This document shows positions 1 through 37,861 of a stretch of DNA of 37,861 nucleotides, one piece after another. Location: NCBI GenBank assembly GCA_003142535.1, contig PLMQ01000068.1:215127-252987 (forward strand), read 5' to 3'. The position numbers were made by a program, and so were the translations under genes. Under the pieces are notes generated by a model. It had not been told where the DNA came from and searched no databases. It saw nothing but the letters and a program-made list of their open reading frames with translations. This stretch comes from Syntrophaceae bacterium. GTDB taxonomy: Bacteria > Desulfobacterota > Syntrophia > Syntrophales > Smithellaceae. Each line of letters begins with the position of its first letter. Within the stretch, counting starts at the first letter, position 1.

Positions 1-110
1 ACAAGTAACCTAAAGGTCACAGGTCGGAATTGGCAAGTTGTAATGAGACCCAAACTTCAGAAACAAAGTGCGCAACCTGAAGGTCACAAGCTGAAGTTTG
101 CTGGTCGAAT

Positions 111-158
111 TATCCCGCAAAGCGGAGGGTATACTACCCTGTAGCTTGCTTTGGGATA
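111..158. repeat. Palindromic intergenic repeat, family 2, copy 1
   Basis: This intergenic segment shares a 29-bp core (111-139) with the reverse complement of 23537-23565; 26 of 29 bases are identical when read side by side. The inner part forms AGGGTA-tac-TACCCT, and the outer ends TATCCC..CAAAGC and GCTTTG-GGATA also pair, so the whole unit can fold as a hairpin. Upstream (1-110) there are two imperfect direct repeats (AACCTRAAGGTCACA near 7-21 and 74-88) and a 10-bp inverted repeat at 51-60/91-100. I see no gene in 1-270. Confidence 0.55.
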
Positions 159-188
159 TTATATCCGTGATTAATCTACAAAATCACC

Positions 189-216
189 TTGACAAATGGT
201 AATAATCAGCTATTGT
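189..216 (+). promoter_or_regulatory. Putative sigma-70 promoter of the tetR-efflux operon
   Basis: TTGACA (189-194), a 16-bp spacer and TATTGT (211-216) lie 55-82 bp upstream of the regulator's ATG. The -35 box is perfect and the -10 box is weaker. The -10 box touches the left arm of the dyad at 216-248, as expected for an autorepressed TetR-family gene. Confidence 0.5.
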
Positions 217-248
217 GAACAGCCATTCAAAAAATGAATAATTGTTCA
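216..248. promoter_or_regulatory. Extended dyad, candidate TetR-family operator
   Basis: Two nested inverted repeats share one centre (base 232). The outer arms are TGAACA (216-221) and TGTTCA (243-248); the inner arms are ATTCA (225-229) and TGAAT (235-239). The dyad sits between the promoter-like -10 box and the start codon of the TetR-family gene, where self-repression by such regulators usually acts. That the downstream protein binds it is inferred. Confidence 0.5.
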
Positions 249-270
249 AATATTATAAAGGTTAATTATT

Positions 271-891
271 ATGGAGAAGCTGGCCCGCAAAGAACGTGAA
301 TTCAGAATGCACCGGATGGAAATTCTGGAGCAGGCGGAAAAAATATTTGCCGCTAAAGGTTTTCATAATGTTACTATGGCGGAAATTGCTAATGCTTCCG
401 GTTTTTCCATTGGTTCGCTTTATCAGTTCTTTGAAGGCAAAGATAATCTTTACACCACAATGATCACGGAGAAATTGGATTTAATGTATGGGCAAATTAG
501 AGAAAAAGTGAACATGGCTGAGGACCTTACCGAGAAAATAACCATGCTCATCGGAGCAAGTTTTCAATTTATCGAGGAGAATACTGATTTTTGCGGTTTG
601 TTCCTCCGCGGAGAAACGGCGCCGCTATCGGAATTAATGGCTTCGTTGCGGCAAAAATTAGCGGATGATCACTCCCAGCATTTAACGTTCATTGAAAATA
701 TTTTAAAAAAAGGGATCAAAAGCCGTTACCTGCGGCCGCTTAATTCGCGGGCAATGGCTGCGGCCCTATTCGGTCTGATACGGTCTTCGGCAATCGATTG
801 GATGTTATTGCCGGCCGAAGAATCATTAAACTCCAAAAAGGAATTTATTATGGACATATTTTTGAGGGGGGTTATAAAACATGAAAAGTAG
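271..891 (+). CDS. TetR/AcrR-family transcriptional regulator
   Basis: This is a 206-residue one-component repressor. Residues ~15-60 carry the TetR helix-turn-helix (AEKIFAAKGFHNVTMAEIA, then GFSIGSLYQFFEGKDNLY). The rest is a helical ligand/dimer domain without recognisable specificity motifs. The ATG follows AAAGG with 9-nt spacing, and a centred dyad lies just upstream. The 3' end overlaps the next gene (tolC-like) by 11 bp, so the two are translationally coupled and the regulator belongs to the efflux operon. By family knowledge it represses the operon until a pump substrate or membrane stress ligand binds; the ligand cannot be read from sequence. Confidence 0.93.
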   Translation: MEKLARKEREFRMHRMEILEQAEKIFAAKGFHNVTMAEIANASGFSIGSLYQFFEGKDNLYTTMITEKLDLMYGQIREKVNMAEDLTEKITMLIGASFQFIEENTDFCGLFLRGETAPLSELMASLRQKLADDHSQHLTFIENILKKGIKSRYLRPLNSRAMAAALFGLIRSSAIDWMLLPAEESLNSKKEFIMDIFLRGVIKHEK

Positions 892-2224
892 ATTTTTTTT
901 GTCAGTAATATCGGTGATTTTTATATTTCATTTGATTCCGAATTATGTATTGGCGGAAGAGCCGCTGACGTTGGAGACAAGTATAGATATTGCCCTGAAA
1001 AATAGTATCATCATAGATTCCGCCAAAGAAGGTGTCAATGCGGCCACTGCTCAAAAAAGGGAAGCGATCACCGGTTTTCTACCGAAATTCAATACATCGT
1101 ACAGTTATCAACGACTCAACGAAGCTCCTTTTATGAGGTTTGTCGGCCTTCCCGCGCCCTTTAGCGCTCTTAATGGCACGGAGGTTCCCGCCGGAACTCA
1201 GGATAATTACAACTGGGCAATAGAAGCCAGACAGCCTCTTTTTACCGGCGGTGGCCTTATCGCTAATTATCAGGCCAGTAAAATCGGAGAAGATGCCGCT
1301 CTGATGGAAGAGACGGCAAAAAAGCAAGATGTAGTTCAGGAAGTAAAAATTGCCTATTTCGATATCTTACGCACTCAAAAAATTTTACAGACAGCAAAGC
1401 AATCAGTGGAAATGCTTACTGCCCACCGGGATGTTGCTCAGAATTATTTCAATGTGGGGATGATTCCGAAAAATGATTTACTGCATGCCGAAGTCGAATT
1501 GGCTAATGGAAAACAGTCGCTCATCGTGGCTCACGGTGCCGTCGAATTGACCAAAGCGCGTTTAAATACGGTTTTAAAGCGAAAAATATTTACACCGGTG
1601 GAAATCGTCGATGTTCTTGTCTATCAACCCATGGACAAGTCGTTGGTAGATTGTCTGGAAGTAGCCCAGACAAATAGACCGGAGTTGAAGATTGCTACAT
1701 TGAAAGCAACACAGGCCGGAAAGTTGGTCAGAGCAGCGCAAAGCGAGTACCTGCCGACAATCAATCTGGTAGGTAATTATACGCGGTTTGGCGATAACCC
1801 TTCCGTTTCCGGCAGTGATTTTAAAGACGCAGAAAGCTGGTATGTAATGGCCGTAGCCAGCTGGAATTTCTGGGAATGGGGCAAAACAAAATTCAGGGTA
1901 GATGCCAGCAAGGCCAGAGAAAATCAGGCTCTGGATACGGCAAAAGAATTAAATGATCAAATTGCTTTGGAAATTAATAATGCTTATTTGAAGTTAAAAG
2001 AAGCGGAAAAACAAATTGCCGTTTCGCAACAAGTGATCGAGCAAGCGGAAGAAAATTTCCGTATCTCTGAAGAGAGATACAAGGAAAGTGTAGCCACATC
2101 CACGGAAGTATTGGATGCCCAAACACTTTTGACCAAAGCCAAATCGGAGTATGCCAATGCTCTGGGTGATTATAATATTAATTATGCCCGATTACAAAGG
2201 GCAATGGGGATAATCTGGAATTAG
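881..2224 (+). CDS. TolC-type outer membrane efflux protein
   Basis: This 447-residue protein has a Sec signal peptide (MKSR then a hydrophobic run, cleavage near VLA-EEP) and two repeated OEP halves of long amphipathic helices. Typical are the N-terminal LTLETSIDIALKNS segment and the C-terminal YKESVATSTEVLDAQTLLTKA segment. It should form the trimeric outer-membrane/periplasmic channel of a tripartite pump. The start overlaps tetR; GAGGGGGG lies ~11 nt upstream. The gene is more AT-rich than the membrane-fusion, pump and second outer-membrane genes that follow. Together with the second channel gene at 6609, this suggests the operon was assembled from two sources (inference). Confidence 0.9.
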   Translation: MKSRFFLSVISVIFIFHLIPNYVLAEEPLTLETSIDIALKNSIIIDSAKEGVNAATAQKREAITGFLPKFNTSYSYQRLNEAPFMRFVGLPAPFSALNGTEVPAGTQDNYNWAIEARQPLFTGGGLIANYQASKIGEDAALMEETAKKQDVVQEVKIAYFDILRTQKILQTAKQSVEMLTAHRDVAQNYFNVGMIPKNDLLHAEVELANGKQSLIVAHGAVELTKARLNTVLKRKIFTPVEIVDVLVYQPMDKSLVDCLEVAQTNRPELKIATLKATQAGKLVRAAQSEYLPTINLVGNYTRFGDNPSVSGSDFKDAESWYVMAVASWNFWEWGKTKFRVDASKARENQALDTAKELNDQIALEINNAYLKLKEAEKQIAVSQQVIEQAEENFRISEERYKESVATSTEVLDAQTLLTKAKSEYANALGDYNINYARLQRAMGIIWN

Positions 2225-2255
2225 TCTATTTATATTAAAATAACAGAGGTGTCGA

Positions 2256-3428
2256 ATGAAAAACAATAACAGTGCCATGCTAATGGCTGCCTGTGGTGTT
2301 CTCACCGTGATATTGATCCTGGGTGGTTGCGGACAGTCAAACAAAGGCGGCCTTCCGGGACCTCCGGAAGTCGCGGTTGTGACAATGCAACAGAAACCGG
2401 TGGTTATGACGACAGAATTAACCGGTCGAACATCCGCCAATTTGGTCGCTGAAGTGCGTCCTCAGGTGGGAGGTATCATCCAGAAACGCTTCTTTACGGA
2501 AGGCTCCAATGTCCAGGCCGGCCAGGTGCTATTCCAGATAGATCCAGCTTTGTATCAGGCGGCGCTTGCCAGATCCGAGGCCAATCTCACGGCCATCCAG
2601 TTAAGGACCGACCGCTTGCGGGAATTGCTTGTCGAGAAAGCGGTCAGCCAGCAGGACTATGATGATGCGGCGGCCGCGCTGAAACAGACTCAGGCGGATA
2701 TACAGACGGCACGCATTAATCTGAAGTATACAACGATTACCGCGCCCATTGCCGGCCGTATTGGAAGATCCAGTGTCACTGAGGGCGCCCTAGTGACGGC
2801 TCAGCAGCCCACAGCCTTGGCCACCATTCAACAACTGAATCCCATGTATGTAGACGTGCCCCAATCTACGGCCGAACTACTGCGATTGAGAGACCGAATT
2901 AAAGAAGGCCATCTGGATCAAAATGGAGCAAATCAGAAGAAGGTTCAACTCCTTCTGGAAGACGGTACAGCGTATCCATTGAGTGGAACCCTTCAATTTC
3001 AGGACATCACAGTCGATTCCACGACAGGGTCGGTCATCTTGCGGGTTGTCTTTCCTAATCCGAAGGGCGTTCTGCTGCCGGGCATGTTCGTCCGGGTGTT
3101 GGTGCAGGAAGGTATTAATAAACAGGCCATCCTAATTCCCCAGCAGGCCGTATCACGTGATCCAATGGGAAACCCGCTCACATTGATTGTGGATGCCGAG
3201 AATAAGGTCCAATTGCGGATACTCGAGCTCGATCGCGCTATCGGTGATAAATGGCTGGTAACCAATGGGTTGAAATCAGGCGATCGGGTGATCGTTGAGG
3301 GGATGCAAAAGGTAAAACCCGGGATAGTCGTGAAGGCTGTTTCTTTTGAAGCCGGCAACGAAATAAACAGTGGGGAACGTAAAAATACGCCGCCACCACC
3401 CGCAAAACGAACCGGCGGAGGTAAGTGA
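2256..3428 (+). CDS. RND efflux periplasmic adaptor (membrane fusion protein), lipoprotein
   Basis: This 390-residue AcrA/MexA-like adaptor begins with a lipoprotein signal peptide and lipobox LGGC (Cys25), so it should be anchored to the outer leaflet of the inner membrane. The barrel-sandwich/lipoyl halves (VRPQVGGIIQKRFFTEGSNV and TITAPIAGRIGRSSVTEGAL) flank a helical hairpin at ~100-150. Beta-barrel and membrane-proximal domains follow, and the tail is Pro/Lys-rich. AGAGGT precedes the ATG. It bridges the inner-membrane pump encoded immediately downstream to an outer-membrane channel. Its stop codon overlaps the pump start (TGATG), indicating coupled translation. Confidence 0.94.
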   Translation: MKNNNSAMLMAACGVLTVILILGGCGQSNKGGLPGPPEVAVVTMQQKPVVMTTELTGRTSANLVAEVRPQVGGIIQKRFFTEGSNVQAGQVLFQIDPALYQAALARSEANLTAIQLRTDRLRELLVEKAVSQQDYDDAAAALKQTQADIQTARINLKYTTITAPIAGRIGRSSVTEGALVTAQQPTALATIQQLNPMYVDVPQSTAELLRLRDRIKEGHLDQNGANQKKVQLLLEDGTAYPLSGTLQFQDITVDSTTGSVILRVVFPNPKGVLLPGMFVRVLVQEGINKQAILIPQQAVSRDPMGNPLTLIVDAENKVQLRILELDRAIGDKWLVTNGLKSGDRVIVEGMQKVKPGIVVKAVSFEAGNEINSGERKNTPPPPAKRTGGGK

Positions 3429-6400
3429 TGTTATCCAAATTTTTCCTCGATCGGCCGGTCTTTGCCTGGGTTATCGCCATTATGATCATGGTGCTGGGCG
3501 GTTTGGCGATTCATATTTTGCCGATTACTCAATATCCTCCAATTGCCCCGCCTTCCATCAGGGTGGGCTGTCTTTATCCCGGGGCCTCGGCGGAGACAGT
3601 GGAAAACAGCGTCACACAGATCATCGAACAGCAGATGACCGGTTTGGATAGAATGCTGTATATGTCGAGCAGCAGTGATTCCTCAGGTATTTCCCAGATT
3701 GAGCTGACTTTTGCTCCGGGCACCGATCCTGATCTGGCCTGGACCAAAGTACAAAATAAGTTGCAATTGGCAATGGCGAGATTGCCCGATACGGTGCAAC
3801 GCCGGGGTGTTGGTGTCCGCAAATCAACCAGAAACTATCTGATGATTGTCGGGTTGGTTTCTGAAGACGGCAGCATGACCGATATTGACTTGAGAGATTA
3901 TGCGATGACTACCGTGCAGCAGGTGTTGTCGCGGGTGCCGGGTGTTGGCGAAGTGGAAGGTTTTGGCGGGGAATATGCCATGCGCATCTGGTTCAACCCG
4001 GATAAGTTGACGACTTACAGCCTGACCGTGGACGATGTGATCGCAGCGCTTCAATCTTACAATGTGGAAATTTCCGGTGGACAGTTTGGCGGAGCGCCGG
4101 CGGTAAAAGGACAGCGGCTCAATGCGGCCATTATCGTTCATAGTTTGCTTCGCACTCCTGAAGAGTTTGACAATATCCCGGTTCGCATCAATCCGGACAG
4201 TTCCATTGTGCGGATCAAGAATATAGCACGGGCAGAACTGGGATCTGACCTTTTCGATAGCCATTCATTTTACAACAAAGACTTACCTTCCGGCGGGCTG
4301 GCCATTCGACAGGAACCAGGCGCCAATGCCCTCGAAACGGCCGCGGCCATCAAGACGAAGATGGAAGAGCTGAGTCACTACTTTCCCCACGGCCTGAAAG
4401 TTGTTTATCCCTATGACACCACTCCATTTACCAAAGTGGCGATTGAGGAGGTGGTCAAAACCCTCTTCGAAGCTATTCTACTGGTATTTTTGATAATGTA
4501 TTTGTTTATGGGAAACATGCGGGCCACACTTATTCCGACAATAGCCGTGCCTGTTGTGCTTCTGGGTACTTTCGGAGTATTGGCGCTATTCGGATTTTCA
4601 ATCAACATGCTGACCATGTTTGCCATGGTGCTGGCTATTGGTCTTTTAGTTGATGATGCCATAGTCGTCGTGGAAAACGTTGAACGCATTATGAGCGAGG
4701 AAGGAATTTCGCCCAAAGAAGCCACCGCCAAGTCCATGGAGCAGATTACCCCTGCTCTGATCGGTATCGGGCTGGTACTCTCGGCAGTTTTCGGGCCGAT
4801 GGCGTTTTTCGGTGGCTCTACAGGAGTCATCTACCGCCAGTTTTCCATTACCGTTATTTCCGCCATGCTTCTTTCCGTTGTAGTGGCATTGATTCTGACA
4901 CCGGTTCTTTGTGCCTCGATTCTCAAGCCAGTACCCAAAGGTCATGAACCGGCCGAAGGCGGAATATCGTTACTGCGCCCGTTTTTCCGATGGTTTGACC
5001 GCAGCTTTTTCCGGTTCAGAGAATTTTATCTGAAAGTAATAAGTCATGCACTGTCACGAAAACGCCTGTACGTGGCGGTTTTTCTACTGATAGTTGTGGC
5101 GATGGGATTCCTGTTCTGGCGCTTGCCTAAAGGTTATCTTCCCAATGAAGATCAGGGAATATTGATGATCCAGGCCACGCTTCCGGCTGGTTCCACACTG
5201 GAACAGACCGATGTGGTTATGGATAAGGTTAGAGACTATTTCATGACACAAGAAAAAGAAGCAGTGGAGAATATTATGTCTACTGCCGGTCAGAATATGG
5301 CGGGCCGCGGCCAAAATATTGGTATGGCCTATATTCGGCTCAGAGATTGGAAATTACGTAACCGGCAGGATTTGAGAGTCACTGCCGTCGCTGATAGAGC
5401 CATGAAGGAATTTTCCAAAATTCGCAATGCCGTGATTTTTGCCTTTCCGCCGCCGTCGGTTCCTGAACTGGGCAATGCCAAAGGCGTAGATTTTCAGTTG
5501 CTGGATCGGGGCGATCTGGGACACGCAGGTCTGCTCGATGCTCGCAACAAACTGCTTGGTATGACTGCCAAAGACTCGAGATTGATACGGGTGCGACCAA
5601 ATGGATTGGAAGATGTGCCCGAGTACCGGATCGATGTGGACTGGCAAAAGGCTGGTGCCCTCGGAGTTCCCATCTCTTCCATTCATAATACTATTTCAAC
5701 GGCCTTCGGCGGTGCCTATGTCAATGACTTTATTAAAGGCGGAAGAGTTAAACATGTGGACATTCAGGCTGACGCCCCTTACCGTATGCTTCCTCAGGAT
5801 CTTGATAAGTTATATGTGCGTAACAAAGAGGGTAAAATGGTACCATACTCGACTTTTGCCACTGGTAAATGGATATATGGTTCTCCCAAACTGGAACGCT
5901 TCAATGCCTTTCCCTCCATTAATATCTGGGGTGAACCGGCACCCGGCAAAAGTTCCGGTGACGCGATGCAGGCTATGGAAGAGTTAGTAAAGAAGCTACC
6001 GGAGGGGATAGGCTTTGACTGGAACGGGCTTTCCTATCAGGAAAGGGAAGCCGGTACTCAGGCTGTCCCGCTATATGCTTTTTCTATTCTGGTAATCTTC
6101 CTGTGTCTCGCGGCCCTTTACGAGAGCTGGACAATTCCTGCCTCGATTTTGATGGTCCTTCCCTTGGGCGTGATCGGTGGTGTTATCGCAACAGGCGCGC
6201 GGGGGTTGGCCAACGACGTTTATTTCCAGATTGGGTTATTAACAACACTTGGCCTCACTACCAAAAATGCCATCCTGATAGTTCAGTTTGCCAAATCCGG
6301 AGTGGAAAGAGGAATGGGGCTGACTGAGGCTACTCTGGAAGGGACAAAATTGAGATTCCGTCCGATCATGATGACTTCCTTGGCCTTTGGCTTTGGCGTC

Positions 6401-6607
6401 CTGCCGATGGCCCTGGCTACCGGCGCCGGCGCCGGCGCGCAAAATGCCATCGGCACCGGTGTATTGGGTGGAATGATTACCGCCACTTTTTTGGTGATCC
6501 TATTTGCTCCGCTCTTCTATGTGTTGGTCGAGAAAACCTTTGGCAAGCGCAGGAAGGGTGAAGACGCCAAGGCTGATGATGTAAATCCATCAGGGGAGGA
6601 TAAATGA
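3428..6607 (+). CDS. RND-family (HAE1) multidrug efflux pump, AcrB/MexB-like
   Basis: This 1059-residue inner-membrane proton/drug antiporter starts with the family signature FFLDRPVFAWVIAIM. Twelve membrane segments and two large periplasmic loops are in the expected places. The proton-relay residues are present: the Asp pair in TM4 (GLLVDDAIVVVENVER, about residues 409-410) and the TM10 Lys (TTKNAILIVQF, about residue 946). I prefer the ATG at 3428, which overlaps the adaptor stop as TGATG; a GTG directly before it (3425) would add one residue. The hydrophobic HAE1 relay fits drug, bile or detergent-type substrates better than metal (CusA) export; the actual substrate is unknown. Confidence 0.95.
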   Translation: MLSKFFLDRPVFAWVIAIMIMVLGGLAIHILPITQYPPIAPPSIRVGCLYPGASAETVENSVTQIIEQQMTGLDRMLYMSSSSDSSGISQIELTFAPGTDPDLAWTKVQNKLQLAMARLPDTVQRRGVGVRKSTRNYLMIVGLVSEDGSMTDIDLRDYAMTTVQQVLSRVPGVGEVEGFGGEYAMRIWFNPDKLTTYSLTVDDVIAALQSYNVEISGGQFGGAPAVKGQRLNAAIIVHSLLRTPEEFDNIPVRINPDSSIVRIKNIARAELGSDLFDSHSFYNKDLPSGGLAIRQEPGANALETAAAIKTKMEELSHYFPHGLKVVYPYDTTPFTKVAIEEVVKTLFEAILLVFLIMYLFMGNMRATLIPTIAVPVVLLGTFGVLALFGFSINMLTMFAMVLAIGLLVDDAIVVVENVERIMSEEGISPKEATAKSMEQITPALIGIGLVLSAVFGPMAFFGGSTGVIYRQFSITVISAMLLSVVVALILTPVLCASILKPVPKGHEPAEGGISLLRPFFRWFDRSFFRFREFYLKVISHALSRKRLYVAVFLLIVVAMGFLFWRLPKGYLPNEDQGILMIQATLPAGSTLEQTDVVMDKVRDYFMTQEKEAVENIMSTAGQNMAGRGQNIGMAYIRLRDWKLRNRQDLRVTAVADRAMKEFSKIRNAVIFAFPPPSVPELGNAKGVDFQLLDRGDLGHAGLLDARNKLLGMTAKDSRLIRVRPNGLEDVPEYRIDVDWQKAGALGVPISSIHNTISTAFGGAYVNDFIKGGRVKHVDIQADAPYRMLPQDLDKLYVRNKEGKMVPYSTFATGKWIYGSPKLERFNAFPSINIWGEPAPGKSSGDAMQAMEELVKKLPEGIGFDWNGLSYQEREAGTQAVPLYAFSILVIFLCLAALYESWTIPASILMVLPLGVIGGVIATGARGLANDVYFQIGLLTTLGLTTKNAILIVQFAKSGVERGMGLTEATLEGTKLRFRPIMMTSLAFGFGVLPMALATGAGAGAQNAIGTGVLGGMITATFLVILFAPLFYVLVEKTFGKRRKGEDAKADDVNPSGEDK

Positions 6608-6608
6608 T

Positions 6609-8012
6609 ATGAAGAGAAACCTGTTTCTTCTTCTGAGTATAATAGTCTTCCTTCTGGGTGGTTGCACACTCGCCCCTAAATATGAGCGTCCGGATGCTCC
6701 GGTGCCAGCCCAATGGCCGACCGGGGCTGCTTATAATGAAATAAAGTCCGCCGCATCTGCTCCAGCAGTGGACTTGATATGGCGGGAGTTCATCACCGAT
6801 AAACGCCTGCAAAAGATCATCGAATCCGCCCTGAACAACAACCGCGATCTGCGCCTGGCGGCCTTGAATGTTGAAAGGGCGCGCGCTTTGTACGGCATTT
6901 CGCGAGCCGAGCTGTTGCCTTCGGTCAGTGCGGTCGGGATGATGAGTAAACAACTTGTTCCAGCTGATCTTTCGACCACCGGAAGCGCGATGACCGCCAC
7001 TCAATATAGTGTCAATCTCGGCATCAGTTCCTGGGAGATTGACTTCTTTGGCCGCATCCGCAGCCTGAAAGACCAGGCGTTGGAAGAATATTTAGCCACG
7101 GATCAGGCCCGCCGCAGCGCACAGATCATGCTGGTGTCCGCGGTAGCACAAGCGTATCTGGCCATGGCTGCGGACCGGGAAGCCCTAAAACTGGTGGTCT
7201 CCACCCTGGATACGCAGGAAGCCTCCTACAAATTGATTCACAGACGTCAGGACGTTGGGCTCGCATCCGAATTGGATCTTCGTAGGGCGCAAACCCAGGT
7301 GGATACAGCCAGGGTAGATGTTGCCCGCTACACGCAGCTGGTTGCGCAGGATGAAAACGCCTTGAATCTTCTGGTTGGCTCCCCGCTGTCGCAAGAGCTT
7401 TTGCCAGCGGATTTGGTCAGCGTCAGCCCGCCCAAAGAGGTTTCTTCCGGCCTGTCCTCCGAAGTACTCTTGCGCCGACCGGATGTGCTGGCGGCGGAAC
7501 ATCAACTCAAGGCAGCCAACGCCAATATAGGCGCCGCCCGTGCGGCTTTCTTTCCCCGTATTTCTCTGACAGCAGCAGTCGGAACCGCCAGCGCCGATTT
7601 GTCGGGGCTCTTCAAACCCGGCCAAGGCGTGTGGAGTTTCGCACCGCAGATTATTATGCCGATTTTTGACGCCCGCACGTGGTCCGCATATGATGTAACG
7701 AAAGTAGAGAGAGAAATATCCGTGGCCCAATACGAAAAAGCTATCCAGACGGCTTTCCGGGAAGTGGCCGATGCCCTTGCCGTGCGGGGCATGGTGAACC
7801 AGCAGATAGCGGCGCAACAATCGTTGGTCGACGCTGTTGCAGAAACCTATCGCCTCTCCAATGCGCGCTATACCAAGGGAATCGACAGCTACCTAAGCGT
7901 CCTCGATGCACAACGTTCCCTGTATGGCGCCGAGCAGGCACTGATCGTTCTGCGCCTTGCTCGGTTCAACAATTTGGTTGCGCTCTATAAGGCGCTGGGC
8001 GGGGGTGAGTGA
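6609..8012 (+). CDS. NodT/OprM-family outer membrane efflux lipoprotein
   Basis: This 467-residue outer-membrane factor has a lipobox (LLGGC, Cys19) and the conserved start of the NodT subfamily (GCTLAPKYERPDAPVP). The family block LLRRPDVLAAEHQLKAANA and a C-terminal YLSVLDAQRSLY segment confirm it. It starts one base after the pump stop and is surely co-transcribed with it. This is the second outer-membrane channel in the same operon: the first (881-2224) is TolC-like and not lipidated, while this one is OprM-like and lipidated. It probably is the dedicated partner of the adjacent pump; whether the first channel serves the same pump is unknown. Confidence 0.94.
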   Translation: MKRNLFLLLSIIVFLLGGCTLAPKYERPDAPVPAQWPTGAAYNEIKSAASAPAVDLIWREFITDKRLQKIIESALNNNRDLRLAALNVERARALYGISRAELLPSVSAVGMMSKQLVPADLSTTGSAMTATQYSVNLGISSWEIDFFGRIRSLKDQALEEYLATDQARRSAQIMLVSAVAQAYLAMAADREALKLVVSTLDTQEASYKLIHRRQDVGLASELDLRRAQTQVDTARVDVARYTQLVAQDENALNLLVGSPLSQELLPADLVSVSPPKEVSSGLSSEVLLRRPDVLAAEHQLKAANANIGAARAAFFPRISLTAAVGTASADLSGLFKPGQGVWSFAPQIIMPIFDARTWSAYDVTKVEREISVAQYEKAIQTAFREVADALAVRGMVNQQIAAQQSLVDAVAETYRLSNARYTKGIDSYLSVLDAQRSLYGAEQALIVLRLARFNNLVALYKALGGGE

Positions 8013-8509
8013 AGGATGCCTTGAAAATGTATCAGCTAACGACAAAAGACAAATGAATCATTCTCCATCAGTGCGCGCGAACTTTATGCCCTGAAATTTG
8101 CCGGTCAAAATGTTACCAAGACTGCCGATGATTTGGATGCTACCAAATCTGTTTTTGTTCTGGAGGTAGCTTCCGCTTGATGTCATGAAGGCAAAGAAAT
8201 CGTTGGAAATCGCCGCTACCAATATTGAACGGCTGACCCAATATCGTGCCTCATCTTTTCGATCTGGTTAAAAAATTGAAAGAGGAACATCCCCGCGCTG
8301 GCTTTGAAATCATTCACTTTTCCCTTAGAAGAATGCGTATAATATGGTATGAACAATTATGGCTGGACAGAAAATTACCCGCAGGCAAAAAGATATATCA
8401 AGGCTTTTAAGGGAGAAGAAAAATATTCAGTCCTGGAAATATAAAAAGGCAACAGATATACCGGTAAAGAAAAAGGATCGTTAAAAACAAATTTTATTAG
8501 GGGGGGGAT
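8013..8509 (+). pseudogene. Probable decayed coding region between the efflux operon and a small lipoprotein gene
   Basis: No intact gene longer than about 55 codons is evident, but the stretch looks like broken coding DNA. One plus-strand frame reads SISARELYALKFAGQNVTK for ~38 codons before a stop (about 8065-8180). A second frame gives a 54-codon GTG-start ORF (8246-8410; reads LFDLVKKLKEEHPRAGFEI). A third gives a 31-codon ATG ORF at about 8349-8444. I do not recognise a family in any of them. A TATAAT box lies at 8338-8343, but with no good -35. The most economical reading is gene remnants with frameshifts; unrelated short genes remain possible. Confidence 0.35.
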
Positions 8510-8914
8510 ATGAACCGTTATTTTAAAATATGTTTATTTGCATTTTTAACACTATCGTTCTTGGTTGGCTGTGCCACAACGCAGGAATTAACAACATCCG
8601 TTAAATCCAAAGTAAATTCAATCACATCGAACGTTGATCCGGCAGTGGTCAATCAGATTCCGGCAGACAAGAAAGAAGGCTTCCCTCAGGCCGAATATGC
8701 GTTGAATGTTGCCAATCAAAAAACAAAGCTGGCGGAGAAGAAAAGTGAACTGGCTTCCGCCCAGAAGAAGTCTGCCGATCTGGAAGAAGATCTGGCCGAT
8801 AATTTTCAAAAGGAAGCGGAAATTGATTATGACCTGGTAAAGACTGAAGCCATCAACAACATGAAGTTTGAAGGAGATAAGGCGACCGTTGTCGTTCCCG
8901 AACCGAAAAAGTAG
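8510..8914 (+). CDS. Small coiled-coil lipoprotein of unknown function
   Basis: The 134-residue product has a lipoprotein signal peptide with lipobox LVGC (Cys21). Residues ~65-110 are strongly helical and charged (KTKLAEKKSELASAQKKSADL), as in Lpp-like or periplasmic coiled-coil proteins. A run of eight G ending 4-5 bases before the ATG serves as a strong ribosome-binding site. I do not recognise the family. It precedes a rubrerythrin gene by 84 bp. A 9-bp hairpin straddles its stop codon, so it may be a separate transcript or be attenuated before rubrerythrin. Confidence 0.75.
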   Translation: MNRYFKICLFAFLTLSFLVGCATTQELTTSVKSKVNSITSNVDPAVVNQIPADKKEGFPQAEYALNVANQKTKLAEKKSELASAQKKSADLEEDLADNFQKEAEIDYDLVKTEAINNMKFEGDKATVVVPEPKK

Positions 8915-8925
8915 AGCTTTTTCGG
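8903..8925 (+). terminator. Hairpin spanning the lipoprotein stop codon
   Basis: CCGAAAAAG (8903-8911) pairs perfectly with CTTTTTCGG (8917-8925) around a 5-base loop containing the TAG stop. There is no U-tract after the stem, so it is a weak terminator candidate, possibly an attenuator or mRNA-stability hairpin. Confidence 0.35.
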
Positions 8926-8934
8926 AAGGCAGTG

Positions 8935-8963
8935 TTGACTATATTATCGGTAATGCATAAATT
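8935..8963 (+). promoter_or_regulatory. Putative promoter of the rubrerythrin gene
   Basis: TTGACT (8935-8940), 17 bp and TAAATT (8958-8963) lie just after the hairpin and 36 bp before the rubrerythrin ATG. No oxidative-stress operator is recognisable. Confidence 0.4.
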
Positions 8964-8998
8964 GATCACAAAAGTTTGGAGGGAGGAAAAAGAAAAAG

Positions 8999-9577
8999 AT
9001 GGGAAAATCAATTAAAGGTTCTCAGACAGAAAAGAACTTGTTAAAAGCGTTTGCCGGTGAATCACAGGCCAGAAACCGTTATACTTACTTTACTAGTGCC
9101 GCTCGCAAGGAAGGTTTTGAACAAATCGCCAATATTTTCTCAGAAACAGCCGAAAACGAAAAGGAACATGCCAAAGTATTTTTTAATCATCTGGAAGGCG
9201 GGGATGTCGAGATTACTGCAACCTATCCTGCAGGTATAATCAGGGATACGAAGGTAAATCTGGAAGCGGCCGCAGCCGGAGAGAAGATGGAATGGACAAC
9301 CTTATATACGGGTTTTGCCAAAATCGCCAAAGACGAAGGTTATCCAGAAGTTGCGCGTTCTTTCGAACAGATCGCCAAAGTGGAAAAATTTCATGAAAGC
9401 CGCTATCGCAAACTAATAGAAAATATTGAGAAAAACGAGGTGTTTAAAAAGAAAGCATCCGTCAAATGGCACTGCATTAATTGCGGATACGTTCATGAAG
9501 GGCCGGAGCCGCCCAAGGAATGCCCGGCTTGCAAACATCCGCAATCTTATTATGAAGTACTGGCGGAAAATTATTAA
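8999..9577 (+). CDS. rbr: Rubrerythrin
   Basis: This 192-residue cytosolic peroxide reductase of anaerobes has an N-terminal four-helix ferritin-like domain with the diiron ligand motifs ([41 protein letters not shown]). The C-terminal rubredoxin-like domain carries two Cys pairs ([10 protein letters not shown] and CPACKHP), which deliver electrons for reducing H2O2 to water. Length and domain order are canonical. A strong GGAGGGAGG lies upstream. The next gene starts 16 bp downstream and is probably co-transcribed. A shorter second rubrerythrin is encoded at 25204. Confidence 0.96.
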
Positions 9578-9593
9578 TTCCAAGGGGTGATTT

Positions 9594-10526
9594 ATGATGA
9601 TCAAGCCTGGTCTCCGGGATTTTTTCTGGGTAGTTGCAGGCGCCTTAATAACACTGATACTTGTGCTGGCATTAATGCATTTTCGTGAAGATCAGAGTCC
9701 AGTCGCTCAGCTTGCTTTTAAAACAAAGAGGATAGAATTAGCGGGAAAGATGCGCTTGGCTCTGGCTTTGTCCTCAGAGGCAGGAAACAGTGCCGTTATG
9801 GCTACGACTGACCGGGATTCGCACAATTTTGCCGATCAGGCTCGTGCGGCAACTATATTAGTGGAACAAGATCGCCGGGAATTGACAGAACTTTTGCGCA
9901 AAGGTGGAACAAAGAATGAAGAGGAATTGCTTGCCAAATTTGCCCAAACTTTTACCGAGTTCCAGCGCATAGACAAGGATTTATTGAACCTGGCAGTCCG
10001 TAACACCAATCTCAAAGCATACAGATTGGCCTTTGGTCCGGCCGAAGAAGTGCTTAAGGAAATGGACACTGAGCTTACGCGTATTGCCGAAAAGGCTGCC
10101 GGATCAGCAAAAGATTCCTGTCCAATGCAGCAACTGGCTAATGAAATCCGGATCGGTGCTTTACATATCCAGACCTTGCTCCCGCCGCATATTGCGGAGG
10201 AAAACGACCTCAAGATGGATAAGCTGGAATCTTTAATGGCGCGTGAAGATCGAAATATCCGTAAAAAACTGGAAGATTTGGCTGGGCTACTAAAGTCATC
10301 TGGGGACAGCAAGGATGACGAAGCGGTAACAGCGCGCTACGCCAAGTTCAGGGAAATCAAGGCACAAATTATCAAGCTATCGCGTGAGAATACCAATGTT
10401 CGGTCATTGGCTATCTCATTAAACGAGAAACGTAAGGTAATGCTCGCTGGCCAAGATACTCTGGCTTCACTGGTGCAAGCCATTGAACAAGAACCCATCT
10501 ACGGGGTTCCGGTCAATCCACGATAG
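9594..10526 (+). CDS. Membrane-anchored helical protein, possible four-helix-bundle sensor-like domain
   Basis: The 310-residue product has one N-terminal membrane anchor (~residues 10-30; FFWVVAGALITLILVLALM). After it come long amphipathic helices with the look of the MCP/histidine-kinase periplasmic four-helix-bundle sensors, possibly two bundles (~35-165 and ~175-300). No HAMP, kinase, methyl-accepting or catalytic domain follows, so it is not a complete receptor. Two adjacent ATGs (9594 and 9597) could start it; AAGGGGTG lies upstream. The 16-bp gap to rubrerythrin suggests one operon. I do not recognise a named family. Confidence 0.7.
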   Translation: MMIKPGLRDFFWVVAGALITLILVLALMHFREDQSPVAQLAFKTKRIELAGKMRLALALSSEAGNSAVMATTDRDSHNFADQARAATILVEQDRRELTELLRKGGTKNEEELLAKFAQTFTEFQRIDKDLLNLAVRNTNLKAYRLAFGPAEEVLKEMDTELTRIAEKAAGSAKDSCPMQQLANEIRIGALHIQTLLPPHIAEENDLKMDKLESLMAREDRNIRKKLEDLAGLLKSSGDSKDDEAVTARYAKFREIKAQIIKLSRENTNVRSLAISLNEKRKVMLAGQDTLASLVQAIEQEPIYGVPVNPR

Positions 10527-10603
10527 TTACATAATAATACAAACCAGCGGAAAAGCGACTGAATAGTCTTGCGTATTTTACCATGAAAGATAGAGACAAT
10601 ATT

Positions 10604-11653
10604 TTATTCGGTTGCTGCGCCGCTGAGTTGACCGCAAGCGGCGAGGATATCGCTGCCTTTGCTGGCACGCAGCATGGCTGTATAATGATTATCTATCAGT
10701 GTCTGTTGAAAAGCTTCCACTGTTTTTGGCGAGGGCGATTTAAAAACTGATCCGGGATATTCATTAAAAACAATCAAATTTAATTTGCAACGCTGATTTT
10801 TCAATAAAACTGCCAATTTCCGGGCGTTCTGTAAGGATGAATTTACGCCATCCATCAAAATATATTCGAAAGTCAGCAGGCGGCGGCCGGGCATCGGATA
10901 CTGCCGGCAGGCATCCAGTAGGATTTCCAACGGGTATTTTTTATTAATCGGCATGAGCTTGCTTCTTATTTCATCGTTCGGTGCGTTGAGCGATACGGCG
11001 AGATTAATGCAAATATCCTTGCCCAGTTGGATAATTTGCGGTGCAAGACCGCAGGTAGAAACGGTAATTTTACGGTTGGAAAAACCAAGACCGAAATCAC
11101 AGGTGAAGTTTTTTATCGCCTTCAAAACATTATCATAATTGGCCAGGGGTTCACCCATGCCCATCATGACAATATTCTTGATATTGGAGCCCTCGGGAGT
11201 TTCTTTTTGCAGAGCCATCAGTTGGCCGGTAATTTCGGAAGGTTGTAAATTTCTTTTGAAGCCCTGACGTGCCGTCAGACAAAATTCACAACCCATAGCA
11301 CACCCGGCTTGTGTGGAGACGCAAATAGTCCAATGGCTTTTACCGGGGATTAAAACGCTTTCAATAAAAAGCCCGTCTTCCAGACGCAGGAGAGCTTTCT
11401 TTGTTCCGTCTTTTGATTGCAGAATTTTGACAATTTCCGGTCGCGAGATACGGGAGATTTCGGCAAGCTTACCGCGGAAATCACGGGCAATGGTGGTCAT
11501 ATCGGCGAAGGTAAGGTTGCCTTGTTGATAAAGGCATTTACGAATTTGTCGTGCGCGGAATTTTTCCTTACCCAGAGAGGAAATAAAATCTTCCATTTCC
11601 TCCAGAGTGAAATCCAGTAAATTAGGCAGTGAAGATATTACTCTTTTAACCAT
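10604..11653 (-). CDS. rlmN: Dual-specificity 23S rRNA/tRNA adenine-C2 methyltransferase RlmN
   Basis: This 349-residue radical-SAM enzyme methylates C2 of adenosine in 23S rRNA (A2503 position) and some tRNAs. The cluster motif CxxxCxxC is present at Cys118, Cys122 and Cys125 (CAMGCEFC). The conserved resolving Cys is near the C-terminus ([10 protein letters not shown], Cys340). [12 protein letters not shown] and [16 protein letters not shown] are also typical. Its ATG overlaps the end of the isocitrate dehydrogenase gene by 8 bp on the same strand, so the two are coupled. The Phe/Met-level details that separate RlmN from Cfr were not checked; lengths and motifs fit RlmN. Confidence 0.95.
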
Positions 11654-12869
11654 TGAGCTTTTTCTGTAGGTTAACGGCTATGGCATCAATGAAGCCTTCT
11701 GTATTCACTTTTTTATTGGAAGGTCTTTTTTCGGCCAGCACCAGCAAATCACCGGTCATCGTACCTTCTTCCACCGTGGCCAGTGCCGCCGCTTCGAGCT
11801 TATCGGCAAATTCGATGACAGCCGGAGTATGGTCTATTTCACCTCGTTTGCGCAGCCCACCGGTCCAGGCGAAAATCAGCGCCATGGAATTACTGGAAGT
11901 CTCTTCGCCCTTCAGATGTTTGTAGTAATGCTTTTGCACAGTTCCGTGCGCCGCTTCAAATTCAAACCAGCCGTTGGGGGAAACAAGTACCGAAGTCATC
12001 ATAGCTAGCGATCCGTTGGCGGAAGCAATCATATCGGATAAAACATCGCCATCATAATTTTTCAACGCCCAGAGGATGCCACCTTCCGTTTTCATAATGC
12101 GGGCGACAGCATCGTCAATCAAAGTGAAGAAATATTCGATTCCAGCGGTTTTAAATTTATCTTTCCAGTTTTTGTTAAATTCGCGCTCAAATATTTCGCG
12201 GAAGCTGGCGTCATAGATTTTGGAGATTGTATCTTTGGTGGAAAACCACAAATCAATTTTTTCACTCAAAGCGTAGGTAAAGCAGGCGCGGGCGAAGCTT
12301 AAGATGGATTGCTCCAGATTATGATTGACCTGCGCAATTCCTTTACCCGGAAAATTAAATACCGGTACGCTGATAGTTTTACTCCCGTCCTGTGGAGTGA
12401 AGACTAGTTCGAGCTTCCCGGCGGCAGGAACAGCAAATTCCGTGTTGCTGTAAACATCGCCGTAAGCATGACGGCCAATGGTAATCGGCTTTTTCCAAGC
12501 GGAAACCGCGGGTTTGATGTTATTGACCAGAATCGGCTTGCGAAACACAGTGCCGTCGAGCATCGCACGGATTGTGCCGTTGGGGCTTTTCCAGGCCTTT
12601 TTTAAACTGTATTCTTTTACACGGTCTTCATTGGGCGTAATAGTTGCGCATTTGATGCCGACGCCGTATTTCATAATTGCTTTTGCTGCATCTATTGTAA
12701 CTTTATCATCAGTATCATCGCGATGTTTGACATGCAAATCGTAATAGTCAATATTAATATCGAGACAAGGGAATAGAAGTTTATCCTTGACCATCTTCCA
12801 CATGACGCGGGCCATTTCATCGCCGTCCATTTCGACGATGGTAGTTTTTACTTTGATTTTATTTGCCAC
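11646..12869 (-). CDS. icd: Isocitrate dehydrogenase, eukaryote-like (type II) homodimeric family, probably NADP-dependent
   Basis: This ~407-residue enzyme oxidatively decarboxylates isocitrate to 2-oxoglutarate. Motifs match the animal/yeast-like IDH subfamily: [16 protein letters not shown] with the substrate Arg, [10 protein letters not shown] with metal-binding Asp, and [20 protein letters not shown]. In the cofactor loop the human IDH1 pair Arg314-His315 is Lys-His here; NADP preference is likely but not certain. I chose the GTG at 12869 because AGGAGC lies 9 nt upstream. An ATG at 12914 is open in frame, but it would add 15 poorly conserved residues and overlap the aconitase gene. Aconitase upstream and rlmN downstream are on the same strand. 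Confidence 0.93.
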
Positions 12870-12897
12870 GAAAAATATGCTCCTATTAACATTTATT

Positions 12898-14838
12898 CTA
12901 TTGGATATTGGCACTGCGGACGTTGAGCGCTCCTCCGGCCAGAACTATTTGTTTTTGCCTGGCCGATAAATTGCAGGTGACGGAAAAAGAGTAGCCTTTA
13001 GTTTTATTTTGAATAATCAGATCGCTTCCCGCGGCAATTAATTTGCGGACAGCGGCAATTTCCAGATCATCTCCCTGCTCGATTTTGTCATAGTCGCTTT
13101 CATTATGGAAAATCAGTGGTAGTATACCAAAATTAATCAGGTTGGCCGTGTGAATCCGCTCAAACGATTTGGCAATGACAGCGCGGACGCCCAGATACAT
13201 AGGGCAAATGGCGGCATGTTCCCGCGATGAACCTTGCCCGTAAGAGAAACCTGCAATAATTATATTTTGTTTTCCCGCTTCCTTATTTTTTTGAGCACGC
13301 TTGGCAAAGTCGGCATCAACATTCTCAAAAACAAATTCCGAATATTGGGGAATGTTGGAGCGGTATTTCATCCGTGCGCCCGCTGGAATGATATGGTCGG
13401 TCGTAATTTTATCGCCGACTTTGATAGTTGTTTGAGCTTTAATTGTATCCGGCATTTCCGTATTTTTAGGCGGGGTGCCTATGTTAGGACCGCGGTATAT
13501 CTCGATATTTGATTTATTTTTTTCCGGCCGGATAATCATGCCATCATCAATTACCAGTATGCCGGGAGTTGACACGCTGGGGTATTCCACGCCCAGATCG
13601 CGCGGATCGGTGAAACGGCCGGTAATTACAGCAGCAGCTGCGGTTTCGGGGCTGACGAGATATATATTGGCATCCATTGTGCCGGAGCGCCCCAGAAAAT
13701 TACGGTTGGAAGTACGTAGCGATACTGAGCCGGATTTCGGGCTCTGGCTGTTGCCGATACAAAATCCGCAGGCATTTTCCATCAGTCTCGCTCCGGCTGC
13801 AATCAAATCCGCCAGATAGCCATCGCGGGCAAGGTTTTCCAACACCTGTTTTGATCCGGGAGCTAAAATAAAACTGATGCCGGGGTGGGCAACTTTGCCT
13901 TTTAATATTTTGGCGACGGTTACTAAATCTTTATAAGAGGAATTGGTGCAACTGCCGAGACAGACTTGATCCACGGCAATTTCCTTCATGCTCTTCACCG
14001 TAGCGATATTATCCGGACTGTGTGGTTTGGCCGTCATCGGTTCTAAACGGGATAAATCAATGTCCACGACTTTGGCATACGTTGCATCTTTGTCCGGTTG
14101 AAGTTCTACGAAATCTTTTTCTCTTTGCTGAGCGCGTAAAAATAATCTGGTCATCTCATCACTGGGGAAAATGGATGTTGTGACTCCGCATTCCGCACCC
14201 ATATTAGTTATTGTGGCGCGTTCAGGGACGGTAAACGCTGTGGTGCCTTCACCGCCATACTCGAATACGGTGCCGACATTGCCTTTGGTGGTAAAGATTT
14301 CCAAAACTTTTAAAATAATGTCTTTTGCGGAAACCCAGGGCTGGAGTGTGCCGTTCAGATTGATTCTAAGAACTTGGGGGCAGGTAAGATAGAAAGGCAC
14401 TCCCGCCATGGCCTGCGCAACATCTAATCCGCCGGCACCGATAGCAATCATGCCCAGCGCACCGCCGGTAGGTGTGTGGCTATCCGATCCGATCAGCGTT
14501 TTTCCGGGCTTGCCAAATCTCTCCAAATGTACCTGATGGCAAATGCCGTTTCCCGCACGGGAAAGCACGATGCCATATTTTTGGGCAACACTCTGCAAAT
14601 AACGGTGGTCGTCGGCATTTTCAAAACCGATCTGGATTGTGTTATGATCAATGTAGCTGACTGATAGCTCGGTTTTAACCTGCGGTGTATTCATCGCCTC
14701 AAATTGGAGGAAAGCCATGGTGCCGGTGGCATCCTGCGTCAGTGTCTGGTCAATGCGGATGCCGATTTCTTCACCGGGCGCAGCATTGCCGGTTATCAAA
14801 TGTTGCGCCAGTATTTTTTCAATTAAAGTTTTCCCCAT
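12898..14838 (-). CDS. acnA: Aconitate hydratase, Aquifex-type
   Basis: This 646-residue 4Fe-4S enzyme interconverts citrate and isocitrate. The three cluster cysteines are Cys297 (GSCTNSS), Cys357 and Cys360 (ACGFCIGN). The swivel domain near the C-terminus keeps the active-site loop ([12 protein letters not shown]). The shorter length (~650 rather than ~890 residues) and sequence pattern resemble the 'putative, Aquifex-type' aconitase family common in anaerobes, rather than AcnB. GAGGAT precedes the ATG. Only ~28 bp separate it from isocitrate dehydrogenase, giving a two-step citrate to 2-oxoglutarate unit, useful for glutamate synthesis or an oxidative or reverse TCA branch. Confidence 0.95.
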
Positions 14839-14884
14839 ATTTAATCCTCAAACAAAAATCAGAAACGAAAATGCAAAAAAATTT

Positions 14885-15862
14885 TTATGATTTTTCCGGC
14901 AGATGACTTAAGATACTGTTTTTCTCCAAGCCTTTGATCCGCACGGCACGGACAAATCTTTTCTGAAAATAGGGTCTATCCAGATTGTCTATACGGACTA
15001 CCCGGTCTTTGGAAGATGCGTGCACAAACTCGTTGTTGCCGACATAAATGCCAACATGACCAACCGGACGCCTGGTGCGGAAAAAGACCAGATCGCCTTC
15101 CTCCAACTCATCCCGGTCAATGCAGACTCCGACATTCGATTGTTCACGGGCGGTGTGGGGCAAGGTTATATCAAAGAACTGATACATTTTGCGGACGAAA
15201 GAGGAACAGTCTATGCCTCTTACCGTGGAGCCTCCCAACTTATAAGGCGCGCCAAGGAACCCGGTTGCCACCTTAACTAGTAATTTCCGTTCGTCAGGGC
15301 TGTTCCATTTGCCCAGAAGCTCCGCATTTCTCTGCTTTTCTTTTTCCAGTTGAGCGTCTTCAGAAAGTGTGGCAGCCTTTATATCTTCATCGTCATCAAG
15401 CAAGGAATCTTCATCAGCTATTATTTCGCTTTTTAATGATTTAGGGGCTCTGGTCAGAGCCAGCCTCTGGCCTATTCGCAAACTTCGTGGGCGGACGTTG
15501 TTTGCGGCTATTAACTGCTTTATGGATACGCCTGTTTTCTGAGCAATTTTCCCCAGATTATCACCTTCCTTGACAGTATAGTAAGCGGCCGGTTTTAACT
15601 TTTTCGCAAGATTAGGTTTAGAACCAGGTGTATTTACTCGACTTTCAGGGATATTCAAAACCTGATTTGGTTTAAGAGAGGAACCTGTGAGTCCGTTAGA
15701 TTCCTGGATATCTTTAATTTCGACACCAAGTTTCCTGGAAATAGTATACAGGCTATCGCCTTTTTTAACTTTATATTCTATAGCTAAAGCATTTGAAAAA
15801 AAACCTAATGACAAACTGAGGACGAAAAATCCAGACAATACGAAAATCTGCCGTTTCCTCAT
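14885..15862 (-). CDS. Secreted peptidoglycan endopeptidase, two LysM domains plus NlpC/P60
   Basis: This 325-residue exported hydrolase has a signal peptide (cleavage near ALA-IEY). LysM domains at ~29-72 (YKVKKGDSLYTISRKLGV) and ~94-137 (YTVKEGDNLGKIAQKTGV) bind glycan. An acidic linker (~145-185) leads to an NlpC/P60 domain at ~195-315. The catalytic triad residues are visible: Cys219 (GIDCSSF), His269 (GHVGIYVG) and His281 (EFVHASS). It should cut the D-Glu–meso-DAP bond in stem peptides. AAGGAGG precedes the ATG. It is divergent from mtgA, another peptidoglycan enzyme, across a ~240-bp spacer. Confidence 0.95.
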   Translation of the reverse strand: MRKRQIFVLSGFFVLSLSLGFFSNALAIEYKVKKGDSLYTISRKLGVEIKDIQESNGLTGSSLKPNQVLNIPESRVNTPGSKPNLAKKLKPAAYYTVKEGDNLGKIAQKTGVSIKQLIAANNVRPRSLRIGQRLALTRAPKSLKSEIIADEDSLLDDDEDIKAATLSEDAQLEKEKQRNAELLGKWNSPDERKLLVKVATGFLGAPYKLGGSTVRGIDCSSFVRKMYQFFDITLPHTAREQSNVGVCIDRDELEEGDLVFFRTRRPVGHVGIYVGNNEFVHASSKDRVVRIDNLDRPYFQKRFVRAVRIKGLEKNSILSHLPEKS

Positions 15863-16101
15863 GAAGTACCTCCTTATTTTTTGGCTGGGGGTTCCATTTT
15901 GTTAACGGTGTACAGATTTCGACTAAATGCTTATTTTTAGAGGAATATTTACTGCACACAGAAAACGAACGTTGTTCTTCTGCAACGTACCATTAACTTC
16001 GCGAACAGATGCATACTAAAATAAGAATTTTATGTCAATTTATTTTGCAATCTGTTTTAATGCGTTATAGAAAGCACAACAAAATTTGCGCAGGAACAAA
16101 A
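15863..16101. promoter_or_regulatory. Divergent intergenic region between the NlpC/P60 gene and mtgA
   Basis: This AT-rich spacer must hold promoters for both directions. The clearest structure is a dyad, ACGTTG (15969-15974) and CAACGT (15983-15988), around 8 bases. I could not place a convincing -35/-10 pair. Part of it is open in frame upstream of mtgA, from the ATG at 16009. Confidence 0.35.
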
Positions 16102-16866
16102 ATGACTTTTGTGAAAAGAATATTTTTTATAATACTGATTATAGTGGCAGCTTATTTAATAGTTGATATAGGTAGATACTTAATTTATCCGAATGTATCC
16201 TCTCTGAAAAAGAAAAATCCTGGTAAAACTGCGTTTATGGAATACAGGGAGGATACCTGGCTGAAAAAAGGTATCAGAAAAAAAATTAATAACGTGTGGG
16301 TGCCCCTTTCTCATATATCGCCTTATGTGTTGAAGGCGGTAATCATTGCGGAAGATGATCACTTCTGGTCGCATGAAGGGTTTGATTTTGATGCCATCCA
16401 AAAAGCGCTGGAAAAAGATATCAAAAAAATGAAATTAAAGGCGGGCGGCAGTACAATTTCCCAGCAACTAGCAAAAAATCTATATCTTTCTCCGGCAAAG
16501 GATCCTATCAGAAAGATCAAGGAAGCCATACTTACCTGGCGTCTGGAAAATAATCTGAGTAAAAGAAGAATTTTGGAACTTTACTTAAATGTCGCCGAAT
16601 GGGGTGATGGCATTTTCGGCATCGAGTTGGCAGCACAAACAAATTATGGAAAACATGCTTCGGAACTAAACGCCCGTGAAGCGGCAACACTTGTAACCGT
16701 TCTTCCCAATCCGCGTCGTTATAAACCAAATGGCAATTCCAAATATGTGGAGGGGCAGTCGGATAGAATTTATCAGATTATGGTGCGGCGTGGTATTGTT
16801 ATACCTGAGTACGACGAGGTTATTAAGGAATCAAGAGATGAAAATACTCTAGAGAGGGATAAATAG
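16102..16866 (+). CDS. mtgA: Monofunctional peptidoglycan transglycosylase
   Basis: This ~254-residue GT51-family glycosyltransferase polymerises lipid II into glycan strands at the inner membrane. One N-terminal membrane anchor (~7-27) is followed by the catalytic domain with motifs EDDHFWSHEGFD (catalytic Glu), GGSTISQQLAKNLYLS, RKIKEAILTWRLE and KRRILELYLNVAEWGDGIFG. There is no transpeptidase domain. I chose ATG 16102 because CAGGA lies ~8 nt upstream and the product then has the family's usual length. The frame is open back to 16009, but the added 31 residues have no family match. A hydrolase gene follows 51 bp later. Confidence 0.93.
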   Translation: MTFVKRIFFIILIIVAAYLIVDIGRYLIYPNVSSLKKKNPGKTAFMEYREDTWLKKGIRKKINNVWVPLSHISPYVLKAVIIAEDDHFWSHEGFDFDAIQKALEKDIKKMKLKAGGSTISQQLAKNLYLSPAKDPIRKIKEAILTWRLENNLSKRRILELYLNVAEWGDGIFGIELAAQTNYGKHASELNAREAATLVTVLPNPRRYKPNGNSKYVEGQSDRIYQIMVRRGIVIPEYDEVIKESRDENTLERDK

Positions 16867-16917
16867 AAAATCCAGACAAACATGATGTTGAGCACCAATC
16901 GGTAGAAATTTAATTTT

Positions 16918-17721
16918 ATGGAAATAAAATTTCTTCTATTCAGCTTTTTTCCGCTTTTGATGAGCTGCGATGCCATTATCAATCATATGGTTTTTTTTCC
17001 TGAACGTACTGATGCCGCGGCAGTGGAAATTCTTCCTGCCGGTGTAGAGGAAGTTTATATTAAGACTGATGATAAAGAGAACCTTCAATGCTTTCTGGTT
17101 ACAAACAAGTTATCGGATAAATTACTAATTTATTTTCACGGCAATGCCGGCAATATATATGAGCGCCTGCCGGAGCTGATCGATTTAGCGAAGACGGGTG
17201 TCAATGTTTTAGGTGTCGGTTACAGAGGTTACGGCAAAAGTACCGGGAAGCCATCGGAAAAGGGAATTTATAATGATGGTCTTACCGCTCTTAGCTTTGC
17301 TCAAGATAAGCTGAATATTTCAATGAATAAAATATTCATTTGCGGCCGGTCAATCGGGACAGCTGTGGCAATAAATACTTCCAGGAAAAAGCAAGTGGCC
17401 GGTGTTATTTTGATTACTCCCCTGACCAGCGGGCGTGATGTCGCCGGAGTTCACGGTTTCGGACCATTAGCAATCATAGCGGGCGATGCGCTTAATAATC
17501 TGCGCAAATGTGCACGGATAGAGTCCCCGGTGCTGATTATTCACGGGAACAAAGATGAAGTGATTCCCTGGACGATGGGTGAAAAAGTATTTGCGGCATT
17601 GAGGGGCTCCAAAAAAATGGTTACTATTGAAGGCGGTCAACACAACGATCTGGAGTTCATAAATCCTGATCTCTATTGGCAAACGATCGAAGAATTCGTC
17701 GGGCTAAATAGCGTGGGATAA
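16918..17721 (+). CDS. BEM46/ABHD13-like alpha/beta hydrolase, probable lipoprotein
   Basis: This 267-residue serine hydrolase has an N-terminal hydrophobic segment ending in a lipobox-like LMSC (Cys17), so membrane anchoring is likely. The oxyanion motif HGNAGN is at 74-79, the nucleophile elbow GRSIG at Ser145, Asp213 lies in HGNKDEVIP, and His242 in GGQHND, giving a full catalytic triad. This pattern is that of the BEM46 group, whose substrates are mostly unknown. No clear Shine-Dalgarno precedes the ATG. It may be co-transcribed with mtgA and is followed by a strong terminator. Confidence 0.88.
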   Translation: MEIKFLLFSFFPLLMSCDAIINHMVFFPERTDAAAVEILPAGVEEVYIKTDDKENLQCFLVTNKLSDKLLIYFHGNAGNIYERLPELIDLAKTGVNVLGVGYRGYGKSTGKPSEKGIYNDGLTALSFAQDKLNISMNKIFICGRSIGTAVAINTSRKKQVAGVILITPLTSGRDVAGVHGFGPLAIIAGDALNNLRKCARIESPVLIIHGNKDEVIPWTMGEKVFAALRGSKKMVTIEGGQHNDLEFINPDLYWQTIEEFVGLNSVG

Positions 17722-17751
17722 AAGACTAAGTTCAACATTAAAAATCAAAAG

Positions 17752-17790
17752 AAAAACCGGAAGACAGATTGACCACCTTCCGGTTTTTTT
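17752..17790 (+). terminator. Intrinsic terminator after the hydrolase gene (works on both strands)
   Basis: AACCGGAAG and CTTCCGGTT pair perfectly around a 13-base loop, extended by A/T pairs to a 12-bp stem (17752-17763 / 17777-17788) and followed by a T run. It lies between convergent genes, and the A run on the other side lets it also stop thiolase transcripts. Confidence 0.88.
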
Positions 17791-17811
17791 ATGCAAATTA
17801 TGCTTATGCAA

Positions 17812-19065
17812 TTACAGTATTTCAATTGCTGTTGCTAGAGAAACACCGCCGCCGCCGCAAAGGGTAGCCATACCGAGGGTCTTCCCCTGCTGCTTCAGGC
17901 TGTAAATGAGGGTGACTATAAGCCGGCTTCCGGTTGATCCGACCGGATGGCCGAGGCCGATACCCGAGCCTTTGATGTTTGTGATTTCGCGATTTAGACC
18001 AAGCTCTTTTTCGCAGCCTAGATACTGGGCGGCAAACGCTTCATTTACTTCGATCAGTTGGAAGTCACTCAGTTTCAGTCCAGATTTGGCCAGCAGGTCT
18101 TTGACTGCTGGTACCGGGCTTAAGCCCATTACTGCGGGATGGCAGGCGCCGTAACCAAATGCCTTGATTCTGGCCAGTGGTTTCAGACCGAGTGCTTTCG
18201 CTTTTTCGGCGGACATGATGATCATGGCGCTCGCGCCGTCATTGATGCCCGAGGCATTTCCTGCTGTTACTTTGCCGACTTTCGGAATGAATGCCGGCGG
18301 CAATGCCGTAAGTTTTTCCATTGTTAATCCAGGCATAAAATGCTCGTCTTTATCAAATATAACCGGCGGTTTGCCTTTCTTCTGAGGAATCTCAATCGGT
18401 ACGATTTCTTCCTTAAAAGTGCCTTCCTTGGTTGCCTTTTCCACGGCATTGTGGCTGCGCAAGGCTATTTCATCCATTTCCTGCCTGCTGATATTGTGCT
18501 TAATGGCAACAATTTCTGCCGTCAGTCCCATAATGTAGGGCTTGCCCTTGAACTTCTCCAGAATGGAACCATCCAGATTTACCAGTCCTTTTTCCGGGCC
18601 CGGAAGGATATGAGAGCCGCAGTAAAGACCGCGAATAATGTTGTCAACAAATTCCGAATCCTGAAGACGGCAACCCCACCGGGCATTGGGGACGGAGTAG
18701 GCAGCACCGGACATATGTTCGAAACCGCCTGCCAGAATCACATCCGCCATTTCCGCCTTGATCATCGCCGTGCCGGAGGCAACTGCTTCCATACCGGAAA
18801 TGCAAACCCTGTTTATGGTGACGGCGGGAACCGTCTCCGGGATACCGGCAATTAAGGCGGCAATACGGGCGGGATTCAACGCATTCTCAGGTGGCATGCA
18901 GTTGCCGAAACGAACATCATTGATAATGCCCGGATCAATACCGGCGCGTTTAACTGCTTCCTTCATTACGACGCTTCCTAATGTAGTTGCGTGCGAATTT
19001 TTGAGCGATCCCCCGAAAGACCCAATGGCTGTACGACATGCGGAAACTATTACGACATCTTTCAT
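17812..19065 (-). CDS. Thiolase family protein, acetyl-CoA C-acetyltransferase
   Basis: This 417-residue enzyme condenses or cleaves acyl-CoA units (2 acetyl-CoA to acetoacetyl-CoA, or the reverse in beta-oxidation). The nucleophile Cys88 sits in NRVCISGMEAV, where the usual sequence is NKVCGSG. His373 is in GHPVGSTG (usual GHPIGATG) and the general-base Cys403 in CGGGG. NEAFAAQ is also present. These substitutions sit beside, not at, catalytic residues. It has an excellent ribosome-binding site (AAGGAGGT, 8-nt spacing). It stands alone, without other beta-oxidation genes next to it, so direction and chain-length preference cannot be inferred. Confidence 0.94.
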   Translation of the reverse strand: MKDVVIVSACRTAIGSFGGSLKNSHATTLGSVVMKEAVKRAGIDPGIINDVRFGNCMPPENALNPARIAALIAGIPETVPAVTINRVCISGMEAVASGTAMIKAEMADVILAGGFEHMSGAAYSVPNARWGCRLQDSEFVDNIIRGLYCGSHILPGPEKGLVNLDGSILEKFKGKPYIMGLTAEIVAIKHNISRQEMDEIALRSHNAVEKATKEGTFKEEIVPIEIPQKKGKPPVIFDKDEHFMPGLTMEKLTALPPAFIPKVGKVTAGNASGINDGASAMIIMSAEKAKALGLKPLARIKAFGYGACHPAVMGLSPVPAVKDLLAKSGLKLSDFQLIEVNEAFAAQYLGCEKELGLNREITNIKGSGIGLGHPVGSTGSRLIVTLIYSLKQQGKTLGMATLCGGGGVSLATAIEIL

Positions 19066-19118
19066 TAAAATAACCTCCTTAAAATGGAATTAAATTCTGT
19101 ATTTATTTCTTCTTAAAA

Positions 19119-19193
19119 GCCCAATTTTTGGGCAAGCTTCTCAGAAGTTGTTCTTCAGAAGCAGGCTGCATATTTGTTAAATACAGCAGCCTG
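19119..19193 (-). promoter_or_regulatory. Structured leader region upstream of the thiolase gene
   Basis: Read on the minus strand this holds three successive inverted repeats. CAGGCTGC/GCAGCCTG with inner TATTT/AAATA spans 19162-19193. GCTTCT/AGAAGC spans 19136-19162. A terminator-like GCCCAA-aaa-TTGGGC followed by TTTT lies at 19119-19133. The thiolase ATG is ~54 bp further on. It could be a leftover terminator or an attenuator leader. Confidence 0.4.
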
Positions 19194-19200
19194 TTATTTA

Positions 19201-19223
19201 TGGCTCCCCAGCGCGGACTCGAA
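19201..19223 (-). repeat. Duplicated tRNA-Asn 3' end (att-like tRNA remnant)
   Basis: Twenty-three bases are identical to the 3' end of the tRNA-Asn gene at 19312-19334, including the encoded CCA and T-loop. The rest of a tRNA is missing: further 5' (minus strand) the T-stem no longer pairs, and a 9-bp palindrome AATCCCGAT-tct-ATCGGGATT (about 19222-19242) replaces the arm. Such 3'-end duplications typically mark integration sites of tRNA-targeting elements; here the two copies are 111 bp apart with no integrase. Confidence 0.6.
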
Positions 19224-19268
19224 TCCCGATTCTATCGGGATTAATAGCCATCGTAATTCAAAACCTTT

Positions 19269-19310
19269 TATAAAAAGAGTGTGTCCATAGCTGAACACAC
19301 TCTTTTTATA
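19269..19310 (-). terminator. Terminator of the tRNA-Asn gene
   Basis: A perfect 16-bp stem (19269-19284 with 19295-19310; TATAAAAAGAGTGTGT and its complement) surrounds a 10-base loop and begins one base beyond the tRNA CCA end. The A/T-rich base supplies U-runs in both directions. Confidence 0.85.
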
Positions 19311-19311
19311 T

Positions 19312-19387
19312 TGGCTCCCCAGCGCGGACTCGAACCACGGACATGGTGGTTAACAGCCACCCGCTCTACCGACTGAGCTACTGAGGA
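19312..19387 (-). tRNA. tRNA-Asn (anticodon GTT)
   Basis: The 76-nt minus-strand gene folds into a full cloverleaf. The acceptor stem TCCTCAG pairs with CTGGGGA, with one G-U pair; the D-loop includes AGCTCAGTCGGTAGAGC; the anticodon arm contains CTGTTAA with GTT; the T-arm is CGTGG-TTCGAGT-CCGCG; the discriminator is G and CCA is encoded. A perfect hairpin terminator follows at once. Confidence 0.95.
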
Positions 19388-19634
19388 ATATGTTTTTATC
19401 TGAGCATACATAATACAAGAACACTATGATGTCAACACCGGCGATAAAAGACTTCCAGACGATCATGATCCAATTATCAGGTGCTAAAAAAACGGCATAA
19501 ATATATTTGATATATATCCGAAACAATTGTTTAAAATTATTCAATTAAGGGGGGCTAAACGGTTATTAATAGTGACATTTAGCATTAACTTGCCTTAAAA
19601 AAAATAATGGTTTATAAGAACAGCTATTGAAAAA
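19388..19634. promoter_or_regulatory. Intergenic region upstream of the FrhB-like/iorAB operon
   Basis: About 250 AT-rich bases separate tRNA-Asn (minus) from the FrhB-like gene (plus). Two short perfect palindromes are visible: GATCATGATC (19461-19470) and AAACAATTGTTT (19521-19532). TTGATA at 19507 and TAAAAT at 19532 form only a weak promoter candidate. A GGGGGG tract at 19549-19554 is not followed by an ORF start. Confidence 0.3.
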
Positions 19635-20801
19635 ATGACAGGTCTAAAAATGGTTTTATTGAGGAAAAAACAAAGCAGCCAGGAATTGCTGAAAAAGGGT
19701 GTGCTGGAGGCGGGCTTGTGTACCGGTTGCGGCGCCTGTGTTAGCCTTTGCCCATATCAGGTTATTTATCATGACCGGACGGTGCAATTGCATAACTGCG
19801 ATCTGGAAGATGGTAAATGCCGCGCCTTCTGTCCGCGAACGGACGTTGATCTCGCTCATTTGAGAGACTGTCTGTTTGACGCACCGGATATAACTCCGGA
19901 AATAGGCTCTGTGAAAGGGTACTATTTTTCTCGTGCTGCCGATTACCAATTGCGCGAAATATCTCAGCATGGAGGAACGGTAACCGCATTGATGGAATTG
20001 GCATTAACCGAAGGGCTGATTGATTCCGCTATTGTTTCTTCCCGTAATCAGGATATTTTACAAAATGGTGTCAGAATTAAAAATAAAACAGATTTGCGCA
20101 AAAATACAGGCAGTAAGTTCACGGTATCGCCAACTGTGGCCACGTTTAACAAGATAGTAGCGGAAGATGCAAAAAAAATCGGTGTTGTGGCAACACCATG
20201 TCAGGCGCTGGCTCTGGCGAAAATGAAATTAAAACCTCAGCAAGACGATGCCAACAATATTGATAAGCTGAAACTTGTGATCGGATTATATTGCGGTTGG
20301 GCTTTATCGGCTGAAAAATTCAGTAAATTATTGATACAGAACAAAATCGATTTAACAGCCATCACGTGCATGGATATTCCGGCGGGAAAAAACGCTTTGG
20401 AACTTCATACGGGTAACGGGATTAAATCTATTCCTTTTGCTGATGTCCAAAATTGTGTCCGGGAAGCTTGCGGTTATTGCTTTGACAGTACTGCGGAGTT
20501 TGCTGATATTTCTGTCGGCTTCGCACGCTTTGGCAATAATTGGGAAGAAATGCGCGGGTGGAATCAACTTATTATCCGTTCGGAAAGAGGACAGCAGCTA
20601 GTTGATCTCGCTGTTGCCAAAGGTGTGTTGGAAATTCGTGAAGCTCCCGCGGAAAGTTTAAAAGAATTGAAAAATGCCGCTGCCGAAAAGAAAAAATCGG
20701 CATTGAAGAATATTATCAGAAAAAGTGGTTCGGCGAAAAATCTATTGTATCTGGATAGCAAAGATCCAATGGTAAAAAGATATCTAGGGGAAAATGAATA
20801 G
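19635..20801 (+). CDS. FrhB/FdhB-like iron–sulfur flavoprotein (coenzyme F420 hydrogenase/dehydrogenase beta-subunit family)
   Basis: The 388-residue protein opens with a ferredoxin motif (CTGCGACVSLCP, Cys29/32/35/39) and a further Cys set at 55/62/66. It then shows the FrhB N- and C-domain signatures (YYFSRAADYQLREISQHGG, VVATPCQALALAKMK, YCFDSTAEFADISVG). The family carries flavin plus 4Fe-4S and passes electrons to F420, ferredoxin or other partners. The gene is 8 bp upstream of iorA, so it is probably the electron-transfer partner of IorAB here; that is inference. ATG 19635 has no clear ribosome-binding site; ATG 19650 has AGGT about 7 nt upstream and may be the true start. Confidence 0.85.
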   Translation: MTGLKMVLLRKKQSSQELLKKGVLEAGLCTGCGACVSLCPYQVIYHDRTVQLHNCDLEDGKCRAFCPRTDVDLAHLRDCLFDAPDITPEIGSVKGYYFSRAADYQLREISQHGGTVTALMELALTEGLIDSAIVSSRNQDILQNGVRIKNKTDLRKNTGSKFTVSPTVATFNKIVAEDAKKIGVVATPCQALALAKMKLKPQQDDANNIDKLKLVIGLYCGWALSAEKFSKLLIQNKIDLTAITCMDIPAGKNALELHTGNGIKSIPFADVQNCVREACGYCFDSTAEFADISVGFARFGNNWEEMRGWNQLIIRSERGQQLVDLAVAKGVLEIREAPAESLKELKNAAAEKKKSALKNIIRKSGSAKNLLYLDSKDPMVKRYLGENE

Positions 20802-20809
20802 GTTAATTT

Positions 20810-22750
20810 ATGTCTAAATTACTCAGTCCGGCCGGAAGCGAAGTCCTTTTCATGGGCAATGAAGCCATCGCCCGCGGCGCACTGGAAGCCGGAGTTAATG
20901 TTGCCACAGGTTATCCAGGAACGCCTTCATCGGAAGTGATTGAAAGCCTGGGCGCGGTAGCCAACGCAAGAAATCTATATGTGGAATGGTCGACAAATGA
21001 AAAAGTGGCTCTGGAAGTGGCCGCAGCCGCATCCTTTGCCGGTTTGCGTGCGATGTGTGTGATGAAGCAAAATGGCGTTAATGTAGCCTCCGATTTTCTT
21101 TTACATCTGACAGGTTCCGGTACGCGCGGCGGGATAGTACTGGTCACCTGTGAAGATCCCGGAGCGCTCTCCAGCGTCAATGAAGGGGAATCGCGTTATT
21201 TTGCGCGTATGCTGGAGATTCCGCTTCTGGAGCCCGCCAATTTTCAGGAGGCCAAAGACCTGACTAGATGGGCCTTTGAATTATCCGAAAAGATCAAAAA
21301 TATAGTCGTTTTGCGTTCGGTCACCCGCATGTCGCATGCCAGCGGCAACGTCATCTGCGGCAAGCTGCCGACAAAATCGCGCCGGGCTTATTTTGTGTAT
21401 GACGGTTCGATTATGGATCAGGAAAGAGGCCCGGTAATTGGCACACCTGTTGTGGCCAAACATTATCTACAGCAGGAAAAGTTAAAGAAAGCAGCGGCTC
21501 TTTTTGAAAAAAGTCCTTTCAATAATTACAGAGGTCCCAAAAAGCCGGAGCTTCTTTTGATTACTAGCAGCGCGTGTTTCCTTTATAGTCAGGAAGCAAT
21601 CAGCATGCTGGGTCTGCAAAAACGTGTTGGCCTTTTGAAGTTGGGTTGCACCTGGCCTTTGCCGTCTAAATTACTGAAGAAACATTTGAGTTCAACCAGG
21701 AAAATTTTGATTGTGGAAGAAGTACTGCCTTTTCTGGAAGAAAACGTCAAGGTGCTGGCGGCGGGAATACTTAAAGAAATCGGTATTAAAACTTTTTATG
21801 GCAAGATGGATGAAACGTTGCCATCAGCAGGAGAGCTCAATTCTGATTTGGTAGCCGCGGCTTTAAGTAAAATTCTGAAAGTAAAATATCAGTCTTTACC
21901 GGCAAGTTATCAGCAGGAAATCAAAAAAATTATCCCGCTGGTGCCGCTACGGGAACAAACATTTTGTCCGGGCTGTCCGCACCGGGCATCGTTTTGGAGC
22001 ATCCACAACGCTATACAACTGGACGGCCGCGAGGGTATTGTCTGTGGCGATATCGGCTGCTATGCGCTGGCGGCTCTTTTTCCCTCCTGCGGGTTCAATA
22101 CCGTGCGAACATTGCACTCGATGGGTTCGGGAACAGGAATTGCCAGCGGATTTGCCAAACTGGGCGCATTCGGCTTTGCTAAGCCGGTTATCGCAGTCTG
22201 CGGCGATTCCACTTTCTATCACGCTGCAATACCCGCACTCATCAACGCCCAGCATAACCGCGCGGATATAACTTTTATTGTGCTGGATAATTCCGGTACC
22301 GCTATGACAGGGTTTCAGCCTCATCCCGGCCTGACTATAAGTGCGGCCGGAGATGCCATCCCCGCCGTGGAAATAGCAGGAATATGTGAAGCCATCGGAG
22401 CAAAAGTAGCAATAAGTGATCCCTTTGATCTGGATAAAACATGCAAGATATTAAATGCCTTTATGGAAGAAACCGGTTCTTTAAAGGTTCTTATTTTACA
22501 GCAGGAATGCGCTTTGAGCCCGGAGAAAAAAGACAAGAAGCAATTCCTGATGAAGGTGGATGAGGAGCTCTGTCGTGGCGATAATTGCGGCTGTAATCGC
22601 CTGTGTACAAGGATATTCCGCTGTCCCGCTCTGGTTTGGGATCGCGCCAAAAAGAAAGCGGTAATCGATGATGTCATCTGCGCGGGATGCGGAGTCTGCT
22701 ATTCAATTTGCCCACAGAAGGCGATTGTCAGGACGGAGGCCATAAAATAA
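20810..22750 (+). CDS. iorA: Indolepyruvate:ferredoxin oxidoreductase, alpha subunit (IorA type)
   Basis: This 646-residue thiamine-diphosphate enzyme oxidatively decarboxylates aryl-2-oxoacids (or works in reverse) and reduces ferredoxin. The pyrimidine-binding domain begins at GNEAIARGALEAGVNVATGYPGTPSSE. The diphosphate-binding domain has CPGCPHRASFW, GDIGCYAL and CGDSTFYHAAIPAL..NSGTAMTG. The C-terminus holds two 4Fe-4S sites, a standard CAGCGVCYSICP and a preceding DNCGCNRLCTRIFRCPAL whose Cys spacing differs from the textbook CxxCxxC. The FrhB-like gene lies upstream and iorB downstream, with stop and next start abutting (TAAATG). The substrate (aromatic or branched oxoacid) cannot be fixed from sequence. 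Confidence 0.93.
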   Translation: MSKLLSPAGSEVLFMGNEAIARGALEAGVNVATGYPGTPSSEVIESLGAVANARNLYVEWSTNEKVALEVAAAASFAGLRAMCVMKQNGVNVASDFLLHLTGSGTRGGIVLVTCEDPGALSSVNEGESRYFARMLEIPLLEPANFQEAKDLTRWAFELSEKIKNIVVLRSVTRMSHASGNVICGKLPTKSRRAYFVYDGSIMDQERGPVIGTPVVAKHYLQQEKLKKAAALFEKSPFNNYRGPKKPELLLITSSACFLYSQEAISMLGLQKRVGLLKLGCTWPLPSKLLKKHLSSTRKILIVEEVLPFLEENVKVLAAGILKEIGIKTFYGKMDETLPSAGELNSDLVAAALSKILKVKYQSLPASYQQEIKKIIPLVPLREQTFCPGCPHRASFWSIHNAIQLDGREGIVCGDIGCYALAALFPSCGFNTVRTLHSMGSGTGIASGFAKLGAFGFAKPVIAVCGDSTFYHAAIPALINAQHNRADITFIVLDNSGTAMTGFQPHPGLTISAAGDAIPAVEIAGICEAIGAKVAISDPFDLDKTCKILNAFMEETGSLKVLILQQECALSPEKKDKKQFLMKVDEELCRGDNCGCNRLCTRIFRCPALVWDRAKKKAVIDDVICAGCGVCYSICPQKAIVRTEAIK

Positions 22751-23491
22751 ATGAAACACCGTGTATCTAACACCAAGTTGCATTCCAAAGTATACCGCGG
22801 CGGCAAGAAAGAGGCGACGCAGTCGTATAGTACCATACGTCGAGGAGCCGATGACGCTGGCAACAAAGGTAGACGAAGGAAGGCGGCTTGGTTAAAAGAT
22901 CCGATGAATGTGATCATTACGGGTGTGGGCGGGCAGGGCAATGTCTTGGCATCGCGCGTGCTGGCCGGAATGTTGGTTAATGCAGGTTTTTATGTGACGA
23001 TTGGTGAGACCTTCGGCATGTCGCAGCGTGGTGGGTCGGTAATGAGTCATTTGCGCATATCACAAAAGTCGATTATGAGCCCGCAAATACCGTTGGGCCA
23101 GGCTGATATAATAATTGCGCTGGAACCGGTGGAAGCCCTGCGTGTTTTAATAAAATACGGCAATCCCAAAGTTGCAGTGCTGGCCAATTCCCGGGTGGTT
23201 TATCCAATCGGCGTTATCACCGGAGAATTAAATTATCCGTCGCTTAATGAAATCAAAAATGTTTTGCAGAAGACAGCGGCACGAAGCTGGCTTATTGATG
23301 CGACAGAGGCGGCTGTAGCACTGGGTAATCCTGTTTTAAGCAATGTAGTAATAATCGGTGCGTTAGCGGCCGTTAATCTGCTCCCCATTGACCGTAAAGC
23401 CTTCGTTAAAGAAATTGCAAAAAACATGGCCGCGGATAAGCAAAAAAATAATCTTGCCGCTTTTGCCGCCGGTTTCCAATTGATTCAATAA
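22751..23491 (+). CDS. iorB: Indolepyruvate:ferredoxin oxidoreductase, beta subunit (IorB type), with repeat-derived N-terminal extension
   Basis: The conserved IorB domain, the gamma-type 2-oxoacid:acceptor oxidoreductase fold, begins at Met52 (22904; NVIITGVGGQGNVLASRVLAG) and runs for 195 residues to the stop, the family's usual length. The 51 codons before it are largely made by a ~120-bp interspersed repeat (22772-22892). Yet the upstream ATG at 22751 directly follows the iorA stop and has GGAGG (22736-22740) about 10 nt before it, whereas 22904 has no good ribosome-binding site. So translation probably starts at 22751 and yields a basic, Arg/Lys-rich extension, unless initiation at 22904 is used. 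The core annotation is firm; the start is not. Confidence 0.85.
   Translation: MKHRVSNTKLHSKVYRGGKKEATQSYSTIRRGADDAGNKGRRRKAAWLKDPMNVIITGVGGQGNVLASRVLAGMLVNAGFYVTIGETFGMSQRGGSVMSHLRISQKSIMSPQIPLGQADIIIALEPVEALRVLIKYGNPKVAVLANSRVVYPIGVITGELNYPSLNEIKNVLQKTAARSWLIDATEAAVALGNPVLSNVVIIGALAAVNLLPIDRKAFVKEIAKNMAADKQKNNLAAFAAGFQLIQ
22772..22892 (+). repeat. Interspersed ~120-bp repeat, family 1, copy A (inside the iorB frame)
   Basis: The core GCGGCAAG..GAGG..ATACGT-GAGGA..GACGCTG-CAACAAAG-TAGA matches the copies at 25044-25165 (reverse) and 29722-29845. The outer ends are ACCAAG (22772-22777) and CTTGGT (22887-22892), inverted to each other. It is the most diverged copy at its ends but keeps core and length. 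It is open in the iorB frame throughout. Confidence 0.8.
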
Positions 23492-23520
23492 TTATTGACG
23501 AAATTTAATTTGAGCATATA

Positions 23521-23618
23521 TTAGTCCTTCAATCACGGGTATAATACCCTCCGCTTCGCGGGATAGTTCATCTTGTCAATTCCGCTACGCTGCGCTTTCG
23601 GAATTGAAGTTTCACTAA
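23521..23618. repeat. Palindromic intergenic repeat, family 2, copy 2
   Basis: The 23537-23565 segment is the reverse complement of the repeat at 111-139 (26/29 identical). Nested inverted repeats frame the unit: TTAGT/ACTAA at the ends, CTTCAAT (23527-23533)/ATTGAAG (23603-23609), and TCAATTCCG (23576-23584)/CGGAATTGA (23599-23607). It lies between iorB and the flavodiiron gene and could double as a terminator, although no long U-tract follows. Confidence 0.55.
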
Positions 23619-23642
23619 TAAAATCGGTGAGGTAAAACAATT

Positions 23643-24851
23643 ATGAGCAATGTTTATTCGGCAATAAAAGTCAGTGATCACGTTTACTGGGTCGGCGCGA
23701 TCGATTGGACCATCAGGGATTTTCATGGATATACAACACCGCACGGCAGCACTTATAATGCCTATCTGGTGATGGCAGATGAAATAACTCTGATTGATAC
23801 GGTGAAAGCGCCTTTTAAGGAGGAAATGATTGCCCGCATTAAATCGGTTATTGATCTTTCGCAAATAAAATACATAATATCTAATCATTCCGAAATGGAT
23901 CATTCGGGCTGCCTACCGGAAGTGATTGATATTATCAAACCGAAAAAAGTATTCGCTTCGGCAGTCGGTGTGAAAACGCTCCAGGAATTATTTCATGATC
24001 AGCATGAAATTATACCCGTAAAAGACGGGGAAATTTTAAGTTTAGGAAACATGGATTTAACGTTTATGGAAACGCGGATGATTCACTGGCCGGACAGCAT
24101 GTTCACCTATCTGGCTAAAGACCAGCTTTTATTTTCTCAGGATGCCTTTGGTATGCATCTGGCGACGCTGGAACGTTTTGATGATGAAATTCCCGCAGCT
24201 ACTCTGGAATACGAGGCAGCGACATATTACGCCAACATTGTGCTACCCTATTCGCCGGTTGTATTAAAAGCACTGGAGAAAGTGACAAAAGCAGGCTGGA
24301 AAATAAAATTCATTGCTCCTGATCACGGCCCGGTGTGGCGCAAAGATATCTCCGGTATAATTAGCCTTTATCAAAAATGGGCGGGGCAAAAACCGACGGC
24401 CAAAGCAGTTGTAGTTTACGCGACAATGTGGCACTCCACCGAAAAAATGGCCTCGGTTATTGCTGAATCAATCGCGCAAGAGGGAATTAAAGTTAAACTG
24501 ATGTCGATGAACGAAGTTCACCGCAGCGAGGTTGTTTATGAAGTCCTCAATGCCGGTGCATTGATTGTCGGTTCTTCCACTTTAAATAATAATATCCTGC
24601 CGCAGATGGCCGACGTTATGATTTATCTGAAAGGATTAAAACCGACTAATCTTATTGGAGCAGCTTTCGGTTCTTATGGCTGGAGCGGAGAGTCCGTGCG
24701 AGATTTGGAACAAATACTTAAAGACATGAAAGTGGAAATTGTGGCGCCATCGGTTTCCGTCAAACATGTGCCCGATAATAGTGTGCTGGAAAAATGTCAT
24801 GAGTTCGGAAAAGTGATAGCAGCCGAATTAAAAAAAAGACTAGCTACTTAG
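23643..24851 (+). CDS. fprA: Flavodiiron protein (FprA-type A flavoprotein)
   Basis: This 402-residue cytosolic oxygen and/or nitric-oxide reductase has an N-terminal beta-lactamase-like diiron domain with a complete ligand set: His82, Glu84, Asp86 and His87 (HSEMDHSG), His148, Asp167 and His228. From ~255 comes a flavodoxin domain with an FMN loop (YATMWHSTEKMA). It has no extra C-terminal domain, so it takes electrons from a separate rubredoxin, encoded 31 bp downstream. GTGAGG precedes the ATG. The neighbouring rubredoxin and rubrerythrin make a classic O2/peroxide detoxification unit of anaerobes. NO versus O2 preference cannot be told. Confidence 0.96.
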   Translation: MSNVYSAIKVSDHVYWVGAIDWTIRDFHGYTTPHGSTYNAYLVMADEITLIDTVKAPFKEEMIARIKSVIDLSQIKYIISNHSEMDHSGCLPEVIDIIKPKKVFASAVGVKTLQELFHDQHEIIPVKDGEILSLGNMDLTFMETRMIHWPDSMFTYLAKDQLLFSQDAFGMHLATLERFDDEIPAATLEYEAATYYANIVLPYSPVVLKALEKVTKAGWKIKFIAPDHGPVWRKDISGIISLYQKWAGQKPTAKAVVVYATMWHSTEKMASVIAESIAQEGIKVKLMSMNEVHRSEVVYEVLNAGALIVGSSTLNNNILPQMADVMIYLKGLKPTNLIGAAFGSYGWSGESVRDLEQILKDMKVEIVAPSVSVKHVPDNSVLEKCHEFGKVIAAELKKRLAT

Positions 24852-24882
24852 TAGTGAAGATAAAATGCCCGAGGAGGAATAA

Positions 24883-25041
24883 ATGAAGAAGTACGTTTGC
24901 GGAATTTGTGGTTACGTTTATGATCCAGATAAAGGCGATCCGGATGGCGGTATCTCTCGCGGAACATTATTTGAAAAATTACCGGCTGACTGGACTTGTC
25001 CGGTTTGCGGGGCGAGTAAAGAAGAATTTTCACCAGAATGA
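24883..25041 (+). CDS. rub: Rubredoxin
   Basis: This is a 52-residue one-iron electron carrier. Both Cys pairs are present ([11 protein letters not shown] and [11 protein letters not shown]), with the usual aromatic core (Tyr, Trp37) and [11 protein letters not shown] loop. The standard PGT turn is replaced by RGT. GAGGAGG lies 7 nt before the ATG, a very strong ribosome-binding site. It is placed between its likely redox partners, the flavodiiron protein upstream and rubrerythrin downstream. A palindromic repeat sits immediately after its stop. Confidence 0.97.
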
Positions 25042-25043
25042 TT

Positions 25044-25165
25044 CCAATTTCAAATAAAAGCGCTATCTGTGTTGGCTTCGTCGTCAGCTTCCTCAACGTA
25101 TTTGCACAATACGCCTGCGGAGCCTCCTCCTTGCCGCCTTGATATCATCTTTGATTTGAAACCGG
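25044..25165 (-). repeat. Interspersed ~120-bp repeat, family 1, copy B
   Basis: The element begins 3 bases after the rubredoxin stop and ends 38 bp before the rubrerythrin ATG, in opposite orientation to copies A and C. Its ends are inverted repeats, CCAATTTCAAATAAAA (25044-25059) against TTTGATTTGAAACCGG (25150-25165), 13 of 16 complementary. The core carries GGCGGCAAGGAGGAGG and ATACGTTGAGGAAGC on the minus strand. Confidence 0.85.
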
Positions 25166-25203
25166 GAAAAAAATAAAGATGTTATTAAATCAGAGGGGAA
25201 TAT

Positions 25204-25698
25204 ATGGATAAAATCAAAGATGCATTAAATCAAGCCTATGTCGGAGAAGCAAAGGCTGCTTTGCGCCTGAAAGTTTATGCGGAGAAAGCGGAGCAAGAGG
25301 GCTATAAGCAAATGGCACGTCTTTTCCGGGTGATTGCTTTCTCGGAAGAAATTCACGGAGCCAGAGCACTGCGCGTACTTAAAGAAATAAAAAGTACGGA
25401 AGAAAACCTGGCGATCAGCTTTGAGTCGGAAACAAAGGTTGCCGAGGTTGCCTATGATAGCTTTGTGAAATTAGCGGAAGAAGCGGGAGATAAAGCGGCC
25501 CTGCTCCATTTCAGCCAGAGTAAAGATGTTGAAGAAACACATGCTAAGTTGTATAAACAGGCAATGGCTGACTTTATGGAAGAGAGGGAAACTTCTTATT
25601 ATGTCTGTAAAGTATGTGGGTATGTTGCGGATGGCCTATTGCCCGATGAGTGCCCTGTTTGCGGCGCCAAAAAAGAACAATTTGTTCCTTTTGAATAA
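25204..25698 (+). CDS. Rubrerythrin, short form
   Basis: This 164-residue protein has a ferritin-like helical domain (VGEAKAALRLKVYAEKAEQE, FSEEIHGARALRVLKE and SKDVEETHAKLYKQA give the Glu/His ligand pattern) plus a C-terminal rubredoxin-like domain (CKVCGYVADG, CPVCGAKKEQF). It is ~28 residues shorter than the rubrerythrin at 8999 and resembles the short rubrerythrins found beside flavodiiron proteins. It should reduce H2O2 using electrons from the neighbouring rubredoxin. GAGGGGAA lies upstream of the ATG. Confidence 0.93.
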   Translation: MDKIKDALNQAYVGEAKAALRLKVYAEKAEQEGYKQMARLFRVIAFSEEIHGARALRVLKEIKSTEENLAISFESETKVAEVAYDSFVKLAEEAGDKAALLHFSQSKDVEETHAKLYKQAMADFMEERETSYYVCKVCGYVADGLLPDECPVCGAKKEQFVPFE

Positions 25699-25757
25699 TA
25701 ACCAAGTACGCTGCCCTTTTGATGGAAGGCAGTTATCCAATTAAAAGTGAGGTAAAT

Positions 25758-26600
25758 ATGCGTATATGCCGATGGTTTGTATTTGCTTTAATGATTTTTA
25801 TTTTTTCCTTGCCCCAACGCGCGATTTGCGAAGAGAAGCCTCTCTGGGAACTGGGAATTGGCGGTGCATTACTGCTATTGCCGGACTATCGCGGTTCTGA
25901 TGAATACAGGCTCTATCCGTTGCCTTATCCTTACATCGTCTATCGCGGCGACATTATTAAAGTGGATAAGCAGAGAATTTCCGGACAGATTTTCAAAACA
26001 GACCGGATATTGCTGGATATCAGCATATTTGGTTCCGTGCCGGTAAAAAGTTCCAACAACACCGCCCGGGAGGGTATGCCGGATTTGGACCCGACTTTTG
26101 AAATAGGGCCTGCTCTGAATATTACTTTATTATCCAGCGCTCAGGATCATTACAATCTGACTCTGTCTTTCCCAGTGCGTGCCTTTTTTTCCACAGACTT
26201 TTGGTCACTGAGCCGGGAAGGCTGGGTATTCAGCCCCCGTATCAATTTTGATAAGGGTGATATTATTCCGCAAACAGGTTTAAACCTGGGAATTTCGGCA
26301 GGGCCTATGTTTGCCGATAGTGGTTATCATGCTTATTATTATACGGTCGAGGAGGCTTATGCCACGGCATCTCGTCCCGCGTATTCAGCAGGTGGCGGAT
26401 ACAGCGGCTCCACCCTGACAGTTGGTTTGAGTAAATCTTATAAACAATTTATTTTTAATGCTTTTGTGAGCGCGGATTTTCTTTATGGCGCCGTATTTCA
26501 GGACAGTCCGCTGGTAAAAAATAAAACTTCGATAATGAGCGGCGTCAATGTTGCCTGGATTTTTTATAAATCGGCGAAAACAGTGGATGTGGGAAAATAA
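25758..26600 (+). CDS. MipA/OmpV-family outer membrane protein
   Basis: This ~280-residue predicted beta-barrel has a signal peptide (MRICRWFVFALMIFIFSLPQ, cleavage near RAIC-EE). The family pattern follows (ELGIGGALLLLPDYRGSDEYRLYPLPYPYIVYRGD, written here in pieces: GGALLLLPDYRGSDEY and LPYPYIVYRGD). The C-terminal strand ends in alternating aromatic residues (VNVAWIFYK). I prefer ATG 25758, which has GTGAGGT upstream; an in-frame ATG at 25719 would add 13 residues before the signal peptide. MipA was described as a scaffold for murein enzymes and OmpV as an immunogenic porin-like protein; the role here is unknown. Confidence 0.9.
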   Translation: MRICRWFVFALMIFIFSLPQRAICEEKPLWELGIGGALLLLPDYRGSDEYRLYPLPYPYIVYRGDIIKVDKQRISGQIFKTDRILLDISIFGSVPVKSSNNTAREGMPDLDPTFEIGPALNITLLSSAQDHYNLTLSFPVRAFFSTDFWSLSREGWVFSPRINFDKGDIIPQTGLNLGISAGPMFADSGYHAYYYTVEEAYATASRPAYSAGGGYSGSTLTVGLSKSYKQFIFNAFVSADFLYGAVFQDSPLVKNKTSIMSGVNVAWIFYKSAKTVDVGK

Positions 26601-26665
26601 GGAAGTCTGAAGAAGACGGGATTTAAGTTCGTAATAATACGGATACTTGTTATAAATAATTAGGT

Positions 26666-27076
26666 ATGAGAATGCTCGTAATTATAACACGCTGGCTCGT
26701 AATAACAGCGGTAATTTTGCTCTCCTCGATGTTTATACCGGGAATCAGGATCGATTCACTGTCGACCGCAGTTATTGCAGCCGCATTATTAGGCATTATC
26801 AATATCTTTATTCGTCCGGTCTTGATTATTCTCACCCTGCCGCTGAATATTCTGACGCTAGGTTTTTTTACGTTTATCATCAACGCGTTTCTCCTGAAGT
26901 TAGTTTCATATTTTGTTTCCGGATTTGAAATTGAAAGTTTCATGGCCGCACTTTTATGTGCCTTGCTCATCAGTATTGTCAATTGGGTTGCCAATTATTT
27001 TATTGTGAATACCAATAAGCCGCAAAAGCCGGATTATATTGATCTGGAAAAAGGGAAAGACGATAAATGGCAATAA
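26666..27076 (+). CDS. Small four-helix membrane protein, PF04020 (YvlD-like / 'phage holin family 4') type
   Basis: The 136-residue inner-membrane protein has four hydrophobic helices and the family's conserved centre ([20 protein letters not shown], then [16 protein letters not shown]). The tail is short, charged and cytosolic. The family name reflects weak holin similarity; in most bacteria it is a housekeeping membrane protein of unknown role, and nothing phage-like surrounds it. ATG 26672 (third codon) has better spacing from TTAGGT than ATG 26666. Its last 10 bp overlap mutS, so it is co-transcribed with that gene. Confidence 0.88.
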
Positions 27077-29691
27077 CGGCGATGCTGAATTTGACTCCGG
27101 CTATGAAGCAATATGTGGAGATCAAGGAAAGATACCCTGACTGTATTTTGCTCTATCGCATGGGTGATTTTTATGAGATTTTTTTTGATGACGCGACGCT
27201 CGTTGCGCCTCTACTGGAAATAACGCTGACTTCGCGCAATAAAGGAAAAGAAGACAGTGTGCCTCTGTGTGGATTTCCCTATCATGCCGCAGCCCCCTAT
27301 ATTACCAAACTCGTAGAAAATGGTTTCAAAGTTGCTATCTGTGAACAGGTAGAGGATCCCCGAACGGCGAAAGGAATTGTCAAAAGGGAAGTGATCCGGG
27401 TAGTCACACCGGGACTTGTTCTGGATGCGGAAAATCTGGCGGCGGGTGAAAATAATTTTCTGGCCGGAATTTGTACAGATAAGGATTTGCTGGGCTTGGC
27501 TTTTGTGGATATAACCACCGGTGAATTTCAGATAAGTGAATTCCCCGATCGGGATTCCTTTTTGGCAGCTATAGCCGGGCTTGATTTTAAAGAATTACTT
27601 CTCGTGAAATCATTTCCGGATAAAATATTGTTGAACCGTCTGGAACAACAAAGTCCGTCCGGGAATATTAATTATCTGCCGCAAGATTATTTCTTAAAGG
27701 AAAATGCCCGCGGATTATTGGAAAAGATATTTCCTTCGGATGCGTTACAAAAATCAGGAGTGAATGATCACGGAGCTGCGCTCTTGGCTGCGGGCGCGGT
27801 TGTACGTTATGTTACGGAAACACAAAAGACGTCGCCCCGGCACTTAAATGAGATCAAATGGTACAATCCGAAAAACTATCTCAATATTGATGAAACTGCC
27901 CGCCGCAATTTAGAGCTCTTTGCCACAATTTCGGACAATTCCAAAGCCGGTTCGCTTTTTTCTCTGATCAATGAGACACTGACGCCAATGGGGTCAAGAT
28001 GTCTGCGGTGGTGGCTTAATTATCCGATGATTGATGCGCATAAAATCCGGGAAAGGTTAGGGGCGGTTGCCGAAATCAAAGAAAGTCATATTGCCAGGAG
28101 CAACATGCGCAAGACCCTTATGCGAATTTACGATCTGGAAAGGCTCGCCGGACGTGTATCTTTGCGTGTCGCCAATCCCCGTGACCTGGTCGCACTTAAA
28201 ATTTCTCTTCAGTCCATTCCCGGATTGAAATCACATTTGATGGATTTCACAGCGCAGGCAATTGTAACAATAAATGACGGTCTTTCACCGATGCCGGATG
28301 TCGTGGATTTAATCGGCCGCGCGGTTACCGACGACCCACATCAAAACATACTAGATGGCGGGTTTATCAGAACAGATTATGATGAAGAACTGGATCGCCT
28401 CAAATCCATCAGTCGCGACGGGAAAAAATGGATTGCCGCCATGGAGGCGGAAGAAAGAAAGAAAACGGGAATCAATACATTGAAAGTCGGCTTTAATAAT
28501 GTATTCGGTTATTACATTGAGGTTACCAAAGCCAATGCCGTTAATGTTCCGGATTCCTACGTACGAAAACAAACGTTGGTTAATGCCGAGCGTTATATAA
28601 ATCAGGAACTGAAAGAATTCGAACAGACAGTCCTGAACGCAGAAGAAAAAATACGTGCAAGAGAATATGAACTATTTTTACAATTGAGGGAGAATATTGC
28701 CGGCCATATAAATGATATTCAGAAAAATTCGTATCTGGTGGCCGAGCTCGACTCTTTGGCCGCACTGGCCGAAATAGCAGAAAAATATCGCTATTGCTGC
28801 CCGGAGATTAACGAGGAAGACATAATCGAAATCAGAGACGGGCGCCATCCGGTTGTCGAAGCCGTTTTAAAGAAGGAAGGATTTGTACCTAATGACACCA
28901 TGCTGGATTTGAGCAGCAACAAGTTGCTGATTATTACTGGCCCCAATATGGCCGGCAAATCAACCTACATCCGGCAGGTGGCTTTAATCGTCCTTTTGGC
29001 GCAAATGGGCAGCTTTGTTCCTGCGGCGAAAGCGAAAATTGGTATCGTTGATAAGATATTTACGCGTATCGGCGCATCGGATAGTTTATCTAAAGGCCAG
29101 AGTACTTTTATGGTGGAAATGTCGGAAATGGCGGATATTTTGAAAAATGCCACATCGCGCAGCCTGGTTATTTTGGATGAAGTGGGCAGGGGAACATCCA
29201 CGTTTGACGGTTTGAGCATTGCCTGGGCGGTAGCGGAATATATTCATGATTTTCAGGGGCAGGGTGTCCGTACCCTTTTTGCCACGCATTATCATCAATT
29301 AATTGATCTGGCGGCGACAAAGAGCGGTGTGAAAAATTATAATATTGCCGTCAAAGAATGGGGAGAAAAAATAATCTTTTTGCGCAAAATTATGGAGGGC
29401 GGCACGAGCCGCAGTTATGGAATTGAAGTTGCCCGTATTGCGGGAGTGCCGCAGGATGTGATTATTCGCGCCCGGGAGATATTGCATAATCTGGAAAAGG
29501 GTGAGTTTGACGAAATCGGAATGCCAAGAATTGCCCGCGGCATTAACAGCGAGAAAAATAGCAAGCAACAGCTGAATCTTTTTTTGGAAAGCGAAGATGA
29601 AATCATCCGCGAATTAAAGACAATTGATATTACTTCCATGACTCCGCTGGACGCGTTAAATAAGCTCAGTGAATTAAAAAGCAAAATATGA
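27067..29691 (+). CDS. mutS: DNA mismatch repair protein MutS
   Basis: This 874-residue mismatch-recognition ATPase carries the mismatch-wedge motif in [11 protein letters not shown] (Phe-x-Glu) at ~36-46. Connector, lever and clamp domains follow. The ATPase has Walker [10 protein letters not shown] (~625-633), [10 protein letters not shown] and Walker [17 protein letters not shown], then FATHYH. The C-terminal helix-turn-helix region and the short beta-clamp/tetramer tail are present, so the gene is full length. It starts inside the upstream PF04020 gene. No MutL is in the window. Confidence 0.97.
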
Positions 29692-29721
29692 CTGATAAAA
29701 ATTCTTCAGATTAATTTTAAA

Positions 29722-29845
29722 CCATTTCTAAATCAAATCAAAGATGATATCGAGGCGGCAAGGAGGAGGAGCCGAGGCGTATTGTACATACGTTGAGGAA
29801 GCCGACGACGCTGCCAACAAAGATAGAGCTTTGATTTAGAAATGG
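29722..29845 (+). repeat. Interspersed ~120-bp repeat, family 1, copy C, with perfect 16-bp terminal inverted repeats
   Basis: CCATTTCTAAATCAAA (29722-29737) is the exact inverse complement of 29830-29845. The 92-bp core matches copy B (reverse) and copy A. It fills nearly all of the space between convergent mutS and the PilB-like gene (stop at 29848) and can fold as one long hairpin, so it may act as a bidirectional transcript end. No ORF or transposase is inside. Confidence 0.9.
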
Positions 29846-29847
29846 AA

Positions 29848-32181
29848 TTATTTTATACAAACACGCCGTACTTGTTTCATATCTGTCTGGCCTTGAATGG
29901 CTTTAATGATGCCATCTTGCAGAAGAGTGGTCATGCCTTCGGCAATTGCTGCCTGACGGATAGGTTCGGCATGTTCATGCCTTTGAATCATCCTTTTAAT
30001 ATTATCGGAAGCGACAAGCAGTTCATGGATACCTATGCGGCCGCGGTAACCTGTTTTATCACATTCATCGCAGCCCTTCGGACGATAAAGAACTAGATCG
30101 TCTGTATAAGGCAAATTAAGTTTGGCGAATGATTCTTTTCCGTAAATTTCCGCCATTTCATTATATTCTTCTTTGCTTGGGTGATAAGCTTCTTTGCATT
30201 TTTTACAAAGTGTACGCACCAGTCGTTGCGCCAATATACATAAAAGGGCATCGGCAAAATTTAAAGGGTCAATGCCCATGTCCAGCAGACGGACAATTGT
30301 TTCCGGTGCATTATTGGTATGCAGTGTGCTGAGTACAAGATGTCCGGTAAGCGATGCTTCCACGCCAATTTTGGCTGTTTCATAATCGCGCATTTCACCA
30401 ACCATGATTACATCAGGATCGGCACGCAGAAAAGCACGCATTGCGGTGGCAAAGTCAAATCCGATCTTGGGTTGCACCTGAACTTGCCTCAGTCCATGTT
30501 GGGTGATTTCGATAGGGTCTTCTGCTGTCCATATTTTTCTTCCCGGAGTATTAATTTGCCTGAGGCCGGCATGTAGAGTAGTTGTTTTACCGGAACCGGT
30601 CGGTCCGACGCATAAGACCATGCCGTAAGGCTGTTCCATTAACCGCAGCAACTCCGAGTAATTTCTTTTGGTTAGACCCATAACCTCCAACGGCATTGTT
30701 GTTCCTTTGGGCAGAAGGCGCATGACAACATCTTCCGCACCGCCCTGAGTTGGTATTGTAACAACGCGCAACTCGAGTTCATCTCCGCCGGAACGTTTAA
30801 ACTTAATCTTTCCATCCTGCGGTATTCTCCTGACAGTTATATCCAGATTGCACATAATTTTGATACGGGAGACAAGGGCTGCCCGATAGGTATAAGGCAA
30901 CGTCTGATAAAGTGAACATTCGCCGTCAACGCGGTAACGAACTTCGACATTTTTCGTATCGGTATTAGGTTCGATATGAATGTCGGAAGCACGGCGGCTA
31001 TAAGCATCATTGATGATTTTGTTGACCAGCTGCATGATGATGCTATGAGCTTCAGTAATTACTTCGCCGCTTTCTTCTTCTTCAGTAGATTCATCATCAG
31101 TTTCCAGCTTGCCTAATAATTCGTCAATCGAGGCATGATCTTCCGGCGAGGAATAAAAACGTTCAATATATTTCATGATGTCATCAGCCAAGGCAACATC
31201 GTATTTAACAAATTTTGTTTTGAGAAGCCCTTCGATAGTGTCTTTTTTAATAATATTACTGGGATCATCAACGATGACATTGATTTTTCCATCAGATTTA
31301 TTCAAGGGAACCCAAAGTTCGCGTTTTAAAAATGGTTTTTTCAGATTTTTTAATAAATCACCGGGGACTGGAAGCTTATCGTTAAAGGTAACAAACTTGC
31401 AATTGTGATAATCTGCCAGAGCCTTTCCAATGTCATCCTTGGAGATGTTATACTTGTTCATCAGAATGTTTTCGATTCGCTCTTTATTATTGCGCACTTC
31501 TTCCATGACCTTATCCATCTCTGCTTCGCTGATCAGGCCATGTGTTATTAAATAATCAAATTTAAATTCGCGGCGCTGTTTGAGGAATCTTTCCTGATTA
31601 TAGAAAGCAATACCCAGAACATTAGCTATTTCGTCTAAAAATATTTGGCGATAGTCGTCAATCCTATCGCCACCTTTTTTATTCATTGCCTCCAAAACGC
31701 CGATGATGTTGCGTTCATGTGAAATAGGGATGGCAATGACCTGACCGGTTAAGACATTAAATTGCTTGTCAAATGTACGATCAAAAGTAATCTGGTCATT
31801 GATGTTTTTTAACTCCCGCTCATTGTAAGCATCGCTTATATGAACCATTCTTTTTGTATTGGCTACATAACCGGCGATGGTGGTGTTATTAATGGGGAAA
31901 CGAAATTCCTTAATTGCGGAACCATCAACGCGCATAGTGTAAATTTCTTTTTTTGATTTGTCGATTATGTAGATGGTCAGAAAATGAATGTTAAAAAGAT
32001 TGCGGATATCTTCTTTAAGCTCGACGATAATTTCTTTTATGCTTTCAGCATTGTTGACGCGGTTGGTAATGCTTTGAATAGACTTGTGAAATTCAAGATT
32101 TTTTAAAAGTTCCTCTACCTGGGGTGCATCGGAAATTACATTTTTTTGAGTTTTAGCTATAAAGGAACTTGGTTTTTGCAT
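29848..32181 (-). CDS. GAF-domain-containing type IV pilus/type II secretion assembly ATPase (PilB/GspE family)
   Basis: The 777-residue protein has an N-terminal GAF-like domain (~20-175; SIKEIIVELKEDIRNLFNIH through IAIPISHERNIIGVLEAMNK). A GspE N-domain-like pair of segments follows (~205-275; FDYLITHGLISEAEMDKV and ILMNKYNISKDDIGKALADY). The hexameric ATPase core (~375-770) has Walker A GPTGSGKTTT at ~526-535, the Asp/His boxes (RADPDVIMVGEMRD, LSTLHTNNAPE) and a four-Cys zinc site (CKKC and CDEC). It should power pilus or pseudopilus polymerisation or a related machine. GAF is not part of standard PilB. No pilin, PilC or PilQ genes are nearby; it is the last gene of the minus-strand signalling operon. 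Confidence 0.92.
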   Translation of the reverse strand: MQKPSSFIAKTQKNVISDAPQVEELLKNLEFHKSIQSITNRVNNAESIKEIIVELKEDIRNLFNIHFLTIYIIDKSKKEIYTMRVDGSAIKEFRFPINNTTIAGYVANTKRMVHISDAYNERELKNINDQITFDRTFDKQFNVLTGQVIAIPISHERNIIGVLEAMNKKGGDRIDDYRQIFLDEIANVLGIAFYNQERFLKQRREFKFDYLITHGLISEAEMDKVMEEVRNNKERIENILMNKYNISKDDIGKALADYHNCKFVTFNDKLPVPGDLLKNLKKPFLKRELWVPLNKSDGKINVIVDDPSNIIKKDTIEGLLKTKFVKYDVALADDIMKYIERFYSSPEDHASIDELLGKLETDDESTEEEESGEVITEAHSIIMQLVNKIINDAYSRRASDIHIEPNTDTKNVEVRYRVDGECSLYQTLPYTYRAALVSRIKIMCNLDITVRRIPQDGKIKFKRSGGDELELRVVTIPTQGGAEDVVMRLLPKGTTMPLEVMGLTKRNYSELLRLMEQPYGMVLCVGPTGSGKTTTLHAGLRQINTPGRKIWTAEDPIEITQHGLRQVQVQPKIGFDFATAMRAFLRADPDVIMVGEMRDYETAKIGVEASLTGHLVLSTLHTNNAPETIVRLLDMGIDPLNFADALLCILAQRLVRTLCKKCKEAYHPSKEEYNEMAEIYGKESFAKLNLPYTDDLVLYRPKGCDECDKTGYRGRIGIHELLVASDNIKRMIQRHEHAEPIRQAAIAEGMTTLLQDGIIKAIQGQTDMKQVRRVCIK

Positions 32182-32281
32182 TTTAGTCTCCCTGCTGTAA
32201 GAATTATCCGCTTATTATCTTCTTGATTTTCTGACCAGACAATTCTTGTCTTTTCCATAATTTCTTCAGGCTTAGCTTTGC

Positions 32282-32650
32282 TTAGGATATTGCCTCGGCA
32301 AAAGTGTCAATAGCAGCGGGGATTTCGATATTCAACAAAAGCCCCATTTGAATTTTATTGGTGTCTAAAACCATGCCCCACACGTAATCACCCAGAGGTA
32401 ATATAACGAGCACTTTATCTTCCTGTAAATCCAGAGTTGCGTATTTCCCCAATTGCGGTAAACTGCCTGCCTTTGTAGCATCATTAATGACTTTAACAAG
32501 TTTAACCATGACTGCGGCCAGTTTAGGATTAGAATTGTAGCCTGCGACTGATTGGCCGTCAACGGTCATGGTAATGGTCGCGGCAATCAGGCTTTCACCT
32601 AGATTAGTCTTCAGGATTTCAATAGCTTCGTTCAATTTTGGTATGTTCAT
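32282..32650 (-). CDS. Roadblock/LC7-like (MglB-type) small protein
   Basis: The 122-residue protein has the alternating helix/strand pattern of the roadblock fold. An opening helix (IPKLNEAIEILKTNLGESL) leads to a strand with an 'xDGQSVA' turn, a long helix (PKLAAVMVKLVKVINDATKA), then strands VLVILPLGDYVWGMVLD and a closing helix. In bacteria such proteins regulate Ras-like GTPases (MglB) or act as scaffolds; no GTPase partner is encoded here. AAGGAG precedes the ATG. It lies 49 bp after the receiver–helix gene and 100 bp before the PilB-like gene, so probably in one transcript. Family assignment rests on pattern only. Confidence 0.65.
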   Translation of the reverse strand: MNIPKLNEAIEILKTNLGESLIAATITMTVDGQSVAGYNSNPKLAAVMVKLVKVINDATKAGSLPQLGKYATLDLQEDKVLVILPLGDYVWGMVLDTNKIQMGLLLNIEIPAAIDTFAEAIS

Positions 32651-32699
32651 AATAACGGTTCTCCTTTTGCAATAAATATTTAGCTAATATTTGATTGTC

Positions 32700-34340
32700 T
32701 TATTTATTTTTTTTCCAGGCATTTAATTTTTCTTTAGTGTTTTCAGTAGTTCCTGATTTTTTTGATTTCCAGTCAGTTTCTATTTTCGCCTTTAGATCAT
32801 TTTCATTTTTAGTTTTAGCCTTAGCTTTGGAGTCATCTTCTGATTTGGAGCGGGCAGCCGCCACTTCCAGAGCCAGCCTTTCCTTTTTTGCACGAGCCTT
32901 CATTTCTTCTTCTGCTTTTGCTCTTTTTTCTTCTTCCGCCTTTTTCAAAGAGTCTTCTTTTGCTTTAGCATCCACTTCCGCCTTTGCTCTTTTTTCAGCT
33001 TCTTCGCGGGCGCGCTTTTCCGCCAGTGCTTTGGCTGAAGCATTAGCTTCCGCATCAGCTTGTTCTTTGGCTTTTCGTTGTGTTTCTTCCTGATTTTTAC
33101 GCTCAATTTCCTCCTGTCTTACTTTATTTTCGGCTTCTGCACGTGCTTTGGCTGCAGCTTCTGCTCTTAATCTTAATCCCTCTTTAGCTTTCCCCATTTC
33201 TTCTGCTTCCGCACGAGCTTTAGCTTCTGCCCTCGCCCTCGCTTCCGCGTCCGCTTTGGCTTTGGCTTTGGCTTCCTGTTTTAATCTTTCTTCCGCGTCC
33301 GCTTTGGCTTTGGCTTCAGCTTCAGACCTTGCTCTGGCTTCGGCTTCTGCTTTAGTGATGGCTTCCTGCCGGGCTCTCATTTCAGCTTCTTCGCGGGCGC
33401 GTTTTTCCGCTTCCGCGTGTAATTTAGCTTCCTGTTTAGCTCTTTTTTCCGTTTCTTCTTTTGATTTTTTTTCAGCCTCAGTTCTGGCTTTAGCTTCCTG
33501 CTTTTCTTTCTTTTCGGATTCTTCCAGGACTTTCTTTTCTATTTCCGCTTTTGCCTTGGCTTCCGCTTTCAGCCGAGTTTCCTCGCGCATCTTTTGCAAA
33601 TCAGCGGCCGAAATGCTGGTACGGGAACCAAATGTTGCCAGCGACTTGGCTTTAATTTCCTCTTCAATGTTATGCGGCGCTGATGATGGGGCGGCAATGG
33701 GCTGTTTTCTCTCTTCAACCTTTGTCTTAGTCTGCGCCGGAGTGCTGGTCGGCGCGGCGGTAAACGCAGCTTGTTTTGGCACAGCAGCAGGTTTTTGTGC
33801 TGGTGCTGGAGTTATCGGGGCAGGTTTTTGTGATAGTTTGACCGGTGCTTCAACTTTTGTTTGTTTAGGTTCGGCTTTTACTGCTTTAATGCCTAAACCA
33901 TCAAAAATATTTTCCGCCAGTACATTAATATCCAGAGGCTTTTCCAGATAGCGGAAAATTCCCATGTTATGAACAATTTCTTCGATCTTCGGAGTACCGA
34001 AAGCTGTCATAAGAATAACAGGGATTTTAGGATAGTTTCTATTCATGTAGGCGAGAAGTTCAAAACCATCCATCTTCGGCATGCTGAGATCTGTTACCAC
34101 CAGATCAATTACGGAAGATGCTTTCAAGACTTTGATTGCTTCTGCTCCATTTGTTGCCGTGAGCAAATTGAAATTATTTTTATAAATACTTAAACCATCG
34201 GCGATGCTCAGTAGAAATGGTTCTTCATCATCAACAATTAAAACTTGCCTTACGCGGGTAAGTCTTTGCACATCATCTCCTTTAGGCGATGTGAACAATC
34301 GTTGCTTCAGTGTGTCAAGTCCGCCTAATCCGTTTGCCAT
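32700..34340 (-). CDS. Response regulator receiver domain fused to a ~270-residue charged Ala/Glu/Lys/Arg helix
   Basis: Residues ~32-150 form a complete receiver domain: acid pocket DDE (37-39), phospho-acceptor Asp84 (VVTDLSMP), Thr112 (MTAFG) and Lys134 (LEKPLD). A Pro/Ala/Lys linker (~155-225) follows. From ~248 to ~525 comes an almost uninterrupted helix of Ala, Glu, Lys and Arg (AEAEARARSEAEAKAKAD-like units), with a Lys-rich tail. It resembles the TolA stalk or a single-alpha-helix spacer; there is no output domain, signal peptide or membrane segment. DNA of the helix part has near-identical internal repeats. It is preceded by a sigma-54-type promoter and followed by the roadblock-like and PilB-like genes. 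A phospho-controlled scaffold or ruler is a reasonable guess, nothing more. Confidence 0.9.
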   Translation of the reverse strand: MANGLGGLDTLKQRLFTSPKGDDVQRLTRVRQVLIVDDEEPFLLSIADGLSIYKNNFNLLTATNGAEAIKVLKASSVIDLVVTDLSMPKMDGFELLAYMNRNYPKIPVILMTAFGTPKIEEIVHNMGIFRYLEKPLDINVLAENIFDGLGIKAVKAEPKQTKVEAPVKLSQKPAPITPAPAQKPAAVPKQAAFTAAPTSTPAQTKTKVEERKQPIAAPSSAPHNIEEEIKAKSLATFGSRTSISAADLQKMREETRLKAEAKAKAEIEKKVLEESEKKEKQEAKARTEAEKKSKEETEKRAKQEAKLHAEAEKRAREEAEMRARQEAITKAEAEARARSEAEAKAKADAEERLKQEAKAKAKADAEARARAEAKARAEAEEMGKAKEGLRLRAEAAAKARAEAENKVRQEEIERKNQEETQRKAKEQADAEANASAKALAEKRAREEAEKRAKAEVDAKAKEDSLKKAEEEKRAKAEEEMKARAKKERLALEVAAARSKSEDDSKAKAKTKNENDLKAKIETDWKSKKSGTTENTKEKLNAWKKNK

Positions 34341-34416
34341 AAACCACCGTCACTTTGCTAAATTTTAGAAGTTACTTAATTAAATAAATGATATAAAAAT
34401 ACCTGACACTTATTAC

Positions 34417-34431
34417 GCAAAAGATGTGCCA
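34417..34431 (-). promoter_or_regulatory. Sigma-54 (-24/-12) promoter of the receiver–helix operon
   Basis: On the minus strand the sequence reads TGGCAC (34431-34426), five bases, then TTGC (34420-34417), with the invariant GG and GC exactly 10 bases apart. This matches the sigma-54 consensus at every core position. The expected start site is near 34405, giving a ~65-nt leader before the ATG at 34340. The gene just upstream encodes an NtrC-type sigma-54 activator. Confidence 0.8.
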
Positions 34432-34533
34432 AAATATGGTCTGCACCTCTAATCCGCTGCCTTAAAGGTTATGCTACGAAATGACTCGGTAAAATGCATA
34501 GAATTAAAGTCAGGATGAACAACTCATTTTGAA

Positions 34534-35916
34534 CTACTGCTTATTAATTGAACTGCCGACGGCCAGCTTGTAAAATTTTACTTTTCTCTTCAATGTCGAT
34601 AATGAAATTTCCAGTGCTTTCGCCGTTTGTGAATAGTTGCAGTTATATTTTTCCAATGCCTGCTTAATACATTGTTTTTCCACAGTTTCCAAGGGAATGA
34701 CCTCTTTTTCATTATTGGAAATAATGTTGGCATTGGAACGTTCCGTTGTGTAATTTAATCTTAAAAGTTGAGAAGGTTTCAGCGGTTGTCCGCGTTGAAT
34801 AATTAAAGATCTTTCAATTACGTTTCTTAATTCGCGGACATTTCCCGGCCATTCATAATCCAATAAATTATTCAACTCGGAATCGGCCAGCTTAACTTTA
34901 TGATCCCGCGCCATTTTAGCGATAAAATGTTCGCACAATTTGGGGATATCCTGTTTTCTTTCTCGCAGCGGAGGTATGTGGATACGGATGACGCTGAGGC
35001 GGTAGTAGAGATCATTGCGAAATTCTTTGTTCTTTATTGCATCCTCCAAATCGTTGTTGGCGGAAGCGATTACCCGCACATTGATTGGTTTAAACGATTC
35101 GCCGCCCACCCGGCGGATTCTTTTTTCTTCCAGGACTCCCAGTAATTTAGATTGTAAATGGATAGGCATCGAACCGATTTCATCCAACACAAGTGTGCCG
35201 CCGTCGGCCAATTCAAAAATTCCCTTGCGTGATGCCGTTGCCCCGGTAAAAGCACCTTTTTCGGAGCCGAATAATTCCGACTCAATAAGATTTTCCGGCA
35301 GGGCTGCGCAATTAATTGTTAGAAATAGTTTTTGCGGAAGATTACTTTTATAATGAATGGCGCGGGCAACTACATTTTTGCCCGTGCCTGTTTCGCCGGT
35401 GATGAGAACCGGGGCTTCGCTGGAAGCAGCTATATCAATCATTTTGTGAATCTCGTCAAAAACACCTTCGCCCGAAACGAGTTCGGTTTCTTCGGTTTCC
35501 TGATTGTCCCGGTAATTCTGGATTTGTTCCGTTTTCTCCAGTTCCAGCGTCCGAAAAGCCTGCTTGACGGTAAGTTCCAATTCGGCCATTTCGAACGGCT
35601 TGGACAAATAGTCGTGGGCGCCGACTTTAATCGCTTCTACGGCGTTATTGAAGCTCGGGAAAGCAGTTACAAAAATTATCTTGGTTTGTTCATTCTGATC
35701 AAGAATAGAAGGGCACAGAGTAATGCCTTCAGTATCAGGAAGTTTCTGATCCAGAATAACAACATCTATCTTTTTTTCCGCGCAAATGTTCAAACCCTCT
35801 TTGCCGGTATTGGCAATCAGTACCTCCGTCGCTTCGTCATTCAGCAGGTCGTGCACCGATTCGCAGAAGATATCATTATCATCAATGATAAGAATTTTTC
35901 TCTTAACTTTGCGCAT
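34534..35916 (-). CDS. NtrC-family sigma-54-dependent response regulator
   Basis: This ~460-residue transcription activator has an N-terminal receiver domain with Asp12/13 and phospho-acceptor Asp56 (VVILDQKLP). The central AAA+ domain has Walker A GETGTGKN (~174-181), the sigma-54 contact loop GAFTGA (~221-226) and Walker B GGTLVLDEIGSMP. The C-terminal Fis-type helix-turn-helix is NYSQTAKALEISLSTLKRKV. I chose ATG 35916, which has GAAGGT upstream and overlaps the kinase stop by 14 bp. An upstream ATG (35961) would add 15 residues deep inside the kinase gene. It is the cognate regulator of the adjacent kinase and, by position, likely activates the sigma-54 promoter at 34417-34431. Confidence 0.95.
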   Translation of the reverse strand: MRKVKRKILIIDDNDIFCESVHDLLNDEATEVLIANTGKEGLNICAEKKIDVVILDQKLPDTEGITLCPSILDQNEQTKIIFVTAFPSFNNAVEAIKVGAHDYLSKPFEMAELELTVKQAFRTLELEKTEQIQNYRDNQETEETELVSGEGVFDEIHKMIDIAASSEAPVLITGETGTGKNVVARAIHYKSNLPQKLFLTINCAALPENLIESELFGSEKGAFTGATASRKGIFELADGGTLVLDEIGSMPIHLQSKLLGVLEEKRIRRVGGESFKPINVRVIASANNDLEDAIKNKEFRNDLYYRLSVIRIHIPPLRERKQDIPKLCEHFIAKMARDHKVKLADSELNNLLDYEWPGNVRELRNVIERSLIIQRGQPLKPSQLLRLNYTTERSNANIISNNEKEVIPLETVEKQCIKQALEKYNCNYSQTAKALEISLSTLKRKVKFYKLAVGSSINKQ

Positions 35917-36976
35917 CTGTTTTACCTTCGGGGAAGAATACGGTAACTTTTGTTCCAACATCCCGGGTACTATTTATTTCCATTTTGCCCTTCATGAGGG
36001 TCACCATTTTTAAGGTGATCATGAGACCTAGTCCCGTTCCGCTTGATTTTGTCGTGTAAAATGGTTTGAAAAGATTTGTTTGCATTTCCTCGGACATGCC
36101 GCAACCATTGTCTTCAACCATGATGCCGACATTACCATTTATATTTTCAGCTCTGATAATTATTTCGGGGTTTTCACGATTATCCAGCGCATCGGAAGCA
36201 TTGGTAATTAAATTTAACATGACCTGATGTAAAAGACGCGGGTCGGCTTCAATTGCTTCTAACGTCGGATCTATCACTTTGCTGATTTTGATGCCCGATT
36301 CCCGCAGATCACTTTGCACTAGAGAAATCAGGCGGATTAAAAAGTCCTGCAGCTTGATGTTCTGAATATTCGGACTTTCAAAGATACTAAAACTCTTTAA
36401 TGCCTGCAGGAGATACTCGACACGGGAAATCTCGGTCATGGCACGGTCAACAAATTTTTCCACTGCATTTGTCGAATACTCATCGAGATTTTTTTTCAGA
36501 ACACTCAGGGTCATTTTTATAGAGTTGATAGGGTTTCCCAACTCATGCCGGATGCCGGAAAAAACATAACTGATATTTTCCATCGAATTGACCGCTTCGG
36601 CAATTGATTCCAGACGGCGCTTTTCCGTAATATCCCGGATAATTATCCAGATAAAACGATCGGAACCCATATATGCTGTGTAACTTAAGAGCCGGTCTTT
36701 ATACCAGAGAGTGTTAAATTTACCGAAAACTTCAGAAACAGGGTCTTTGCCGAAACCCGGTAAAAGCAAAGTTAAGAGGGCGCGATAACCAAGATCATCT
36801 CCGCTGTCCTGAAATATATTGGTGGAAAACTTGTTTTTGAATACAATTTCCTGTTTTTTGATGCCGAGAACAACAATACCCAGGTCAATTGTTTCCATAA
36901 TATCGGCATATATGCAATCACCGAAATTCTTATCGCTTATTACCGGACAATTATTGGCTGCAGAAAAATGATCCAT
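35903..36976 (-). CDS. PAS-domain sensor histidine kinase, cytosolic
   Basis: The 357-residue kinase has no membrane segment. A PAS-like domain occupies ~25-120 (IDLGIVVLGIKKQEIVFKNK to FIWIIIRDITEKRR). The HisKA dimer helix carries His144 in GIRHELGNPINSIK. The ATPase domain has the N box (LNLITNASDAL), G1 (EDNGCGMS), F (FKPFYTTK) and G2 (GTGLGL). It should phosphorylate the NtrC-type regulator whose gene overlaps its end, and possibly the receiver–helix protein. The ATG has only a weak AAAGAG upstream. Transcription appears to come from a promoter near 37156-37184, through a GEMM-like riboswitch and terminator, with a possible second promoter at 37011-37039. Confidence 0.94.
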   Translation of the reverse strand: MDHFSAANNCPVISDKNFGDCIYADIMETIDLGIVVLGIKKQEIVFKNKFSTNIFQDSGDDLGYRALLTLLLPGFGKDPVSEVFGKFNTLWYKDRLLSYTAYMGSDRFIWIIIRDITEKRRLESIAEAVNSMENISYVFSGIRHELGNPINSIKMTLSVLKKNLDEYSTNAVEKFVDRAMTEISRVEYLLQALKSFSIFESPNIQNIKLQDFLIRLISLVQSDLRESGIKISKVIDPTLEAIEADPRLLHQVMLNLITNASDALDNRENPEIIIRAENINGNVGIMVEDNGCGMSEEMQTNLFKPFYTTKSSGTGLGLMITLKMVTLMKGKMEINSTRDVGTKVTVFFPEGKTDAQS

Positions 36977-37000
36977 AGTATGTTAACTCTTTACAAAAAT

Positions 37001-37039
37001 ATTGTTACAGATTATAGCATATTATAACAATCAAAACAA
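37001..37039 (-). promoter_or_regulatory. Possible proximal promoter and dyad upstream of the histidine kinase gene
   Basis: On the minus strand TTGTTT (37039-37034), 17 bp and TATAAT (37016-37011) form a fair sigma-70 promoter just past the riboswitch terminator. An inverted repeat, ATTGTTA (37001-37007) and TAACAAT (37025-37031), brackets the -10 box and may be an operator. If active, this promoter would bypass the riboswitch. Confidence 0.4.
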
Positions 37040-37079
37040 AAAAACCGCCCAGATAACTTAATTGAGTTACCCTTGGCGG
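37038..37079 (-). terminator. Intrinsic terminator that forms the riboswitch expression platform
   Basis: On the minus strand CCGCC (37079-37075) pairs with GGCGG (37049-37045), and inner TAACT (37069-37065) with AGTTA (37058-37054), followed by seven T (37044-37038). Its left arm shares base 37075 with the aptamer's closing strand CAAG (37075-37072), which lies between the paired CCGCC and TAACT, so terminator and ligand-bound aptamer should exclude each other. Confidence 0.75.
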
Positions 37080-37146
37080 CCCGGCTGTCAATATTGACCC
37101 GTAACTTTCCGTCCCACATCTCAATTAGTGGTATGGCTTTTTCAAG
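37072..37146 (-). promoter_or_regulatory. GEMM-like riboswitch (cyclic-di-GMP-I / cGAMP class or variant)
   Basis: Minus-strand RNA upstream of the kinase operon shows the order of GEMM hallmarks: GGGACGGAAAG (37115-37105; consensus GGGACGCAAAG), ACGGGTC (37102-37096), a 6-base loop, and GACAGCCGGG (37089-37080; consensus GACAGCCGGG). CCAC/GTGG closes the first hairpin. CTTG (37146-37143) and CAAG (37075-37072) form the closing stem, and the latter overlaps the terminator. Departures are a 10-base loop instead of a GNRA tetraloop, C to G in the ACGCAAAG box, and GTT instead of GCC after it (partly compensated by AGC on the other side). Consensus is from memory; the ligand may differ. The geometry predicts ligand turns the operon on. 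Confidence 0.72.
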
Positions 37147-37155
37147 TATATAGTT

Positions 37156-37184
37156 TTGATATAAATAATTACTTTGAATGTCAA
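37156..37184 (-). promoter_or_regulatory. Promoter driving the riboswitch leader
   Basis: On the minus strand TTGACA (37184-37179), 17 bp and TATCAA (37161-37156) place the start site near 37149, just before the aptamer's first paired base at 37146. The -35 box is perfect. The region lies upstream of the chosen GTG start of the divergent gene. Confidence 0.6.
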
Positions 37185-37194
37185 GGATATTTTC

Positions 37195-37800
37195 GTGAAT
37201 CAGTATAAAAAATATTGCCTATTTTTATTTTTTATCATTTTGATGATTTCGACTATTATAATGTCGGCACCGCGCTTTTTGCTTTATTCTTCGAACTATC
37301 AGAAAGCAAATGCAATAATTCTTTTGTTGGGTCCTGATTTTACCGCTAGGCAGAAAGAAGCTTACAGGGTAATTAATGAGGGAATGGTCGATTATCTTAT
37401 TATTCCGGCACAGAATAAAGTGTATAGAATATATAACGAAGGAGAGATAAAATATTTATCGCCGAATTTATCTGCAAAAAATGTGAGCAGGAAGGATATT
37501 GCCAATTCACCGAATTATTATGAAGATACGCATCTGGAGATAATTGAGGCCAGAAAGATAATGTCTCAATATGGGCTGCTCTCTGCCATATTCATCAGCT
37601 CCCCTTATCATATGCGGCGAATCAAACTAATAGCGATAAAAGTTTTTGATAATAAGAGCGGAGAATTATATTTTGTGCCGACAAGCTATGAAAAAGCACC
37701 GGCAAAATTCTGGGAGATGTCCTCTGCGGATTGGAAAAAAGTGGGAAGAGAGTATAGCAAAATGCTTTGGTTTTCTCTTTATGCTCCCTGGACAAATTAA
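37195..37800 (+). CDS. YdcF/ElyC-like (DUF218) membrane protein
   Basis: This ~201-residue protein has an N-terminal membrane segment (LFLFFIILMISTIIMSAPRF). A DUF218-type domain follows: KANAIILLLGPDF replaces the usual ADAIVVLGGG, then EDTHLEIIEARKIM and ISSPYHMRRIKLIA, the latter matching the family's 'TSxYHMxR' block. ElyC/SanA/YdcF members are linked to envelope integrity and lipid-carrier metabolism, but activities are unclear. I chose GTG 37195, with AAGGAT 6 nt upstream; TTG 37174 in the same frame would overlap the divergent promoter's -35 box. It is divergent from the riboswitch-led operon and ends with a terminator. Confidence 0.8.
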   Translation: MNQYKKYCLFLFFIILMISTIIMSAPRFLLYSSNYQKANAIILLLGPDFTARQKEAYRVINEGMVDYLIIPAQNKVYRIYNEGEIKYLSPNLSAKNVSRKDIANSPNYYEDTHLEIIEARKIMSQYGLLSAIFISSPYHMRRIKLIAIKVFDNKSGELYFVPTSYEKAPAKFWEMSSADWKKVGREYSKMLWFSLYAPWTN

Positions 37801-37818
37801 GCTCGGATTGAATATTAA

Positions 37819-37854
37819 AAAACCTCCTCTCAGCATTTGCATTAAGGGGGTTTT
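37819..37854 (+). terminator. Terminator after the DUF218 gene
   Basis: AAAACCTCCT (37819-37828) pairs with AGGGGGTTTT (37845-37854), with one G-U pair, around a 16-base loop. It lies 18 bp after the stop codon, and the T-rich 3' arm suits plus-strand termination. Confidence 0.65.
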
Positions 37855-37861
37855 GATTTAT

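Follow-up and report, generated by a model that had tools for sequence, protein, structure and literature searches.

A GEMM-I riboswitch whose aptamer overlaps its terminator, predicted to respond to c-di-GMP, at the head of a two-component and PilB-like ATPase operon in a Smithellaceae bacterium

The leader and the operon

The window analyzed here, a 37,861-nucleotide stretch of contig PLMQ01000068.1 from a Syntrophaceae bacterium, carries on its minus strand a regulatory leader followed by an operon that begins with the genes of a two-component pair and ends with that of a PilB-like ATPase (Table 1). Read 5' to 3', the leader consists of a promoter (37184-37156), an aptamer (37147-37072), and an intrinsic terminator (37081-37038), with the histidine kinase ATG at 36976; aptamer and terminator together span 37151-37038, and we counted 61 nt from the terminator to the ATG. 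An earlier note on this DNA had described a promoter, aptamer motifs, a closing stem and an overlapping terminator with seven U residues, ending about 60 bp before the kinase ATG, and all these elements are present in the sequence where it placed them. Its larger claim, namely, that a GEMM-type riboswitch with an overlapping terminator heads an operon of a histidine kinase, a sigma-54 response regulator and a PilB-like ATPase, is supported by the analyses described below.

Table 1. Coordinates of the leader elements and the downstream genes in the window
Feature	Position	Strand	Basis	Remarks
-35 hexamer TTGACA	37179..37184	-	sequence	kept in nearly all 15 orthologous leaders
-10-like hexamer TATCAA	37156..37161	-	sequence	17-nt spacer from -35
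GEMM-I (c-di-GMP-I) aptamer	37072..37147	-	RF01051, 39.2 bits; RF03167, 48.1 bits (below cut-off); R2, 52 bits	
P2	37114..37131	-	sequence, loop survey	4-bp stem CCAC/GUGG, 10-nt loop UAAUUGAGAU in place of GNRA tetraloop
P3	37078..37106	-	alignments A2, A3	short, without 11-nt tetraloop receptor
Intrinsic terminator	37038..37081	-	folds	GGCCGCC...GGCGGUU, hexaloop CAAUUA, U7; conserved in G004, G012 and G007
Histidine kinase	35903..36976	-	Pfam	HisKA + HATPase_c
NtrC-type sigma-54 response regulator	34534..35961	-	Pfam	overlaps kinase gene
Receiver domain protein	32700..34340	-	Pfam, translation	long charged, coiled-coil-like tail
122-aa protein	32282..32650	-		between receiver/coiled-coil and PilB-like genes; conserved by synteny
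PilB-like ATPase	29848..32181	-	Pfam	GAF + MshEN + T2SSE

All 15 orthologous leaders have a conserved promoter block, in most cases with TTATATCAAA retained. A generic promoter scan did not call TTGACA-N17-TATCAA, owing to the final A of the -10 hexamer. On the plus strand, a divergent open reading frame of the DUF218 family occupies 37174-37800, with a mechanically assigned start that overlaps the -35 region of this promoter.

The kinase gene shares 59 nt with the regulator gene, the subsequent intergenic gaps measure 193, 49 and 100 nt, and no minus-strand terminator candidates were found in the gaps between the operon genes; the five genes are likely to share one transcript. The 122-aa protein matched no Pfam or NCBIfam family above the cut-off, and the PilB-like ATPase scores below the NCBIfam PilB cut-off. 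The gene order is the same in the genus of the window genome (g1, represented by G000), in g3 (including G012 and G007), in g5 (G004), and in more remote relatives, among them L078 and L079, so that the conservation of the operon reaches beyond that of the switch.

A divergent member of the GEMM-I class

The earlier note had proposed running the Rfam GEMM covariance models on the minus-strand leader. RF01051 (c-di-GMP-I) matches above its gathering score of 35, with E = 2.2e-4 when the entire window is searched against all of Rfam, and a match to RAGATH-17, far below the cut-off of that family, is noise. Our own covariance model R2, built from 19 aptamers from other genera and other loci and including no sequence of this locus, recovers the window aptamer with E = 2e-12 in 96 kb and 5.9e-11 genome-wide. 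Conservation of the paired positions had been named beforehand as a test: in an alignment of 34 aptamers, 97.6% of the cells are paired and both sides have changed in 12 of the 16 pairs, a level of covariation that none of 500 shuffles reached and that is also far beyond slid controls. On its own, the aptamer, closed by a P1 in which CUUG (37146-37143) pairs with CAAG (37075-37072), folds no better than shuffled sequences (z -0.43), and the evidence for it is therefore covariance and conservation rather than free energy. We conclude that the GEMM-I riboswitch in this leader is real and seems to be under selection; it adds a new member to a known class.

With that class, the window RNA shares the P2/P3 core, with both helices kept, as well as G20, A47 and C92, the overlap with the expression platform, and a score above the gathering cut-off; it departs from the RF01051 norm in having C21-G46 for G21-C46, no GNRA loop on P2, and no 11-nt receptor in P3. 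Docking of the P2 GNRA loop into P3 is a usual but not a defining trait of c-di-GMP-I RNAs, and the family threshold is reached in its absence. In what we take to be Vc2 numbering, anchored on G20, A47 and C92, these three ligand-contacting residues fall at 37137, 37108 and 37076, respectively, and all are intact at their alignment positions, whereas the off-consensus base of the ACGGAAAG box is G46 (37109), whose partner is C21 (37136). The earlier note was correct in observing that the ACGCAAAG box and the tetraloop deviate from the norm. Its suggestion of a rarer GEMM variant with an altered binding pocket, however, does not hold, because the box change compensates G21C, restoring a Watson-Crick 21-46 pair in swapped orientation, and G20, A47 and C92 are intact; judged from the alignment, the ACGGAAAG box is a compensated base-pair change and not an altered pocket.

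The swap is widespread. A pattern for C21-G46 was found in 54 of the 395 genomes sampled from the phylum, and the reversed control pattern had no match among the matches listed for the same sample; among the 34 aligned aptamers, the 21-46 pair is CG in 22, GC in 11 and GU in one. Members of the C21-G46 sub-type usually have GUAA, GCAA or GUGA loops and lack the 11-nt receptor. Given how common C21-G46 is in this phylum, mismatches to the textbook ACGCAAAG box do not signify a new pocket unless position 21 has been checked.

Membership in c-di-GMP-I-GGC (RF03167), a class of variants in which the pocket is altered, would account for the observation that the same stretch scores higher with this model than with RF01051, and the two are alike in their short, receptor-less P3 and similar 3' strand. 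Yet the score stays below the RF03167 cut-off of 59 bits, the class consensus is G47 where the window RNA has A47, and the score seems to be due to the shared receptor-less P3; even the canonical copy at C15, which has A47, scores above the threshold of this family. We therefore rejected this assignment, which we regard as most improbable.

The tetraloop deviation is equally real. In a survey of P2 loops, from which chance pattern matches and stems with internal mismatches were set aside, GNRA was found in every aptamer but L213 (AUGA), besides the window copy and its orthologue in G004, where the loops are 10 and 12 nt long, respectively. The 8-nt segment UAAUUGAG of the window loop (37127-37120) is perfectly complementary to CUCAAUUA in the terminator (37066-37059). 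In G000, these 8 bp are reached by 0.5% of shuffles when only Watson-Crick pairs are counted and by 4.2% when G-U pairs are allowed; a kissing contact between the two segments found no support in G004, G012 or G007 and is an idea only. A candidate contact between the P2 and P3 loops was at chance level.

The terminator and a proposed switching mechanism

The terminator, with its stem at 37081-37043 and seven U residues at 37044-37038, lies in a region that folds 3.9 SD better than shuffled sequences. Its 5' strand, GGCCGCC, is the 3' strand of the aptamer and includes C92 and C93, so that the bound aptamer and the terminator are mutually exclusive. When growing prefixes of the leader were folded, the aptamer with P1 was present at lengths of about 81-102 nt, and the terminator appeared once about 105 nt had been reached.

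We consider it probable that this element is a c-di-GMP-sensing GEMM-I riboswitch acting as a transcriptional ON switch of the operon; both c-di-GMP as the ligand and the ON direction are the most likely choices given the sequence and precedent. In the absence of ligand, the nascent leader would refold such that GGCCGCC, which includes the ligand-pairing C92, pairs with GGCGGUU, producing a strong terminator upstream of the kinase gene. If c-di-GMP binds before the terminator is complete, the last aptamer strand would stay in place, with C92 paired to a G of the ligand and P1 closed, and RNA polymerase would read through, allowing production of the histidine kinase, the sigma-54 response regulator, the receiver/coiled-coil protein, the 122-aa protein and the PilB-like ATPase. 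The nearest known architecture is that of pilM in Geobacter metallireducens, which acts as an ON switch and has a similar binding window, about 25 nt; there, too, the terminator re-uses the 3' strand of the aptamer, the two structures exclude each other, and pilus genes lie downstream (PMC9262584). The two differ in that pilM senses cGAMP, whereas G20 predicts c-di-GMP for the window copy, and in that a two-component pair comes first in the window operon.

The other GEMM-I copy in the genome, which is canonical, lies upstream of a type IV prepilin peptidase gene, and both switches therefore point at pilus genes; the window switch may control pilus assembly. MshEN is a known c-di-GMP-binding domain, and c-di-GMP may thus act twice, on transcription and, as can be surmised for the window protein, on the ATPase itself. 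The syntrophic lineage concerned has been little studied, and the analysis places in it a putative c-di-GMP switch upstream of a two-component/PilB-like operon.

Ligand specificity

Switches of the GEMM-Ib type that sense 3',3'-cGAMP control many pilus and cytochrome genes in Geobacter, and the earlier note had raised this class for the present locus. The precedent of pilM, which belongs to the same family, and the presence of A20 in the G004 orthologue speak for cGAMP. The window copy, however, has G20 rather than the A20 of GEMM-Ib, and the A20G substitution converts the cGAMP-selective Gmet_0970 riboswitch into a c-di-GMP-selective one (PMC6456294), hence the prediction of c-di-GMP here. 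Furthermore, the genome yielded seven GGDEF domains, all with the Asp of diguanylate cyclases at the base-contact site and none of the Hypr type, with Ser at this site. We accordingly reject the cGAMP class for the window copy, for which it seems quite unlikely, although it may fit the orthologue in g5.

A different concern is that the riboswitch is decaying, with no useful ligand binding, and that the leader functions mainly as a constitutive attenuator, as is apparently the case in part of g3, where the leaders of G012 and G007 have the terminator without a recognizable aptamer. The window aptamer has lost the GNRA loop, has U at position 24 (A24U), and has A-C at 49-90. In the Cd1 riboswitch, the A24-26U mutant, discussed in connection with the P2 tetraloop contact, showed no binding (PMC9262584), and the affinity of the window aptamer could therefore be low. 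Against decay, two genera in which the loops and the 5'UTR are saturated show 82-100% conservation of the pocket and core strands, an argument that binding is under selection in each of them. On balance, decay appears unlikely.

Orthologues and the history of the switch

In the kinase tree, midpoint-rooted with the outgroups L077-L080, G004 (g5) branches first, followed by g1, which includes the window genome, and then by g3 together with g6; the fork between g1 and g3+g6 has a support of 89/87. Both g5 and g1 have an intact aptamer, but most of the orthologous operons have a degenerate switch or none, which weighs against our main reading. In g3, the aptamer has changed beyond recognition by covariance model, and the leaders of G012 and G007 have kept the terminator along with stretches of homology to the leader; in g6, both aptamer and terminator are gone. 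A search for aptamer remnants in the g3 and g6 leaders gave no significant covariance-model match, and what is left in G012 and G007 is sequence homology of the leader only. The simplest reading is that of one ancestral switch that was later lost.

Between g1 and g5, the core strands of the aptamer are 82-100% identical, compared to 29-34% for the P2 loop and the 5'UTR, a contrast that, at the level of sequence comparison, indicates selection on the aptamer. The window copy has G at position 20 and G004 has A; if the published rule for this position holds, the orthologous switches of g1 and g5 would prefer different dinucleotides. The source of cGAMP in G004 is uncertain: 11 of the 12 GGDEF matches in this genome have Asp, and one degenerate GGDDF domain (L239) has Ser at the Hypr position.

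It is conceivable, if rather doubtful, that one and the same switch on the same operon responds to c-di-GMP in g1 and to cGAMP in g5, with P2 docking replaced by another contact, and that its aptamer is dying in g3, where the terminator is kept. Should this be the case, these operons would illustrate, as a natural series, ligand change and death in riboswitches. The orthologues, with G20, with A20, with the aptamer lost and the terminator kept, and with everything lost, form a small set for the study of ligand drift and loss.

In g3, L026 and L028 are GEMM-I copies with G21-C46 and A20 (the cGAMP type), and both ligand types therefore exist in the family. L179:1487-1820 (G022:C84, approximately 10217-10531) is a tandem array of four C21-G46 aptamers with G, A, G and G at position 20, which may mix c-di-GMP- and cGAMP-type aptamers. 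On a Nitrospirae contig, a strong GEMM-I match (L093:2707-2785, minus strand; 74 bits with model R1) is separated by about 4 kb from a homologous kinase gene on the opposite strand.
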